Part shown: positions 1 to 64,000 of the stretch, one piece after another
Layout: each line of letters begins with the position of its first letter
Position numbering within the stretch: the first letter of the stretch is position 1
DNA from: Mesorhizobium sp. M1B.F.Ca.ET.045.04.1.1
Lineage (GTDB): Bacteria > Pseudomonadota > Alphaproteobacteria > Rhizobiales > Rhizobiaceae
Direction of reading: 5' to 3'
DNA length: 64,000 bases
Assembly: GCF_003952465.1 (NCBI RefSeq)
Contig: NZ_CP034448.1
Location: 3,387,001-3,451,000, forward strand
Notes under the pieces: model-generated
What the model saw: only the letters and a program-made list of their open reading frames with translations
Told to the model about the DNA's origin: nothing
Databases searched by the model: none
Translations under genes and position numbers: made by a program

Positions 1-100
1 CCCTCTGTCCTGCCCGTCCTTCGCGGCAGCTGCGCTGCAGCTTCGGAGGGTGGACCGGACATCTTCCCCACAGGGGGGGAGATCGGCTGTAGCTTCGCCG
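1..100. repeat. Rhizobial intergenic-type repeat overlapping the uvrB 3' end
   Basis: The stretch carries the CCTCTGTCCTGCC and GACATCTTCCCCACAGGGGG blocks that I recognise as part of a repeat scattered between genes in Mesorhizobium-type genomes. Here it lies inside the open uvrB frame. It appears interrupted in the middle (about 17-50) by a short GC-rich inverted repeat, GCAGCTGCGCTGCAGC. Family recognition is from memory and was not checked by a search. Confidence 0.45.
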
Positions 101-3050
101 GCACTTTTCCTTCCACTGGCTTCTCTGTCCGCCGCACGGTCATCTCGTCGAGCGAGTTCTTCCTGAATAACGGTTTCGTGCGATCGCCGGGGATGCCGAA
201 GTCGGAGCCGTGCGCTTCCTGAGCGCTCTGCTTCTTGAACAGCGAGCGCGACACAGCGCCCGACGGCGTCGGCATATCGGTGCCGGGTCCCATGTCGTCG
301 ATCGACGGCTTGGCGAACAGCGCCTTCCTCACCGGCACGGCGCCGTCGGCGCCCATCTCGTCAAGATGCGGCTTGCGAAACATGTTGGGCCGGGCAGCCT
401 TGGCCGCCTCTTCGGCGGCACGTGCCTCGTCGAGCCTGCGGAAACGCTCCTGTTCCTCGGCCGTACGGTGTCTGGCCACGCCCTTGTTGTGCTTGCCCTT
501 TTCACGGCCTGAGGCGGGACTTTGGCTTTCCACCTCGCGCGCCAGCGGGTCGTCGGAGATGGCAAGCTCCATCTCGCGCAGCCGCTTGATCTCATCGCGG
601 ATGCGGGCGGCCTTCTCGAAGTCGAGATTGGCGGCGGCATCGCGCATCTGCTTGTCGAGCGCCTCGAGATGGGTCTTCAGATTGTTGCCGATCATGGCGC
701 CGGCATCGTCGGTGAACTGCGAGATGTCGGCGCGCACATGATCCTTCTCGTAGACCGAATCCAGAATGTCGGCGATGCGCGACTTGACCGATTCCGGCGT
801 GATGCCGTTGGCCGCGTTCCACTCCATCTGCTTCTCGCGGCGGCGGTTGGTCTCGGCCATCGCCCGCTCCATCGAGCCGGTGATCTGGTCGGCATAGAGG
901 ATGACCTTGCCGTCGACATTGCGCGCGGCGCGGCCGATGGTCTGGATCAGCGAGGTTTCCGAGCGCAAGAAACCTTCCTTGTCTGCGTCTAGGATGGCGA
1001 CGAAGCCGCACTCCGGAATGTCCAGACCTTCGCGCAAAAGGTTGATGCCGACCAGCACGTCGAAGGCGCCGAGGCGCAGGTCGCGCAGGATCTCGATGCG
1101 CTCCAGCGTGTCGATGTCGGAATGCATGTAACGGACGCGGATGCCGTTCTCATGCAGGTACTCGGTGAGGTCTTCCGCCATGCGCTTGGTCAGTACCGTG
1201 ACCAGCGTGCGATAGCCCAGCCTGGTCGTCTCGCGGATCTCGCCGACGACATCGTCGACCTGGCTCTTGGCGGGGCGCACCTCGACCGGCGGGTCGATCA
1301 GGCCGGTCGGGCGGATGACCTGCTCGGCGAAGACGCCGCCGGACTGCTCCAACTCCCAGCCGCCCGGCGTCGCCGAAACCGCGACCGACAGCGGGCGCAT
1401 GGCATCCCATTCCTCGAAACGCAGCGGCCGGTTGTCCATGCAGGACGGCAGGCGGAAGCCGTATTCGGCCAGCGTCGCCTTGCGGCGGAAGTCGCCGCGA
1501 TACATGCCGCCGATCTGCGGCACGGTGACGTGGCTTTCGTCGATGAAGATCAGCGCATTGTCCGGCACATATTCGAACAGCGTCGGCGGCGGCTCGCCCG
1601 GCTGGCGTCCGGTGAGATAGCGCGAGTAGTTCTCGATGCCGGCGCAGGAGCCGGTCGCCTCCAGCATCTCCAGGTCGAAGCGCGTGCGCTGCTCGAGCCG
1701 CTGCGCCTCCAGCAGACGGCCAGCTTTTTCAAGCTCTTGCAGGCGATATTGCAGCTCTTCCTTGATGGACTTGATGGCCTGATTCAAGGTCGGGCGCGGC
1801 GTCACATAGTGCGAGTTGGCATAGATCTTGACGCTTTTCAGCTCGCCGGTCTTCTGCCCGGTCAGCGGATCGAACTCGGTGATCGCCTCGATCTCGTCGC
1901 CGAACATCGAGATGCGCCACGCGCGGTCCTCGAGGTGGGCGGGGAAGATCTCGATCGTGTCGCCGCGCACGCGGAACGAGCCGCGCACGAAGTTGACGTC
2001 CTGGCGCTTGTACTGCTGGGCGACGAGGTCGGCGAGCAGAGCGCGCTGGTCGAGCCGGTCGCCGACCTGCATCTGGAAGGTCATCGCCGTATAGGTCTCG
2101 ACCGAACCGATACCGTAGATGCAGGACACCGAGGCGACGATGATGACGTCGTCGCGCTCCAGCAGCGAGCGCGTCGCCGAGTGGCGCATGCGGTCGATCT
2201 GCTCGTTGATCGAGGATTCCTTCTCGATATAGGTGTCGGTGCGCGGGACGTAGGCTTCCGGCTGGTAGTAGTCGTAATAGGAGACGAAATACTCGACCGC
2301 GTTCTCCGGGAAGAATTTCTTGAACTCGGCGTAGAGCTGCGCGGCCAGCGTCTTGTTGGGCGCCAGGATCAGGGCAGGGCGCTGCGTTTCCTCGATCACC
2401 TTGGCCATGGTGAAGGTCTTGCCCGAGCCGGTGACGCCGAGCAGCACCTGGGTGCGGTCGCTCTGGTCGACGCCTTCGACGAGGTCCTTGATGGCGGTCG
2501 GCTGGTCGCCGGCCGGCTCGAAATCCGACACCATCTTGATCGCGATGCCGCCTTCCGACTTTTCCGGCCGCGCGGGACGGTGCGGCGTCCAGAGTTGACC
2601 GTCCTTGTGCAGCGGGTTGCCGGATTCGATCAGCGCCGACAGCGCCGCCACCGTGGCGGTAACACCGCTCGAGGAAACCGACTCGGCGTCCTCCAGACTG
2701 ATGTCGAGACCGGCCACCGGGTTGAGGCCGGCGGCCGCGCGTTCCTTCGCAGACGCCGCGCCACCCATCGAGGTGCCACGCGCCGTGCGCCCGGGCGCGG
2801 ACGAGCGTTCGGGGATCTTCTTCGGCGCCTTTGCCTTCGGCTGCTTTTCCGCCTCGCGCTCGATCTGCCCGGCCCAATCGGAGATCGAGCCGGTCAGCGG
2901 CGCGCCGGAGAACTCGCTCTGCGGCGCCTCGGCAAAGCCGCCCGGCTTCAACGGCTCGGCAGCGTCGAGGAATTCGGTCAACGGGCTGCGCCGTTTCGGC
3001 GCGCCCTCTTGCGCCGGCGAGGGCGTTTTCTTGTCGGTGCGTTTGGCCAT
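1..3050 (-). CDS. uvrB: UvrABC excision repair helicase subunit UvrB (C-terminus runs off the window)
   Basis: DNA-damage recognition helicase of nucleotide excision repair; loads with UvrA and recruits UvrC. The minus frame from ATG at 3050 stays open to the left edge (over 1010 codons). Walker A GVTGSGKT lies near residues 205-212, followed by the beta-hairpin region [12 protein letters not shown] and a full helicase core; a UvrB/UvrC-type domain follows (coded near 545-680). Compared with E. coli UvrB (673 aa) there is an extra N-terminal region of about 165 low-complexity, Lys/Pro-rich residues and a long C-terminal tail holding repeats of the type LFxKPSxDEM. The family call is certain. 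The start is the first ATG before the conserved part in this frame; a later start cannot be excluded. The natural stop codon is not in the window. Confidence 0.96.
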
Positions 3051-3210
3051 GGCCCGAATATGGGAGGACTCGGCCGAAATGGAAAGAGCGGAGTGAAGAG
3101 GCGGGTGTCGCCGGCGGACGCTGCTGACAGAAGGCTGTCAGGAGAGGCGACACAGCCCGCTCTAGCTATTTGTTTTTACGCAATTCGGGACGGAAAACCG
3201 CTGCGCACTT

Positions 3211-4140
3211 CTAACGTGGCAGGGCGCCGTCGATTTCCGGGCTCGCCACTTCCGCCAGTTGCGCGGCGATGGCTGCCGCGCGGCGGGCCTTTGGGGCGTG
3301 CGTCGGCCAGACGAGGCGACGCCTGATGGTCAGGGCCGGCACGTCGCGGGCGATCTCGATCAGTTGGCCGGGTTCCAGATGCCGCCGCAGCACCAGTTCG
3401 CTGGCGAGCAGCGCGCCCAGCCCTGCAATAGCGGCCTGCGCCGCCACTATGGTCAGGGCGAAGCGAGGCCCTTGGTCGAGGCCCTTGCGTTGCCGGCCGG
3501 CCGCCGCGAACCAGTCGCGCCACCTCGGGTAGATATCGTCGCCCATGGTCTGGTCGATGTGCAGCAGCGGCAGGTTGTCGAGCGTCTCGGCGGCGTCCGG
3601 CCACGGGCGCTTTCGCACCAGGGCTGGGGCGCAGGCCGGGATCACACGCTCGGTGAAGAGATCGATTGAGGCGAGATTCTTTGCGGAGCTGTTGCGATAG
3701 CTGATGGCGAGATCGACCCCTTCCTCCAGCATCGAGTCCAGCGCCACGGAAGCGACGATGCGGACGTCGAGCCTGCCGAGGGCGGAGCGCACCCGGTCAA
3801 GGCGCGGCGCCAGCCAGAGCGAGGCGAAGGAGGGATCGGCCGAGATGGTGAAAGTCTCGGCGCGGCGTTCAAAGCGCAGCCGCCGCAGGCCGGAGGCTAA
3901 AGCGTCGAAGCCGCGGTCGATATCGGGCAGCGCCGCCTCGGCGGCGCGGGTGAGCACGATGCCGTTGCCCGCGCGCCGGACCAGCTTGACGCCCAGCCGA
4001 TCCTCCAGTTGCCGCACCTGATGACCGACCGCGCCCGGCGTGACGCCGAGCTCCTCGGCCGCGCGCGTCAGGCTGCCGGTGCGCGCGGCCGCCGTTAGCG
4101 CCCGTAGGGCCGATAGGGGAAGATCGCGGATCAGCGTCAT
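3211..4140 (-). CDS. LysR-family transcriptional regulator (GcvA-like)
   Basis: 309-residue LysR-type activator/repressor. The N-terminal winged helix-turn-helix is clear at residues 5-65 (LSALRALTAAARTGSLTRAA, then GVTPGAVGHQVRQLEDRLG), followed by a periplasmic-binding-protein-like effector domain. ATG start at 4140. It is divergent from the dioxygenase gene starting at 4243, leaving 102 bp that must contain both promoters. LysR regulators usually control the divergent neighbour, so it probably regulates that dioxygenase; this is inferred from position only. The effector is unknown. Confidence 0.9.
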   Translation of the reverse strand: MTLIRDLPLSALRALTAAARTGSLTRAAEELGVTPGAVGHQVRQLEDRLGVKLVRRAGNGIVLTRAAEAALPDIDRGFDALASGLRRLRFERRAETFTISADPSFASLWLAPRLDRVRSALGRLDVRIVASVALDSMLEEGVDLAISYRNSSAKNLASIDLFTERVIPACAPALVRKRPWPDAAETLDNLPLLHIDQTMGDDIYPRWRDWFAAAGRQRKGLDQGPRFALTIVAAQAAIAGLGALLASELVLRRHLEPGQLIEIARDVPALTIRRRLVWPTHAPKARRAAAIAAQLAEVASPEIDGALPR

Positions 4141-4242
4141 GGATTGAGTTTATCTCAAGATCTACGAAAGAAAACTCGTTTGAATGCAAGGCTTATGCCG
4201 ACCTAGCGTTGTAGAAGACAATTCAACAAGGAATCCAGCGCC

Positions 4243-5466
4243 ATGCTCGATACGCCAAAGCACTCAGTCACCGTTGATCATTCTCCTGCGAAGGCGCGTT
4301 CGGTGCGCTCGGTGCGCAACGAGGGAACCCGCGTTGCGATCGAATTCACCGACGGTGAGGTCGGCCGGCTGTCGATGCGCTGGCTGCGGCTCGCCTGCGA
4401 ATGCGAGACCTGCGGCGACACCGCCTCCGGGAAGCGGTGGCTGACGCCGGCCGACATTCCCGCCGATGTCCGCGCGGCTTCGATCGAAATTTCGTCTGCC
4501 GGCGAGACCGATGTGGTCTGGCAGGACGGCCACGCCTCGCGCTTCGCAGCGGGCTTTCTGGCCGCCCATATCGGGCAGGCCGGAGACCTTGGCGCGCCAC
4601 GCTTCCAGCCGGCGCTGTGGAGCAGCGATCTCGCGACGCGGCTCGGCCGCTTCGCTTTCGACGCGGTGGTCGAGGACGACGAGGTGCTTTTCCACTCGCT
4701 GCGCGCCTTGCGCGACCACGGCATCGCCATGCTGACCGGCGTTCCGGCCGAGCCGGAGGCGACACTGCGTGTCGCCGGCCGCTATGGTCCCGTGCGCGAA
4801 ACCAGCTACGGCAAGGTGTTCGACCTGATCTCGCGGCCGGACGCCAGGGTGGCTGGCGAAACCGCTCGGGCGCAGATACCGCACACTGACGAGCCGTTCC
4901 GCTATTCGCCGCCGGGCTTTATCTTCTTCCACGCCATCAGGACCGGCGCCGGCAGCGGCGGCACCTCGCTGATGGTTGACGGTTTTCAGGTCGCCGAAGT
5001 GATGCGCAGGAACACGCCGGAGCTCTTCGACCTGCTGACCAGGCATGGCGTGATCTTCCATCGCGAGCATGCCGGCGAGGTGTTCTTCAGCGCCGAGGCG
5101 CATGTCCTCAGCCTCGATCCGCGCGGCGCCGTCACCGGCATGCGCTACAACGATCGCTGTCTGGCACCGCAGACCGGCGCCGTCGATGCGATTGACGGAT
5201 TGATCGAGGCGCTTGCAGAACTGACGCGGCTGATCTGCGATCCGCAAAACCAGTTCCAGCATCAATTGCAGCCAGGCGAGGTTCTGGTATTCGACAATCA
5301 GCGCGTCCTGCACGGCCGCACGGCCTTCGACCCAACGCTGGCCATCCGCCATCTTCGGAGCTGCAACCTCGACCGCGATGGCGTGCACAGTGCCTTCCGC
5401 ACCTTGGCGCGCCGCTTCGCGCCTGACGAGGCGGAGACGGTGCTCTACCAGGGAGCAATATTTTAG
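4243..5466 (+). CDS. Gamma-butyrobetaine hydroxylase-like 2-oxoglutarate/Fe(II) dioxygenase
   Basis: 407-residue protein with the two-domain layout of gamma-butyrobetaine or trimethyllysine dioxygenases. Residues about 20-100 are the GBBH-like N-terminal (DUF971-type) zinc domain with the cluster ACECETCGD and a later His in FLAAHI. Residues about 140-390 form the TauD fold: HTDEPFR supplies the HxD iron ligands, RVLHGRTAF the distal His, and the Arg in IRHLRS the likely 2-oxoglutarate contact. Substrates in the family are quaternary ammonium compounds such as gamma-butyrobetaine; the exact substrate here is unknown. No carnitine genes are adjacent. Divergent to the LysR gene at 4140. Confidence 0.85.
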   Translation: MLDTPKHSVTVDHSPAKARSVRSVRNEGTRVAIEFTDGEVGRLSMRWLRLACECETCGDTASGKRWLTPADIPADVRAASIEISSAGETDVVWQDGHASRFAAGFLAAHIGQAGDLGAPRFQPALWSSDLATRLGRFAFDAVVEDDEVLFHSLRALRDHGIAMLTGVPAEPEATLRVAGRYGPVRETSYGKVFDLISRPDARVAGETARAQIPHTDEPFRYSPPGFIFFHAIRTGAGSGGTSLMVDGFQVAEVMRRNTPELFDLLTRHGVIFHREHAGEVFFSAEAHVLSLDPRGAVTGMRYNDRCLAPQTGAVDAIDGLIEALAELTRLICDPQNQFQHQLQPGEVLVFDNQRVLHGRTAFDPTLAIRHLRSCNLDRDGVHSAFRTLARRFAPDEAETVLYQGAIF

Positions 5467-5481
5467 CCCTTGGCGGCAGCC

Positions 5482-6744
5482 TCAATTGAACCACAGAGCG
5501 AAAGTCAAGAATCCGGCGCCGCCGAACTCGCGCTGGATCTGGTCGAAATCGTCGCCGGTGAGAATTTTTCCGCTTTCGAGATAAGGCGCGATTGCCGGGC
5601 CGGTGATCGACAGCACGAGGTCGAAGGGTTTCGGCTCGTCGAAGAAGCGCTTCATGTTGATGCCCTTGCCGGCGATGCGGAAATGCGGCAGCAGCACGCG
5701 GCCTTCGAGAAGGTCCTCGGCCATATCAAGCGCGGCCAGCCAGGCCTGCACCTGCTGCTCGTCGACCTCGAGGCCGGTCAGCGGATTGATGCCCTTCTGT
5801 TGCGGTCCCGGCAACCATTCGCGATCGTTGTCGGTTTCAGCGCGGATCGCCTTCCAGTCTTCGCGGGAAAGCCGGATCATCTCCAAAAGGTGACGGCGCG
5901 CGGCCTGCCGGCGCTCCGGCTCGACCACCGGCCAGTTGACGAGATGCACCAGCGAGATGAAGTCGGCGAAGCGCCATTCGGAGGCGAAGATGCTGCCGCT
6001 CATGCCGCCGTCCGGCGGCACCAGCGTATCCTGCAGCGGCAGTTTCGCGCGAGGGAACAGCATGTGGAAGGAGCCGTCGAACATGGTCTTGAAATCATGC
6101 GCCAGCCAGAAATCGGCCTGCGCCATCAGGAACTCCGCGTAACCTTGCAGCCAATAGCCATCGGCACGGTCGAAGCGGAAGGTAAGCTGCGGTGCGCCAT
6201 CCCTCGTGTCGATGCCGCCGCGTGAGAGCGAGGCCATGATCGCGCCAATGCTTTCGTCCGGCGCGATGTTGCCATCCTCATTGAGATCGATGCCGGCATG
6301 GATGAGGTCGACCACCAAGCCGATATCGGCATCGGCGGGCACCGAGCCCAGCGTGGCGGCGGATTTCTCCAGTCGGTCGCGGAAGGCGACCAGGATGGCG
6401 CGGAATTTTTCATAAGTAAGCGGCTCGGGATTGGGATTCTCCGGCACGGGCAGTCGCATCAGCGGCAGCATGAAGGATTGCGGGCTCTCGAAACCATGGC
6501 GGTGGAGGCCGCTGGCCAGGATTTCCAGCGCGGTGAAGAATTCGCCGGCGCCGGCTGCATAGGCCGATGCCGGATCGCCCGGCGCTGCTCCCTCGAGTGC
6601 GGACAGGGCGGTGTTCCGCTCCGAAACGGATTTGGCCTCGAACAGGGTTTTTGCAGCTGCCGGCATTTCCGCGGCGACCGATGAGATCGGCAGGCACAGA
6701 AACAAGGCTGCAGCCACCAGGCCGGCAATGCGCGTCATCGTCAT
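5482..6744 (-). CDS. Secreted protein of unknown function
   Basis: 420 residues beginning with a typical Sec signal peptide (residues 1-25, hydrophobic core GLVAAALFLCLPIS, likely cleavage after VAA). The rest is soluble, rich in Asp/Glu and Trp, with no motif I recognise. A segment DLNEDGNIAPDE near residue 160 has the spacing of an EF-hand-like calcium loop. It ends 16 bp from the convergent dioxygenase stop. Good codon bias supports a real gene; function cannot be assigned from sequence alone. Confidence 0.75.
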   Translation of the reverse strand: MTMTRIAGLVAAALFLCLPISSVAAEMPAAAKTLFEAKSVSERNTALSALEGAAPGDPASAYAAGAGEFFTALEILASGLHRHGFESPQSFMLPLMRLPVPENPNPEPLTYEKFRAILVAFRDRLEKSAATLGSVPADADIGLVVDLIHAGIDLNEDGNIAPDESIGAIMASLSRGGIDTRDGAPQLTFRFDRADGYWLQGYAEFLMAQADFWLAHDFKTMFDGSFHMLFPRAKLPLQDTLVPPDGGMSGSIFASEWRFADFISLVHLVNWPVVEPERRQAARRHLLEMIRLSREDWKAIRAETDNDREWLPGPQQKGINPLTGLEVDEQQVQAWLAALDMAEDLLEGRVLLPHFRIAGKGINMKRFFDEPKPFDLVLSITGPAIAPYLESGKILTGDDFDQIQREFGGAGFLTFALWFN

Positions 6745-6869
6745 CCTCCACTCACAGTGCAGCGACCATACACCTGTTGGCCGCCGGCGTCCGCTCTGAG
6801 CGGGGCCATGAGACCGGCTTCAACCGATCCCCAGAACGGTCTACACACAGGCAAACGATTGGGCATCGC

Positions 6870-7910
6870 GTGTCGAACTATCCGCTCTCCTACAAACTGT
6901 CCTGGCTGCCGCGTTTCCTCAAACCGTCGCTCGGCGGCGACAGGACCGGTTTCGCGGCACCGACGGCGACGCTGATCGATCCGCCCCCGGCGCGGACGGT
7001 GCGGCTTGCCTTCATCGGCGACATCTCGGCGGTCGCCAATCGCGCGGTACCCGAATGCGATCCCGCGATTGCAGCGCTGCTTACCTCCGCCGATCTGGTG
7101 GTCGGCAATTGCGAAAGTCCGATCGTCGACCAGCCGAGCGCCGTTGTAGGCACGCGACTCGGCACGCATCACGCGATGACCGAGCGCCTCCTGGCGGATG
7201 CGCTCGCGGCTGTCGGGATTGCCCGCGACAGGCTTGTGCTGTCGCTTGCCAATAATCATGTCCTCGACCAGGGCATTGCCGGCTTCGAGGAGACGGTCGC
7301 GGCGCTGAAGCGGCTCGGCATTCCCACCATCGGCACCATTGCTGGCGGACCGGTCCAGCATCATGCTGCCGGGCCGCTGACGGTCGGCTTCGCCGCCTTC
7401 ACGCTTTGGCGCAATGCCGGCGAAGCCGAATTTCGCGCGCGGATTTCCATGGGGAGTGATCCGGCGGAATGGCCGGCCGAGGACGTCTCGGACGTCGACT
7501 TGCTCTGCGCCGTGCCGCATTGGGACTGGGAATTCCGGCATTTTCCGAGGCCGGCAACGCGGGCGCTGGCCCGGCGGCTGGCAGAGTGTGGTGTCCGACT
7601 GATTGCCGGCCACCACGCCCATGTCGTACAGCCGGTCGAGCGCATCGGCGACAGCCTCGTCGCCTACGGCCTCGGCGATTTCCTCGGCACGGCCTTTGCC
7701 AGGCAGCCATGGCCCGGCCGCATAGGCTCGATTCTCGTCGTCGACGTCAGCGCCGAGAGCGACACACTTGGCAGGATCGCTACCTACAAACTGTACCCCT
7801 TCATGCGGTTGCGCAGGGGCCCTCATGAGCAGCTGGTGCCGGTAGAGGTGCTGGAGAGATCATTGAAGCGGAAGGTTGCGGAACGCCTGAGCGCGATCTT
7901 TCCCGGCTGA
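6870..7910 (+). CDS. CapA-family (PGA_cap) metallophosphatase-fold protein
   Basis: 346 residues from a GTG start at 6870, chosen because recognisable coding sequence (VSNYPLSYKLSWLPRF) begins there; the frame is open further upstream into low-quality sequence. Motifs of the calcineurin-like CapA fold are in order: FIGDIS (about 48-53), VGNCESPIVD, SLANNHVLDQG (about 125-135) and AGHHAHVVQP plus YGLGDF in the C-terminal half. Family members act in poly-gamma-glutamate or capsule-type polymer synthesis, but most are uncharacterised. No capB/capC partners are nearby, so the pathway is unknown. Confidence 0.85.
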   Translation: MSNYPLSYKLSWLPRFLKPSLGGDRTGFAAPTATLIDPPPARTVRLAFIGDISAVANRAVPECDPAIAALLTSADLVVGNCESPIVDQPSAVVGTRLGTHHAMTERLLADALAAVGIARDRLVLSLANNHVLDQGIAGFEETVAALKRLGIPTIGTIAGGPVQHHAAGPLTVGFAAFTLWRNAGEAEFRARISMGSDPAEWPAEDVSDVDLLCAVPHWDWEFRHFPRPATRALARRLAECGVRLIAGHHAHVVQPVERIGDSLVAYGLGDFLGTAFARQPWPGRIGSILVVDVSAESDTLGRIATYKLYPFMRLRRGPHEQLVPVEVLERSLKRKVAERLSAIFPG

Positions 7911-7972
7911 CAAGCCGACTGTTGACCGATCCCTGCCTGCCCACTGCATAGGCATGGCGCGATCATGCTTGT

Positions 7973-8467
7973 TCAACAATCGAAGCCGTATTGGGCGCGC
8001 ATGTAATCCGCCTCTTCCTTCGACATTTGCTTGAACATCACGCAGACGGAGAAGCTGCCGACCTGGCGACCATTTTTGGTGTATCCCCAGTCGGAAATAT
8101 CATCCCTGGTGAATTCGATGTTCTGGCCGAAGACGACGTTGCGGACGAGTTCCGGCTCGTTCGCCAATATGCCGACAAAGCCGTTGGCGGTCCGCTTGAA
8201 GGGGATGACCCAGAAATGCTCCGTCACATTTCCGTCGACGACCATGACCTTCAACTTGAATTTGTCGGTTCCGGGCGGCGGCGCTTCGGACAAAGCCAGG
8301 AAGTCATCCAGGCTGGATCGTGCCTTTGCGATCGCCGCCGCCATATCGGCGTCGTCCGGGGCGACCATCACCGTCTTGTCGTCACTGTTATCGGTGCCTT
8401 GCGCCTGAACATGCAAAGGAATGAGCGCCAGCAGCAGGCAAAGCGCGGCGCGAACGGCAAAGGTCAT
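7973..8467 (-). CDS. DUF2314 secreted protein
   Basis: 164 residues from ATG at 8467, which places a clean signal peptide (FAVRAALCLLLALIPLHVQAQ) at the N-terminus; a longer start at 8557 would add 30 residues with no signal character. The mature part fits DUF2314: an N-terminal helix with KARSSLDDFLAL, then KFKLKVMVVDG, EHFWVIPF and a C-terminal ISDWGYTKNGRQVGSFSVCVMF strand block. Function of the family is unknown; envelope location is inferred from the signal peptide. Confidence 0.8.
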   Translation of the reverse strand: MTFAVRAALCLLLALIPLHVQAQGTDNSDDKTVMVAPDDADMAAAIAKARSSLDDFLALSEAPPPGTDKFKLKVMVVDGNVTEHFWVIPFKRTANGFVGILANEPELVRNVVFGQNIEFTRDDISDWGYTKNGRQVGSFSVCVMFKQMSKEEADYMRAQYGFDC

Positions 8468-8643
8468 GAAGCCCCCAACTCCAGATAGGCCGCTATCTTC
8501 ACGCAACGCGCCGGCATTATCAATCGACGCCTTCAGAGTGGTCACGCTATCTGTCATGAGCGAATGATAGGTGGTGAGCAGAGCGACTTCGGCGTCGCGC
8601 GACCGGCGAAGCTTGGAGTGGAACTGGTTTGGAGGAACAGGAC

Positions 8644-9270
8644 ATGCGACTGAGACTTGCGGCTACGGTGCTCGCCACGATCCTGCCTTGCGCCGGGCTC
8701 GCCCGCGCCGAGGACCTGAAAGCCTTCAAGCTGACGATCGACGGCGTGACTGTCGACATCGATCCCGGTGAGGACGCGAACGTCACCTTGCCCGGCGGCC
8801 GGACGGCCAAGGTGAGGCTCGACCGCAACGACTTCGCAACCTTCTCGGGCGGCACTTTTTCCTTCGTCCATCCGAGCCGTATCTCCGTCACCGAGACCGA
8901 CCTCGGCGACAGCACAACGCAGTACCTGGCGGCCTCGGCGCTGGGCACCATCGTCGTGGTGCAGGAATACGGCAAGATGAACCCGGTATCGCTCGACCAG
9001 TTGATGCTGCAGGAGATGACGAAGGAATCGGTTCAGGCGGGTGCGACGCTGACGCAGGAGCCGACCACCCGCAAGCTCGCCGACGGCAAGCAACTGACCG
9101 GCATCAAGGCCACCGTGAAGACACGGACCGACAGCGCCGATTTCGAGATCGTCGGCTTCGGCCTCGCCGATCAGGGGCTGCTGTTCATCACGCGCATCGG
9201 CGACCAGGACGCGGCAACCGAGCAGCCGATGATCGACAAGTTTTGGGAGACCCTGAAGGTCAGGCTTTAG
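8644..9270 (+). CDS. Exported protein of unknown function
   Basis: 208 residues from ATG at 8644, preceded by GGAGGAAC; this start gives a standard signal peptide (LRLAATVLATILPCAGLARAE). The mature domain is all-beta in appearance, with TIDGVTVDIDPGED and VTLPGGRTAKVRL near the N-terminus and DKFWETLKVRL at the C-terminus. I do not recognise the family. It is divergent from the DUF2314 gene (176 bp apart) and convergent with the next gene (6 bp apart). Confidence 0.75.
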   Translation: MRLRLAATVLATILPCAGLARAEDLKAFKLTIDGVTVDIDPGEDANVTLPGGRTAKVRLDRNDFATFSGGTFSFVHPSRISVTETDLGDSTTQYLAASALGTIVVVQEYGKMNPVSLDQLMLQEMTKESVQAGATLTQEPTTRKLADGKQLTGIKATVKTRTDSADFEIVGFGLADQGLLFITRIGDQDAATEQPMIDKFWETLKVRL

Positions 9271-9276
9271 GGCAGG

Positions 9277-9798
9277 TCACAACCCGCTCGGCACCAGTCC
9301 CGCCAACCAGTTTGCCGACCGCTTCGCCATGTCCACGGTCGCGTCAGCCGCGCGGCCGAGATCGGTCTTGACCACGGCATAACCGGCCTTGGTGCGGTAG
9401 AGCACGGCGCTGCCGCCATCGACCGCAGCTTCGAAGGCGACCGGCCGCGCGGCTTCCGTCTCGCTGGCCGTCACCGTCGCGCCGACCGGGACGCTCGGGC
9501 GATGGCTGAGCTCGGGCGGCAACGGAGCGATGGTTTCGATGGTGCGGTTCATCGGCCTCAGCTCCGGCCCGGACGCTTTCGCGGCGAGCTCCGAGGTCGA
9601 TGCCGAACCCTTGGTGCGGCAGATGCCGGACACCAGCGGATAGTTGAAGTTGCGCTGATGCAGCATCTGGCTCTTCATCGCCGCCTCGCAGTCGGCGATC
9701 GTCGCCCATTTGGCGGGCGTCTCGCCGATATATTCGCAGAGCTTGGCGTCGCAGTCGCAGCCGACGATGGTCATGGCGACAAGGGCGGTCTTGATCAC
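9277..9798 (-). CDS. Small exported or lipoprotein-like protein of unknown function
   Basis: 173 residues from a GTG start at 9798. The N-terminus TALVAMTIVGCDC is short and hydrophobic with a Cys in lipobox-like position, followed by a Cys-containing region (KLCEYIGETPAKWATIADCEAAM, ending in ICRTKG) and a C-terminal part VVKTDLGRAADATVD. The four early Cys residues could pair as disulfides. No family recognised. It ends 6 bp from the convergent exported-protein gene. Confidence 0.65.
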   Translation of the reverse strand: MIKTALVAMTIVGCDCDAKLCEYIGETPAKWATIADCEAAMKSQMLHQRNFNYPLVSGICRTKGSASTSELAAKASGPELRPMNRTIETIAPLPPELSHRPSVPVGATVTASETEAARPVAFEAAVDGGSAVLYRTKAGYAVVKTDLGRAADATVDMAKRSANWLAGLVPSGL

Positions 9799-10639
9799 GG
9801 TCCTGTCCCTTTGAATTCGTTCCCAGGCCGATCAATCGCCGGGGAACAAGGCGGGATTTGGCCGCGATTGTGAATTGTGCATGACCGCGCGTTACGGAAG
9901 ATTGCTTGGCTTGCGACTGTGGCCGGAAAACATCAGTTGCAGCGCCGGAAAGATGTGTTGAAGCGGCAGCCAAAAAGACAGTCGGCGCTGGGATTTCTCC
10001 CAGCGCCTCCCTGTCAGATCAGGAACCAGTCGCGGCAGCAACTTCCGTAAAGTCGTCGCGCCAAGCCGGCCTTGATTTTGACGGTCCTGCCAGTCGCCAC
10101 CCGAGGGGCAGCGCCCGTTCCGGACCACGCCGATCTCCACCCTTGCGGGCTTCGCCCAGCGTGCCATCGAAGGTTTTCACCGGCCTTCATGGCAGCATCG
10201 GTCCGCCGTTGGCGTTCGCACGCTTTCCGCGGCCCCGCCGACATCCGTCCCTCCAACAGGCGAACCTGCTCTCGTTCCGGCTCGTACGGGCCTCAGGAAA
10301 TCCGCCTTGCGCTTTGCCTTTCGGCGAGGCGTTCGGTAGCCGCCTGAGATGGGTTCAATGTACGCCGGGTAAGGGCTTTGCGGAATACACGCGGACCTGT
10401 GGATAGCGGGATTATCGGGGACCGCCGCGACAAGTCCCTGAATTTGCGGCCCAAACCCCTTAGACAGCCTGCCCGCATTTTCGTGGCTCCTTGGAGAATG
10501 GAGCCCTTGCCCCGCCGACCGGCCCGCGTTTCAATGCCGGCAAAGGATGCGGGCATCTGCTCCAGGCTCTTTGGCGGATGTCTGTCGCTATCCAAAACCG
10601 TCGTACGCTTTTGGGCGGCATGCCTCGGGGGAGGTCGGA
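9799..10639. other. 841-bp stretch without a convincing gene; possible minus-strand non-coding RNA
   Basis: Several frames are open, as expected for GC-rich DNA, but none has a good ribosome site plus rhizobial codon bias or a recognisable product. The stretch is closed on the left by a strong minus-strand intrinsic terminator (9972-10007) with no minus-strand gene in front of it, because the next gene upstream (10640-11578) reads the other way. That suggests an untranslated minus-strand transcript of up to about 600 nt. I looked for tmRNA tag codons, RNase P signature sequence and SRP RNA signature and found none. Confidence 0.35.
9972..10007 (-). terminator. Rho-independent terminator, orphan
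   Basis: Perfect 10-bp stem GGCGCTGGGA / TCCCAGCGCC (9984-9993 with 9998-10007) and a 4-nt loop. On the minus strand the stem is followed by GACTGTCTTTTT. The plus-strand side has no T-run. It therefore ends a minus-strand transcript coming from the gene-free stretch to the right. Confidence 0.75.
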
Positions 10640-11578
10640 TTGAAGGTCGGGGTGGTTCTCAATCCGATTGCGGGAGGCGGCAAGCTGAAGCGTCATTGGC
10701 CCGAGGTTGCCGCATCGCTCAAGAAGCATTTCGGTGAATTCGATCTGCGCGAAACGCAAACCAGCGGCGATGCCGAGCGGCTGGCGATCGACCTCGCGGT
10801 CGATGGCTGCAACCTGGTGATTGCCGCCGGCGGCGACGGCACGGCCAGCGAGGTGGCGGACGGGCTGCTGCAGGCAGAATTCGAGACCGGCCGGACGAGC
10901 GAACTTGGGCTGCTGCCCTGCGGCACCGGCATCGATTTCGCGCGAGGGCTGGGCCTGCCGGACGACATCGAGGAAGCGCTGGCGCGCATCGCCGGCGCCA
11001 GCGCGCGCAAGATCGACGCCGGACGCATCAGCTATATCGACGACCACGGCGCGCTGGCCAGCCGTCATTTCATCAACATCGCCAGTCTCGGCCTGTCAGG
11101 CGCCACCGATCGCGCGGTCAATGCCGACAAGCGCAAGGGCCAGGTCTCGGTCAAGGCGCTGTTCTTCTGGCGCACGGTGCTGGAGTTCCTCCGCTACCGC
11201 TTCCAGGAGGTCAGGATCACCATAGACGACGGCGAGCCGATCGAGGCGCGCATGGCGCTGGTGGCGGTCGCCAACGGCAAGTTCTTCGGCGGCGGCATGA
11301 TGATCGCGCCCGACGCCGATCTCTCCGACGGCCAGTTCGACATCGTCATCGTGCGGGCGCAGAACAAGCTCGGGCTGATCCGGGACATCCGGCTGCTCTA
11401 TGGCGGGCGCCACCGCAACCACCCGGCGATCACCATACTGCGCGGCCGCAAGGTGCTGGTGGAGCCGGTTGGCGATGTGGAGAAGAACGGCGCGCTGGTC
11501 GACATAGACGGCGAGTCACCGGGCCGAATCCCTGCGACTTTCGAAATCCTGCCCGGCGCGCTGACGCTGAGATGTTGA
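10640..11578 (+). CDS. Diacylglycerol/lipid kinase family protein (YegS/DagK-like)
   Basis: 312 residues. TTG start at 10640 chosen because GGGGGAGGT lies 5-13 bases upstream and the conserved fold begins at once (KVGVVLNPIAGGGK). The nucleotide-binding motif GGDGTASEV is at residues 64-72, followed by LGLLPCGTGIDFARGL, both diagnostic of the DAGK catalytic domain; the C-terminal half is the beta-sandwich with IAPDADLSDGQFDIV. Likely phosphorylates a lipid or sphingoid-like alcohol with ATP at the inner membrane; the substrate cannot be read from sequence. Confidence 0.9.
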   Translation: MKVGVVLNPIAGGGKLKRHWPEVAASLKKHFGEFDLRETQTSGDAERLAIDLAVDGCNLVIAAGGDGTASEVADGLLQAEFETGRTSELGLLPCGTGIDFARGLGLPDDIEEALARIAGASARKIDAGRISYIDDHGALASRHFINIASLGLSGATDRAVNADKRKGQVSVKALFFWRTVLEFLRYRFQEVRITIDDGEPIEARMALVAVANGKFFGGGMMIAPDADLSDGQFDIVIVRAQNKLGLIRDIRLLYGGRHRNHPAITILRGRKVLVEPVGDVEKNGALVDIDGESPGRIPATFEILPGALTLRC

Positions 11579-11648
11579 ATCAACTGCCTTAGGGGTTGAT
11601 TCCGCGCGTGCGATTAGATGATTGAAATGGCTGGCTAAATTTTGCCGG

Positions 11649-12572
11649 TTATACTTCAAGCTTGGCCGGAAAACCCGATGCGCGAAGCTCGGCTCCAACG
11701 GCATCCTCGAGCAGCTTGACGATCCGCGTCGACCAGGCGTCGCCGCCATAAGCTTCTTTGCCTTGCTCGAAAATCGCGTTGACACGGGTTGCCAGATCGA
11801 GCGGCACGCCGAAATCCTTGCCCATGGCAAGCGCGAAGCCGAGGTCCTTCAGCGCCAGGTCCATGGTGAAGCCGATGTCGTAGGAGCCGTTCAAGACGAG
11901 CTGGCTTTCGGTCTCGTGCACGAAGCTGTTGCCGGAGGAGGCGACGATGGCATGATAGGCTTGGGCGAGATCGAGCCCGCCTTGCTTGGCCAGCATCAGC
12001 GCCTCGCCGGCGGCGACCAGATGGATGAAGGCCAGCATGTTGGTGATGACCTTGATCACCGCCGCCGAACCGACCGGACCCATCAGGAACGATTTTGCGC
12101 ACATCGCCTCGATGGCAGGGCGATGCCGTTCGTAGAGTGCGGCGTCGCCACCGACCAGTGCGGTTATCTTTCCAACCGCGGCCAAATGCACGCCGCCGGT
12201 GACCGGGCATTCAAGCGTCTCGACGCCCTTCGCCAACGCCAGCGCCGACAGCCGCAAAATCTCGTCGCGGCCATTGGTCGACATCTCGATCCAGGTGCCG
12301 CCAGCGGGCAGGCCGTCCAGCAATCCGTCAGGGCCGGTCAGCACCGCCTCGCTCACCTTGGGCGAGGGCAGGCAAGTGATCGCGTTGCCGGCGTGGGCGA
12401 CTGCCTCGGCAGGGCTCCTGGCGGCTGTCGCGCCGAGCGCGACAAGCCTCTCGATCGGCGACGGGTCGCGGTCGAAGACGGTGACGGCGAAGCCGTTGCG
12501 TAGCAGGCTGGCGGCAAGGTTGCCGCCGAGATGGCCGAGGCCGATGAAGGCATAGGCGAGGCGCGCGGTCAC
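11649..12572 (-). CDS. NAD(P)-dependent beta-hydroxyacid dehydrogenase (3-hydroxyisobutyrate dehydrogenase family)
   Basis: 307 residues. The GTG start at 12572 overlaps the stop of the upstream enolase-type gene as GTGA, which decides the start. The Rossmann motif FIGLGHLGGNLAASL is at the N-terminus, the substrate loop CPVTGGVHLAAVGKIT near residue 120, and the catalytic-Lys region GSAAVIKVITNML near residue 170 (K in VIKV). Last gene of the 15393-to-11649 operon. It probably oxidises or reduces a hydroxyacid intermediate made from the dehydratase product; the specific substrate is inferred only from context. Confidence 0.88.
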   Translation of the reverse strand: MTARLAYAFIGLGHLGGNLAASLLRNGFAVTVFDRDPSPIERLVALGATAARSPAEAVAHAGNAITCLPSPKVSEAVLTGPDGLLDGLPAGGTWIEMSTNGRDEILRLSALALAKGVETLECPVTGGVHLAAVGKITALVGGDAALYERHRPAIEAMCAKSFLMGPVGSAAVIKVITNMLAFIHLVAAGEALMLAKQGGLDLAQAYHAIVASSGNSFVHETESQLVLNGSYDIGFTMDLALKDLGFALAMGKDFGVPLDLATRVNAIFEQGKEAYGGDAWSTRIVKLLEDAVGAELRASGFPAKLEV

Positions 12573-13780
12573 GGCATCAGCGGCGTCTGCATCATTTGCA
12601 GGTGCAATTCCTTGCCGCTGTAAGGATGCGCATCGCAGACCTCTTCGTTGAGCTCGACCCCGAGACCGGGCTCCTTTGATGGGATGACGTTGCCGTCCTG
12701 CCATTCGATCTTCTTCTTGAGCAGCGTAGCGTGGAAGCCGTCCCACTGCTTCAGCGATTCCAGGATGAGGAAGTTGGGCAGCGTCACCGCAAGCTGGATG
12801 TTGGCGGCGCCGACGATCGGCCCGCAATAACAATGCGGCGCGACCTGGATGTGATAGGCCTCGGCCATGGCAGCAATCTTCTTGGTTTCGAGAATGCCGC
12901 CAGAGCGGCCGAGGTCGGGCTGCAGGATGGTCGCGGCGCGGTTCTCGATGACGCGTGCGAACTCGGATTTTGTCGTCAGCCGCTCGCCGGTGGCGACTGG
13001 AATGGAGGTGGCGCGGGCGACCTGGGCCATCACCTCGGGCATGTCCGGCGGCACCGGCTCCTCGAACCACAGCGGATCGTAGGGCTCGATGGCCCGTGCG
13101 AGGCGCAGCGCGCCGGAAGCGGTGAACTGGCCATGGGTGCCGAACAGGATGTCGGCCCTGGTGCCGACGGCCTCGCGGATCGCCTTGATCATGCGCGCCG
13201 AAAGATCGATGTCGATGAGGCGCGGCTGATGGCCGTCATAGGCGGTGCAGGGGCCGGCCGGGTCGAGCTTCACGGCGTTGAAGCCTTGCTCGACATATTC
13301 CAGCGCGCAGGCGGCGGCCATGTCGGGATCGTTATAGACGTTCTGGCCGCGCGCATCTTCCGAATGGACGCTGCCGGTGTGCGGATAAAGGTAGGTATAG
13401 GAGCGCAGCGTCTCGTGCACCTGGCCGCCGAGCAGCTTGTAGACCGGCTTGCCCGCCTCCTTGCCGATAATGTCCCAACAGGCCATTTCGAGCGCCGAGA
13501 AGCAGCCCATGCCGGAGACATCGGGTCGCTGGGTGAAGCCGGAGGAATACACGCGGCGGAACAGGTTCTCGACATCGTGCGGATCACGGCCGATCAAATA
13601 GCGCTCGGCCATGTCCTCGATCATCCTGGCCGTGACATGCGCCGAAAAAGTTGCGTTGTAGGCCTCGCCGTAGCCCACCACGCCGCCGTCGGTGGTGAGC
13701 TTGACGAAGATGAAATACTTGCCGCCGATGCCGGGCGGCGGGTTGCCGACAACCCAGGTCTTGACGTCGGTGACTTTCAT
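12569..13780 (-). CDS. Enolase-superfamily sugar-acid dehydratase (mandelate racemase/galactonate dehydratase-like)
   Basis: 403 residues; ATG at 13780 overlaps the stop of the GMC gene (ATGA). N-terminal capping domain MKVTDVKTWVVGNPPP, then TIM barrel with the metal-ligand strand ends: KLDPAGP, GTHGQFTASGA, WFEEPVPPDMPE, VATGERL, ILQPDLGRSGG and APHCYCGPI (catalytic His). The pattern resembles the galactonate/mannonate dehydratase group, which dehydrates aldonic acids to 2-keto-3-deoxy acids. Sits between an FAD alcohol oxidase and a hydroxyacid dehydrogenase, so a polyol or sugar-acid pathway is likely; the sugar is not identifiable. Confidence 0.88.
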   Translation of the reverse strand: MKVTDVKTWVVGNPPPGIGGKYFIFVKLTTDGGVVGYGEAYNATFSAHVTARMIEDMAERYLIGRDPHDVENLFRRVYSSGFTQRPDVSGMGCFSALEMACWDIIGKEAGKPVYKLLGGQVHETLRSYTYLYPHTGSVHSEDARGQNVYNDPDMAAACALEYVEQGFNAVKLDPAGPCTAYDGHQPRLIDIDLSARMIKAIREAVGTRADILFGTHGQFTASGALRLARAIEPYDPLWFEEPVPPDMPEVMAQVARATSIPVATGERLTTKSEFARVIENRAATILQPDLGRSGGILETKKIAAMAEAYHIQVAPHCYCGPIVGAANIQLAVTLPNFLILESLKQWDGFHATLLKKKIEWQDGNVIPSKEPGLGVELNEEVCDAHPYSGKELHLQMMQTPLMP

Positions 13781-15393
13781 TTCTGATCCTCCAGAACCAG
13801 CTCGGCGCCTTTCCATCCGGTGAGGATCGAGGCGGCGTTGGTGTTGCCCGTGATGTTGTCGGGAAAGATCGAAGCGTCGATGACGCGCAGGCCATCGAGG
13901 CCATGCACGCGCAGCCGCGGATCGACGACGGCGCGCGAGGCATCCGGTCCCATGCGGCAGGTCGAAACCGGATGATAGACGGTGCCCGAGCGCTTCCTGA
14001 AATCCTGAATCAGATCGGCATCGGATGTGATTGACGGACCAGGCAAAACCTCTTCCACAATGATCTCGGCCATGGCCGGCATCGCGGCGATCTTGCGCAC
14101 GAATTTCACCGCCGCCAGCATCTCGTCGACATCGGCGTTGGTGGAATAGGCGTTGGCCGTGATCCTCGGATAGTCGCGCGGATTCTTCGAGCGGATCATG
14201 ATCTCGCCGCGGCTCGACGGGCGGCAATTGGAAAGGCCGATGGAAAAGCCGGGCCACGGGTCGGGCGTCAGGATCGGGCGCTCGCCGCTCTTCGGAATGA
14301 CCGTCGAGAAGGCTTGGAAATAAAGCTGCATGTTCGGCCGCGTCATTGACGGGTCGGTGCGGAAGAAGCCGCCGGCATTGTTCATCGACAGCGACAGCGG
14401 GCCCGAGCGCAAGAGGATGTATTGCATGCCGACGAGCAGCTTGCCCCACCATGGACGCAGGATCTGGTTGAGCGTCGGCAGCTTGCCCTTGAAGGTGTAG
14501 TTGATGCCGACATGGTCCTGCAGGTTGGCGCCGACATTATCGTTGGCGTGGACGACGGGGATGCCAAGACCGGTGAGCAGCGCCGAGGGGCCGACGCCGG
14601 AGAGTTGTAGCAATTGCGGCGAGTTGACCGAGCCGCCGGACAGGATCACCTCGCGGGCCGCGCGGACAGTTTTCTTCTCACCATTCAGCTCATATTCGAC
14701 GCCGACGGCGCGCTTGCCCTCGAACAGGATTTTCGTCGCGAGCGCGTTGGTCTCGACGCGGACGTTGCCGCGCTTCATGGCCGGGCGCAGGAAGGCCCGC
14801 GCCGCGGACATGCGGCGGCCGTTCCGGGTGGTGATCTGGTAGACGCCGACACCTTCCTGCGAAGCGCCGTTGAAATCCGGATTGAACGGCAGCCCGGCCT
14901 GCTGTGCGGCCGCCAAATAGCGCTTCGTCAGCGGGTGCACGGCGTTCGAGCAATCGGTGATATGCAACGGGCCGCCGACGCCGCGCCATTGGTCCGCGCC
15001 GGCCTCATTGTCCTCCAGCGCCTTGAAGGCGGGCAGCAGCTCGTCATAGCTCCAGCCCGGATTGCCGGCGGCGGCCCAGGCGTCGAAATCCTCGCGCGCG
15101 CCGCGGATAAAGACCATGGCGTTGATCGAGCTCGATCCGCCGAGCAGCTTGCCGCGCGGCCAGTGGTCGGCATTGTTGCTGAGGCCGGGATCAGGCTCGG
15201 CCTTGTAGTTCCAGTTGACGGCCGGATCGAAGAAGGTCTTGCCGTAGCCGAGCGGCATCTGGACATAGAAGCGGCGGTCGCTTCCGCCCGCCTCCAGCAC
15301 CAGCACCGAAAAGCGGCCTGAGGCCGAGAGCCTTTCGGCAACAACCGAGCCGGCCGAGCCGGAGCCGACGATGATGAAGTCATATGTCTGCAT
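13777..15393 (-). CDS. GMC-family FAD-dependent alcohol dehydrogenase (choline dehydrogenase-like)
   Basis: 538 residues from ATG at 15393. FAD-binding Rossmann motif FIIVGSGSAGSVVAERL at residues 5-21, GMC signature 1 region WPRGKLLGGSSSINAMVF near residue 85, signature 2 SGGSVNSPQLLQLSGVGP near 260, and the C-terminal catalytic His block YHPVSTCRMG and GNTNAASI. These enzymes oxidise primary or secondary alcohols with FAD. First gene of a three-gene operon with 4-base overlaps to the next genes, so it probably makes the acid handled by the downstream dehydratase. No betaine genes are nearby, which argues against a dedicated choline role. Confidence 0.92.
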   Translation of the reverse strand: MQTYDFIIVGSGSAGSVVAERLSASGRFSVLVLEAGGSDRRFYVQMPLGYGKTFFDPAVNWNYKAEPDPGLSNNADHWPRGKLLGGSSSINAMVFIRGAREDFDAWAAAGNPGWSYDELLPAFKALEDNEAGADQWRGVGGPLHITDCSNAVHPLTKRYLAAAQQAGLPFNPDFNGASQEGVGVYQITTRNGRRMSAARAFLRPAMKRGNVRVETNALATKILFEGKRAVGVEYELNGEKKTVRAAREVILSGGSVNSPQLLQLSGVGPSALLTGLGIPVVHANDNVGANLQDHVGINYTFKGKLPTLNQILRPWWGKLLVGMQYILLRSGPLSLSMNNAGGFFRTDPSMTRPNMQLYFQAFSTVIPKSGERPILTPDPWPGFSIGLSNCRPSSRGEIMIRSKNPRDYPRITANAYSTNADVDEMLAAVKFVRKIAAMPAMAEIIVEEVLPGPSITSDADLIQDFRKRSGTVYHPVSTCRMGPDASRAVVDPRLRVHGLDGLRVIDASIFPDNITGNTNAASILTGWKGAELVLEDQK

Positions 15394-15524
15394 GATGCGC
15401 GGGCGGCTCCGAAATCCGGGGCTTACCCTAGACACTGCCGGCTGACGTCGTCGCCGGGGCTTCCGGCATGGCTTGTGAAAAAAGCGACCGGCGTTCGTGT
15501 CGGAATCGCCCCGGAAGTGCTGGT

Positions 15525-15815
15525 TTAATCGACAGGCTGGCCGGCTTCGTCGGTAACCGACAGCCGGGCGACCTGCGTGAGGAAATGTTCTTCCAGCAAT
15601 TGTTCGATCACTGCAGCGGTACGACGCACGCGCCGCTTCGAGCGAACCGGTATGGTGAGTTGCGACGAGACGCGATCCACATCGTCGAGCGAAAGCGACG
15701 CGAGTTCGTTCGATCGCAAGGCGCGATAAAGGTCCTCGGCGAATATCCAGATCTTGAAGTTGAGATCGTGGTCGCCCGGCGTCGTCTCGAAATCGATGAG
15801 GATGCGACGTGCCAT
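15525..15815 (-). CDS. Small protein of unknown function
   Basis: 96 residues from ATG at 15815 (ARRILIDFETTPGDHDLNFK...). Charged, Arg-rich, no signal peptide or membrane segment; a region RSKRRVRRTAAVIEQLLEEH could be a basic helix. A 12-residue longer start exists but begins inside low-quality sequence. It lies between the operon start at 15393 and the divergent thioesterase at 15905. No family recognised. Confidence 0.55.
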   Translation of the reverse strand: MARRILIDFETTPGDHDLNFKIWIFAEDLYRALRSNELASLSLDDVDRVSSQLTIPVRSKRRVRRTAAVIEQLLEEHFLTQVARLSVTDEAGQPVD

Positions 15816-15904
15816 ACAAGCTCTCCAACCTGCCGTTCCGGCGTTGACCATTCATCCCGTGATCGCTACGCAATTTCGTCAATCTGGCAAGGAGTTGTCT
15901 CCCC

Positions 15905-16300
15905 ATGGTGCATTACGCGGACGGACGGCCGCTTGGCGACCTGACGCTGAGGACGCTGGCCATGCCGTCCGACGCCAATGCGGCCGGGGACATCTTCGGC
16001 GGCTGGGTGATGGCGCAGATGGACCTTGCCTGCGGCATCCGCGCGGCCGAGCGCGCCAAGGGCCGCGTGGTGACGGCGGCGGTGAAGGAGATGTCCTTCG
16101 CCAAGCCGATGAAGATCGGCGACACGCTCTGCATCTACACGCATGTCGAGCGCGTCGGCCGCACCTCGATGACGCTCAAGGTCGAGGCCTGGGCGCAACG
16201 CTACCTCTCCGACCTGATGGAAAAGGTCACCCATGCCGATTTCGTCATGGTGGCGCTCGACGGCGAGGGCAAACCGAAGCCGGTTCCGGCCGAAAGCTGA
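15905..16300 (+). CDS. Acyl-CoA thioesterase, hotdog fold (YciA-like)
   Basis: 131 residues. Single hotdog domain with PSDANAAGDIFGGWVMAQMDLACGIRA (catalytic Asp and the long helix), followed by KEMSFAKPMKIGDTLCIYTHVERVGRTSM. Length and motifs match YciA-type acyl-CoA hydrolases, which release free fatty acids from CoA with broad specificity in the cytoplasm. Monocistronic between a divergent small gene and a small membrane peptide gene. Confidence 0.92.
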   Translation: MVHYADGRPLGDLTLRTLAMPSDANAAGDIFGGWVMAQMDLACGIRAAERAKGRVVTAAVKEMSFAKPMKIGDTLCIYTHVERVGRTSMTLKVEAWAQRYLSDLMEKVTHADFVMVALDGEGKPKPVPAES

Positions 16301-16415
16301 CGAAGGCGATTCTCCAATCCAGAGTCATTTGTAACATCGCCTGCGCGAGCAATGTGCTTCGCGACATCCAATGGTTGCCTTCGCGCTCAATTCTGAGGGT
16401 GTTGGAGGAAAGACA

Positions 16416-16619
16416 ATGCGTCAACACATGCTGAACGGCTGGCTGGTGGCAGCCCTCGTCGCCCTGGTCTGCCTGCTCGGCATAACGGCCTATGCCGAGG
16501 TGAAAAAAGATCTTCCGCGCACCGCCCAATTGCATGGCAACGGGAGCGTTGAGACGCAGGGCGCGACGCGCGCGATCTGCAATCCAACGCCTTGTGGCAG
16601 CACCAGGTCAAAAGCCTGA
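16416..16619 (+). CDS. Small single-pass membrane or exported peptide
   Basis: 67 residues. ATG at 16416 has GGAGGA 8 bases upstream. Residues 7-27 (GWLVAALVALVCLLGITAYA) form one strong hydrophobic segment that could be a signal peptide (AYA cleavage site) or membrane anchor; the remainder is polar with two Cys. No homologue recognised. The Shine-Dalgarno sequence and hydrophobic segment support a real gene. Confidence 0.5.
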   Translation: MRQHMLNGWLVAALVALVCLLGITAYAEVKKDLPRTAQLHGNGSVETQGATRAICNPTPCGSTRSKA

Positions 16620-16786
16620 ATGGCTGTCTTTAAAACGCGGTCCTCGTCATCAGAGTCGAGCAGGCGTTAGACTGACATCGCGTCCAATACGACAAGCGGA
16701 AAGATTCCAAGATATAGCCGTGCGCGCTTCTTCGGTGGGCAAAGCCTTCCACCCAAGAAACTCAAATCCCTTGTGGTGCAAGGCTT

Positions 16787-17155
16787 TCAAGCCCGCGTGC
16801 CATCAAACTTTGCGCGGGCGGCCTTGACCCTTTCGGTATTCCTGCGCGCCCATTCGCCGAGTGCGCCGACCGGCACCAGCAGCTCGTGGCCGAGCTCCGT
16901 CAGCTCATAATCGACACGCGGCGGAATGGTCGGAAACACTTTTCGCGTGACGAAGCCGTCACGTTCAAGACCGCGCAAAGTGCTGGTCAGCATCTTCTGT
17001 GAAATGCCGCCGACGGCCGTGCGCAATTCGTTGAAGCGCATCGCCCCGTTGCCCAACTTGCCGACCACCAGAACTGTCCATTTGTCGCCGACCCGTTGCA
17101 GGATTTCCGAAACGGCGCGGCAGTCCTCGGTGTTGTGCGGGTGCCTCAGTAACAA
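16787..17155 (-). CDS. HxlR-family transcriptional regulator
   Basis: 122 residues from TTG at 17155. HxlR winged-helix fold: CRAVSEILQRVGDKWTVLV, then GISQKMLTSTLRGLERDGFVTR and a wing PPRVDYELTELG. A Cys sits just before the first helix (TEDCRAV), the position of the redox- or electrophile-sensing Cys in several family members. Divergent from the flavin reductase gene starting at 17246, with 90 bp between; it very likely represses that gene in response to oxidative or electrophile stress (inference). Confidence 0.88.
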   Translation of the reverse strand: MLLRHPHNTEDCRAVSEILQRVGDKWTVLVVGKLGNGAMRFNELRTAVGGISQKMLTSTLRGLERDGFVTRKVFPTIPPRVDYELTELGHELLVPVGALGEWARRNTERVKAARAKFDGTRA

Positions 17156-17245
17156 AAACGTGCCTCCTTGCGTGGCGATTTGTCAGTATCACATATAGCG
17201 CCGGTATCCAAACGATACCAAAAATTCCCGCAAGGAGAGCCCAAG

Positions 17246-17851
17246 ATGTCCAAGCCCAAAATCGCCATTGTCGTCGGTTCGACGCGCGCCGCCCGCTTCG
17301 CTGACGTGCCGACGCAGTGGATCGCCAAGATCGCCAAGACGCATGCCGACATCGACGTCGAAGTCGTCGATCTGCGCGATTTCCCGCTGCCCTTCTTCGA
17401 CGAGGTCGCATCGTCAGCCTGGGCGCCGTCGCAGAACGAGGTGGCGCAGCGCTGGCAGAAGAAGGTCGCCGAGTTCGACGGCTTCATCTTTACCGCCGCC
17501 GAGTACAATCATGGCCCGACCGCCGTGCTCAAGAACGCGATCGACTATGCCGCCAATGAGTGGAACAGGAAGCCGGCCGGTTTCGTCGGCTACGGCAGCG
17601 TCGGCGGCTCGCGCGCCGTCGAACAGCTCCGGCTGCATGCCGTCGAGCTGCAGATGGCGCCGGTCAAGTCGGCTGTCCACATCGCCTGGGGCGATTTCCT
17701 TGCGGTTCGCCAGGGCGAAAAGAAGCTCGAGGACATCGAGCATCTGAACCAGGCTGCGGCCGCGCTCGTGAACGACGTCGCCTGGTGGGCGAAAGTGCTG
17801 AAGGCGGCTCGCGCTGCCGATGCGATTGACGCTGAAGCCAAGGCGGCTTGA
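17246..17851 (+). CDS. NADPH-dependent FMN reductase family protein
   Basis: 201 residues from ATG at 17246 with AAGGAGAG upstream. Flavodoxin-like fold: KIAIVVGSTRAARFADVP (phosphate loop), FPLPFFDE and AEYNHGPTAVLKNAIDYA, which is the flavin-contact motif PEYNxxxxxxLKNAID of the family, with A for P. Likely an FMN-dependent quinone, azo or chromate-type reductase. Divergent from an HxlR regulator whose family often controls such reductases. Confidence 0.9.
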   Translation: MSKPKIAIVVGSTRAARFADVPTQWIAKIAKTHADIDVEVVDLRDFPLPFFDEVASSAWAPSQNEVAQRWQKKVAEFDGFIFTAAEYNHGPTAVLKNAIDYAANEWNRKPAGFVGYGSVGGSRAVEQLRLHAVELQMAPVKSAVHIAWGDFLAVRQGEKKLEDIEHLNQAAAALVNDVAWWAKVLKAARAADAIDAEAKAA

Positions 17852-17882
17852 GCCGTCGATCGAGATTATCCTCCCAATGGAC

Positions 17883-17912
17883 AAAGGGGCGGCGCTTGCG
17901 CCGCCCCTTTCA
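17883..17912. terminator. Bidirectional Rho-independent terminator
   Basis: 13-bp perfect stem AAAGGGGCGGCGC / GCGCCGCCCCTTT (17883-17895 with 17898-17910) around a 2-nt TT centre. T-rich on the plus side and A-rich on the left, so it can stop the flavin reductase mRNA and the convergent HxlR mRNA; the HxlR stop codon overlaps its right edge. Confidence 0.8.
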
Positions 17913-18302
17913 ATTTGCGGAAGCCTCAGCGGCCTGCCTTGGCCTGATGATGCAGTCGGCAATGTGCTCCCGTTCGTTCAGCTCGTCGGCGTGGTGCTGT
18001 CCCCATTGGCAAAGCGCCAAAAGGATCGGCTCGAGACTGAGACCGAGAGGCGTCGCCGAATATTCCACACGCGCCGGGACCTCAGCGAAGATTTCGCGGC
18101 TCACCAGCCCGTGCTCCTCCATCTCGCGCAACTGCTCGATCAGCACCTTCTGGGTGATGCCGGGCATCAATGCCTTGAGCGCCGAGAGACGGCGCGGGCC
18201 ATCGAACAGATAATAGAGGATCACCGCTTTCCAGCGGCCCGAGACAACTTTCAGGGCGCGCTCCGCCGGCAGCATCGGCAGTTTCTTGATTGTGCGGGCC
18301 AT
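17910..18302 (-). CDS. HxlR-family transcriptional regulator
   Basis: 130 residues from ATG at 18302, with AGGAGGTGACC immediately upstream. Winged helix: AERALKVVSGRWKAVILYYLFDG, GITQKVLIEQLREMEEHGLVSR, PARVEYSATPLG. Unlike the neighbour at 16787 it has no Cys before the first helix, so it is unlikely to use that redox switch. Divergent from the quinone-oxidoreductase gene starting at 18400 (97 bp between), which is its probable target. Confidence 0.9.
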   Translation of the reverse strand: MARTIKKLPMLPAERALKVVSGRWKAVILYYLFDGPRRLSALKALMPGITQKVLIEQLREMEEHGLVSREIFAEVPARVEYSATPLGLSLEPILLALCQWGQHHADELNEREHIADCIIRPRQAAEASAN

Positions 18303-18399
18303 GGTCACCTCCTGGTGAGAAGCGGACAAATGAGTGTGTAGAAACGACAGCGCAGATAGTGGCAAAGCGCGACCGATGCCATAGCGATCGGAGCTTGCC

Positions 18400-19380
18400 A
18401 TGAAAGCCGTTCAGTACAACCGCTTCGGCGGCCCAGAGGTGCTTGAGGTCGTCGACGTCCCGACACCCGTCGCGGGAGCCGGCGAGGTCCTGATAAGGGT
18501 CGGGGCCGCCGGCATCAACTTCTTCGAGGTGCTGATGCGGGCGGATCGCTACGCGGCCACACCAGGGCTGCCGATGTTCCCAGGCGTCGAAGCCGCCGGC
18601 ACCGTCGAGGCAGTCGGCGAGGGCGTGGACCCTCGCCTCCTGGGAAGCCGCGTGGCGGCGCCGCTGTTTGTCTCGGAGCGGCCTTTCGGCGGTCATGCCG
18701 AGTATGTGACGATCGACGCCGGCCTGGCCGTGCCGGTGCCGGATGCGCTTTCCTTCGAGGAAGCGACGGCCTTGATGGTGCAAGGGCTGACGGCCTTGCA
18801 TCTGCTCAGGCAAAGCCCGCCCGCCAACAAGACGGTGCTCATTCCCGCCGCGGCAGGCGGCGTCGGTTCATTGCTCGTCCAACTGGCCCGGGGGCAGGGC
18901 GCTAGCCGCATCATCGCGCTGGCCGGCGGCAAGGCGAAGCTCGATTTCGCTTCGTCGCTGGGCGCCGATGTGGCGATCGACTCCAGTGAGGCAGAATGGC
19001 CAGCGCAGGTCCGCGAGGCGGCCGGCAGCATGGGGGTCGACATCATCTACGATACGGTTGGCGGCGCGACGACGCCGGCGGCTCTCTCGGCTTTGGCCCC
19101 CGGCGGCGCGCTCGTCTTTGCAGCGCTCAGCCGGTTTGCGTTGTCGACCCCAGACCTGGAGGCGATGGTCGGCCGCAACCAGTCGCTCGAGGGGTTCGCG
19201 CTGCTGCCGCGTTTGTCTGCCGAGGTGTTGAGAGACAGCTTATCCACCCTGTTCCAGTTGGCGTCGACGGGCCGGCTGCTGGCGACAATCGGAGGCCGCT
19301 TTCCACTCGATCAGGCCGGCGAAGCTCACCGCCTGATCGAGGCGCGCCGCTCGACCGGCAAGGTCGTGTTGCTGCCCTAG
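18400..19380 (+). CDS. Zinc-independent alcohol dehydrogenase / quinone oxidoreductase (MDR family)
   Basis: 326 residues. N-terminal GroES-like domain (KAVQYNRFGGPEVLEVVDVP, typical of QOR proteins) and a Rossmann domain with AAAGGVGSLLVQLARGQGA near residue 150 for NADPH binding. The structural-zinc Cys cluster of classical alcohol dehydrogenases is absent, as in quinone oxidoreductases. C-terminus FPLDQAGEAHRLIEARRSTGKVVL is canonical. Probably reduces quinones or enones with NADPH; control by the divergent HxlR protein is inferred. Confidence 0.9.
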   Translation: MKAVQYNRFGGPEVLEVVDVPTPVAGAGEVLIRVGAAGINFFEVLMRADRYAATPGLPMFPGVEAAGTVEAVGEGVDPRLLGSRVAAPLFVSERPFGGHAEYVTIDAGLAVPVPDALSFEEATALMVQGLTALHLLRQSPPANKTVLIPAAAGGVGSLLVQLARGQGASRIIALAGGKAKLDFASSLGADVAIDSSEAEWPAQVREAAGSMGVDIIYDTVGGATTPAALSALAPGGALVFAALSRFALSTPDLEAMVGRNQSLEGFALLPRLSAEVLRDSLSTLFQLASTGRLLATIGGRFPLDQAGEAHRLIEARRSTGKVVLLP

Positions 19381-19436
19381 CCAAGCCACACGCAACTGCC
19401 GGAACGAACGCCTTCTCAGGTAGCGGTCGTTCCTGC

Positions 19437-22400
19437 TTACCACTTTACCTTGAAGCCGACCGTGCCGCCAAAAGCGTGGCTTTCGCCGAAATCCTCCAGG
19501 CTGGTGCGCGCGAGCAGCTCGCCGTGGACGGAGTAGCGGTCGTCGGCCCAGCTCAGCGAGCCGCCGACGCCAAGCCCGCCCCAGAGCGGCTGCGCCTTGC
19601 TGACAAGCTTGGCGCCTGAGACGTCGACATCGTAGCCATCGAGGACGTCGTAGTAGAGGTTGGCGACGCCGTAGACATGCGAGCGGCTCGACCGATCCGC
19701 CTTGCCCTTCCATTCGCTCTCATAGTCGGCAGACAGTCCAAGGCGGCCGATCAGGCTGTCGCTGCTGACGTTGGAGACCAGCGCCCCATAGGGATCGGTG
19801 AAGCTGTCGAAATCGACCGAGGAATAGCTGAGCTGCGCCTGCGGCGTCAGCGACCAGTTGCCCTGCAGCGCGATCTTCTGTCCGGCCTCGATGCCGAGGC
19901 CATAGCCGAAGCCGTTATTGCCGTCGGCGAGTTTCTTGCCGAGCGTCGCGGAGGAAAGATCGCTGTCGAACCAGGTCAGCTCAGCCTGCGTGTCGACGTA
20001 AAAACCGTTCTTGCCATACCAGGTCAGCGTGCCGCCCAGGCCGTAGCCGGTCGTATCGATCGAGCCGGTACCGAAGAACGAGGAGATGTCCGACTTCACC
20101 GTGCCGTAGTGGACGGTGACGCCGCCGATCAGGACGCCGGCTTCGGTCTCGGACAGCAGGGTGTCGAGACCCGCCTGCAACTTCCAGAGGTCGGCGTCAT
20201 AGTCGGTTCCGGTCGTGGTCGTACCCGGATCGAACTCGCTGTGCGACGCCTCGATGCGCCCCCAGATCGGGCTGCCTTGTTCGACGCCGTCGCCCGCACC
20301 CGATTGCGTTCCGCCCCAAGAGCGGTTGCCGACGCGCTGCTGCAGCGTGCCGAGCTGGGTGAAGCTCTGCAGCACACCGGCATAGGCCTCGTAGATCGGC
20401 GCGGCAGGCGAATAGAGCGGCGTCGGATCGACCGGCGGTGTCGGGTCGTCGGGGCTGATCAGGGACGAGCGCAGATACCAGTCGCCGTCGGAAGGCGTGC
20501 TGATGCCGTTCTTGTAGAGCCGGTAGGCATAGGCTCCGGCGACCACGGCCTGATCGCCCTCGAAGACGTAGTTGCCGAGCAGGCTGAACGTACCGGCCGA
20601 GATGCCGCCGACATCGACGATCTTGATGCCTTCGCTGGTTTGCGCGCCCGAGCCGCCGACACCGATAACCTTGACATAGGTTGCCCCGGAAGTGTCGCCG
20701 GTGATGACGAGTCGGTCGGCGGAAGAGGCATCGCCGTCGAGCATCGCCTCGATCTCCAGCGTGCCGCCTGCCCCGGCGTAGTTGCCATCGATGGTCAGCG
20801 TGCCGATCGAGTTGCCCGGCGCGATCACGCCGCCGGCCTGCAGCGTCGTGGCGCCGACCGTGCCGTTGCCGCCAAGCGCGCCGCCGTTGAGAATGGTGAC
20901 GGCGGAATTGGCAATCGAGCCCTTGACCGAAAGCTTGCCGGCCTCGATCGTGGTCGCGCCGGTATAGGTGCTAGTGCCCGAGAGCGTAAGTGTGCCGTTG
21001 CCGAGCTTGGCAAGAGAGCCGCCGGCGCCTGAGATCACACCGGAGAAAATGGTGCTGGCGTCGCCGCCGATCGTCAGTTTCCTGTCGCCGAGATTCACAT
21101 TGCCGGCACCCGACAACGAGCCGATCGTCTCGTCGTCGCTGTCTATGCCCGTGAAGATAGGGGAGAGAGGGGGCCGCACAAGCGACAGTGTAGCGCCGGC
21201 CGCCACCGTCACGGCCGAGGAGTCGGGAATGGAGTCGATGCCCGTACCGAGCGCAAAGAGCGTGCCGGCCAGGATTTGTGTCGCGCCCTGATAGCTGCTG
21301 TTGCCGGCCAGCACCTGGCGGTAGGCGCCGTTCTTGACGAAGTCGCCGGTTCCGGTGATGCCGCCGTAGAACAACGCAGTCGTGTTGGCGAAATTCGTGC
21401 TGGTCGTGAGGTTGCCGACGAGCTCCACCGTGCCGGCATCTCCCGAGAGCATGCCGATGGTCTCGTTGTCGAGGACGCGGAACACACCGGCCTGGGCGAC
21501 CACGGCAGACTGGTCGCCGATCGCGTTGCCGCCCTCGGCCTCGAGGGTCCCACCCAGAATTCGCGTGCCGCCGGTATAGCTGTTGTTGCCCGACAAAGTC
21601 AGCGTACCGGCGCCGGTCTTGGTGAAAAGGCCGCTGCCGCTGATGGCGCCTGTCAGGCCAAGGTCGGCATCGGTCTGGAACGTGCCATTGCCGGTCAGGG
21701 TGACATTGCGGCCGCTGGTGAACGCGGACGTCGTCTGCAGCGTGCCGCCGTTGAAGGCCAGTCCGCCAGAGGCATCGCCGAGATTGTTATCGGCGGAGAC
21801 CGACAGCACGCCATTGGAGATCGTGGTTCCGCCGCTATAGGTATTGGCTCCGGTGAGCACCGTGGTGCCGGAGCCGAGCTGGCGCACCGCGCCCGTGCCG
21901 GAGATGATGCCGGAATATGCAAGTGTGTCGCTGCGTTTGAAAGCCAGCGTGCCGTTGTTGACGACATTGCCGACGATGCTGCCGGTCGCGCCGCCATTGC
22001 CGAGCTGCAGAGTGCCGGCCGAGATCGTCGTGCCCCCGCTGTAGCTGTTGTCGCCGGCAAGTACGGTCGTGCCGGTTCCGATCTGAGTCACCGCGCCGCT
22101 GCCCGAGATGACGCCGGCATAGCTGTAGGTGTTGGAGCGGTCGAAGGCTAAAGTGCCGCTATTGGTTACATCGCCGATGATGCTGCCGGTAGTGCCGCCA
22201 TTGCCGAGCTGCAGCGTGCCCTGTTGGATATCCCAATTGGTCGTAGCCGTGTTGTTCGCCGTCAGCGTCCAGGTGCCGCTGCCGGTCTTCTCAAAGATGT
22301 CGAAGTTCTGGTATTGCCCGGCGGTACCGATCGAACCATCCAGGATCGAGAAGCCCGTCCCGCTGAGACGAAGGCGATCCGTAGTCGCCGCCGCGTTCGC

Positions 22401-23186
22401 CACCACGTTGCCGAATATCTGCGAGCCATCCTGCAGCTCCAGTTGGATGACGCCCGTCGTCGGCGTGATGCCCGAACTCCACCCAATCGCGTTGGCCCCG
22501 GCGCCGGCGCGGATCGTGCCGCTGTTGACGACATCGATCGAGACGGTGGCGCCGTTGGCCACGATCGCGCCTCCACCGGCGCCACCCCCTTCGATCGTGC
22601 CGGTGTTGACGATCTGACCGGCACCGCTTCGCACCAAGACGCCGATGCCTCCAGTGCCGCTTGCACTTGGCCCACCGCGGACGGTTCCGTGATTGACTAA
22701 GGCGGTGGCAGCGCCGCCAAAATCGACGCCGGCACCGCCATTTCCTATAGAGTTTGTTCCGCCCTCGACGAGGCCCATATTCGTAACCGACGCCCCGTTT
22801 CGGATTTGCAGCCCCGCCCCTGAACTCCCGCCGTCGGTGCCCATGAACGTGCCCACCAGTGTCCTGACGGCGCCGGTGCCTGTGATTACGATGCCGCTGT
22901 TTGCCGGGCCCGAAAGCGTGAAACCTTGCGTGTCGATCGTGATGGACTTGGTCGGCACCGGAAGTGAAGTGCTCGCCGTGGCAAAGCTGGCGGTCATCAC
23001 GATCGTCGAGCTGGAATCGCCGTCTCCATTCGCCGCAGTAATGGCAGCGCGCAACTCGCTGTCAGTGCTGACGAAATAGGTCGCGGCCGAGGCGGCGCCC
23101 GGAAGGCAGGCGATCGCCGCGCCGCTCACGCCGGCAAGGAGCATCCCATTCCGAATGCGCCGAAGCGCTCCGCCGCTCGTCTTCAT
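19437..23186 (-). CDS. Autotransporter (type Va secretion) with PATR passenger repeats
   Basis: 1249 residues from ATG at 23186 (a GTG 39 bp upstream is also open). N-terminus has a signal peptide (MLLAGVSGAAIACLPGAASA). Residues about 130-930 are a beta-helix passenger made of many passenger-associated repeats of the type NSYSGGTTISAGTLQLGNGG, with near-identical neighbouring copies coded at 21840-22220. After a Pro-rich linker (PDDPTPPVDPTP) the last ~280 residues form an outer-membrane barrel (WGRIEASHSEFDPG... to GGTVGFKVKW, ending in the expected aromatic residue). Surface adhesin or enzyme carrier; no catalytic motif seen in the passenger. The 245 bp upstream are distinctly AT-rich and probably hold the promoter. 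Confidence 0.93.
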   Translation of the reverse strand: MKTSGGALRRIRNGMLLAGVSGAAIACLPGAASAATYFVSTDSELRAAITAANGDGDSSSTIVMTASFATASTSLPVPTKSITIDTQGFTLSGPANSGIVITGTGAVRTLVGTFMGTDGGSSGAGLQIRNGASVTNMGLVEGGTNSIGNGGAGVDFGGAATALVNHGTVRGGPSASGTGGIGVLVRSGAGQIVNTGTIEGGGAGGGAIVANGATVSIDVVNSGTIRAGAGANAIGWSSGITPTTGVIQLELQDGSQIFGNVVANAAATTDRLRLSGTGFSILDGSIGTAGQYQNFDIFEKTGSGTWTLTANNTATTNWDIQQGTLQLGNGGTTGSIIGDVTNSGTLAFDRSNTYSYAGVISGSGAVTQIGTGTTVLAGDNSYSGGTTISAGTLQLGNGGATGSIVGNVVNNGTLAFKRSDTLAYSGIISGTGAVRQLGSGTTVLTGANTYSGGTTISNGVLSVSADNNLGDASGGLAFNGGTLQTTSAFTSGRNVTLTGNGTFQTDADLGLTGAISGSGLFTKTGAGTLTLSGNNSYTGGTRILGGTLEAEGGNAIGDQSAVVAQAGVFRVLDNETIGMLSGDAGTVELVGNLTTSTNFANTTALFYGGITGTGDFVKNGAYRQVLAGNSSYQGATQILAGTLFALGTGIDSIPDSSAVTVAAGATLSLVRPPLSPIFTGIDSDDETIGSLSGAGNVNLGDRKLTIGGDASTIFSGVISGAGGSLAKLGNGTLTLSGTSTYTGATTIEAGKLSVKGSIANSAVTILNGGALGGNGTVGATTLQAGGVIAPGNSIGTLTIDGNYAGAGGTLEIEAMLDGDASSADRLVITGDTSGATYVKVIGVGGSGAQTSEGIKIVDVGGISAGTFSLLGNYVFEGDQAVVAGAYAYRLYKNGISTPSDGDWYLRSSLISPDDPTPPVDPTPLYSPAAPIYEAYAGVLQSFTQLGTLQQRVGNRSWGGTQSGAGDGVEQGSPIWGRIEASHSEFDPGTTTTGTDYDADLWKLQAGLDTLLSETEAGVLIGGVTVHYGTVKSDISSFFGTGSIDTTGYGLGGTLTWYGKNGFYVDTQAELTWFDSDLSSATLGKKLADGNNGFGYGLGIEAGQKIALQGNWSLTPQAQLSYSSVDFDSFTDPYGALVSNVSSDSLIGRLGLSADYESEWKGKADRSSRSHVYGVANLYYDVLDGYDVDVSGAKLVSKAQPLWGGLGVGGSLSWADDRYSVHGELLARTSLEDFGESHAFGGTVGFKVKW

Positions 23187-23431
23187 TGGTCTGCCCGCCC
23201 AGAAATCTGCCGCGATGGCCCGCACGGCGTGCCGACCAAATCGACAAGAGGTTAACTTGGCGTTTGATTCCCGTCGCGAAGTTGAATCGTCGATTACTGA
23301 TTTATTTGTGCACCGTTACTTAAAAGCAACATTAGCTACTCGTAATATAATAAGTATAAATATGAGCTTTGACTTGAATACGGCAACCGCGCCAACGCCG
23401 GATATGCGCAGCAGCGCGCGACGACTCGCTC

Positions 23432-24733
23432 TTACAGCCAGCCGCCCGAAAATCCGGCTCGTTGCAGTCCGGCGGTGATGGCCGGCACGCGGCGCATCAG
23501 TCGCCACAGGAAATCCGACCGGTAATTCTCGATCATCAGGGCGATCGGCCCCTGGTTGATGCCGACATGGTCCGGCGACACCCAGCCGCAGGCCCGGCCG
23601 TCGGCGGCCGCAATCGTCGGGTTGAAGCTGGCGGTGAAGCCATAGGGATTGCCGCCGTGCAGGTCGATTTCGTGAAAGTAACGAAGCGCCGGCAGCACGA
23701 TCTCCGGCGCAAAGGGCAGCGAGGTGATCGCTGCCCAAGGCGACAGCGTGCCGTCGTCGGGACCGAAGGGCACGCCGCGCGCCAGATAGCCGAAGAAACG
23801 GCGCCCACCGATCGTCAGCTGAAGTTTTTTCAGGCCCGGGCCGTCGCTGGCGGTGATGCCCCAGCAATTCTCGTCATAGCCGACGAAGCCCTTCGGATTG
23901 CGAATGGCGTAGTCGCGCTGGAGGTAGGTCGCCTGGCGGCTGTTCTCGAAATAGTCGCTGCCGTGCTTGCGCATGAAAGCGTCGCGGATGCCGCGAAAAT
24001 CGATCCAGATATGCGAGAACTGGTGGATGAAGAGCGGGCCAGCATAGACCAGCTCGCGACCATAGATCTTCTTCCACTTGTAAGTGGACAGCCAGGCCGC
24101 ATAGCTCTCGGGCGGCAGCGGGAAAGTCGGCGAGCCGAGGCCCAGCATGTAGAGGATCAGCGCCTCGTCGTAACCCTCCCAGCGGTAGCGCAGAAACCCT
24201 TTCCCGGACCGCCAGCCATGGGTGACGGTGGCGCCGCCATTCTGCGCCCAGCGCCAGTCGGCGCGGCGGTAGAGCACGTCGGCAAGTCGACGGATTTCCA
24301 GTTCGGATTCGTCGTCGGCGTCAAAATAGGCGCCGGCGGCCAGGACACCCGCCAGCAGAAACCCGGTGTCGACCGTGGACAACTCGCAGTTCCAGACGCG
24401 GCGTCCGGTCTTCATGTCGAGGAAATGATAGTAGAAGCCCTTGTAGCCGGCGGCGTCGGGCTCCAGTCCCTGCGGCGCGTCGCGTAGGAAGCGAAGCGTG
24501 GCGAGCGTCCGCTCGACCGCGGCGGCGCGGGTCATGAAACCACGCGCCACTCCGACAGGATAGGACGACAAAGCGAGGCCGACGGCGGCGATGCTGGCTG
24601 GCGATCCGGCGGTGTTGCGGTCGGCGATCAGGCCGTTGGCCGGGTTGGCCTCTTTGAGGAAATAGTCGAAAGACAGACGCTGGATGTCCGAGAGAAGCTC
24701 GTCGTTCAGCGGGTGGTCGCTCGATGCATCCAT
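23432..24733 (-). CDS. Glucoamylase-like (PF10091-type) protein
   Basis: 433 residues from ATG at 24733. Matches the glycoamylase-like domain also found inside cyclic beta-1,2-glucan synthases: LSFDYFLKEANPANGLIADR at the start, then SIAAVGLALSSYPVGVARG, WNCELSTVDTGFLLAG, GFLRYRWEGYDEALILYMLGLGSPTFPLP, FIHQFSHIWIDFRGIRD, and GWVSPDHVGINQGPIALMIENYRSDFLW at the end. An (alpha/alpha)6 barrel is expected. No signal peptide, so probably cytoplasmic. Substrate unknown; a role with periplasmic-glucan-type oligosaccharides is only suggested by the family. Confidence 0.88.
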   Translation of the reverse strand: MDASSDHPLNDELLSDIQRLSFDYFLKEANPANGLIADRNTAGSPASIAAVGLALSSYPVGVARGFMTRAAAVERTLATLRFLRDAPQGLEPDAAGYKGFYYHFLDMKTGRRVWNCELSTVDTGFLLAGVLAAGAYFDADDESELEIRRLADVLYRRADWRWAQNGGATVTHGWRSGKGFLRYRWEGYDEALILYMLGLGSPTFPLPPESYAAWLSTYKWKKIYGRELVYAGPLFIHQFSHIWIDFRGIRDAFMRKHGSDYFENSRQATYLQRDYAIRNPKGFVGYDENCWGITASDGPGLKKLQLTIGGRRFFGYLARGVPFGPDDGTLSPWAAITSLPFAPEIVLPALRYFHEIDLHGGNPYGFTASFNPTIAAADGRACGWVSPDHVGINQGPIALMIENYRSDFLWRLMRRVPAITAGLQRAGFSGGWL

Positions 24734-24854
24734 GGCTGCCGATATAGACGCTTTCGCCGTGTTTCCCAGCTTTTGGCCGGTCAATCATAGGTGAGGAAAG
24801 CGAATCCATAGCGCGTCAACCGACACGCTCCCTCCAATCGGCGAATGTTGCCGG

Positions 24855-26168
24855 CTACCGCCGCGCGATCGGGCGGTGTCCGTCGGGCAGGCGGGTGGCG
24901 ATCAGCTTGTCGATGCGGCGGCCGTCGAGGTCGACCACTTCGAAGCGCCAGCCTTGCGCGTCGACGCATTCGCCGGTGTTGGGGAGGTGGTGCAGATGCG
25001 ACAGCACATAGCCGGCCACGGTCTCATAGTCGCGGTTCTCCGGCAGGTCGATGCCCAGCACTTCGGCCATCTCGTCGGCCTGCATGTAGCCTGCGAGCAG
25101 CCATGAGTCGTCCTCGCGCTTGACGGCGTTTTCTTCCTCGCCAGCCTCGAGGTCCGAGCGGAACACGCCGGTGATCGCTTCCAGGATGTCGGCCGGCGTG
25201 ACGATGCCTTCGAAATGGCCGTATTCGTCATGGACGAGCGCCATGGGCACGTCCGATTCCCTGAGTTTCTGCAGCACGTCGAGCGCGTCGGCCTGGTCGT
25301 GCACGATGGGGGCGGCGCGCACATGCTGGCGCGGATCCAGCACCCTGCCGGCAAGAAGGGCGGCCAGCACATCGCGTGTCTGTATGACGCCGACCATGGC
25401 GTCGACATTGCCGTCGCCGACAGGCAATCGCGAGTGCTGGGTATCCATCAAAAGTTTTCGAACCGTGGCTTCGTCGGATTGCAGGTTCAGCCAGTCGACC
25501 TCGGTGCGCGGCGTCATCACGGCGCGCACGGCGCGGTCGCCGAGGCGCATGACGCCGGCGATCATGCGCCGCTCGTCGGATTCGATCGTGCCGTGATGCT
25601 CGGCCTCGGCGACCAGCATCTTGATCTCCTCGTCGGTCACCTTTTCTTCCGCCTCGCCGTGTTGGCCGAGCAGCCACAAAATCGCGCGGCCGGAAATATC
25701 GAGCAGGAAGACGAGCGGCGCCGAGACGGTTGCGAGGATGGTCATTGCGGGCGCCGCCCTTACGGCGACGCGCTCTGGATCCCTCAGCGCGATCTGCTTC
25801 GGCACGAGCTCGCCGACGATCAGCGAGGCATAGGTGATGACCGCGACGACGATGCCGACGCCGACGGGGTCGGCAATGGTCTCGCGGACGCCGGTCGAGG
25901 CCAAATATTGCGCCAACCGCTCGCCGAGGGTGGCGCCGGAAAAGGCGCCGGACAGCACGCCGACCAGGGTGATGCCGATCTGCACCGACGACAGGAACTT
26001 GCCGGGGTTGGAGCCCAGCGCCAGCGCGCGGCCGGCGCCCCTGACATTGCGGTCGATCATCGCCTTGAGGCGGGCAGGCCGCGACGAGACGATGGCGAGC
26101 TCCGACATGGCCAGAAGGCCGTTCACCAGGATGAGGACGGCCACGACGGCGATTTCAACATAAAGCAT
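24855..26168 (-). CDS. HlyC/CorC-type membrane protein (DUF21, tandem CBS, CorC_HlyC domains)
   Basis: 437 residues. DUF21 transmembrane domain at residues 1-180 (VEIAVVAVLILVNGLLAMSELAIVSSR first, then three more hydrophobic segments), two CBS domains at about 205-325 (VMTPRTEVDWL, GVIQTRDVL, VPMALVHDEYGHFEGIVTPADILEAI), and a C-terminal CorC_HlyC domain. The family (bacterial CNNM/CorB-like) is linked to Mg2+ or Co2+ efflux; the older hemolysin label is misleading. Monocistronic on the minus strand. Confidence 0.92.
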   Translation of the reverse strand: MLYVEIAVVAVLILVNGLLAMSELAIVSSRPARLKAMIDRNVRGAGRALALGSNPGKFLSSVQIGITLVGVLSGAFSGATLGERLAQYLASTGVRETIADPVGVGIVVAVITYASLIVGELVPKQIALRDPERVAVRAAPAMTILATVSAPLVFLLDISGRAILWLLGQHGEAEEKVTDEEIKMLVAEAEHHGTIESDERRMIAGVMRLGDRAVRAVMTPRTEVDWLNLQSDEATVRKLLMDTQHSRLPVGDGNVDAMVGVIQTRDVLAALLAGRVLDPRQHVRAAPIVHDQADALDVLQKLRESDVPMALVHDEYGHFEGIVTPADILEAITGVFRSDLEAGEEENAVKREDDSWLLAGYMQADEMAEVLGIDLPENRDYETVAGYVLSHLHHLPNTGECVDAQGWRFEVVDLDGRRIDKLIATRLPDGHRPIARR

Positions 26169-26301
26169 GGGCGGTCAATAGCATTGCCGCAGTGCATTCG
26201 AAAATAGTCCGCCATTATTTTTGAAGCATGACAATTTCGGACCATGACAGGCGGGTTGTTCAGGCGGCATCCCAGGATGGTGCCGAAAAAGGCCGACGAG
26301 T

Positions 26302-26424
26302 GCAGTCGAAGCGCTCGGCATCAAGCCGGTCATCGACAAGGTCTATGGCTTCAACGACGTGCCGCAGGCGTTCGGGCATCTGGAGAAAGGGCCGTTCGGC
26401 AAGATCGTCATCACCGCGACCTGA
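26302..26424 (+). pseudogene. 3' remnant of a zinc-type alcohol dehydrogenase
   Basis: The frame from about 26302 reads [20 protein letters not shown] then [20 protein letters not shown] and a stop at 26424. This is the typical last 40 residues of an MDR alcohol dehydrogenase (helix with [25 protein letters not shown]). No rest of the gene precedes it: upstream sequence up to 26168 belongs to the divergent CorC-type gene's leader. It is therefore a gene remnant left after a deletion. Confidence 0.75.
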
Positions 26425-26445
26425 TCCGCACCGGCGTCACCCTCC

Positions 26446-27153
26446 TCACGGCAGCATCTTCAATACGCCGATCATCGCCATGCCGTCGGTGAAATAAGGA
26501 TCGCCGCCGCCATTCCTGCCGCTTTTCGTGGCGCCGATCCCCGGTATCTCGGTGGTCGCGGTCAACAGGCCGGCCGCGCTGAGGTCGCCGATCAGGAAGT
26601 TGCGCTCGGCGTCGATGTCGGGGCCGATATGATGAGTGATGGCGCCGGTGTCGTGGCTGAGGCCGACGCCGCGGTCGAAGCTCGCGGCGCCCAGCCAGAG
26701 CGGGCGGCCGTCGTCGCCGACCGTGTTTGTCTGCCAGAAGCGGACGTGATGGCGCCGGTCGGCGCTGTCGCCGACCGGCTTTTCGAAGGCGAGGTCCTGG
26801 GCGCGGCCTTCGAACAGCAAGCGGCTCATCGGCGCGTCGGGATAGGGACGGGAGAACAGAACGCTTTCGCCGATATCGATCGCGGTGCTCAGCGTGATGG
26901 CGTCGGCGGTGTCCCAGCCGGCAACGGCAAAAGCGTGGACCACTTCCTTCTCGGTGCCGACAAGGCCGACATTGATCGGGTCGCCCGGAATGCCCTGCGG
27001 CGTGTGCGTCACCATCTCGAAGCGCTGCGTGCGGAAGCCGCGCTCCCGCCAGGTCCAGAATTCCGGCGCGGCGAGATAGGCAAATGCCAGATAGAAGGCG
27101 CAGAAAGCCACCAGCCAGATCGCCGCGCGCCGCCTAACGCTTCGCTCACCCAA
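26446..27153 (-). CDS. LssY C-terminal-domain membrane-anchored protein
   Basis: 235 residues from a TTG start at 27153 (no better start nearby). One N-terminal membrane segment (AAIWLVAFCAFYLAFAYLAAP) then an LssY_C-type domain: GDPINVGLVGTEKEVVHAFAVAGWDTADAIT, PMSRLLFEGRAQDLAFEKP, HHVRFWQTN and HHIGPDIDAERNFL. In Legionella the domain occurs with a PAP2 phosphatase; here it stands alone. Biochemical role unknown; periplasmic location inferred. Confidence 0.82.
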   Translation of the reverse strand: MGERSVRRRAAIWLVAFCAFYLAFAYLAAPEFWTWRERGFRTQRFEMVTHTPQGIPGDPINVGLVGTEKEVVHAFAVAGWDTADAITLSTAIDIGESVLFSRPYPDAPMSRLLFEGRAQDLAFEKPVGDSADRRHHVRFWQTNTVGDDGRPLWLGAASFDRGVGLSHDTGAITHHIGPDIDAERNFLIGDLSAAGLLTATTEIPGIGATKSGRNGGGDPYFTDGMAMIGVLKMLP

Positions 27154-27227
27154 GAGAAACCACTCCTGAACGCATTTGCGGCCACTCTATGCGGTGTCGC
27201 ATGGATTGGGCAGTAGGCTGTGCCGCC

Positions 27228-28052
27228 TCAGCGGCAGGCGCGATATCCGCTCCTGCGGTTCTTGACGTCGAAGTGGAAGTGATTGCGGTGGTCGTAATTG
27301 TAGCCCGGGCCGAGCACCGTGTTGAAATACTGGCAGCCGTCGGCGCGCACATTGTTCAAGAAGCCGCGGGTGCGGAAAGCGAACAGGCCGGGCTTGCGGA
27401 CATCGATGTCGTCGCCATTGTTGAGCTCGATGCTCATGACATCGAGCGCGTTGCCTTTGCCGTGTTCCGACAGGACACCTTCGCCGGCGATATTGCGGCA
27501 GGAATAGCTCGAGCCTTGATGGATGGTCTTGACGCCGGAGAAATAGCGCCAGCGGGCGGCCGGCACCAGCTCGTTCCTGGTCCAGGCGGCGAAGGTGGCG
27601 GCCATGTTGCAGGTCAGCGTCGCCGCCGGTTTCATCTCGACGCTGCCAATGGCCGAGACCTTGACCGGGAAGTCGATGCCGCATTGGCCTTCATGGATCG
27701 GCTGGATGTCGGTGTAGACGACGCCCATGCGTTTCAATTCGTTGCGGCAGTCGATTTCGCTCGCCGGCATCTGCTCAACCGGCGACATCGGCTCGTCCAT
27801 GCGCGGATAGGCGGCTTGGGTCATATAAGGGTCGGACGGGACAAGCCTCTGCATGCCGGAATATTGCGGCGCCTCCGGCATGGCGGCGGTCTGGCTGCCG
27901 ACGTCGACGGCCGGCTGCAGCGAGAAGACGTCGCCGGTGGTGCAGGCCGAGACCGCTGTGATTGCGAGCCCCGTTGTTAGTCTAACGGCGGTGGAGCGCG
28001 CACGAGTGTTCAGTCGCGCCAAGGCGAGGCTGGCGCCAAATATTGCGGCCAT
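27228..28052 (-). CDS. Extensin-like (PF06904-type) lipoprotein
   Basis: 274 residues from ATG at 28052. N-terminal hydrophobic stretch ends in a lipobox-like ITAVSACTTG, so it is probably a lipoprotein. The C-terminal 170 residues are an extensin-like domain: CRNELKRMGVVYTDIQPI, GCSI-type block CGIDFPVKVSAIG, LTCNMAATFAAWTRNELVPAA, SYSCRNIAGEGVLSEHGKGNALDVM and HRNHFHFDV. The HG.ALD and HFHFD motifs resemble the metal-binding His/Asp pattern of D,D-peptidases of the VanY/LAS type, so a peptidoglycan role is possible (inference). First of two related genes; the other starts at 29305. Confidence 0.87.
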   Translation of the reverse strand: MAAIFGASLALARLNTRARSTAVRLTTGLAITAVSACTTGDVFSLQPAVDVGSQTAAMPEAPQYSGMQRLVPSDPYMTQAAYPRMDEPMSPVEQMPASEIDCRNELKRMGVVYTDIQPIHEGQCGIDFPVKVSAIGSVEMKPAATLTCNMAATFAAWTRNELVPAARWRYFSGVKTIHQGSSYSCRNIAGEGVLSEHGKGNALDVMSIELNNGDDIDVRKPGLFAFRTRGFLNNVRADGCQYFNTVLGPGYNYDHRNHFHFDVKNRRSGYRACR

Positions 28053-28165
28053 CGAAAGGCATCCTGTCCCCGGATGGCACAAGTCTAGTCGGCAAGAGTA
28101 AAGGAAAGATCAGCGCCGGCATTCACGCCTGGGGCCGAATTGCGGCAGCTGTTCTTCGCATCCAC

Positions 28166-29305
28166 TCATTGGCAGAACGTTCCGCCGTTCCGTCTCGGCT
28201 CGAGATCGAAGTGGAAGTGCAGTGCATGGTCGGGGTCGCTGCCGGGGCCTAGCACGGTCTTGAACGGCCCACAGGCGGCTTTGCGCACCGTATTCAGGAA
28301 CTTTCCGTCCTTTTCGGGCGGCGCGGGGCCGATGCCGATCGTCCTGCCGTCCGACAGGGTGAAGGAGGCGATGTCCAACGCATTGCCGAAGGCGTGTTCC
28401 GACAGCTTGCCGCCGCCGTGGCGCGGACGGCAGACATAGGCAGATGCCTGGTTGATCACCTTGAGATCGGCGCCGAATTCGGCCTTCACGGCCGGCCGGA
28501 CGACATCCGCGGCAAAGCGCGCCGCGGCCTCGGCCATTCGGCAGTTGAGCTCGGTGCCGGAACCGATGCTGATCGATTTTCCAAGCGTTTTCAGGATGAT
28601 GGGGTAGGGGATCGAGCAGCCGATCTCAGCATCGTGCTCAGCCTTGTGTTCCTCGAATTCGACGCCGAGCGCCTTCAGCCGCTCGCGACAGGCAACCTCC
28701 TCTTCCGGCATCTTGTCGGCGGGCAGTTCAGCGGAACGCGGATCGGGCATCATCTTGTTGTCGTCGATATCAACCGGTTTTTCCGGTGGCTTCGGTGCGA
28801 CAGCGGGCGGTTCAACCTCCGGTTCCGCGGTGTCGGGTCTTTGTGTCGGAATCGGCACCGCGGCCGGTGGCTCAGGTTCGTTTTCCATTTCAGTTGACGG
28901 CCCGGGGGACGAAGGCTCGGGACGAGACTTTTCTTGATTGAGCCGGTTGGATGCGTCAGCGGGCTTTGGACCTGTAGCCTTCTGCTCTTTCATCGTTGTT
29001 GCGTCGGCCTTTGGCGCTTCCGTCGGGCGTGGCTCTGGCACCGGAACATCGGCGGGTGAGGTCGGCTGGTCCTGCGTTTGCTGTTGCGTCTGCTTTGGCA
29101 TGATATGCCGTTTGCCCCGTGGCCCCACGCGGAGCCTGCTCCTCGGCCTCAGGGGCTGATCGGCCCGCTGCGTCAATGGCTGCTCCACACGCGGTGTCAG
29201 CGGCTGCCTATGACGATGCTTGGCATCGGCCGGCGTGATCAGCAAGGCCGCCGCCGCCAAGGGCAGCGCCAGTCTGCAAAATCCGGAAAAGCTCAGCGTT
29301 GCCAT
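28166..29305 (-). CDS. Extensin-like protein with long Pro-rich linker
   Basis: 379 residues from ATG at 29305. Signal peptide (FCRLALPLAAAALLITPADA), then about 170 residues of low-complexity Pro/Glu/Lys-rich sequence with a His/Arg-rich start, then the same extensin-like domain as the neighbour: CRERLKALGVEFEEHKAE, CSIPYPIILKTLGKSI, LNCRMAEAAARFAADVV, AYVCRPRHGGGKLSEHAFGN, ALDIASFTLSDG and HALHFHFDL. The linker probably spans part of the periplasm or peptidoglycan layer. Domain function as for the adjacent paralogue is unproven. Confidence 0.87.
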   Translation of the reverse strand: MATLSFSGFCRLALPLAAAALLITPADAKHRHRQPLTPRVEQPLTQRADQPLRPRSRLRVGPRGKRHIMPKQTQQQTQDQPTSPADVPVPEPRPTEAPKADATTMKEQKATGPKPADASNRLNQEKSRPEPSSPGPSTEMENEPEPPAAVPIPTQRPDTAEPEVEPPAVAPKPPEKPVDIDDNKMMPDPRSAELPADKMPEEEVACRERLKALGVEFEEHKAEHDAEIGCSIPYPIILKTLGKSISIGSGTELNCRMAEAAARFAADVVRPAVKAEFGADLKVINQASAYVCRPRHGGGKLSEHAFGNALDIASFTLSDGRTIGIGPAPPEKDGKFLNTVRKAACGPFKTVLGPGSDPDHALHFHFDLEPRRNGGTFCQ

Positions 29306-29381
29306 CGGCCGGAAACGGCGCCGACAAGGCAAGGTTGCCTCGGAGGTGGTAACGTTGCGATCAAAAACGATTACCGGCCCG

Positions 29382-29807
29382 TTACGCGCCGATCGCCTCG
29401 AGACCGTCCTCCAGCCAGTCGGCGAGTTGCGGCAGGCCGAGCAGGTATTTGGCAGTGCGCTTGTTGGCGCGCTCGCGCGCCGCGGCCACCGCGTCGATCC
29501 ACTCGGAAGCGTCGTAGTCGCCACGACCGATCCAGGCCAGCGCGACCAGCTCGGCCGCTTCATCGACATTGAGATCGTTGATCAGCTCGCGGAACTCCTC
29601 CTCGGTGAGATCTTCCGAGGCCTCTTCGACAAGGCCGTCATGATGATGGCTGTCGTGCCTGTCGCCGTCGAACTCGACCTCGTGCTCGGCACCGTCGTCA
29701 TAATCCTCGTTGACGGCGGCGCTCAGCGCCTTGGCCTTGAGGATAAACAGGCGCACCGTGTCCGGGTCGATGGAAAGCTCCCATTCCTGTTCGAGGCGCT
29801 GCTGCAC
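29382..29807 (-). CDS. DUF3775 domain protein
   Basis: 141 residues from GTG at 29807. Acidic protein with LSIDPDTVRLFILKAKALSA at the start, an Asp/His-rich middle (GDRHDSHHHDGL) and the conserved block LTEEEFRELINDLNVDEAAELVALAWIGRGDY followed by KYLLGLPQLADWLEDGL. This matches DUF3775, widespread in alphaproteobacteria and without known function. Cytoplasmic; the His/Asp-rich insertion could bind metal (inference). Confidence 0.82.
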   Translation of the reverse strand: MQQRLEQEWELSIDPDTVRLFILKAKALSAAVNEDYDDGAEHEVEFDGDRHDSHHHDGLVEEASEDLTEEEFRELINDLNVDEAAELVALAWIGRGDYDASEWIDAVAAARERANKRTAKYLLGLPQLADWLEDGLEAIGA

Positions 29808-29988
29808 TGGCCTTTCTCCTCGTCGTGCGCTCGACTGATGATAGCGGATTTGCGGCCCGCGTCACGTCCGTTCGCAAGGAACGGAAATGCGCCCGGACGT
29901 CCAAATAGTTCGGCTGCCGGCGGCTTTTCGGGATGAAACGGCGCAGAGGCGGCGTTAATCTGCCATTGTCACGCTCACGGAGGTTTCG

Positions 29989-30525
29989 ATGCGCAGACGT
30001 TTGCTAATCCAGGTCATAGCTATTGCTGCACTGCCGCTGTTCGCGGCGCCGGCATTCACCGCCGGTGAAGGCGGTAGTAGCGGCGGCCAGACAACCAGCC
30101 AATGCAAGAAGGGCCAGGTCTGGGACAAGAAGAAGAAGAAATGCGTAACGCCGCAATATGGCATGCTGGATGACGACAGCATCTACGAAGCTGGCCACGA
30201 TCTGGCGATGGCCGGGCGCTATGACGAGGCGATCTCGGTGCTGACTTTAGCCGCCAACAAGCAGGATCCGCGCATCCTCAACTATCTCGGCTATTCACAT
30301 CGCCATTCCGGCCGCGTCACGGTCGGCCTCGGCTATTACGAGGAAGCGCTGCGCATCGACCCGAACTACACGCTGGTGCGCGAGTATCTCGGCGAGGCGC
30401 ATCTGCAGATCGGCGATCTTGCCGGCGCGCAACAGCAGTTGATGGAGATCGAGAAGCGGACCGGCAAGGGCTCGCGCGAATACGGCATGCTGTCAGAGCA
30501 GATCGATCATTTCCTGAGGAGCTGA
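29989..30525 (+). CDS. TPR-repeat exported protein
   Basis: 178 residues. Signal peptide RLLIQVIAIAALPLFAAPAF, a short Cys-containing segment CKKGQVWDKKKKKC, and two to three tetratricopeptide repeats (residues about 65-165: EAGHDLAMAGRYDEAISVLT, ILNYLGYSHRHSGRVTVGLG, VREYLGEAHLQIGDLAGAQQ). Likely a periplasmic protein-interaction module; partner unknown. Followed by a terminator at 30545. Confidence 0.85.
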   Translation: MRRRLLIQVIAIAALPLFAAPAFTAGEGGSSGGQTTSQCKKGQVWDKKKKKCVTPQYGMLDDDSIYEAGHDLAMAGRYDEAISVLTLAANKQDPRILNYLGYSHRHSGRVTVGLGYYEEALRIDPNYTLVREYLGEAHLQIGDLAGAQQQLMEIEKRTGKGSREYGMLSEQIDHFLRS

Positions 30526-30544
30526 TTTCGACCACCGGCTTCTC

Positions 30545-30576
30545 AAACCGGCTGCGAGCACTCGCAGCCGGTTTCT
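30545..30576 (+). terminator. Rho-independent terminator after the TPR gene
   Basis: 14-bp perfect stem AAACCGGCTGCGAG / CTCGCAGCCGGTTT (30545-30558 with 30561-30574) and minimal CA loop, 20 bases after the TPR stop. T-run is short (TTTCTCG), so strength is moderate. Confidence 0.65.
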
Positions 30577-30647
30577 CGCTGCTGCCGCATTCACCGCCAG
30601 GCGATCAAGCGAAAGCAGTGATCATTTTGCCGAACTTCATTTTTGGG

Positions 30648-30675
30648 CGTGAAAATCGCGGGAAGATCGCTATAT
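30648..30675 (+). promoter_or_regulatory. Candidate sigma-70 promoter of greA
   Basis: CTATAT at 30670-30675 equals the -10 consensus used in rhizobia; CGTGAA at 30648-30653 matches 4 of 6 bases of CTTGAC with a 16-bp spacer. Predicted start near 30682, giving a greA leader of about 115 nt. Confidence 0.45.
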
Positions 30676-30694
30676 TCGGGGAAATTGTGGTGAG

Positions 30695-30735
30695 ACGGTT
30701 CCGTTAGCCCGAGGCTGCCGGACCGTTTTCTTTTT
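30695..30735 (+). terminator. Intrinsic terminator inside the greA leader (possible attenuator)
   Basis: Stem ACGGTTCCG / CGGACCGT with one bulged base, an inner stem AGCC-CGA-GGCT, then TTTTCTTTTT. It lies between the predicted greA promoter and the greA start at 30796, so transcripts must read through it. It could yield a roughly 55-nt leader RNA. Confidence 0.6.
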
Positions 30736-30795
30736 GTACCCGTTGACAAGGCTGCTCCCGAAAAGCGGGGGTGGCGGCAGGAAAGGTCAGGCATC

Positions 30796-31269
30796 ATGAT
30801 CAAGGTTCCGATGACAGGCGAGGGGTTCGCGTCATTGAAGGAAGAGCTGCGTTGGCGCCAGCAGGAAGAGCGTCCACGCATCATCGAGGCGATCTCCGAA
30901 GCCCGCTCGCATGGCGACCTGTCTGAAAATGCCGAATACCACGCCGCCAAAGAATCGCAGAGCCACAATGAGGGCCGCGTCAACGAACTCGAAGACCTGA
31001 TCGCGCGCGCCGAGGTGATCGACGTCACGAAGCTGAGCGGCGACAAGGTGAAGTTCGGCGCGACCGTCGTTTTGGTCGACGAGGACACCGAAGAAAAGAA
31101 GACCTATCAGATCGTCGGCGACCAGGAGGCGGACGTGAAGTCCGGCCGTATCTCGATCTCCTCGCCGATCGCGCGCGCGCTGATCGGCAAGGAGGTCGGC
31201 GACGCCATCGAGGTCAACGCCCCCGGCGGCGCCCGCGGCTACGAGATCGTCCAGGTCCAGTTCATTTAA
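30796..31269 (+). CDS. greA: Transcription elongation factor GreA
   Basis: 157 residues, the usual length. N-terminal coiled coil ([50 protein letters not shown]), with the acidic tip residues D and E in GDLSENAEY that reach into the RNA polymerase channel, and a C-terminal FKBP-like domain ending [11 protein letters not shown]. Stimulates transcript cleavage by backtracked RNA polymerase. The leader contains a terminator hairpin (30695-30735). Confidence 0.97.
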
Positions 31270-31272
31270 GGC

Positions 31273-32247
31273 CTAGGCCGGCGCTTCCGATCTCAGCGCC
31301 AGAAGCCGTTCAGCCTCCTCCATCACCTCGGCCGGCGTGACCTTACCGCCGGCAGGCGCCAATAAGGTCGACGAGAACGGTCCGCGCGGGCCGGTCAGAC
31401 CCGGCTCCGTTGCCAGGAAGATGGCGACGGTCGGCAGGCCGAAGGCGCTGGCGAGGTGTGTGAGGCCGGTGTCGGCGCCGATGACGAGCGTCGAGCGACC
31501 GAGAATTGCGGCAATCTCGCCCAGCGGCGATTTCGGAACCAGCACAGTCTTTGGCACGGCCGCGGCAATGGCTTCCGCCACAGCCCTTTCCGCTCCATTC
31601 GACCAGGTGACCACGGGCGTGAATTGCCTGGACACCAATTGGCGCGCGGTCTCGATCCAGTCATCTGCCGGCCATTTCTTGTCCTCGCGACTGGTGCCGT
31701 GCAGCAGGAAGGCAAGCTTGCCTTCAGGAACGGAAAGGTTGCCTGCCGGCGCGACAATCCCGGAACCAATGCGCGAAAGATCGGGCTCGTAGCCGAGCGC
31801 CTGTCCGAACAGCCGCCGTGTGCGTTCAATGGCGTGTAGATCGCGGGATACGGCATATTTGCGGTCGTAAAACAGCGTCGCTGAGGGCTCGCGGGCGCTC
31901 GAACGGTCAAAGCCGGCGATCGGTGCGCCAGCCTGTTTGGCGACCACGGCCGACTTCAGCAGGCCTTGGGCATCGATGACCAGGTCATAGCGGGCGCCGC
32001 GCAGCGCGTGGCGGAGGCCAGTCATTTCGCGCCATGTGTCGCCGTCGAACGGTTTCTTGCGCCAGCGCCGGATCGCCACCTTCTGGATGGACTTTATCGC
32101 CGGATGCAAGGCGACGATGCCGGCGAAGGCCTCTTCCACACACCAGTCGAAGCTCATGTCCGGGCGATTGCGCAGCGCATCCTCGACAGCCGGGAACGTA
32201 TGGATGACATCACCCATCGACGATGTCTTGACGATCAGCACCTTCAT
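31273..32247 (-). CDS. waaC: Lipopolysaccharide heptosyltransferase I
   Basis: 324 residues, GT9 family. [23 protein letters not shown] at the N-terminus and VIGADTGLTHLASAFGLPTVAIFLATEP near residue 260 are the glycosyltransferase-9 signatures; AFLLHGTSREDKKWP is the nucleotide-sugar region. Adds the first L-glycero-D-manno-heptose to Kdo2-lipid A on the inner-membrane face. Start overlaps the waaF stop by 4 bases; last gene of hldD-waaF-waaC. The I/II assignment rests on the ILIVKTSSMGDVIHT start typical of WaaC. Confidence 0.9.
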   Translation of the reverse strand: MKVLIVKTSSMGDVIHTFPAVEDALRNRPDMSFDWCVEEAFAGIVALHPAIKSIQKVAIRRWRKKPFDGDTWREMTGLRHALRGARYDLVIDAQGLLKSAVVAKQAGAPIAGFDRSSAREPSATLFYDRKYAVSRDLHAIERTRRLFGQALGYEPDLSRIGSGIVAPAGNLSVPEGKLAFLLHGTSREDKKWPADDWIETARQLVSRQFTPVVTWSNGAERAVAEAIAAAVPKTVLVPKSPLGEIAAILGRSTLVIGADTGLTHLASAFGLPTVAIFLATEPGLTGPRGPFSSTLLAPAGGKVTPAEVMEEAERLLALRSEAPA

Positions 32248-33251
32248 GCGGCCGCGGGAACCTTAAGCAACCGGTCGGCCGCGGCAGCCACCCTCGCGAC
32301 ATCGAGCGTTTTCAGGCAGTTGAGATGGCCGAGCGGGCAGACCTTGCTGTGGCAGGGCGAGCAGGAAAGATGCAGCCAGATCAACTCGGAGCGATCGGTC
32401 AGCGGCGGCGTGTTCTCGGGCGAGGTCGAGCCGTAGACGGCGACGATCGGCGTGCCGACGGCGGCCGCGACATGCATCAGCCCGCTGTCGTTCGACACTG
32501 CAAGCTTCGACGCGGCGATCAGGTCGATGGCGTCCTCCAGCTTCGTCCTGCCGGCAAGATCGATGGCGCCTGGTGCCAGCCTTGCGATCTCGCCGGTGAC
32601 TTCGGCGTCGTTCTTCGAGCCGAGCAGGGCGACACTCAGGCCCTTTGCCATCAATCCACGGGCAAGCTCGGCATAGTGTTCGCTCGGCCAGCGTTTTGCC
32701 GGGCCGAATTCGGCGCCCGGCATCAAGGCGACGAACTGCTTCGCGTCGAGCCCGAACCGAGCCAGCAGATCCGCCTGGTTGGCCGCATCGACGGTAAGTT
32801 TCGGCGGCCGAAACGTGCCGCCGCGCGCCAGGCCGAAATAGGCCCGCGCGGTGCGCCGCTTGAGAGCGTCGGGCAAAGGAACGATGTCGGTCAAAAGGCC
32901 GTAGCGCATTTCGCGCAAATTGCCGACGCGGCGCGGAATGCGGGCAAAGAACGGGATCAGCGCCGATTTCCAACTTCCCGGCAGCACATAGGCCATGTCG
33001 TAGCGGCCGCGCAGCAGGCGGCCGAAGCGCCTACGGCTGCGGAATTCAAGCGCGCCGGGCATCAGCGGAAAATCGATCTGACAGCGTATTTCGGGCATGC
33101 GCTTGACGAGCGGCGCTGCCCAGGCAGGCGCCAACACGTCGATCGCGGCATTCGGATGCTTTTCCTTCAGCGCCGCGAACAGGCACTGGGCCATCACCAT
33201 GTCGCCCACCCAGCGTGGGCCGATCACGAGGATCGTTGGGCTTTCAGCCAT
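32244..33251 (-). CDS. waaF: Lipopolysaccharide heptosyltransferase II
   Basis: 335 residues, GT9 family. [24 protein letters not shown] is the WaaF-type N-terminus; [22 protein letters not shown] and [33 protein letters not shown] are the donor-site motifs, and the C-terminus has [13 protein letters not shown] with the Cys pattern common in WaaF. Transfers the second heptose of the LPS inner core. It starts inside the end of hldD (28-base overlap) and ends in ATGA overlap with waaC, indicating strong translational coupling. Confidence 0.92.
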
Positions 33252-34174
33252 TGGACATAGTCTCTGACGCCGGTTTCCACGGTCCGGAATTGGCCATTGT
33301 AGCCGGCCGCGCGCAAGCGGGACATATCAGCCTGCGTAAAACTCTGGTAGCTGCCCTTGAGATGGTCGGGGAAGGGGATGAACTCGATCTCACCCTTGCC
33401 AAGCGTGTCGATCACCGTTTCGGCAATGGCGCGGAACGGCTGCGCGCGGCCGGTGCCGCAGTTGAATATGCCGCTCGAGCCGCGCTTCCACAGCCACAGA
33501 TTGACCTCGGCGACATCGCCGACATGGATGAAGTCGCGGCTTTGCTCGCCCGGGCCGAAGTCGCCGTAAGCACCGAACAGCTTCGGATTTTCGCCTCGCT
33601 CCACCTGGTTGAACAGATGGAAAGCGACCGAGGCCATGGCGCCCTTATGCGACTCGCGCGGCCCGTAAACATTGAAATAGCGCAGGCCGGCAACCTGCGA
33701 GTGATCGGTATCGAAGACGTTGCGGCGGACGTAGTCGTCGAACAGCTTCTTCGAATAAGCATAGACGTTGAGCGGCCGCTCGAATTCCGGCTCCTCGCGG
33801 AACTCGCTGCCACCGCCATAGACCGAGGCCGAGGAGGCATAGAGGAAGGGCACGCGCAGTCCGAGGCAGGCATGCAAAAGCCGCTTCGAATAGGCGTAGT
33901 TCACCTCCATCATGAACTTGCCATCCCATTCGGTGGTGGTCGAGCAGGCGCCCTGGTGGAAGACGGCCTCGATGCGACCGAGCCCGCCATCCTCGAGGCG
34001 GGCCAGAAATTCGTCCTTGTCGAGATAGTCGGCGATGTGGAGGTCGGCCAGGTTGGCGATCTTGTGGCCGTCGGTGAGATCGTCGACGACGACGATGTCG
34101 TCATGCCCCTCGGCATTGAGCGCGGCGACGATGTTGGAGCCGATCATGCCGGCGCCGCCCGTGACGATGATCAT
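33224..34174 (-). CDS. hldD: ADP-L-glycero-D-manno-heptose 6-epimerase
   Basis: 316 residues, extended SDR epimerase. NADP-binding [19 protein letters not shown] at the start, catalytic [13 protein letters not shown] and [13 protein letters not shown] (YxxxK), then [18 protein letters not shown] and the family-specific FHLFNQ. Converts ADP-D-glycero- to ADP-L-glycero-D-manno-heptose, the donor for WaaC/WaaF encoded directly downstream. First gene of the operon. Confidence 0.95.
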
Positions 34175-34415
34175 GAAGGCCTCTGGTTTCGCTTATCGAT
34201 TCCGGCCCTTATAGGGGAGGCTGGCAGGAGTGTCGATAAAGCTCGCCGTCACGGACCCATCGGCTACGACGAATGTAGGGATGGATCGGCAGAACGGCTC
34301 GCGAGATAAGCTCTGCCGCGCGCCGAACGGTACTTCCTTCAGTTGAAGCGAGCTATGGTGCCTTCGAGCGCCGCGGCAAGAGCCGTCGGTGTGCGTTCCC
34401 TGCCTTGGTGCAACC

Positions 34416-34850
34416 ATGACATCCGATTTAAAGCCAGGTCTTCGCCTTCTTCAAACACTGCAGGTCGACGACTCCCTGACGGTTCCGGCCATGACGCCGG
34501 CCTTTGCGAGCTTCGGCGACATGCCACCAGTTTTCGCCACCGCCTTCATGGTCGGCTTCATCGAATGGGCATGCGTCGAGGCATTGCGTCCGTTCCTGCG
34601 CAGCCACGAGAGAACCGTCGGCACCCATATCGACATCAGCCATGTCGCCGCCACGCCCGTCGGCATGACGGTCACCGCCGATGTCGAGCTTGTCGCAGTG
34701 GAGGGGCGAAAGCTGCGTTTCAAAGTGTCGTGCAGCGATGAGAACGGACTGATCGGGGAAGGTTTCCACGAGCGCGCGGTCATCGATCATGACAAGTTCA
34801 TGGCGCGCGTTCTGGCCAAATCAGGGCAGACCGGTTCCTCGCCACAGTGA
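34416..34850 (+). CDS. Hotdog thioesterase (FlK/PaaI-like)
   Basis: 144 residues from ATG at 34416 (an upstream ATG-type start adds 9 residues). Hotdog fold: TSDLKPGLRLLQTLQVDDSLTVP, ATAFMVGFIEWACVEALRP, GTHIDISHVAATPVGMTVTADVELVAVEGRKLRFKVSCSDENGLIGEGFHERAVID. The pattern, with TVP start and the Thr/Glu/His-bearing strands, is that of thioesterases related to fluoroacetyl-CoA thioesterase FlK; true substrate is unknown. Stands alone between the heptose operon and a LysE exporter gene. Confidence 0.82.
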   Translation: MTSDLKPGLRLLQTLQVDDSLTVPAMTPAFASFGDMPPVFATAFMVGFIEWACVEALRPFLRSHERTVGTHIDISHVAATPVGMTVTADVELVAVEGRKLRFKVSCSDENGLIGEGFHERAVIDHDKFMARVLAKSGQTGSSPQ

Positions 34851-34908
34851 GGCCGCAAAGCTCCCGCTTCAGTCGGCTCCGCCACGCGGCGTATCGTGAG
34901 GGATCAAG

Positions 34909-35541
34909 ATGCCGTCGACCGAACTGCTTATCGCCTTCTTCGCCACCACGGCGATCTTTGCCTACATTCCCGGTCCGGCCATGCTCTATGCGGCAGCGCA
35001 GACCATGGCGCGCGGGCGCTGGTCGGGGCTCACCGCTGCTCTCGGCATCCACCTCGGCGGCTATGTGCATGTTCTTGCCGCCGCGACCGGCCTGTCCGTG
35101 CTGTTCCACGCCGTGCCGCCGCTTTACCTGGCCGTCAAACTCGTCGGCGCGCTCTACCTGATCTGGCTCGGCGTCTCGCTGTTCCGCGCCAAGACGCAAG
35201 GAGACGGAACGCTCCCGGTCATCGAGCGAAAATCGGCCCGTCGCGCCTTTTTCGAGAGCATCACGGTCGAGGTGCTCAATCCCAAGACCGCCATCTTCTT
35301 CATGGCGTTCCTGCCGCAGTTCATCGATGCCTCGGCGACCTTTCCGGTTTGGCTGCAGTTCGTGGTGCTGGGAACCATCGTCAACCTGATGTTTTCGTCG
35401 GCCGACATCGTTTGCGTCTTCCTGGCCGGCGCGATGATTGCGCGGCTGCGGCGCTCGGGCCGCGCGCAGCGCCTGATGCAGCGCGCGGGTGGCGCCGTGC
35501 TTGTCGGTCTCGGCGTCCATGTCGCCCTGCAAAAGAGCTGA
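34909..35541 (+). CDS. LysE/RhtB-family amino-acid exporter
   Basis: 210 residues with about six hydrophobic segments. STELLIAFFATTAIFAYIPGPAMLYAAAQTMARGRWSGL contains the conserved PGPAMLY motif of the LysE superfamily; FFESITVEVLNPKTAIFFMAFLPQFID is the second signature. Exports amino acids or homoserine-lactone-like molecules from the cytoplasm; substrate not predictable. Unlinked to a visible regulator. Confidence 0.92.
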   Translation: MPSTELLIAFFATTAIFAYIPGPAMLYAAAQTMARGRWSGLTAALGIHLGGYVHVLAAATGLSVLFHAVPPLYLAVKLVGALYLIWLGVSLFRAKTQGDGTLPVIERKSARRAFFESITVEVLNPKTAIFFMAFLPQFIDASATFPVWLQFVVLGTIVNLMFSSADIVCVFLAGAMIARLRRSGRAQRLMQRAGGAVLVGLGVHVALQKS

Positions 35542-35690
35542 TCCGTCCGCCGGCCTTGGCCGTGCGCGTCCCGGCCTGCCGTTGCGCTGGCCAGAATTGC
35601 GGTATATCGGCATCGCGAAGAATGACGGGCGCCGGAATTCCGGTGCTGCAACCCTGATCAAGAACCGCCCTTCAGGCGCGTGCCAGTGAG

Positions 35691-37181
35691 ATGATCGAGC
35701 ACCATCTGCCTTCCCCGGAACCCCTGCATCGCGCCATCGCCCGCTTCGGCGACGTCACCGTGCTGGTGGTCGGCGACTTCATTCTCGACCGCTTCGTCAG
35801 CGGCGTCATCGAGCGGATCTCGCCGGAGGCGCCGATCCCGGTGCTGCACGGAAGGGGCGAGATGCTGGCCACGGGCGGAGCCGGCAATGTCGTCTCCAAC
35901 ATCGTCTCGCTGGGCGGCGCCGCGATCCCGGTGTCTGTGATCGGGGCAGACCAGGCCGGCGACAACCTCATGCGCATGCTCGGCGATCTCGGCGCCGATA
36001 CCGACGGCCTCTTGCAGCAGAACGGCCGCATGACCTCGTCGAAGAGCCGCTTCAGCGCGCTCAACCAGCAGGTGCTGCGTTTCGACGAGGAAGAGATCAA
36101 GCCGCTCACCGCCGTAGAGCGGGCGAAGCTCATCGACCATTTCCAGGCAGCACTCGCGCGGGCCGACATCGTCATCCTGTCCGACTACGGCAAGGGCATC
36201 CTGCTCGACGGCGTCGCCGGTGAGCTCATCGCGATCTGCCGCGATGCCGGAAAGCCGGTGCTGGTCGACCCGAAGGGTCGGGACTATGCGCGCTATGCCG
36301 GGGCGACGGCGGTCACGCCCAATCGCAAGGAGCTTGGCGAAGCGGTTGGACGCGCGGTGTTTGGCGACGAGGAGATCGTCGCTGCGGCGCGCGACCTGAT
36401 CGCCGCGCATGACTTCGAGTTCATCGTCGCCACACGCAGTGAAAAGGGCATGAGCGTCGTCACCGCCGAGGATGCCCGCCACATCTCGACGCAAGCGCGC
36501 GAAGTGTTCGATGTGTCCGGCGCCGGCGATACGGTCATCGCGACCTTCGCGCTGTCACTGGCCGCCGGCGCCGATCGCGTGCAGGCCGCTACAATCGCCA
36601 ATGCCGCCGGCGGCGTCGTGGTCGGCAAGCGCGGCACGGCGCGGCTGACCGTCGAGGAGCTCTCCGGCGCGCTGTTCCGCTCGCATGGGCCTGTCGTCCA
36701 CCAGGACGCCATTCTGGACGCCAACGCGGCGGCCAGGATGGTGGCGGCGTGGAAGGAGGAGGGGCTGTCGGTCGGCTTCACCAATGGCTGCTTCGATATC
36801 CTGCATGCCGGCCATGTCAGCCTGCTGCACGCCGCGCGCAGCCAGTGCGACCGGCTGGTGCTCGGCCTCAACAGCGATGCCTCGGTCCGCCGGCTGAAAG
36901 GTCCCGGACGCCCGGTCAACGACCAGCATGACCGCGCCTGCGTGCTCGCGGCGCTTGCCTCGGTCGACGCCGTCGTCGTCTTCGAGGAAGACACGCCGCT
37001 CAAGCTGATCGAGGCGCTCAAGCCCGATATCCTGGTCAAGGGGGCCGACTACACGATCGAGACCGTGGTCGGCGCCGATTTGGTCCAGAAGGCAGGCGGC
37101 CGCGTGGTGCTGGTCGATCTCGTCGCCGGCAAGAGCACGACCAACACCATCGGCAAGTTGCGCGCCGGCGGCACGAATTGA
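35691..37181 (+). CDS. hldE: Bifunctional heptose-7-phosphate kinase / heptose-1-phosphate adenylyltransferase
   Basis: 496 residues. N-terminal PfkB kinase domain (residues 1-330): VGDFILDRFVSGVIERISPEAPIPVL, GGAGNVVSNI and the catalytic loop DVSGAGDTVIATFAL. C-terminal nucleotidyltransferase domain (about 355-496): VGFTNGCFDILHAGHVSLL with the HxGH motif and LGLNSDASVRRLKGPGRPV. Makes ADP-D-glycero-beta-D-manno-heptose together with GmhA and GmhB encoded next. Gene order hldE-gmhA-gmhB is tight (7-base gap, then 8-base overlap). Confidence 0.96.
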   Translation: MIEHHLPSPEPLHRAIARFGDVTVLVVGDFILDRFVSGVIERISPEAPIPVLHGRGEMLATGGAGNVVSNIVSLGGAAIPVSVIGADQAGDNLMRMLGDLGADTDGLLQQNGRMTSSKSRFSALNQQVLRFDEEEIKPLTAVERAKLIDHFQAALARADIVILSDYGKGILLDGVAGELIAICRDAGKPVLVDPKGRDYARYAGATAVTPNRKELGEAVGRAVFGDEEIVAAARDLIAAHDFEFIVATRSEKGMSVVTAEDARHISTQAREVFDVSGAGDTVIATFALSLAAGADRVQAATIANAAGGVVVGKRGTARLTVEELSGALFRSHGPVVHQDAILDANAAARMVAAWKEEGLSVGFTNGCFDILHAGHVSLLHAARSQCDRLVLGLNSDASVRRLKGPGRPVNDQHDRACVLAALASVDAVVVFEEDTPLKLIEALKPDILVKGADYTIETVVGADLVQKAGGRVVLVDLVAGKSTTNTIGKLRAGGTN

Positions 37182-37188
37182 GGGTTTC

Positions 37189-37761
37189 ATGTCCGAGCTG
37201 AACGACTATCTGGCCCGCTCCGCGGCGGCGATCTCGGCGATGGTCGAGCGCGACCTCACCGGCGAGATGGAACGCGCTGTCAGCACGGTCGTTGCGGCGC
37301 TTTCGCAAGGCAAGGCGCTGCTGATCTGCGGCAATGGCGGCTCGGCGAGCGATGCCATCCACATCGCCGGCGAACTGGTCGGCCGCTTCCTCAAGGAGCG
37401 CAAGGCCTACAATGTCATCGCGTTGCCGGCCAATGCGGCGGTGCTGACCGCCTGGGGCAACGACTACGGCTTCGACACCGTGTTCTCGCGCCAGGTCGAG
37501 GCGCACGGATCGGAAGGCGCGGTATTGCTTGCCATCTCCACCAGCGGCAATTCGCCGAGCATCCTTGCCGCCGCCGAGCAGGCGCGGGCCATGGGCATGA
37601 CGGTGATCAGCCTGACCGGCGACAGCGGCGGCAAGCTCAAGCCGCTGACAGACATCCTGCTCAACGTGCCGTCGACCTCGACGCCGATCATCCAGCAGGG
37701 GCATCTGTGCCTTTACCACCATCTTTGCGAGGCGGTGGAAGCGCGTCTCAGCAATGGCTGA
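37189..37761 (+). CDS. gmhA: Sedoheptulose-7-phosphate isomerase
   Basis: 190 residues, SIS-domain family. LLICGNGGSASDAIHIAGELVGRF and LLAISTSGNSPSILAAAEQARAMGM are the two phosphosugar-binding loops; IIQQGHLCLYHHLCEAVE carries the conserved His/Glu of GmhA. Converts sedoheptulose 7-phosphate to D-glycero-D-manno-heptose 7-phosphate, first step of ADP-heptose synthesis. Overlaps gmhB by 8 bases. Confidence 0.95.
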   Translation: MSELNDYLARSAAAISAMVERDLTGEMERAVSTVVAALSQGKALLICGNGGSASDAIHIAGELVGRFLKERKAYNVIALPANAAVLTAWGNDYGFDTVFSRQVEAHGSEGAVLLAISTSGNSPSILAAAEQARAMGMTVISLTGDSGGKLKPLTDILLNVPSTSTPIIQQGHLCLYHHLCEAVEARLSNG

Positions 37762-38386
37762 AGACAAAGTATCCTATCCGCTTGTCGAGCCCGGTTTGTG
37801 GGTCGAGCGGATCGGCGCCAGGTCGTTTCCGGCGGGCCGGCCGGCGTTGTTCCTCGATCGCGACGGCACGATCAATGTCGACACGGACTATCCGAGCGAT
37901 CCGGCGGAGATCGTGCTCAGGCCGCAGATGCTGCCGGTCATCGAGACAGCTAACCGGGTCGGCATTCCAGTCGTCATCGTCACCAACCAGTCCGGCATTG
38001 CGCGCGGCTATTTCGGCTGGGAGGCGTTCGCGGCCGTCAATCAGAGGGTGCTCGACCTGCTTGCGGAGAGGAATGCCGTCGTCGATATGGTGCTTGCCTG
38101 CGGCTATCACGAGAAAGGCTCGGGTCCGCTGGCGGTCGCCGACCATCCGATGCGCAAGCCCAATCCAGGCATGCTGATGGAGGCGGCGCGTCGCCTCGGT
38201 GTCGACCTGAAACGCTCGCTGATCGTCGGCGACAAGCCCGCCGATATGGAAGCGGGCGAGCGCGCCGGCCTCGAGCGTGGCTGGCTTGTCGATGGCGAGG
38301 CCTCGACGATGGACGGGCTCGCGGTTGTGCCGTTGCGCGACGCGCGCGATCTCGACGGCCTGCTGGCCGCGATACGGTCGCTCTGA
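37754..38386 (+). CDS. gmhB: D-glycero-beta-D-manno-heptose-1,7-bisphosphate 7-phosphatase
   Basis: 210 residues, HAD phosphatase. DxD nucleophile motif FLDRDGTINVD at residues 33-43, VVIVTNQSGIARGYF (motif II), RKPNPGMLMEAARRLGVDLKRSLIVGDKPADMEAG (motifs III/IV). The Zn loop is unusual: CGYH is present but the later CxC of E. coli GmhB (CDCRKP) reads HPMRKP here. It removes the 7-phosphate between the two HldE steps. Linked to hldE and gmhA, which supports the assignment despite the altered zinc site. Confidence 0.92.
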   Translation: MAEDKVSYPLVEPGLWVERIGARSFPAGRPALFLDRDGTINVDTDYPSDPAEIVLRPQMLPVIETANRVGIPVVIVTNQSGIARGYFGWEAFAAVNQRVLDLLAERNAVVDMVLACGYHEKGSGPLAVADHPMRKPNPGMLMEAARRLGVDLKRSLIVGDKPADMEAGERAGLERGWLVDGEASTMDGLAVVPLRDARDLDGLLAAIRSL

Positions 38387-38458
38387 TCGCATCCTGATTC
38401 AACGTCGAGTGCCAGGTTGCTGGCTTTCCAGCGCTTTTATGGGAAGCCGGCGTGGTGA

Positions 38459-38935
38459 TCAGCTCGGAAAAGCCACCAGCCCTTCGTCCTTGACGCGGCG
38501 GATGGTTAGCGCCGTCCTCACGGTGTCGACATTCGGCGCCGAAGCGAGCTCCTCGATGACGAAGGTCTGGAAGGTGCCGAGGTCGCTCGCCACGCAGTGC
38601 AGCAGGAAATCGGACTCGCCCGACACCATCCAGGCGTCGCGGACGATCGGCCAGCCCCGCGTGCGCTCGGCGAAAGTCTTCAGCTCGGCATCGGCCTGAT
38701 GGTGCAGGCCGATCAGGCAGAAGGCGACGACGTCCATGCCGAGCGCCGGCGCATTGAGGAGGGCGCGGTAGCCGCGGATGATGCCGGCCTCTTCCAGCCG
38801 CCTGACGCGGCGCAGGCAAGGCGGCGCCGAGATGCCGACCCGGTTGGACAGCTCGACATTGGTCATGCGGCCGTCGCTCTGCAGCTCGCGCAGGATCTTC
38901 CAGTCGATGGCGTCGAGATCGGCTTTGAGCGGCAT
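38459..38935 (-). CDS. Lrp/AsnC-family transcriptional regulator
   Basis: 158 residues from ATG at 38935. N-terminal helix-turn-helix (LDAIDWKILRELQSDGRMTNVELSNRVGISAPPCLRRVRRLEEAGIIRGY) and C-terminal RAM ligand domain (ERTRGWPIVRDAWMVSGESDFLLHCVASDLGTFQTFV). Typical length. Divergent from trxB, 220 bp apart. Lrp-like proteins sense amino acids; no amino-acid operon is adjacent, though a LysE exporter lies 3 kb away. Confidence 0.92.
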   Translation of the reverse strand: MPLKADLDAIDWKILRELQSDGRMTNVELSNRVGISAPPCLRRVRRLEEAGIIRGYRALLNAPALGMDVVAFCLIGLHHQADAELKTFAERTRGWPIVRDAWMVSGESDFLLHCVASDLGTFQTFVIEELASAPNVDTVRTALTIRRVKDEGLVAFPS

Positions 38936-39155
38936 GATCGGCTTTCGCGCAAGAATCTTTCGCGATTTTGTAATTAGGTTTCGCGCGGGAGGCCATCCCT
39001 TTGCAATGATTTTTCTGCTCGGGGTCGCGATATGGCCCCATATGCATGTGAGGCAGCTTTCCGGGGACGAAGGCCAAGCTGCCTTGCTGGCTTGGCGGGC
39101 AACACTTACATTACCGGCAACTAGCCACGGCTTCGCGCCGCAGGGGACTTTTTTC

Positions 39156-40130
39156 ATGAACACCAAACATGCGCCCGTTCTCATCATCGGCTCAGGCCCG
39201 GCCGGCTACACGGCGGCGATCTATGCCGCCCGCGCCATGCTGAAGCCGATGCTCGTCGCTGGTCTGCAGCAGGGCGGCCAGCTGATGATCACCACCGATG
39301 TCGAAAACTATCCGGGCTTTGCCGATCCGATCCAGGGTCCCTGGCTGATGGAGCAAATGGCGAAGCAGGCCGAGCATGTCGGCACGGACATCGTCAACGA
39401 CATCATCACCGAGGTCGACCTCAATGTGCGGCCATTCCGCGCTACCGGCGATTCCGGCACCGTCTACACCGCGGATGCCTTGATCATCGCCACCGGCGCG
39501 CAGGCCAAGTGGCTGGGCATCCCATCGGAGCAGACCTTCATGGGCTTCGGCGTATCGGCCTGCGCCACTTGTGACGGCTTCTTCTATCGCGGCAAGGATG
39601 TCGCGGTGGTCGGCGGCGGCAATTCGGCGGTCGAGGAGGCGCTCTATCTCGCCAACCTCGCCAAGAGCGTCACCGTCATCCACCGGCGCGGCGATTTCCG
39701 CGCCGAGCGCATCCTGCGCGAGCGGCTGTTCAAGAAGGACAATGTCCGCGTCATCTGGGATACCGTCGTCGACGAGATCACCGGGCAGCCGGGCAAGGCG
39801 CCGCTGCCGCCTTCGGTCGAGGGTTTGAAGATGCGCAACGTGGCGACCGGAGAAGTGTCGCGGCTGAAAGTCGATGGCGTCTTCGTCGCGATCGGCCACG
39901 CGCCGGCGGTCGAGCTCTTCGCCGGCAAGCTCAAGCAGAAGCCGAACGGCTATCTGTGGACAGCGCCGGATTCGACCCGCACCGACGTGCCCGGCGTATT
40001 TGCCGCCGGCGATGTCACCGACGATGTCTACCGGCAGGCGGTGACGGCGGCGGGGCTCGGTTGCATGGCTGCGCTCGAGGCGGAAAAATATCTGGCGGGG
40101 ATCGAAGTCCACCGCGAAGCGGCGGAATAA
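39156..40130 (+). CDS. trxB: Thioredoxin-disulfide reductase
   Basis: 324 residues from ATG at 39156. FAD motif VLIIGSGPAGYTAAIYAARA at residues 8-27, redox-active CATC at residues 136-139 (SACATCDGFFY), NADPH motif VVGGGNSAVEEALYLA followed by HRRGDFRAE, and FAAGDVTDDVYRQAVTAAGLGCMAALEA at the C-terminus. Keeps thioredoxin reduced with NADPH. Followed 72 bp downstream by lsrB, the same order known from Sinorhizobium and Agrobacterium. Confidence 0.97.
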   Translation: MNTKHAPVLIIGSGPAGYTAAIYAARAMLKPMLVAGLQQGGQLMITTDVENYPGFADPIQGPWLMEQMAKQAEHVGTDIVNDIITEVDLNVRPFRATGDSGTVYTADALIIATGAQAKWLGIPSEQTFMGFGVSACATCDGFFYRGKDVAVVGGGNSAVEEALYLANLAKSVTVIHRRGDFRAERILRERLFKKDNVRVIWDTVVDEITGQPGKAPLPPSVEGLKMRNVATGEVSRLKVDGVFVAIGHAPAVELFAGKLKQKPNGYLWTAPDSTRTDVPGVFAAGDVTDDVYRQAVTAAGLGCMAALEAEKYLAGIEVHREAAE

Positions 40131-40202
40131 TCGATCGGCTGAAGAACGCCGTTTAAAAGCCTGATTTTTCATTCAGACGCCAAAGGCAACGCGAGGGGAA
40201 TC

Positions 40203-41099
40203 ATGGCGCTGGACTGGGACAAGCTACGCGTGTTTCACGCTGCGGCGGAGGCTGGGTCGTTCACCCATGCCGCCGAGACGCTGCATCTGTCGCAATCGGC
40301 GATCTCGCGGCAGGTCAGCGCGCTGGAGCATGACGTCGGCGTGGCGCTGTTCCATCGCCACGCGCGCGGCCTCGTGCTGACCGAGCAGGGCGAGATGCTG
40401 TTCCGCACGGCGCATGACGTGCTGATGAAGCTGGAGACAATCAAGTCGCGGCTGACCGAAACCAAGGACCGCCCCTCCGGCGTGCTGAGGGTGACGACCA
40501 CGGTGGGGCTGGGCGCCGGCTGGCTGACCGAGCGGGTGCAGGAATTCATAGAGCTCTATCCCGAGATCAGCCTGCAGCTGATCCTCGCCAACGAGGAACT
40601 CGACCTCACCATGCGCCAGGCCGATTGCGCCATTCGGCTGCGGCAGCCGCAGCAGCCGGATCTCATCCAGCGCCGGCTGTTCACCGTGCATTTCCATCTC
40701 TACGCGGCACCCTCCTATGTGGCGAAGTTCGGCAAGCCGGCCTCGATCGCCGAGCTCAGGAACCATCGCATCGTCACCTTCGGCGTGCCGGTGCCCTCGC
40801 ATCTGTCGGAACTGAACTGGCTGGAGACGGTCGGCGATTTCGAGGGCGGCCAAAGGGTGCCGACGCTGCAGATCAACGACATCCTGTCGATCAAGCGCGC
40901 AGTTCAGGGCGGCGCCGGCATCGCCATGCTGCCGGACTACGTCATCAGCAAGGACTCGAACTTGGTGCAGTTGCTGCCCGAGACCGAGGTGCCGTCCTTC
41001 GACACCTATTTCGCCTATCCGGACGCGATGAAGAACCAGGCGAAGCTGCATGTATTCCGCGATTTCATCATCGCGAAGGCGCGCAGCTGGTCGTTCTGA
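40203..41099 (+). CDS. lsrB: LysR-family redox/symbiosis regulator LsrB
   Basis: 298 residues. HTH region LDWDKLRVFHAAAEAGSFTHAAETLHLSQSAISRQVSALEHDVG is close to my memory of S. meliloti LsrB, and the location directly after trxB is the conserved rhizobial context. In S. meliloti and Agrobacterium LsrB activates glutathione and LPS-related genes and is needed for nodulation or oxidative stress resistance; the same role is inferred here. The proximity of the heptose/LPS gene block is notable. SD GAGGGGA is just upstream of ATG. Confidence 0.85.
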   Translation: MALDWDKLRVFHAAAEAGSFTHAAETLHLSQSAISRQVSALEHDVGVALFHRHARGLVLTEQGEMLFRTAHDVLMKLETIKSRLTETKDRPSGVLRVTTTVGLGAGWLTERVQEFIELYPEISLQLILANEELDLTMRQADCAIRLRQPQQPDLIQRRLFTVHFHLYAAPSYVAKFGKPASIAELRNHRIVTFGVPVPSHLSELNWLETVGDFEGGQRVPTLQINDILSIKRAVQGGAGIAMLPDYVISKDSNLVQLLPETEVPSFDTYFAYPDAMKNQAKLHVFRDFIIAKARSWSF

Positions 41100-41119
41100 A
41101 ACGCGGCCGGGCGCGATTG

Positions 41120-41617
41120 CTATCCGCGCCAGGGTGTGATGCGCGGCAACCAGCAGGGAACGGCGCGGCGGTAGGTTTCGTACTCTGCGCCATAGCGGCG
41201 GGCGAGTGTCGGCTCCTCGTAGACTTTGACGAAGGAGATCATCGCTGCCGCAGCTATCAGGCCGTAGACGAACACCGCTCCGCTCGAAAAGATGAGCACC
41301 TGGCCGAGGATGATCGATAGCACCGCGACATACATGGGGTTACGCACGTGGCGATAGATGCCGCCGACGACCAGTTTCTCGGTCGGAGCCACGGGAGCGG
41401 GCGTGCCAAGTCCCTCAAAGGCGAAGCGGGCGAAGGCGTGAACCAGGATCCCTGCCGCCCCGGCCACAAGGATCCAGCCTACGGGCACGAAACCGGGCAC
41501 GGTGGACAGCGGCATGCGATAATGGTCGGTCAGCAGCCAGGGTATCAGCCCTGCAACCACGCCGGGTGCAGCAACGAGGAATAGCGCGCTGCCGGCGATT
41601 GCCGAAAAAGTTCGCAT
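41120..41617 (-). CDS. Isoprenylcysteine/phospholipid methyltransferase-like membrane protein
   Basis: 165 residues from ATG at 41617 with GGAGGGACTG upstream. Four hydrophobic segments (SAIAGSALFLVAAPGVVAGLIPWLL; GFVPVGWILVAGAAGILVHAFARF; MYVAVLSIILGQVLIF; AVFVYGLIAAAAMISFV), with the conserved ICMT/PEMT signature GGIYRHVRNPMYVAV and EEPTLARRYGAEYETYRRAVPCW at the C-terminus. SAM-dependent methyltransferase of unknown substrate in the inner membrane. Confidence 0.88.
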   Translation of the reverse strand: MRTFSAIAGSALFLVAAPGVVAGLIPWLLTDHYRMPLSTVPGFVPVGWILVAGAAGILVHAFARFAFEGLGTPAPVAPTEKLVVGGIYRHVRNPMYVAVLSIILGQVLIFSSGAVFVYGLIAAAAMISFVKVYEEPTLARRYGAEYETYRRAVPCWLPRITPWRG

Positions 41618-41837
41618 CAGTCCCTCCTGCCGCAAAAGTAAACGCAGCCTGCCCGAATCCGCATCATTTTGATTTCACGCGTTTTACGGGGCAGAATCGG
41701 ACCTGATTTGCATATCAGCAATCGCTTTCACGCTGGAAAGGCACACGATTCGGCGATTTTTTCTGGTCCTATCGGTTCTTGGGACGGGTTGGACCACAGC
41801 CTGCGTCTTTTTGCATGCGTGTGTTGCAAAATAGATG

Positions 41838-41866
41838 CTTGTTTCTTGGGCATGATGAGCACATAT
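41838..41866 (+). promoter_or_regulatory. Candidate sigma-70 promoter of the small RNA
   Basis: CTTGTT (41838-41843), 17-bp spacer, ACATAT (41861-41866), compared with rhizobial CTTGAC-N17-CTATAT. Predicted transcription start near 41873, at the 5' side of the structured RNA. Confidence 0.45.
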
Positions 41867-41872
41867 ATAGTT

Positions 41873-41990
41873 CATCTCCAGGGCGCGTTCTCCTCCCATT
41901 AGCGCCCTCGAGTGTTCCCCTCTGGAGGTTAGCCCTAATCGGCACTTCCAATCAAACTCAGCCGGATCTTTATTGATCCGGCTTTTTTGT
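41873..41990 (+). ncRNA. Candidate trans-acting small RNA with exposed CTCCTCCC loop
   Basis: About 115 nt between a promoter-like sequence and a strong terminator. First hairpin: stem AGGGCGC / GCGCCCT (41880-41886 with 41902-41908) presenting a 15-nt loop with CTCCTCCC (41890-41897), an anti-Shine-Dalgarno motif. A second C-rich segment, CCCCTCTGGAGG, follows. Terminator: GCCGGATC / GATCCGGC (41961-41968 with 41975-41982) and TTTTTT. This organisation is that of alphaproteobacterial CCUCCUCCC-type (cuckoo/alpha-r) sRNAs, which act on ribosome-binding sites. The exact family was not checked. Confidence 0.65.
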
Positions 41991-42233
41991 TGCGCCGAGA
42001 TCACGGCGAGGCCGGAAATGCGTGAGCGAAAGCCACGTAACAGTGACATGTAACATCGGGTAACATGTCGCGGACGCACTCTATCGATTAAGTAGATGAT
42101 AGGACGCGGTTGGTCCGTTCGGGAGATGGGGGCATCACTCGGACAGGCCGGGCTCAGGCAGCTACCGCGTCCGAACCATTTCCTGATGCGGCGGACCTGC
42201 CGTTGCCTCCCAGGAAGACGGTCCGCAATAAGA

Positions 42234-42266
42234 AACGGCGTCCGGATGATCCGGGCGCCGTTTTTC
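42234..42266. terminator. Rho-independent terminator (plus strand, possibly bidirectional)
   Basis: Stem AACGGCGTCCGG / CCGGGCGCCGTT with one mismatch (42234-42245 with 42251-42262), followed by TTTTT on the plus strand. It also lies 20 bases after the minus-strand EF-G-like stop, where the minus side reads GTTTCTTATT, so it may serve that gene. If used on the plus strand it would end a second short transcript from 42000-42230. Confidence 0.6.
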
Positions 42267-42285
42267 ATTCCTCAGCCAAAATCAG

Positions 42286-44337
42286 TCATGCAGCCTTGCC
42301 GTTGGCGTTCATCGCCTCGTCGGCCAGGCGCCCCGTCAGCTCGGCCATATGGTCGAAGCCGGCCTTGTAGCTGGCGACGCCCGCCGTCGCCGAACGCAAC
42401 TCGATGATCAGGTCGCCGATCTCGGCCTGGGGCATGGTCGCCTCGACCACGTCCCAGCCGGGCCAGTCGGGCCGCGCGTCATAGCCAAGAATCTGGCCGC
42501 GCCGCTGCGGGATCAACGCGATGATCTTCGAGGTTGCATCGGATGGCGTGACGATTTCGACCTTCATGATCGGCTCCAGCAGAACCGGCGAACAGGCCGC
42601 CATGCCTTCTTTCATCGCCAGCTTTGCCGCCATCTGGAAGGCCATGTCGGAGGAGTCGACCGCATGGTAGGAGCCGTCCGATAGGTTGACGGCGACATCC
42701 ACCACGGGGAAGCCGAGTGGACCGGTCTTCAGATAGTCGCGGATGCCCGTCTCCACCGACTGGATGTAGGTCTTGGGCACGACCCCGCCGGTGATGGTGT
42801 CGGTGAATTGGAAGCCCGAGCCGCGGGGCAGCGGCTTGATCTCGATCACCACGTCGCCGAATTGGCCGTGGCCGCCCGACTGCTTCTTGTGGCGGCCGCG
42901 CTGCTGCGCGGATTTGCGGATCGTCTCGCGATAAGGCACCGCCGGCGAATGGCCTTCGATCGGGATCTGGTTCTTGCCCTCCAGGCGCTCGCGCACAACG
43001 CGCAGGTGCATTTCGCCGTGCCCCGACAACACGGTTTCCGCGGAGTCCTGGTTGTGGTGCAGGTTGAGCGAGGGGTCTTCCTCGGCAAGCCTCTGGATAG
43101 CCGCCGACATCTTGACCTCGTCCTTGCGTTCCTTGGGCCGCAGCGCGAAGGCAAACACCGGCTGCGGCGGCTCCAGCGTGAACAGCGGCTTGATGCCGCC
43201 CTTGGCCGAACTCAGCGTCTGGCCAGTCCTGACGTTGTCGAGCTTGCCGAGCGCGACGGTGTCGCCAGCCATGGCGGACGGCAGCTTCAGCTGATCCTTG
43301 CCCAGCATCTTGTAAATGCCGGAGACCTTGGTCGTGTCGCCGTTGGAGAGGAAAAGCTCGGCCGCATCGGCCAATTGGCCGGAAAGCACGCGCGACACCG
43401 ACAGCTTGCCGCCATGCGCCGTGTGGATAGTCTTCATCACCTGCACGACCGTCTGGCTGCCGTCCGGTACACTCAGGCGCTTGCGGGTCGCCTCGACATC
43501 CGGCGCATCGTGGCGGATCGTCTTCAACAGGCGCAGCACGCCATTGCCCTTCTCCGCCGTGCCGATCAGCACCGGCGTCACCGTGCCGGCCCGGAGGTCG
43601 GCGGCAAGGTCATCGAAGATCGCATCTTTCGGCGGCTCGATCTCCTCCAGGAGCTGTTCCATCAGCTGGTCGTCATGGTCGGCCAACGTCTCCAGCATCG
43701 AGAAGCGCGCCTCGAGCTCGCGCGCCTTGTCGTCGTCGGGAATCTCGGCGACCTGGCTTTCGGCGTATTCGCGGTACACATAGGCGCGCTCCAGCGCGAG
43801 ATCGATCGAGCCGATGACGACGCCGTCCTTGCGCAGTGGGATCTGGCGCAAGAGCAGCGGCGCGGAACTCGCCGGCTGCAGCATCTTGAGCGTCTCGCGA
43901 ACGCCGGCGATCGCCTTGTCCACCTTGTTGAGGAACAGGATGCGCGGCACGCCGAGATCGTCGAGCTTGCGCATGATGAGTTGCAGCGCGGGAATCTTCT
44001 TTTCATCCGCTTCGGCCACGACCACGGCGACATCGCAGGCGGCAAGCACCGGCTCGGCCTCGAAGGCGAATTCGATGGAACCGGGACAATCGACGAAGGT
44101 GAACTGCTCGCCCATGAACTCCGTGGTGGCAAAGGTCGCCTCGACGCTCATGGCGTGGGCGCGGGCCTCCGACGAGTGATCGGAAACGGTGTTGCCCGAT
44201 GAGACGGGATTCTGGCGGGGGATGGCGCCCGTGCGGGCGAGGATTGCTTCGAGAAGTGTCGTCTTACCGCTTGCGAAGGGACCGACTATGGCAATGCATT
44301 TCGGTCCCGTGCGTCGTCCTCCGGCGCGAGTACCCAT
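42286..44337 (-). CDS. Elongation factor G-like GTPase (non-canonical EF-G paralogue)
   Basis: 683 residues with the complete EF-G domain order (G, II, III, IV, V). Switch motifs deviate: G1 is GPFASGKTT (residues 19-27; usual AHIDAGKTT), G3 is DCPGSIEF (83-90; usual DTPGHVDF), so the catalytic His is Ser; G4 NKVD (137-140) is normal. Domain IV has GGHGQFGDVVIEIKPLPRGSGFQF, close to canonical. This is the EF-G-like paralogue found in many rhizobia; it is unlikely to be the main translocase because str-operon genes are absent here. Function unproven. Confidence 0.88.
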   Translation of the reverse strand: MGTRAGGRRTGPKCIAIVGPFASGKTTLLEAILARTGAIPRQNPVSSGNTVSDHSSEARAHAMSVEATFATTEFMGEQFTFVDCPGSIEFAFEAEPVLAACDVAVVVAEADEKKIPALQLIMRKLDDLGVPRILFLNKVDKAIAGVRETLKMLQPASSAPLLLRQIPLRKDGVVIGSIDLALERAYVYREYAESQVAEIPDDDKARELEARFSMLETLADHDDQLMEQLLEEIEPPKDAIFDDLAADLRAGTVTPVLIGTAEKGNGVLRLLKTIRHDAPDVEATRKRLSVPDGSQTVVQVMKTIHTAHGGKLSVSRVLSGQLADAAELFLSNGDTTKVSGIYKMLGKDQLKLPSAMAGDTVALGKLDNVRTGQTLSSAKGGIKPLFTLEPPQPVFAFALRPKERKDEVKMSAAIQRLAEEDPSLNLHHNQDSAETVLSGHGEMHLRVVRERLEGKNQIPIEGHSPAVPYRETIRKSAQQRGRHKKQSGGHGQFGDVVIEIKPLPRGSGFQFTDTITGGVVPKTYIQSVETGIRDYLKTGPLGFPVVDVAVNLSDGSYHAVDSSDMAFQMAAKLAMKEGMAACSPVLLEPIMKVEIVTPSDATSKIIALIPQRRGQILGYDARPDWPGWDVVEATMPQAEIGDLIIELRSATAGVASYKAGFDHMAELTGRLADEAMNANGKAA

Positions 44338-44592
44338 GGCTGACCTCCACTCAGGCGTTTCCCAAGAGAGCGATCAGCAAAAAGTGGAAACCGGTTTTTG
44401 CGTCCGATCGCACTCTGTGAAGAGCGGCGGCCGGCCTGTTCGGCCGTCGCGGGCGGGGTGTTGCTCACCACCTGCCCAAGGCCATCGTCACACGGGTTCG
44501 CGGAGAGGGCAAGAAAAATAGGGAGTGCGCCGGCTTCGGTCTTGCCACGCGCCCGGTTTGCCAGGCGCTCATCCTGTCAGGCGCCCATCTTG

Positions 44593-46122
44593 TCAGGCGC
44601 TAAGGGCCAGCGGCTCGCCATCGGCTGCACAAAGGGCGCTCGTCTTATCGCGCGGCGCAGGCTTGCCGAAGAAATAACCCTGGAAGCGGCCGCAACCGGC
44701 CGTGCGGGCGAGGGTGAACTCCTCCGAGGTTTCGACGCCTTCAGCGACGATGGTGATATCCTGGATGCGCGCTATCTGGGCGAGCGCCGAAACAAAGATC
44801 TGCGCCACCTGGTCGTGAGCGAGGCTGCGGATGTAGGAGCGGTCGATCTTGACGCTGTCGATGGGCAAGGTTTTTAGATAGTTGAAGCCGCAATGACCGG
44901 TGCCGAAGTCGTCGAGCGCGATATGGAAGCCGAGCCCGCGCAGCGCTTCCAGGCGCCTGAGGATTTCCGGCGTCGCGGCGGTCGCGACCGTCTCGGTGAT
45001 CTCGATGATGAAGGAAGATGCCGACCGGCCGGTCTCGCGCATGACGCGCTCGCACATCGTCACGATCTCGTCGCGCTTCAACTGCTCGCCCGAGACGTTG
45101 ATAGAAATGCGTCGCCCCGGAAAGTGGCCGATATCGGCGCAGGCGCGCTTGAAGACCCACTCGCCGATCATGTCGATGAGGGTCGAGCGCTCGGCGATCG
45201 GGATGAATTCGGCCGGCGAGATCAGGCCGCGGACGGGATGGCGCCAGCGGATCAGGCCCTCGAGCGCGTCGATGGAGCCCTCTGTGCCGACGATCGGCTG
45301 ATAGTGGAGCTCCAGTTCGCCAAGATAGACGGCGGCGCGCAGTTCACGCTCGACCAGGCGGCGATAACGCTTGTCCGAGAGCATCTCTTCATCGAAGACC
45401 GTGACGCGGCCCCGGCCTGCCGCCTTGCTTTCATAAAGCGCCAGGTCGGCAAGCAACATCAGTTCCGTGGAGTTTGAGGCGTGCAACGGCGCCAGCGCAA
45501 CTCCCAACGAGATCGACAGCGGAATGATCTTGCCTTCGTGCCGCTTTCCGGCCCGCATCGCGTCGAGCAGCCGGCGCGCGTCCTTGCTGATAGCGGCCGC
45601 GTCGCCATGCGGGACGATGACGCCGAACTCGTCTCCGCCCAGCCGTCCGATAATGCCGTCGGCAAAGATGCGCTCCGCCTCCTTGACCAGATAGGCCAGC
45701 GCCAGGTCGCCGAACTGGTGGCCGAAGGTGTCGTTGAGCTGCTTGAAATGATCGAGGTCGATCAAAAGCAGACTCGCCTGCCGCCGGTTGCGCAAGGTGC
45801 CCAGCCTGTCGCTCAACGCTTCGAGGAAATAGCGTCGGGTCATGGCGCCGGTCATTGCGTCGATGCCGAGAAAACGGTGCTTCTCAGCCTCAGCGTCCGC
45901 CGCCGACTGCAGGCGCTGGACGACGCTCGAACGCATATACATCAGCACAAGGAGCGCCAGGCTGGTCGCCATCACCGACATGGCGAGGGCCGTGGCGCGG
46001 GACGCGTCTTCGGACAGGCCAAAGGCGGCGATCGCCGTAGCGGCGATGCTAACCACAAGCAGCGCCTGGATGCCGCGGTAAATCCTCCCGCTATGATCCT
46101 TGATTGTCGCCAAGATGCTCAT
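44593..46122 (-). CDS. Membrane-bound GGDEF-EAL protein (cyclic-di-GMP turnover)
   Basis: 509 residues. Two membrane segments (about 17-35 and 45-62), a GGDEF domain (about 80-240) with intact RLGGDEFGVIV, and an EAL domain (about 255-500) with ALEGLIRWRHP (E-x-L), NVSGEQL, EITET, DDFGTGHCGFNYL, DSVKID and AEGVET. Both catalytic signatures look intact, so it may make and degrade c-di-GMP. No sensory domain beyond the membrane region is seen. Confidence 0.95.
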   Translation of the reverse strand: MSILATIKDHSGRIYRGIQALLVVSIAATAIAAFGLSEDASRATALAMSVMATSLALLVLMYMRSSVVQRLQSAADAEAEKHRFLGIDAMTGAMTRRYFLEALSDRLGTLRNRRQASLLLIDLDHFKQLNDTFGHQFGDLALAYLVKEAERIFADGIIGRLGGDEFGVIVPHGDAAAISKDARRLLDAMRAGKRHEGKIIPLSISLGVALAPLHASNSTELMLLADLALYESKAAGRGRVTVFDEEMLSDKRYRRLVERELRAAVYLGELELHYQPIVGTEGSIDALEGLIRWRHPVRGLISPAEFIPIAERSTLIDMIGEWVFKRACADIGHFPGRRISINVSGEQLKRDEIVTMCERVMRETGRSASSFIIEITETVATAATPEILRRLEALRGLGFHIALDDFGTGHCGFNYLKTLPIDSVKIDRSYIRSLAHDQVAQIFVSALAQIARIQDITIVAEGVETSEEFTLARTAGCGRFQGYFFGKPAPRDKTSALCAADGEPLALSA

Positions 46123-46419
46123 GTCCGCGCCCCCACAGCACGGCCATGGCTAGAGTCCAGCCGTTAAAAAGACATTGAGCATGTCAGTTGCCTGCTCCAT
46201 TTCCCGCTCTCTGACTCGGCGCCTCGTTTTTATGGTTAAAAAGCAACGATTTATGACAGTATTTTGAATGACTAACAAAATGACTTGAGGCAGCGCCAAG
46301 CATGCTTCGATGCTCTCACCATCGGCAGTCGGAAAGACCGGTTGCACTGGCCCCGTGCCGGGATGAAACTAGGCGCGAGATGCCGCACTCGCGGTTCGGT
46401 TCGATTGAGGATGTGAACG

Positions 46420-46815
46420 ATGAAGATCATTGCCTGCGGCAGCGTGCCGACAATCATCGCGCCCGAAAAGTATTTCACCGGCAAGGTGTTGCAGACGCCG
46501 ATCATCGAGAAGGAGGCGCCGGCGCGGCTCAGGGCGACGCTGGTCAGCTTCGAACCGGGCGCCCGCACCCATTGGCACACACACCCGCTCGGCCAGACAC
46601 TCTATGTCACGTCAGGGGCCGGGCTTGCGCAGACATGGGGCGGGCCGATCGAGGTGATCAGGGCCGGCGACGTCATCTCCTTCGCGCCGGGCGAAAAGCA
46701 CTGGCACGGCGCCGGACCGAAAACCACGATGACGCATCTCGCCATGCAAGAGGCGCTGGACGGCAGCCACGCCGATTGGCTCGAGGCAGTCTCCGACGAG
46801 CAGTATGGCGGCTGA
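46420..46815 (+). CDS. Cupin-domain protein (carboxymuconolactone-associated type)
   Basis: 131 residues. Double-stranded beta-helix with the two cupin motifs: GARTHWHTHPLGQTLYVTSG (three His) and RAGDVISFAPGEKHWHGAGP (two His plus Glu), the metal site of RmlC-like cupins. TMTHLAMQEAL near the end is typical of small cupins encoded with carboxymuconolactone decarboxylases. Enzymatic role unknown. It once ended in a terminator now split by the IS element at 46843. Confidence 0.88.
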   Translation: MKIIACGSVPTIIAPEKYFTGKVLQTPIIEKEAPARLRATLVSFEPGARTHWHTHPLGQTLYVTSGAGLAQTWGGPIEVIRAGDVISFAPGEKHWHGAGPKTTMTHLAMQEALDGSHADWLEAVSDEQYGG

Positions 46816-46842
46816 AACGCCCAACAAAAAAACCCGGTGCGG

Positions 46843-48255
46843 TGAACTGACCCCGTAAAGTTGGACGGTTCATTGAGCTGGTGGATTTAAGGGCTGGGTC
46901 CTGTATTGCACAGGGGCCAGCCCTTTCAGTTTCAGTTTGATGCGGCGGTGGTTGTAATAGTCGATGTAGCCCTTGATGGCCGTATCGAGGCTTTGGACAG
47001 TGTCGAACCTTTCCGGATGGAAGAGCTCGGACTTGAGTGTGGCGAAGAAGCTCTCCATCGGTGCGTTGTCGAGGCAATTGCCTTTGCGTGACATGCTCTG
47101 TGCAAGGCCTCTGGCCTCCAGCCTGCGCTGGAATGCCGACATCTGGTATTGCCATCCCTGATCGGAATGCAGGATCGGCCGCTCGTCCTCGTTGAGCCGG
47201 GCGAAGGCTTTGGTCAGCATGTTGTCCACCAGTTTGAAGCGCGACCGGCGCGCCGTCTCGAAGGCGACGATCTCGCCATTGTAGAGATCCATGATGGGAG
47301 ACAGGTAGAGCTTGTCGCCGGCCACGCTGAACTCCGTCACGTCGGTCACCCATTTGCGGTTGGCGCGGTCGGCGCCGAACTTGCGCTGAAAGAGATCGGG
47401 AGCGGTCCGCCCGATCTCGCCCCTGTAGGAACGATACTTCTTCGGCCTGACCAGTGACTTCAATCCCATCCCGGCCATCAGGCTCTGGACGGTCTTATGG
47501 TTGACGCATTGGCCCAACTGGCGCAGTTGCGCGGTCACCCGGCGATAGCCATAGCGGCCCTTGTGGCTGTCGAAGATGGCCTTGATCGCCTCCTTCAGCG
47601 CCGCATGACGGTCCGGGCGCGAGGCCGCCTTTTGCCTGTAATAGAACGTGCTGCGCGGCAGCTTCGCCAGGTCGAGCAGGCCCTTAAGCGGATAAAACGG
47701 CCTTAACGCTTGGACGGCTTGCGCTTTTTGGGCGCATGTTCCTGCGTTAAGGCCTTCAGTTTTTTTTAGGTAGGCGTTCTCCATCCGCAACTGCTTCAAC
47801 TCGGCCAGCAATTCTTCGCGGCTTTTGGCCTCGTCACTGGCTGCAACAGGCACCGCAGGGGCCGGCGGCTTTGACATGGGTCGTCCTCTGGGGCGGGGGC
47901 CGAGCGCCTCTATCCCACCCGCATGATAGTGCTTCTCCCAGCCCGTCAGGCAACCGGAATTGCGGATATTGAACAGCGTCGCCGTCTGGCGATGCGACAG
48001 ACCGTCCTTCCACATCCGCTCGAGCACCGACAGCTTGAACGCCACATCGTAACGACAGCCCGGCATCGCCATGCGCCTGGTACAAAGCAACCCACTTGCG
48101 CACAGTCGCCGCGTCAACTCCACGCTTAGACGCCGCACTCGCGTAGCTTTCATCCCCGCACAAATAGCTATCGACAACCGAGCGCTTGAAACGCGCACTG
48201 TGTTTGGACATGCAAAACCCCCGAAGGTTGTGTCCAACTTTCGGGGGTCAGTTCA
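46843..48255 (-). mobile_element. IS3-family insertion sequence (IS150-like group)
   Basis: 1413 bp bounded by 24-bp inverted repeats: 46843-46866 and 48232-48255 match at 22 of 24 positions (ends TGAACTGACCCC), and both sides are flanked by the 3-bp direct repeat CGG. Encodes an OrfA/OrfB transposase. The target was the loop of an intrinsic terminator (see findings). The IS is intact at the ends but its transposase frames carry indels. Confidence 0.9.
46870..48211 (-). pseudogene. IS3-family transposase OrfA-OrfB, frameshifted
   Basis: OrfA begins at 48211 (MSKHSARFKRSVVDSYLCGD; first helix-turn-helix). Near 48050-48065 homology jumps to another frame, which carries the second helix-turn-helix (YDVAFKLSVLERMWKDGLSH). 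At the OrfA/OrfB junction an A8 run (minus strand, complement of 47760-47767) puts this frame directly into OrfB, whereas the usual OrfA ending KKLKALTQEHAPKKRKPSKR lies in another frame and would follow an A7 run. OrfB has the DDE triad (VTDVTEF, HSDQGWQY, MESFFATLKSE). One disrupting indel therefore affects OrfA. Confidence 0.8.
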
Positions 48256-48293
48256 CGGAGCCGGGTTTTCTCATTGGCTGGCGGCGTTGCCGG

Positions 48294-49547
<1,254 letters not shown>

Positions 49548-49647
49548 TCATGTCGCATCATCGGCCCTAGCGCAAGCATTGTCGGATGATCCAGAGGTCA
49601 AGGGGGCGTGAGCGGCAATTATAATTTCATCAACGACCGGTAAACCC

Positions 49648-50601
49648 TTGGCTGGCAGGATCGCAGATCGAATTCCGCCGGTTTGGCGGAGCGAGGGACC
49701 TTTGTCGCGCAGCATCGGGCTTGCCCATATCATCCGTCATGATGACGGCACCTCCACCGGTGTCTGGGGCATCTACACGCTGCAAAGCGCCTTCCAGCCG
49801 ATCTTCGCCTTCAACGAAGGCAAGCTTTCGGTTGCCGCCTTCGAGGGCCTGATCCGGCCGTTCCGCGACGGCGAGCCGCAATCGCCGGGAGCTTTTTTCG
49901 GCACTTGCCCTGCGGGCGACCGGCTGCATATCGAGGCGCTGACCAGGACGCTGCATCTTCTGAATGCCGGCGCCTGTCTGCCGGAAGAGGCATCCATCTT
50001 CGTCAATTTCGATCCGTCGGTGTTCACCGACCGCGCCATTGCCGACAAGGCGCTGCGCGACATGCGCCTGGTGCTGCACGAGGCCGGAATCGATCCTCGC
50101 CGCATCGTCTGCGAGGTCACAGAGCAGAAGTCGGCTTCGCAGGAGACGCTCTACAGCTTTGTCGAAGCGCTGCGCGCCAACGGCTTCCACATCGCCGTCG
50201 ACGACTACGGCGCCGACGATTCCGACATCAACCGCATCAAGGAGTTGAAGCCGGACATCGTCAAGTTCGACGCCCACTGGATTACGCAGCTCATGGAGTC
50301 CGGGGCCGGATTTGCGCTGCTGACCGCGATGGTGAAGAGCTTCGAAAGCCAGGGCATCCGCACGGTTTTCGAAGGCATCGAGGAAGGCTGGCAGCTCGAG
50401 CTCGCCGAGAAGTCCGGGGCTTCGATGGTACAAGGCTATGTGCTCGCCCGGCCGGAACTCGCCCCGACCAGTTTTCGCGTTTTCGGCAAGAGCGTGCAGG
50501 TGCCCACGGCCGAGGAGAGCAGGGCCACGGTCGCTGCCAGTCCCGCTCCGGTGCCGCCGTCGCGGCCGGCGAGGGCCTTTGGGCGCAAGGTGACGCCATG
50601 A
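49648..50601 (+). CDS. Stand-alone EAL-domain protein (first of tandem pair)
   Basis: 317 residues; short N-terminus then EAL domain. Catalytic positions appear mostly kept: FEGLIRP (E-x-L), FVNFDPSVF (Asn), CEVTEQ (Glu), VDDYGADDSD (two Asp), DIVKFDAHW (Lys, Asp), EGIEEGW (Glu), VQGYVLARP (Gln). The loop-6 motif normally DDFGTGYSS is degenerate (DDYGADDSD), which in other proteins reduces c-di-GMP hydrolysis. Soluble, no GGDEF or sensor. Stop overlaps the next gene's start (ATGA), so the two are co-translated. Confidence 0.9.
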   Translation: MAGRIADRIPPVWRSEGPLSRSIGLAHIIRHDDGTSTGVWGIYTLQSAFQPIFAFNEGKLSVAAFEGLIRPFRDGEPQSPGAFFGTCPAGDRLHIEALTRTLHLLNAGACLPEEASIFVNFDPSVFTDRAIADKALRDMRLVLHEAGIDPRRIVCEVTEQKSASQETLYSFVEALRANGFHIAVDDYGADDSDINRIKELKPDIVKFDAHWITQLMESGAGFALLTAMVKSFESQGIRTVFEGIEEGWQLELAEKSGASMVQGYVLARPELAPTSFRVFGKSVQVPTAEESRATVAASPAPVPPSRPARAFGRKVTP

Positions 50602-51473
50602 TTGTGCGGCCCGACAGGCGGCGCCCCGAAAGGCGGCGAAACGTCGCCGAGGCGATCTTCGCCGACGAGATCGGCATCCAGTTCGGCGTCTATGGCGAGT
50701 TCAGGCTGTGGAGCGCCTATCAGCCGATCTTCGCGCCGCGGGGCGGGACGCTCAAACCTGTCGCCGTCGAAGCGTTGATCGAGCCGCGCCGCGTCGCAAC
50801 GCCCGTTGCACCACAGGTTTTCTTCGACAGCGTCGCGGCATCGGACCGGCTGTTCGTTGAGACGATGTGCCGGATGCTGCATCTCGGCAATTACCGCAAC
50901 ATCGGCGTCGATGGGCTCACGCTGTTCTTCAACTACGACCCGATGATCAACGATCACCTCGGGCGGGCGCTGGCCGAGATACGCCTTATGACCAGGCGCC
51001 TCGGCGATTTCGGCCTTGAGCCGGCCATGCTGGTCTGCGAGATCACCGAGCAGGCGGCCGACGACTATGTGCTCGCGAGCCTCGTGCGCGAGATGAGACG
51101 TGACGGCATCCGCATCGCCGTCGACGATTTCGGCACCGGACATTCGACCGAAGCGCGCATCGGCCTGCTGTCGCCCGACATCGTCAAGATCGACGGCGGC
51201 TGGTTCGCCGAGTTCTGCCGTCATGCCGCCGCCGAACGATTCTTCCGGCCGCTGGTCTCGATGCTGCACGACCGCGGCGCCAAGGTGCTGGTCGAAGGCA
51301 TCGAGCAGGCCACGCATCTGCGGGTCGCGCTGGACGGTGGCGTCGACCTCCTGCAAGGATATCATCTTGCCCGCCCGGCGCTCGCCGGCACGATCTTCAA
51401 CGAAGAGCCGCTCTCGATCGACGCGCTGCTTGGCATGGACAACAAGGTCGTGCCTTTGCATCAGCGCCGCTGA
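50598..51473 (+). CDS. Stand-alone EAL-domain protein (second of tandem pair)
   Basis: 291 residues from ATG at 50598. EAL domain with VEALIEPR, FFNYDPMI, CEITEQ, VDDFGTGHST, DIVKIDGGW, EGIEQATHL and LLQGYHLARP, i.e. a canonical c-di-GMP phosphodiesterase set. Sequence layout (WSAYQPIFAPRGG, RLFVETMCRMLHLGN) parallels the upstream paralogue (LQSAFQPIFAFNEG, RLHIEALTRTLHLLN), showing tandem duplication. Likely degrades c-di-GMP; possible heterodimer with the neighbour. Confidence 0.92.
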   Translation: MIVRPDRRRPERRRNVAEAIFADEIGIQFGVYGEFRLWSAYQPIFAPRGGTLKPVAVEALIEPRRVATPVAPQVFFDSVAASDRLFVETMCRMLHLGNYRNIGVDGLTLFFNYDPMINDHLGRALAEIRLMTRRLGDFGLEPAMLVCEITEQAADDYVLASLVREMRRDGIRIAVDDFGTGHSTEARIGLLSPDIVKIDGGWFAEFCRHAAAERFFRPLVSMLHDRGAKVLVEGIEQATHLRVALDGGVDLLQGYHLARPALAGTIFNEEPLSIDALLGMDNKVVPLHQRR

Positions 51474-51561
51474 TGTTTTCACCCAAAAACAAATCACTGG
51501 ATGAGACCTGCGCAGGCGCGTTAGAGGCTTCTCGATCGCTCAACGCACGAAGAGAGGGGCC

Positions 51562-52170
51562 ATGATACTTTATGACATGATCGACAGCGGCAATTGCTAC
51601 AAGCCACGTCTGTTGATGGCAAAGCTCGGCATTCCCTTCACCCGTATCGAGGTGAGCTCGCATACCGGCGAGACGCGCAAGGCCGACTATGTCGCCAAGA
51701 ACCCGAACGCGATGGTGCCGCTGCTCGAGCTCGACGATGGCCGGCGTATCGCCGAATCCAACGCCATCCTGCTCTATCTCGCCGAAGGCACGCGCTTCCT
51801 GCCGGCCGACAGATATGAGCGGGGACTGGCCTATCAGTGGCTGTTCTTCGAGCAATACAGCCACGAGCCCTATATCGCGGTGCGCAAGGCGCTGCTCACA
51901 TTTCCGGAGAGGGCGAAGGACGCCACGCCGGAACGATTGGCGCAGACGCTGGAGCGCGGCAACAAGGCGCTCGGCGTGATGAACAGGCATCTGGAACAGA
52001 ACGCGTTCTTCGCAGGCAGCGCCTACAGCGTCGCCGACATCGCGCTCTATGCTTATACCCACACGGCGGAGAAGGGCGGCTTCCAACTCGACGCCTATCC
52101 GGCGGTGGTGGAGTGGCTGAAGCGGGTGGAGGCGGACAAGGGGCACGTGCCGCTGGACTGGCAGCCTTGA
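51562..52170 (+). CDS. Glutathione S-transferase family protein
   Basis: 202 residues. Thioredoxin-like N-terminal domain (ILYDMIDSGNCYKPRLLMAKLGIPF with Ser/Cys near the active site; PNAMVPLLELDDGRRIAESNAILLYLAEG, the glutathione-binding ESxAI segment) and an all-helical C-terminal domain with FFAGSAYSVADIALYAYTHTA. Detoxification or small-molecule conjugation; substrate unknown. Confidence 0.93.
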   Translation: MILYDMIDSGNCYKPRLLMAKLGIPFTRIEVSSHTGETRKADYVAKNPNAMVPLLELDDGRRIAESNAILLYLAEGTRFLPADRYERGLAYQWLFFEQYSHEPYIAVRKALLTFPERAKDATPERLAQTLERGNKALGVMNRHLEQNAFFAGSAYSVADIALYAYTHTAEKGGFQLDAYPAVVEWLKRVEADKGHVPLDWQP

Positions 52171-52214
52171 GACATGCCACGCCGGCAAATTGGCGAAAGC
52201 TTCGATGAGAGCGT

Positions 52215-52392
52215 CCTTCTCCCCGTCTCTATACGGGGAGAAGATGGCGGCAGCCAGATGAGGGGCGGCGTCGGCCACTCGCGTTGATTTTTGTCTGGAT
52301 TCCGGCGGAGCAAACGAAGCTTATCCCGAACCGTCGCGCTGCCCCTCATCGCCCTGCCGGGCACTTCTCCCCGTATAGAGACGGGGAGAAGG
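52215..52392. repeat. Rhizobial palindromic repeat pair (inverted arms)
   Basis: Two copies of the same ~56-bp unit in inverted orientation, 52215-52270 and 52335-52392. The unit contains a self-complementary core (CTTCTCCCCGT...ACGGGGAGAAG) joined to GATGAGGGGC. The same unit appears twice near 61630-61807. Fills the gap between the GST and toxin genes. Confidence 0.8.
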
Positions 52393-52471
52393 AAGCAGCT
52401 TCGCCGATTTCGCCAATCACCAGAATAAAGGGCGGGGCAACGATTTCCTGTGCCGGTAGCCTCGCTGCCGG

Positions 52472-52717
52472 CTACTTCAAAAGGCGTTCATATTCGGAGT
52501 GGGTGCCGATCCAAAACCAGACCATATCGTCCTGATCGCGGACCGCAACAGCGCGGTAATCGAGGTCAACTCGCGCCGACCAGTAACGTCCAACCCGCTT
52601 GAAAGGATGAAACGGATCCGTGCGTAGCTTGGCGAAGCTGCTATCCGCCTTCACCCTGATTGCTTTAGGTAGTTTGTCGTAAGCGTCCCAAAAAGAAGGG
52701 GCGGCAAAGTGGTTCAC
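52472..52717 (-). CDS. RelE/ParE-like toxin
   Basis: 81 residues. Small basic protein with the RelE-superfamily pattern: helix FWDAYDKLPKAIRVKADSSFAKLRTDP, strand block FKRVGRYWSARVDLDYRAVAVRDQDDMVWFWIGTHSEYERLL. Conserved Arg (YRAVAV) and a terminal H-x-x-Y are typical of ribosome-dependent mRNA interferases or gyrase toxins of the fold. Start overlaps the upstream antitoxin stop (52714-52717), the standard operon order. Confidence 0.82.
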   Translation of the reverse strand: MNHFAAPSFWDAYDKLPKAIRVKADSSFAKLRTDPFHPFKRVGRYWSARVDLDYRAVAVRDQDDMVWFWIGTHSEYERLLK

Positions 52718-52914
52718 AGAGGCCGGGTCCGGCCTGCGCGATGATCGGCCAGAGCCTGCGCTGCAAGCTTGTCCAGCCGACCCGTCTTCGCGTCGGCTTC
52801 GATCTGCTTATCCCACATGTCAGCCTGAAGCTCCTCGAACCAAGTGGCAAATGCCTTCAGGTCCTCGGGGCTTAGTTCGGCGACGGACTTTTCGATCTGT
52901 TCGAGCTTGGTCAT
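52714..52914 (-). CDS. Antitoxin partner of the RelE/ParE-like toxin
   Basis: 66 residues from ATG at 52914 (MTKLEQIEKSVAELSPEDLK...). Acidic, helical, with ELSPEDLKAFATWFEELQADMWDKQIEADAKTGRLDKLAAQALADHRAGRTRPL; the C-terminal tail is the expected toxin-wrapping segment. Small protein type regularly found directly before RelE-like toxins in rhizobia. No clear DNA-binding fold recognised, so autoregulation is uncertain. Confidence 0.78.
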   Translation of the reverse strand: MTKLEQIEKSVAELSPEDLKAFATWFEELQADMWDKQIEADAKTGRLDKLAAQALADHRAGRTRPL

Positions 52915-52969
52915 GGCCAGCAAATACCATAGTTGGCCCAACGAGGCCAATGGCGGCGATATAGGCAAC

Positions 52970-52993
52970 AAAAAAGGCGGGACAATGCCCGCC
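52970..52993 (-). terminator. Rho-independent terminator on the minus strand
   Basis: Stem GGCGGG / CCCGCC (52976-52981 with 52988-52993), loop ACAATG, followed on the minus strand by TTTTTT. Lies 221 bases after cspA, so it probably ends the cspA transcript and insulates it from the antitoxin gene. Confidence 0.65.
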
Positions 52994-53213
52994 TTCCTGT
53001 GCCGGTAGCCTGATCGGGAGCGTTGGGGCCGGGCCGGCAGCAATCTACTGCTTCGGCTTGTCGGGCCCTTCCGCTCCGGCGCGCTTATCGCACGACCGTC
53101 AGTACATCCGTGACTTGCCGCGCGCCCCAGGCTGTCGCCCAGTGCGCGCCCTACTTACTCGCATTTTTGCGGCGCCAAGCGGTAACGCCTGGCTGCAAAA
53201 TGCTTAAGCCAAA

Positions 53214-53426
53214 TCAGGCTGCCTTGCTCAGAGATCCAGCAGCGGACTTGCCGGTGCGGCGGTCCTGCTCGATCTCGAAGTTGATCTTCTGGCCTTCAAC
53301 GAGGGTGGTCATGCCAGCGCGCTCGACGGCGGAGATGTGGACAAAAACGTCCGCGCCGCCATTGTCGGGCTGGATGAAGCCGAAGCCCTTGGTGGCGTTG
53401 AACCACTTGACCGTACCAGTTGCCAT
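53214..53426 (-). CDS. Cold-shock-domain protein (CspA family)
   Basis: 70 residues, one cold-shock domain. [35 protein letters not shown] includes RNP1 (KGFGFI) and RNP2 (VFVHIS); binds single-stranded RNA/DNA as an RNA chaperone. Alphaproteobacteria have several paralogues, so no numbered symbol is given. About 270 bp without a gene precede it and should contain its promoter and a regulated leader. Confidence 0.95.
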
Positions 53427-53700
53427 TTAGAATATCCTTCACATTTGCTTCGTTTGACCGGACCAAAGCCCGGCCGGCGGTATCGAAATTTTGGAGACGT
53501 CAGCAAACGCGAAGATCGCGAGGCCCGATCGATCGGCCAAATTCAATGCGCCGGATATAATATGGTTCGCGGACGAAAACAAGATGGCGTTACCCACTTG
53601 TGCCGCGATAGCGTGCAACGGGCTCTCAATCCGCGTGGAAGTTTTGCGGCCAGGCGTGCGTTGTGGAGGGAAGATGCGCTCGCTGTCGAGGGTGAGGACC

Positions 53701-54030
53701 ATGAAGAAAATTCTGCTTGCCGCCTGCCTGACGCTGGTGGCCGCCGAGGCACAGGCCGTCTCGCGCTACGACCCGACACGCATGAGCTGTGGCAGGGTGC
53801 AGGCGACGATTGCCAGGCAGGGCGCCGTCATCCTGCGCTACCAGTCGACGCGCGTGCCGGGACTGCCGCTCTATGACCGCTATGTGCGCGACGAGCGCTT
53901 CTGCAATATGGGCGAGGTGAGGTCGAGGGCCTATGTGCCGAGCGCCGACACCAAGTCCTGTCCCGTCTACGTCTGCAAGCGGCCGGATTTCGATCGGCAT
54001 TTCCGGCGCCGCCTTTTCCCGCGTCACTGA
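53701..54030 (+). CDS. Small exported Cys-containing protein
   Basis: 109 residues from ATG at 53701. Signal peptide KKILLAACLTLVAAEAQA, then SRYDPTRMSCGRVQATIARQGAVILRYQSTRVPGLPLYDRYVRDERFC and a basic tail with CPVYVCKRPDFD. Four Cys suggest disulfides in the periplasm. A small family common in rhizobia, without known function. Ends 3 bp from the convergent ogt gene. Confidence 0.75.
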   Translation: MKKILLAACLTLVAAEAQAVSRYDPTRMSCGRVQATIARQGAVILRYQSTRVPGLPLYDRYVRDERFCNMGEVRSRAYVPSADTKSCPVYVCKRPDFDRHFRRRLFPRH

Positions 54031-54033
54031 GGC

Positions 54034-54603
54034 TCAGAATCCGAACGAGGCCTGCGCGGCCGGCGGCGGGCCGACCCGCACCCCTTCCATGACCAGCATC
54101 TTCTCCTTGGTGGCGGAGCCGCCGGGAGCCGAGAAGCCGCCGATCTTGCCGCCCGCGGCAAGGATGCGGTGGCAGGGGATGACCAGCGGCACCGGATTGG
54201 CGCCGAGGGCAGCACCGGTTTCGCGGGCGAGGCCGGCATGGCCGGCGCGCTTGGCCAGTTCGCCATAGGTGGTGATCTCGCCGAAGCCGAGCTTGCGCGC
54301 GGCGTCATAGATGGTGAGGCGGAAATCGTCGACGCCGTCGAGGTCGACCGGCACGGCGGAGAAATCGACATCCTCCCCGGCCGCATAGGCCTTGATCGAC
54401 GCGATCAATTCGACCACCCACTTGGGCTGCTCGGTGGCGCTTGAAACGCCGGCATGGCGAAATAGCCGGCGCTCGACCGCGTCGCGGCTGCGTTCGGGCA
54501 GGCAGAGCCGGGTCAGGCCCTTTTCGCTCCAGGCAATGCCCATGAAGCCGATCACTGTTTCTAACACTGCGTGGCCGGCCGTGATCGGTGATGCGTTTTG
54601 CAT
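54034..54603 (-). CDS. ogt: Methylated-DNA--[protein]-cysteine S-methyltransferase
   Basis: 189 residues from ATG at 54603. Active-site motif VIPCHRIL (acceptor Cys144) preceded by GEITTYGELAKRAGHAGLARETGAALGANP (DNA-binding helix and Asn/Arg finger) and followed by GGFSAPGGSATKEKMLVMEG. Repairs O6-alkylguanine by suicidal alkyl transfer. No AlkA/Ada domains fused. Symbol chosen as the general one for Ogt-type enzymes. Confidence 0.93.
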   Translation of the reverse strand: MQNASPITAGHAVLETVIGFMGIAWSEKGLTRLCLPERSRDAVERRLFRHAGVSSATEQPKWVVELIASIKAYAAGEDVDFSAVPVDLDGVDDFRLTIYDAARKLGFGEITTYGELAKRAGHAGLARETGAALGANPVPLVIPCHRILAAGGKIGGFSAPGGSATKEKMLVMEGVRVGPPPAAQASFGF

Positions 54604-54778
54604 GGTGCGCTCCTTTCCGCAAACGGCGAAAAACGGGTACATCTCAAGTACAGATAGGGAACAATATTGCAGTTTGCTCCGAGTCTCGCCACCCGAAAAC
54701 CGCACACCGGCCCCGATTGCCCGGTTGGAATCGCTGGTGTAAGGACTTTTTAACAACCGACAATCGGACCTGCAGGGC

Positions 54779-55720
54779 TTGGCAGCGAAAATCATCCTCA
54801 CCGCGATCGGCGTGCTCGTTGCCGCTGCCGGCCTCACCGGCTGCACCTCGACCTCGCAGATGAAGGCCACGCCCGCGCTTGCGGCGGCCTCGACGCCGGC
54901 CGTTGAGGACGACACACCGACCGTCGCGCTGCCCGAAACGGTGGCCGTGCTGCCGGAGCCTTCCGGCCTCGCGCAGGTGCAAACTGCGGCGCTGACCGGC
55001 GACGCCGCCGCAGCAGCCGCCGGCACGCCGTTGCCGCCGCCGGCGGAGCCCGGCGCAGCACTTCCGCCGCCCGCGCAACCCGCCGCGTTCGCAGGCCCGA
55101 CACCGGTCGCCGGCCAGTTTCCGCCGCCGCCGGTGCTGATGGCCGGCGCGTCGCCGACCGGCCCCGGTTCGCTCAAGCAGGCGGCCGTCTATCAGAACGC
55201 CGGCGTTGCCATGCCGGTCACCGGCCAGTCGGCAAAGGTGGCCCCCATGCCCGGCGTGGAGCAGGCCGCCTACGTGGTGCCGCAGAACCCGGCGCTGCTC
55301 GCCCAGCCGGGCCAGCCCGAGCAACACGCCAGCGGCCCGCGCGCCGAGATCGAACGGCTGATCGAGAAATATTCGGTGATTTACGAAGTGCCGGTCGATC
55401 TGGTGCGCCATGTCGTCAACCGCGAGAGCACCTTCAACCCGAAAGCCTACAACCACGGCCATTGGGGGCTGATGCAGATCAAGCACGCTACGGCACGCGG
55501 CATGGGCTATGACGGGCCGGCGAGCGGCCTTTTCGACGCCGAGACCAATCTCAAATACGCGGTCAAATACCTGCGCGGCGCCTGGCTGGTCTCCGGCGGC
55601 AATGCCAAGCGGGCCGACACGCTCTACCAGACCGGCTATTATTACGACGCCAAGCGCAAGGGCCTGCTCGATGCGACGGGCCTCGGCGTCGACCGCCGCC
55701 GCCTGCAGCCAGGCGCCTGA
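54779..55720 (+). CDS. Lytic transglycosylase (SLT) lipoprotein
   Basis: 313 residues from TTG at 54779. Lipobox LTGC at residues 19-22, then about 150 residues of Ala/Pro-rich low-complexity linker, then a Slt-type lysozyme domain (about 195-290): VDLVRHVVNRESTFNPKAYN with catalytic Glu, GHWGLMQIKHATARGMGYDG, and NLKYAVKYLRGAWLVSGGNAKRADTLYQTGYYY. Cleaves peptidoglycan glycan strands from the outer-membrane side. Divergent from ogt. Confidence 0.93.
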   Translation: MAAKIILTAIGVLVAAAGLTGCTSTSQMKATPALAAASTPAVEDDTPTVALPETVAVLPEPSGLAQVQTAALTGDAAAAAAGTPLPPPAEPGAALPPPAQPAAFAGPTPVAGQFPPPPVLMAGASPTGPGSLKQAAVYQNAGVAMPVTGQSAKVAPMPGVEQAAYVVPQNPALLAQPGQPEQHASGPRAEIERLIEKYSVIYEVPVDLVRHVVNRESTFNPKAYNHGHWGLMQIKHATARGMGYDGPASGLFDAETNLKYAVKYLRGAWLVSGGNAKRADTLYQTGYYYDAKRKGLLDATGLGVDRRRLQPGA

Positions 55721-55787
55721 GCATCCGGCCCGATGCAGATCCCCCGATGCGGATCCCCAGGAGTGCCCAGCCTCTTGGGATAGCGCC

Positions 55788-56285
55788 ATGCATGAAAACA
55801 AAGGTCCACGCCCGCCGGCGCCCAACGACATCCGCCTTCGCAAGAGCCTCGACGACGCGCTGACGGCTCCGCACTGGCCGGAAGGCTTCGTCATGCGTTC
55901 GTTCGAGCACCGGGATGCGCAGGCTTTGCATGCGCTGCTGCAAGAGGTGTTCGACGACGGCGCCGACGGGCCGTTCGAGGACTGGTGGCCGCGCATCTTC
56001 GGCAATACCGAGTTCGATACGGACCTCTGTTTCCTCGTCATCGACGGCAAGGGCTTGCTGGCCGGCGCGGCGCTTTGCTGGTCGTCCGGTTTCGTCAGGG
56101 ATCTCGCCGTCCACTCGGACTCCCGGGGGCACGGCATCGGCGAGGCGCTGATGCGGCATGTGTTCCTGACCTTCCGCGACAGGGGCGCCGCCCGTGTCGA
56201 TCTCAAGACCAACACGGTCAAGAACGCCGCTGCCTTCAGGCTCTATGAGCGGCTCGGCATGATCCCGGTCGCCTGGGAAGGCTAG
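55788..56285 (+). CDS. GNAT-family N-acetyltransferase
   Basis: 165 residues from ATG at 55788. GNAT fold: VMRSFEHRDAQALHALLQEVF, FVRDLAVHSDSRGHGIGEALMRHVFLTFRDRGAARVDL with the acetyl-CoA loop (SRGHGIG, Q/RxxGxG/A type), and NAAAFRLYERLGM. Acetylates an unknown amine. Follows the transglycosylase by 67 bp and may share its transcript. Confidence 0.9.
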   Translation: MHENKGPRPPAPNDIRLRKSLDDALTAPHWPEGFVMRSFEHRDAQALHALLQEVFDDGADGPFEDWWPRIFGNTEFDTDLCFLVIDGKGLLAGAALCWSSGFVRDLAVHSDSRGHGIGEALMRHVFLTFRDRGAARVDLKTNTVKNAAAFRLYERLGMIPVAWEG

Positions 56286-56333
56286 CCACTTCGGCGTCTG
56301 CCGAAAGTTTCGCGACCGAATGCGCGCGAGGAT

Positions 56334-56371
56334 TGTGAACCGCTTCACACAGGCTGACGTTAGGACATGCT
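56334..56371 (+). promoter_or_regulatory. LacI-type operator overlapping a candidate thu promoter
   Basis: TGTGAACCGCTTCACA (56334-56349) is a 16-bp palindrome with one mismatch and the central CG typical of LacI/GalR-family operators. It overlaps CTTCAC (56343-56348), a 5-of-6 match to the rhizobial -35 CTTGAC, which has CATGCT 17 bp downstream (56366-56371) as a weak -10. Predicted start near 56378. Confidence 0.5.
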
Positions 56372-56460
56372 AATGCGTCGTCGTGCCGGGCGGCCGATCG
56401 GCGGATCGACGCTGGCAAGGCGTCGGAGGAGGCTGTGCCGGCATGCGTCAGCCACTCCAA

Positions 56461-56500
56461 GGCGGGCTCCGGGGCGGGGGTTTCGGAGCCCGCCCGCTTT
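56461..56500 (+). terminator. Hairpin/terminator between GNAT gene and thuE
   Basis: 11-bp perfect stem GGCGGGCTCCG / CGGAGCCCGCC (56461-56471 with 56484-56494), 12-nt loop, followed by CGCTTTGGTTT. It lies downstream of the candidate thu promoter and 190 bases before thuE, so it may be an attenuator in the thu leader rather than only the end of the GNAT transcript. The remaining sequence of this 406-bp gap shows nothing else. Confidence 0.55.
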
Positions 56501-56691
56501 GGTTTGAAATCCGCTCACCAATCCAGCCAGATTGCACTCTTGCGCGCTTCGGTCAGGAACCGACATGCCGCTGGTCCATGCTGAACGGCTCATATTGGAA
56601 CCCAAAGCGGCGCCCCGCATTCAAATGCTGGGTGGGCATCTGATCGACGCGCGCAGTCTCCGTCGCCGGCTCCAAAGGGAGGTCCACCGCC

Positions 56692-57960
56692 ATGAAGCTT
56701 TTCCACGCCTTTCTTGCGCTTGCGGCCGCCACCATGCTGGCGGTGGCCCCAGCCCGAGCCGTCGACCTGTCGATCGTGTCGGGAGACACCGGCAGCGGCA
56801 TCAAGGTGCTGCGCGAGATACTCGACCAGTATGAGAAGCAGAGCGGCAACAAGGTCAACATCGTCGTCATGCCGCCGTCGACGACCGATCAGTTCGGCCA
56901 GTACAAGCTGTGGCTCGCCGCCGGAAACACCGACATCGACGTCTACCAGACAGACGTGATCTGGGCGCCGCAGCTCGCCAGCCAGCTTGTCGACCTGACC
57001 GCGGCGACCAAGGATGTCGTGGCCAAGCATTTCCCGTCGATCATCCAGTCGCAGACGGTCGATGGCAAGCTGGTGGCGCTGCCGATCTTCACCGACGCGC
57101 CGGCGCTCTATTACCGCAAGGACCTCCTCGACAAATACGGCGCCAAGGTGCCGACCACCTGGAAGGAACTGGCCGATACCGCCAAGCTGGTCATGGACAA
57201 GGAACGGGCCGCCGGCAACAAGGACATGTGGGGCTTCGTCTTCCAGGGCAACGCCTATGAGGGCCTGACCTGCGATGCGCTCGAATGGGTGATGTCGAAT
57301 GGCGGCGGCCAGATCATCGAGCCGGACGGCACCGTCTCCATCAACAACCCAAAGGCGGCGGCCGCGCTCGACATGGTCAAGGGCTGGATCGGCACCATCT
57401 CGCCGCCGGGCGTGCTCGCCTACCAGGAAGAGGAATCGCGCGGCGTCTGGCAGACCGGCAATGCGGTGTTCATGCGCAACTGGCCCTATGCCTATGCGCT
57501 GGGCAACGGCGCGGACGCGCCGATCAAGGGCAAGTTCGACGTGGCGCCGCTGCCGGCCGGCACGGGCGAGGGCGCGCGGCCGGTCGCGACATTGGGCGGC
57601 TGGAACCTGGCGGTCTCCAAATACTCCAGGAACCCGGACGCGGCGATCGACATGGTCAAGTTCATCGCTTCGCCCGAGATGCAGAAATACCGGACGCTCA
57701 GAACCTCCAACCTGCCGACCATCCAGGCGCTGTATGACGATGCCGACATCGCCAAGGAGCAGCCGATCATCCCGCGCTGGAAAGAAGTCTTCCTCAACGC
57801 GGCGCCGCGACCCTCGGCGACGGTGAAGATCAAGTACAACGAGGCCTCGAGCCAATTCTGGACCGCCGTGCACAAGACCTTGTCGGGCGAAGGCAGCGCC
57901 GCCGACAACCTCGCCGATCTCGAAGTGACGCTGACCAAGCTGAAGGGCAGCGGCTGGTGA
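56692..57960 (+). CDS. thuE: Trehalose/maltose-type ABC transporter substrate-binding protein
   Basis: 422 residues. Signal peptide KLFHAFLALAAATMLAVAPARA, then a family-1 solute-binding fold: QFGQYKLWLAAGNTDIDVYQTDVIWAPQLASQ, FTDAPALYYRKDLLDKYG, NAYEGLTCDALEWV, GVWQTGNAVFMRNWPYAYALG and TLGGWNLAVSKYS. Long stretches agree with my memory of S. meliloti ThuE, the trehalose/maltitol-binding protein. SD GGGAGG at 56675-56680. First gene of thuEFG, preceded by a LacI-type operator (ThuR in S. meliloti is LacI-family). Confidence 0.85.
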   Translation: MKLFHAFLALAAATMLAVAPARAVDLSIVSGDTGSGIKVLREILDQYEKQSGNKVNIVVMPPSTTDQFGQYKLWLAAGNTDIDVYQTDVIWAPQLASQLVDLTAATKDVVAKHFPSIIQSQTVDGKLVALPIFTDAPALYYRKDLLDKYGAKVPTTWKELADTAKLVMDKERAAGNKDMWGFVFQGNAYEGLTCDALEWVMSNGGGQIIEPDGTVSINNPKAAAALDMVKGWIGTISPPGVLAYQEEESRGVWQTGNAVFMRNWPYAYALGNGADAPIKGKFDVAPLPAGTGEGARPVATLGGWNLAVSKYSRNPDAAIDMVKFIASPEMQKYRTLRTSNLPTIQALYDDADIAKEQPIIPRWKEVFLNAAPRPSATVKIKYNEASSQFWTAVHKTLSGEGSAADNLADLEVTLTKLKGSGW

Positions 57961-58970
57961 CCGCGACGCCGGCAGAAGCTGGCTCGGGCATCCGCGGCGG
58001 CAAAACAGAACGAGCGCCTGAAACAGCCATTGCCCGGCGTCCGCGCTCGCGGCTGATGACGCAGCGGGTACGCTCGGCGTGGCTGTTCCTGACACCGATG
58101 CTTCTGGTGCTTGCCGCCGTCGCCGGCTGGCCGCTTATCCGGACCGTCTATTTCAGCTTCACCGACGCTTCGCTCTCCGACCTCGACGCCCGCCAATGGA
58201 TCGGCTTCGCCAACTATTTTTCGATGCTGAGCATGCCGAGCGGCCGGACGCTCTATGACGGGCTGCTCGTCGATCCGGTGTGGTGGCGGGCGGTCTGGAA
58301 CACGGTGCGCTTCACGGCGGTCTCGGTGATCTCCGAGACCATCCTCGGCATGATCGTCGCGCTGGTGCTCAATGCCGAGTTCCGTGGACGCGGCCTCGTC
58401 AGGGCGGCGATCCTCATTCCATGGGCGATCCCGACGATCGTCTCGGCAAAGATGTGGCAGTGGATGCTCAACGACCAGTTCGGCATCATCAATGTCGTGC
58501 TCCTCAACCTCGGGCTGATCCATGCCAAGATCGCCTGGACCGCCAGCGCCGACACGGCGATGGTCGCGGTGCTGATCGTCGACATCTGGAAGACGACGCC
58601 GTTCATGGCGCTGTTGATCCTTGCGGCACTGCAGATGCTGCCGCGCGAGATCATCGAGGTCGCAAAACTCGACGGCGCCAATCCGTGGCAGATCTTCTGG
58701 CGCGTGACCCTGCCGCTGATCCGCCCGGCGGTGATGGTGGCGGTGATCTTCCGCGCGCTCGATGCGCTGCGCATCTTCGACCTGATCTATGTGCTGACGC
58801 CCAACAATGTGCAGACCAAGTCGATGTCGGTGTTCGCGCGCGAAAACCTGTTCGAGTTCGACAAGTTCGCCTATGGCTCGGCCGCCTCGACGCTGCTGTT
58901 CCTGATCCTGGCGCTGCTCACCATTTCCTACATCCGCATCGCCAGGATCAGCCTGGATGGAGGCCGCTGA
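57957..58970 (+). CDS. thuF: Trehalose/maltose-type ABC transporter permease
   Basis: 337 residues from GTG at 57957 (GTGA overlap with thuE stop). About 40 polar residues, then six transmembrane helices starting with SAWLFLTPMLLVLAAVAGWPLI. The EAA loop IIEVAKLDGANPWQIFWRVTLPLIRPAV is intact and contacts the ATPase. MalF-like. A later ATG at 58056 (MTQRVRSAWLF) is a possible alternative start. Confidence 0.87.
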   Translation: MTATPAEAGSGIRGGKTERAPETAIARRPRSRLMTQRVRSAWLFLTPMLLVLAAVAGWPLIRTVYFSFTDASLSDLDARQWIGFANYFSMLSMPSGRTLYDGLLVDPVWWRAVWNTVRFTAVSVISETILGMIVALVLNAEFRGRGLVRAAILIPWAIPTIVSAKMWQWMLNDQFGIINVVLLNLGLIHAKIAWTASADTAMVAVLIVDIWKTTPFMALLILAALQMLPREIIEVAKLDGANPWQIFWRVTLPLIRPAVMVAVIFRALDALRIFDLIYVLTPNNVQTKSMSVFARENLFEFDKFAYGSAASTLLFLILALLTISYIRIARISLDGGR

Positions 58971-58971
58971 G

Positions 58972-59796
58972 ATGAAAATCCTGAAGCGCGCAGCCTTCTA
59001 TCTGCTGGTGGCGGGAATCGTCTTCATCGCCGTCTTTCCGTTCTACTACGCCATCGTCACCAGCCTGAAATCGGGAACCGAGCTCTTCGAGGCCAGCCTC
59101 TGGCCGCAGACGATCAGTCTCGCCAACTATCGGAACGTGCTCACCGAAGGCACCTTCCTGCGCAACCTGGTGAACTCGCTGGTCGTCTCGGGCGCCGTCG
59201 TGCTGATCTCGCTGCTGCTCGGCGTCACCGCCGCCTATTCGCTGGCGCGCATTCGTTTTCGCGGCCGCTCGGCGCTGATGCTCGCCATCCTGTCGGTCTC
59301 GATGTTCCCGCAGGTGGCGGTGCTGGCCGGCCTGTTCGAGATGATCCGCTGGGCCGGCCTCTACAATTCGCTGATCGCGCTGATCTTCTCCTACATGATC
59401 TTCACTCTGCCGTTCACCGTCTGGGTGCTCACCACCTTCGTGCGCGACCTGCCGATCGAGATCGAGGAAGCGGCAATCCTCGACGGCGCCACACCTTGGA
59501 TCATCATCACCCGCGTCTTCCTGCCGCTGATGTGGCCGGCGCTGGCGACGACCGGGATGCTCGCCTTCATCGGCGCGTGGAACGAGTTCCTGTTTGCGCT
59601 GACCTTCACCTCCAACAATGCGCAGCGCACCGTGCCGGTGGCGATCGCGCTGCTTTCCGGCACCTCGCAGTTCGAGATCCCCTGGGGCAACATCATGGCC
59701 GCGTCGGTGATCGTCACCGTGCCGCTGGTGGCGCTGGTGCTGATCTTCCAGCGCAAGATCGTTTCCGGCCTCACCGCCGGCGGCGTCAAAGGCTAG
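58972..59796 (+). CDS. thuG: Trehalose/maltose-type ABC transporter permease
   Basis: 274 residues from ATG at 58972 (the ATG at 58957 would overlap thuF). MalG-like with six transmembrane helices: YLLVAGIVFIAVFPFYYAIVTSLKSGTELF at the N-terminus and the EAA loop EIEEAAILDGATPWIIITRVFLPLMWPAL. Pairs with ThuF to form the channel. No ATPase gene (thuK) follows; the next genes are unrelated. Confidence 0.87.
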   Translation: MKILKRAAFYLLVAGIVFIAVFPFYYAIVTSLKSGTELFEASLWPQTISLANYRNVLTEGTFLRNLVNSLVVSGAVVLISLLLGVTAAYSLARIRFRGRSALMLAILSVSMFPQVAVLAGLFEMIRWAGLYNSLIALIFSYMIFTLPFTVWVLTTFVRDLPIEIEEAAILDGATPWIIITRVFLPLMWPALATTGMLAFIGAWNEFLFALTFTSNNAQRTVPVAIALLSGTSQFEIPWGNIMAASVIVTVPLVALVLIFQRKIVSGLTAGGVKG

Positions 59797-59910
59797 AAAG
59801 AAAGCAGCGGCGGCACGCGCAAAAATGTCGGAAGCAGCCGGGACGATACGTCCTTCGGTCGTAGTGCAACCCGCGCCGGGACGCCGGCGCGACGGCCAAG
59901 GAGAAAGCCC

Positions 59911-60666
59911 ATGATCACCTTTCCCAACGAATCCGCCAAATATCGCGCCGCTCGTGAAAAACTGCTGCAAAAGGAAATCGAATTGCGCCGCGCCATGGAA
60001 GCCGTGGCCTCGGCCAGACGCGCCCTGCCGCCGGGCGGGCTGGTGCCGCGGGACTATGTCTTCGATGGGCTGGACGGCGAAGGCAAGGCGATCCGCATCG
60101 GACTGTCAGATCTCTTCGCTCCGGGCAAGGACTCGCTGATCCTCTACCAGATGATGTTCCCGCGCCATCCGCAGGAAACGCGCGCGGTGGCGGCGAGCGG
60201 CGAGACCGCGAAGCTCGCCAGGCAGGACCAGCCATGCCCGTCCTGCACTGCGCTGCTCGACCAGCTCGACGGCGCCGTCGGCCACCTCGAGGCGGCGGGC
60301 TTCAACTTCGCCGTGGTGGCCAAGACCGCGCTCGACAATCTGACGGCGCTCGGCCGCGACCGCGGCTGGAAGAACATGCGGCTCGTCTCGTCGGCCGGCA
60401 ACAGTTTCAAGCGCGACTATAATTCCGAGACCGCCGACGGCGCGCAGATACCGCTGCTCTCGGTGTTCCGCCGCGACGACGACGGCATCCGTCATTTCTG
60501 GTCGTCGGAGCTTGGCTTCGCGCCGACGGAGCCCGGCCAGGATCCGCGCGCCATCGGCACATGCGAGATCCTGTGGAACCTGATGGATTTCACGCCGGAA
60601 GGCCGCCCGGACTGGCACGAGCAGCTGCAATATTCAGAACGCGCCGCCGAAGCATCCTGCCACTGA
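59911..60666 (+). CDS. DUF899 thioredoxin-like protein
   Basis: 251 residues. ESAKYRAAREKLLQKEIELRRAMEAVASARRALPPGG, DYVFDGLDGEGKAIRIGLSDLFAPGKDSLILYQMMFP, CPSCTALLDQLDGAVGHLE (CxxC) and FWSSELGF with a C-terminal WNLMDFTPEGR are the DUF899 landmarks. Thioredoxin fold with a CPSC motif, so a thiol role is possible; no experimental function is known to me. SD AAGGAG is upstream of the ATG. Confidence 0.9.
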   Translation: MITFPNESAKYRAAREKLLQKEIELRRAMEAVASARRALPPGGLVPRDYVFDGLDGEGKAIRIGLSDLFAPGKDSLILYQMMFPRHPQETRAVAASGETAKLARQDQPCPSCTALLDQLDGAVGHLEAAGFNFAVVAKTALDNLTALGRDRGWKNMRLVSSAGNSFKRDYNSETADGAQIPLLSVFRRDDDGIRHFWSSELGFAPTEPGQDPRAIGTCEILWNLMDFTPEGRPDWHEQLQYSERAAEASCH

Positions 60667-60764
60667 CGGCAAGCGGGCGGGTTGCGGCGGGCCGATTTCG
60701 GCGCAACCCCGACGCCGATGCCGCGTTGGGTGTCCGAGGGGCTGTTCCGGATCGGAGACTTCAG

Positions 60765-61328
60765 ATGAGAACGCTTCTGCCCCTGGCCGCCGTCGCGCTG
60801 CTTGCCGGCGCGCCGGCCGCCCTTGCCCAGTCAGACAATGCCAGCCCGGATGCGGTCGGCCCCATGGTGACCGAGAACAAGGTCGATACGCAGACATTCG
60901 TCAGCACCGTGCCCAACGCCAACGAGTTCGAGATCCAGTCGAGCAAGCTGGCTGAGGAGAAATCCGCGTCGGACGACGTCAAGGCCTTCGCCGGCCGGAT
61001 GATTGCCGACCACACCAAGGCCGGAGAGGATTTCAAGGCGGCGATGAGCCAGGGCCAGACGACCGCCTCGATCAAGCCCCCCGGGCCCGCGCTGCAGCCG
61101 AAGGAGCAGCACTTGCTCGGCGAATTGAAGAGCGCGAGCGGCAAGGATTTCGACCAGAAATACATCCGGATGCAATTGGACGCGCACAAGGACACAGTCG
61201 CGCTGTTCAGCACCTATGCCAAATCGGGCGACGACCCGGCGCTGAAGGAATTCGCCAAGAAGACGCTGCCGGTGCTGAAGATGCACGAGAAGCACGCGAA
61301 GGAGCTGGCGGTGGCGCATCAGGGGTGA
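60765..61328 (+). CDS. DUF4142 exported protein
   Basis: 187 residues from ATG at 60765. Signal peptide TLLPLAAVALLAGAPAALAQ and an all-helical DUF4142 domain: TFVSTVPNANEFEIQSSKLAEEKSASDDVKAFAGRMIADHTKAGEDFKAAM, DFDQKYIRMQLDAHKDTVALFSTYAKSGDDPALKEFAKKTLPVLKMHEKHAKEL. Ferritin-like four-helix arrangement, periplasmic; linked by family to stress response, function unknown. Confidence 0.9.
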   Translation: MRTLLPLAAVALLAGAPAALAQSDNASPDAVGPMVTENKVDTQTFVSTVPNANEFEIQSSKLAEEKSASDDVKAFAGRMIADHTKAGEDFKAAMSQGQTTASIKPPGPALQPKEQHLLGELKSASGKDFDQKYIRMQLDAHKDTVALFSTYAKSGDDPALKEFAKKTLPVLKMHEKHAKELAVAHQG

Positions 61329-61383
61329 GGGCGTCCGCGAGGAACGCAAATTCGCTCGTTCGGGGCATGCCGAGGTCTGGTTC

Positions 61384-61566
61384 GTCGTCATTCTATGGCG
61401 GAGCAAGGAGCGAAGCGACGCGCGCAGACCATAGAATCCATTCCGTGACGTTGAGGCGTTTCTACGATCCAGAATTCTGCTCCGTTGCACCCTTTGCGCG
61501 AGGTAACGGAATGGATCCTCGGGTCTACGCGTCCGCTTCGCTCCCGCTCCGCCCGTGGATGACGAC
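61384..61566. repeat. MITE-like imperfect inverted repeat
   Basis: Arms of about 61-63 bp, 61384-61446 and 61506-61566, are imperfect reverse complements (outer ends GTCGTCAT / ATGACGAC, inner ends ATCCATTCCGT / ACGGAATGGAT), with a 59-bp centre. No coding capacity. It is typical of short palindromic elements of rhizobial intergenic regions. Confidence 0.75.
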
Positions 61567-61629
61567 GTTCGAGTTGCTTCGGCTAATTTTCAAGGGGCCG
61601 ACCTTGGTAAACTGTCACCACCAAACGCC

Positions 61630-61807
61630 GGCGCTGCCCCTCATTGCCCTACCGGGCATTTCTCCCCGTATAGTGACGGGGAGAAAGACGCTCGCGCCGA
61701 TGGTTTCGCCAATCACCAGCGTTGTAGAATGGTGCCGGCGTCGCGGCCAGCCCCTTCTCCCCGTTCTACGGGGAGAAGATGCCGGCAGGCAGATGAGGGG
61801 CAGCGCC
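61630..61807. repeat. Rhizobial palindromic repeat pair (inverted arms)
   Basis: Same unit family as at 52215-52392: arms 61630-61686 and 61751-61807, containing CTGCCCCTCAT and a CTCCCCGT...ACGGGGAG core, in inverted orientation around a ~64-bp spacer. In this copy the arms face inward, in the other outward. Confidence 0.8.
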
Positions 61808-61886
61808 GACATTCGGAAGGAAGTCGAAACAGTTGCGCAGGCTGCAGGCAGGCCGGAATATCAACACCAATCCGGGAGGGGTTCCA

Positions 61887-62338
61887 TTGCCCAAAATCAA
61901 CCTATCCGCCGTCCCCGTCCACAAAGGCTCCGGCTACCCCGCGCCCTTCGACCAGCTCTGCGCCGCGCACCCGACAGCGCCTTGGCGATACCGGCGGCCT
62001 GAAGGATTTCGGCGTCAACCTGATGACGCTGCCGCCGGGCGGCTGGTCGAGCCAGCGCCACTGGCACAGCCATGAGGACGAGCTGTGCTGGAGGGCGAGC
62101 TGACGCTGGTCGAGGACGGCGGCGAAACGCTGCTCAGGGCAGGCGATAGTGCTGCCTTCGCCAAGAACAGCGGCAACTGCACATGATCAACCGCTCGTCG
62201 GTGACGGCGCGCTACCTGGAAGTCGGCTCGCACAACCCGGACGATGTCATCACCTGCTCCGACATCGACATGATGAGTCCGAGTTCGGATGGAAGGTTTT
62301 TGCATAAGGATGGGAGGGCGTATCCGAGGCAGGGGTGA
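61887..62338 (+). pseudogene. Cupin-domain protein, decayed by frameshifts
   Basis: Starts well (GGGAGGGG before TTG at 61887; PKINLSAVPVHKGSGYPAPF), then needs a frame change after LCAA to continue RTRQRLGDTGGLKDFGVNLM and GWSSQRHWHSHEDEL (cupin motif 1), a further change to read LTLVEDGGETLLRAGDSAAF (motif 2), and another to reach MINRSSVTARYLEVGSHNPD and the C-terminus SDIDMMSPSSDGRFLHKDG at 62338. At least three indels, all where family sequence should be continuous. Not expressed as a normal protein. Confidence 0.85.
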
Positions 62339-62466
62339 GAGCCGAAGGCGCCCTGGCCTATTGACCTGTGCTGGCGTTCGCGCGGCGGCAGGATGGGCAA
62401 TCGCCGAGTTGGCGCTGACTCCTCATTCGGCCGCTTCGCGGCCACCTTTCTCCGAGCTAGGGTCTT

Positions 62467-63069
62467 TCACGTTTTGACGGAAGCATAGCCTGCGTTTGCG
62501 AAGTAGTTCTTGCATTCGGCTGGCTCGATGGTTTCGACGAGGTGACCGATGTGACGCCAGGTGTCCTCGACGGTACGTTTCTGAGCTTGGCGCATCCAGT
62601 GTTTGATTTTGGCGAAGGCCTGCTCGATCGGATTAAGGTCCGGCGAGTAGGGCGGCAGGTACCAAAGCCTGGCACCGGCGGCCTTGATCATCTGCCTGAT
62701 GGCGGCCGACTTATGACTTCCCAGATTGTCCATGATGACGATATCGCCGGGCTTAAGGACAGTGATGAGCTGTTGCTCGACATAAGCGCGGAAGCATTGG
62801 CCGTTGATCGGTCCGTCGAAGACACAAGGTGCCGCGAGCCGATCCCAGCGCAGCGCGCCCAGGAAAGTCAGCGTGCGCCAGTGGCCGTGCGGAGCCAAGC
62901 CGCGCAGCCGCTTGCCCTTCGGCCCCCAGCCACGCAGCGGAGCCATGTTGGTCTTGATCCAGGTCTCATCGATGAAAACCAGGCACTGCGGATCGAGGCC
63001 GGCCTGCCAGGATCGCCATCGCTGGCGCCTTCGGGCAATATCGGCGCGTGCCTGCTCAAGAGCGAACAA
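62467..63069 (-). CDS. IS630 transposase, catalytic half (OrfB)
   Basis: 201 residues in the -1 frame relative to OrfA. DDE_3 domain: CLVFIDETWIKTNM (first Asp), DIVIMDNLGSHKS (second Asp) and YSPDLNPIEQAFAKIKHWMR (Glu). It has no independent good start; it is expected to be made as OrfA-OrfB fusion through a frameshift at the A8 run (complement of 63072-63079). Catalytic residues are intact, so the element may be active. Confidence 0.88.
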   Translation of the reverse strand: MFALEQARADIARRRQRWRSWQAGLDPQCLVFIDETWIKTNMAPLRGWGPKGKRLRGLAPHGHWRTLTFLGALRWDRLAAPCVFDGPINGQCFRAYVEQQLITVLKPGDIVIMDNLGSHKSAAIRQMIKAAGARLWYLPPYSPDLNPIEQAFAKIKHWMRQAQKRTVEDTWRHIGHLVETIEPAECKNYFANAGYASVKT

Positions 63070-63415
63070 CGTTTTTTTTGAAGCTCAGCCCCTCGCGGCG
63101 CAGGAATTGCCACACTGCGTTATGCGAAACCTTGACCCCGCGAGCGGCCAACTCATCCTTCAGACCGTGCAGCGTCAGATGCGGCGTCTCACGTAGACGG
63201 GCCGCGATGAAGGCACGGTGCGGCTCCAACACCCTCTTGCGATGTCCACCCATCTTGCCTGGAGCAACCGAACCAGTCGCCCGATGGCGCTGCAACAACT
63301 TCACCGCCGCCGAAACCGAAATGCCAAACCGTTTGGCCGCCGACCGGCGGCTCTCACCACGCAAAACCGCCGCCACAACCCGTTCGCGAAGATCATTCGA
63401 AAGAGGTCGCGTCAT
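63056..63415 (-). CDS. IS630 transposase, DNA-binding half (OrfA)
   Basis: 119 residues from ATG at 63415. Paired helix-turn-helix: LSNDLRERVVAAVLRGESRRSAAKRFGISVSAAVKLLQRHRATG, then HLTLHGLKDELAARGVKVSHNAVWQFLRREGLSFKKN. Ends 14 bases inside OrfB; the slippery run TTCAAAAAAAAC lies at the junction and -1 slippage gives ...FKKTLFALEQARAD, joining the catalytic half. Confidence 0.88.
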   Translation of the reverse strand: MTRPLSNDLRERVVAAVLRGESRRSAAKRFGISVSAAVKLLQRHRATGSVAPGKMGGHRKRVLEPHRAFIAARLRETPHLTLHGLKDELAARGVKVSHNAVWQFLRREGLSFKKNVVRS

Positions 63416-63640
63416 CAGATGCTGGCCTCCATTCCAGCCAGCATCTTGAATCACAAATCCGACAAATCGGGAATCCCTTCCGATTCCGTCAAATCTTGAA
63501 CCGCTCTAGGGACAGGAGGAAGACGCCGGCGTTGGTATTCCTCTCCCCAGAGAGAAGTCAGGCGAGCGTGGCGGGGTGGGGCGAAGGGGCCTGCGAAACT
63601 CTGCTCAAACTCACAGACGACGGCAAATGACTGCGAACCC

Positions 63641-64000
63641 CTAGAATACCTCACGCAGCACTTTACAGGTAAGAACTATGGTTGGGATCGCCAACAGAGT
63701 TAACCCAATTGCATATAGGTAAAAACACAATATCATAAAAATATTGTTTTCGCTATCCAGTTCAATATAATGGGAATATAAGACATATTTTGTTGATCTC
63801 TCAGATCTTGACCCCTATGACTTTAGGATATCGCGTATGGATTCTATTCTAGGAATATCAGCTGTCACGCTTTTTCGATCTAACAGGAATCCGCACATAT
63901 TTATTACCTCTTCATCCAGTAACGTATTGAATTTGTAATCTATGTATACTGTGTACGACGTAAATTGTTTTACTTCTGCGGAGCAGACAATTTGGTATAT
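63641..64000 (-). pseudogene. AT-rich membrane-protein gene with in-frame amber stop (5' part beyond the window)
   Basis: Minus frame from the right edge reads IYQIVCSAEVKQFTSYTVYI and on to RIESIRDILKS, meets TAG at 63815-63817, and continues in the same frame for 57 codons (GSRSERSTKYVLYSHYIELD, then membrane segment FMILCFYLYAIGLTLLAIPTIV) to TAG at 63641. The second part has no start of its own, so one gene interrupted by a nonsense change is likelier than two genes. Base composition is far more AT-rich than the rest, suggesting horizontal origin. Family not recognised; extracytoplasmic domain plus C-terminal helix. Confidence 0.6.

Follow-up and report, generated by a model that had tools for sequence, protein, structure and literature searches.

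An AbcR1 small RNA and a conserved RNA-like element downstream of it, beside a probable lsrB gene in Mesorhizobium

The window analysed here (64,000 nt of Mesorhizobium sp. M1B.F.Ca.ET.045.04.1.1, contig NZ_CP034448.1, 3,387,001 to 3,451,000; positions below count from its first letter) carries, on sequence grounds, a well supported and ordinary AbcR1 small RNA at 41874-41988 on the + strand, followed on the same strand by a second conserved element that is probably a separate small RNA. The neighbouring element, rather than AbcR1, is the part worth following: there is about an even chance that 42037-42265 represents an undescribed sRNA family, with a GTAAC-repeat activator site of its own and a covarying stem domain, kept downstream of AbcR. 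AbcR1 itself is not counted as a new kind of RNA, because its family, ar15, is in Rfam and a published figure legend lists a Mesorhizobium loti member (PMC3712013); a passage in a survey of Mesorhizobium strain 7653R states that AbcR1/2 were undiscovered in that strain (PMC5596092).

Identity and fold of AbcR1

Rfam model RF02345 (ar15, AbcR family) matches 41874-41988 (+) over its entire length (1-112 of 112) with 48.6 bits (E 7.2e-7; curated gathering cut-off 40 bits), and it is the sole match above a curated cut-off among the 4227 families scanned against the window. The score is modest, lying below the 51.4 bits of a second copy in the same genome and the 99-109 bits of three copies in relatives. 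The match bears out the original prediction of an alphaproteobacterial anti-Shine-Dalgarno sRNA, which had pointed to a promoter-like CTTGTT-N17-ACATAT, a CTCCTCCC hairpin and a terminator in series; all three are present in the sequence.

The 116-nt RNA has a predicted folding energy of -46.8 kcal/mol, compared with a mean of -25.55 (sd 3) for shuffled sequences (z -7.08), and none of 200 shuffles folds as well. In the minimum-energy structure two motifs are left unpaired: aSD1 (CUCCUCCC; 41890-41897) in the first loop, and aSD2 (UUCCCCUC; 41915-41922) between hairpins 1 and 2. Identical 8-mers bear these names in PMC8844928, and what had been proposed as a second C-rich targeting segment is this known aSD2 (M2) motif. 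The sequence CTCCTCCC at 41890-41897 is the only + strand occurrence in the whole window, with zero on the - strand. An intrinsic terminator at 41960-41988, made of a 9-pair stem (41960-41983) and T6, closes the RNA.

It is highly improbable that 41874-41988 belongs to ar14 (RF02344), or to another family of sRNAs with a CCUCCUCCC loop, instead of to AbcR. Ar14 does have the same anti-Shine-Dalgarno loop, CUCCUCCC, in its 5′ hairpin, and its model aligns here from end to end, though weakly; the score, however, is 20.2 bits against a cut-off of 58.8, whereas ar15 exceeds its own, and aSD2, an LsrB box and a trxB/LysR setting are all found as in AbcR. The Rfam search suggested earlier, with cuckoo and ar14 in mind, yielded ar15/AbcR and not ar14; no match named cuckoo appeared in the window scan (4227 families). 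A Betaproteobacteria_toxic_sRNA match was far under its cut-off and was also rejected. A BLAST comparison of the AbcR1 element with plasmids gave zero matches.

The closest published counterpart is S. meliloti AbcR1 (Smr15C, ar15, RF02345), with which the window RNA shares both 8-nt aSD motifs, a three-hairpin fold, a position near lsrB, a sigma-70 promoter with N17 spacing and an LsrB box from -61 to -49. In S. meliloti, AbcR1 and AbcR2 are described as lying in tandem between SMc01226 and lsrB (PMC3712013), whereas the window locus has one ar15 copy, followed by a different RNA-like element, and the second ar15 copy is elsewhere. The Brucella abortus pair AbcR1/AbcR2 carries motifs M1 (CUCCCA) and M2 (GUUCCC), both also found in the window's AbcR1, and VtlR is reported to control one of the two; the arrangement differs, the two genes being on separate chromosomes, abcR1 on II and abcR2 on I (PMC5461406).

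Promoter and LsrB/VtlR box

The sigma-70-like promoter occupies 41838-41866 (+), with the -35 element CTTGTT at 41838-41843 and the -10 element ACATAT at 41861-41866. Its assignment rests on its likeness to the alphaproteobacterial PabcR1 promoter, given for S. meliloti as CTTGAC-N17-CTATAT (PMC8844928), because a generic sigma-70 scan called 0 promoters here (shuffles gave 0.6).

Just upstream, at 41809-41831 (+), a palindrome TTTTGCA...TGCAAAA forms a putative LsrB/VtlR site. Inside it, at 41813-41825, is GCATgcgTGtgtT, which fits the published box consensus GCAT-N3-TG-N3-T (PMC7486931, PMC8844928). The S. meliloti consensus is placed between -61 and -49 of PabcR1 (PMC8844928), and the predicted box takes the same position if 41874, where the ar15 match begins, is the transcription start, as the sequence suggests. 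The short box alone is common (6 on the + strand and 5 on the - strand of the window), but the palindrome pattern has a single exact match in the genome, the abcR1 site. Allowing mismatches gives 21 rows in the same genome, this exact one included; 13 of the 20 inexact ones are variants of a repeat, TGCATGTCGTT, so no LsrB regulon is drawn from them. The repeat around TGCATGTCGTT (e.g., L125-L128) resembles the LsrB palindrome at 2-3 mismatches.

Gene neighborhood

The sRNA had been placed between a LysR gene and an EF-G-like gene, and this interval is confirmed. On the + strand, trxB (thioredoxin reductase; 39156-40130; TIGR01292, E 3.7e-118, over cut-off) is followed by a LysR-type regulator (40203-41099) identified by LysR family matches. 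The LysR gene is separated from the sRNA by a methyltransferase-like gene (41120-41635, - strand), and the EF-G-like gene (42286-44337, - strand) lies beyond the sRNA.

Among the 25 NCBIfam families listed for the LysR protein none is over its cut-off, and there is no LsrB call. In Rhizobiales, lsrB is reported to be consistently co-localised with trxB (PMC11975290), and the trxB neighbour together with the position of abcR1 makes LsrB/VtlR the probable identity of the gene. The lsrB-trxB neighborhood associated with AbcR is found here, with trxB over its cut-off and the LysR gene as the probable lsrB. The probable LsrB has one cysteine only, C142. The LsrB proteins of A. tumefaciens, S. meliloti, and B. 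abortus are described as sharing the conserved residues C144 and C273 (PMC11975290); on this count of cysteines, a C144-C273 disulfide switch would be impossible in the protein of the window.

Conservation of AbcR1 and other ar15 copies

Among 61 genomes (the strain's own and 60 relatives), RF02345 is matched at E ≤ 0.01 in 40, and over cut-off in 37. All 37 genomes of the window's genus have a match, as do, weakly, 3 of the 24 others. From these matches 35 same-genus loci (26 distinct sRNA sequences) were picked by a span of 113-115 nt, a choice that favours conserved copies; one of the 36 same-genus relatives (G007, 86% complete) had no match of that span and was omitted. Loop conservation in relatives had been set as a test of the original prediction, and aSD1, along with aSD2, is kept in 35 of 35 loci. 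The LsrB box is exact in 32, and off by one base in L050, L051, and L054.

Measured in 10-nt bins, the 35 relatives match the window with an identity of 0.81-1.00 across 41793-41992. Identity is 0.21-0.71 over 41613-41762, then 0.97, 0.53, and 0.72 in the three bins to 41792, and 0.27-0.57 downstream, over 41993-42032. This profile, set against flanks mostly at 0.2-0.7, also bears on whether the features at 41838-41990 are a chance series that is not transcribed. The empty promoter scan would fit such a series; against it stand the conservation, the ar15 E-value, and the fold z-score, which leave it scarcely credible.

Besides the second copy over cut-off (L001, C1:6665972-6666070), which lies away from lsrB, the genome has another ar15 match below it (28.2 bits). 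In 14 of 20 AbcR rows compared (L001 and related loci) the upstream region contains TTTTTGGAA, mostly followed by a TTCGT stretch, possibly a different promoter or activator site. Extra ar15 copies in three relatives (L007, L008, and L009, in G016:C3, G019:C436, and G031:C2) score 99-109 bits, where other copies near or over cut-off score 38-62; they sit on contigs of 36-453 kb, and were possibly acquired from other rhizobia.

Proposed function of AbcR1

We consider it very likely, as the best explanation overall, that the locus is abcR1, activated by LsrB and repressing ABC-transporter and metabolic mRNAs through its aSD motifs. Anatomy, family match and conservation were computed here, while LsrB control, Hfq dependence and target repression are carried over from studies in S. 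meliloti, A. tumefaciens, and Brucella. By analogy with these, LsrB (VtlR), the LysR regulator encoded nearby, would bind the box at -61 to -49 and activate the sigma-70 promoter. The RNA of about 115 nt would then expose two motifs, CUCCUCCC in the first loop and UUCCCCUC in the stretch that separates hairpins 1 and 2; assisted by Hfq, either motif would pair with the ribosome-binding sites of ABC-transporter and metabolic mRNAs, lowering their translation.

A target pattern, TGGGAGGAG-N3-10-ATG, occurs at 14 places in the genome (13 distinct). Apart from three short ones (18, 19, and 90 aa) the proteins were scanned, ten in all; Pfam recognises 8, and 4 of the 8 belong to ABC transporters (an ATPase, a permease, and two solute-binding proteins). 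The control pattern AAGGAGGAA occurs at 16 places; all 9 proteins of at least 60 aa that were scanned have Pfam matches, and 1 of the 9 is an ABC solute-binding protein, while another (L162) apparently reflects a pattern match inside a gene. In this small test the excess of ABC-transporter genes (4/8 vs. 1/9) is in the expected direction, with few genes.

A second conserved element downstream of AbcR1

Anatomy. The same identity profile over the 35 same-genus loci shows a second conserved block at 42033-42262 (bins 0.65-0.97). It opens with three GTAAC direct repeats (42037-42064, +), a pattern with one match in the strain's own genome and none elsewhere in it at up to 3 mismatches. No regulator for these repeats was found among the published motifs sought; the CenR motif TGA-N8-TGA, as given in PMC9275681, is dissimilar and was rejected. 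The RNA-like element proper (42102-42265, +) consists of a domain (42102-42172), a hairpin (42191-42226) and a terminator (42235-42265), and is arranged tail to tail with the EF-G-like gene. From 42102 it reads GGACGCGGU...ACCGCGUCC; GAUG-GGGG-CAUC forms the core of an inner hairpin, and the second hairpin contains CCUCCC (42206-42211). The proposed family would have an invariant GAUG-GGGG-CAUC hairpin, in most cases with a CCUCCC hairpin and a terminator after it, and its place downstream of AbcR would be shared by several genera of the bacterial family.

Distribution. The element is present in 35 of 35 same-genus loci, in single copy in the strain's own genome. In a draw of genomes from the family it was found in 23 of 247 (13 of 109 genera), and in a draw from the order in 8 of 297, all of the window's genus. 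Carriers that could be named are Aquamicrobium defluvii, Mesorhizobium sp. L-8-3 and a Mesorhizobium MAG; a fourth, Limoniibacter endophyticus, has just the 5′ domain. The matches at L112 and L121 are partly by construction, because the search model (R1) includes L084 and L092, whose stretches are identical to them. L122, which scores 36.9 bits but has no core motif, was excluded. Six of 21 pattern matches were inspected; L087 and L089, which are without AbcR, look like chance.

In all 18 out-of-genus loci inspected (L104-L121), AbcR motifs, meaning GTTCCC paired with CTCCTCCC or TCCTCCCA, lie 191-491 bases upstream of the core on the same strand, and cmscan of eight such loci from eight genera put ar15 over cut-off in seven (not L119). 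By eye, all three GTAAC repeats are exact in 14 of these loci; in L113, L118, and L120 one repeat is altered, and L121 has two. L112 has three consecutive ar15 copies (494-610, 762-876, and 1059-1174) upstream of the element, and the L-8-3 locus (L084) has at least two. One genome (G030) contains two extra 5′ domains on the - strand (1501-1573 of L102 and 1501-1573 of L103), with neither AbcR motifs nor GTAAC repeats nearby.

Covariation and strand. The in-genus alignment (36 rows) yields little covariation in RNAalifold because the stems hardly vary, so a wider alignment was needed. This alignment (A3) leaves out near-duplicates as well as the short type seen in Limoniibacter (L092, L121), and has 30 rows. 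In it 93.3% of cells pair, and 8 of 20 pairs show changes on both sides; such cells number 40, against a shuffled mean of 13.2, with 0 of 500 shuffles as high. When the partners are shifted by 1-3 columns, the paired fraction drops to 28-51%. On the other side, 8-11 of the 30 rows do not form the three outermost pairs of the inner stem, and the covariation terms that RNAalifold gives are small.

One argument against a separate + strand RNA is that the EF-G-like gene ends, on the - strand, at 42286; the hairpin at 42235-42260 could be its terminator and 42037-42265 merely its 3′ end, and the - strand of this block also beats shuffles (z -2.86). The + strand folds better, however (z -4.82), and the GTAAC repeats precede the + strand 5′ end in the loci seen. 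The variable pairs are also informative: columns 27-44 are GU in 14 of 30 rows and columns 9-74 are UG in 9 of 30, combinations that would mismatch on the - strand and therefore point to the + strand. An explanation by the EF-G-like gene is thus unlikely, and a separate small RNA remains the probable reading.

The CCUCCC hairpin. Evidence for this part is weaker than for the covarying domain, and on predicted folds it is a candidate for an anti-Shine-Dalgarno role. YCUCCC occurs in 34 of the 36 in-genus rows, with at least 4 of its 6 bases unpaired in 21 of 34 when the full element is folded, and in 15 of 34 for the hairpin alone. Of 20 further loci (the 18 out-of-genus ones and same-genus L100 and L101), 18 have it, one of them (L120) in the linker and not the hairpin; it is open in 15 of 18 full folds and in 16 of 18 folds of the hairpin alone. 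The window's own CCUCCC is partly paired in the predicted fold, and half paired when the hairpin is folded alone.

Known or new. No Rfam family is over cut-off at the second element, either in the window scan or in the eight loci from eight genera. A CsrC match at 42230-42274 was rejected as below cut-off and covering the terminator hairpin only. BLAST against plasmids gave zero matches, and no description of the element was found in open-licence literature. The element may already have been detected by the M. huakuii survey, which reports unannotated sRNAs, nine of them Northern-tested (PMC5596092); the strand pattern of its MH_s25 and MH_s39 is compatible.

Implications

In Rhizobiales that live with plants or animals, AbcR RNAs adjust the uptake of nutrients, and with an LsrB box, abcR1, and both motifs present at this locus, the AbcR regulon of the genus is directly testable. 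The second element may support or oppose AbcR1, for instance through competition for shared ribosome-binding sites; more speculatively, its GGGG loop could pair with CCUCCC stretches, either within the element itself or in AbcR1. If it is expressed, the lsrB-abcR locus of this clade would carry a second, separately controlled RNA.
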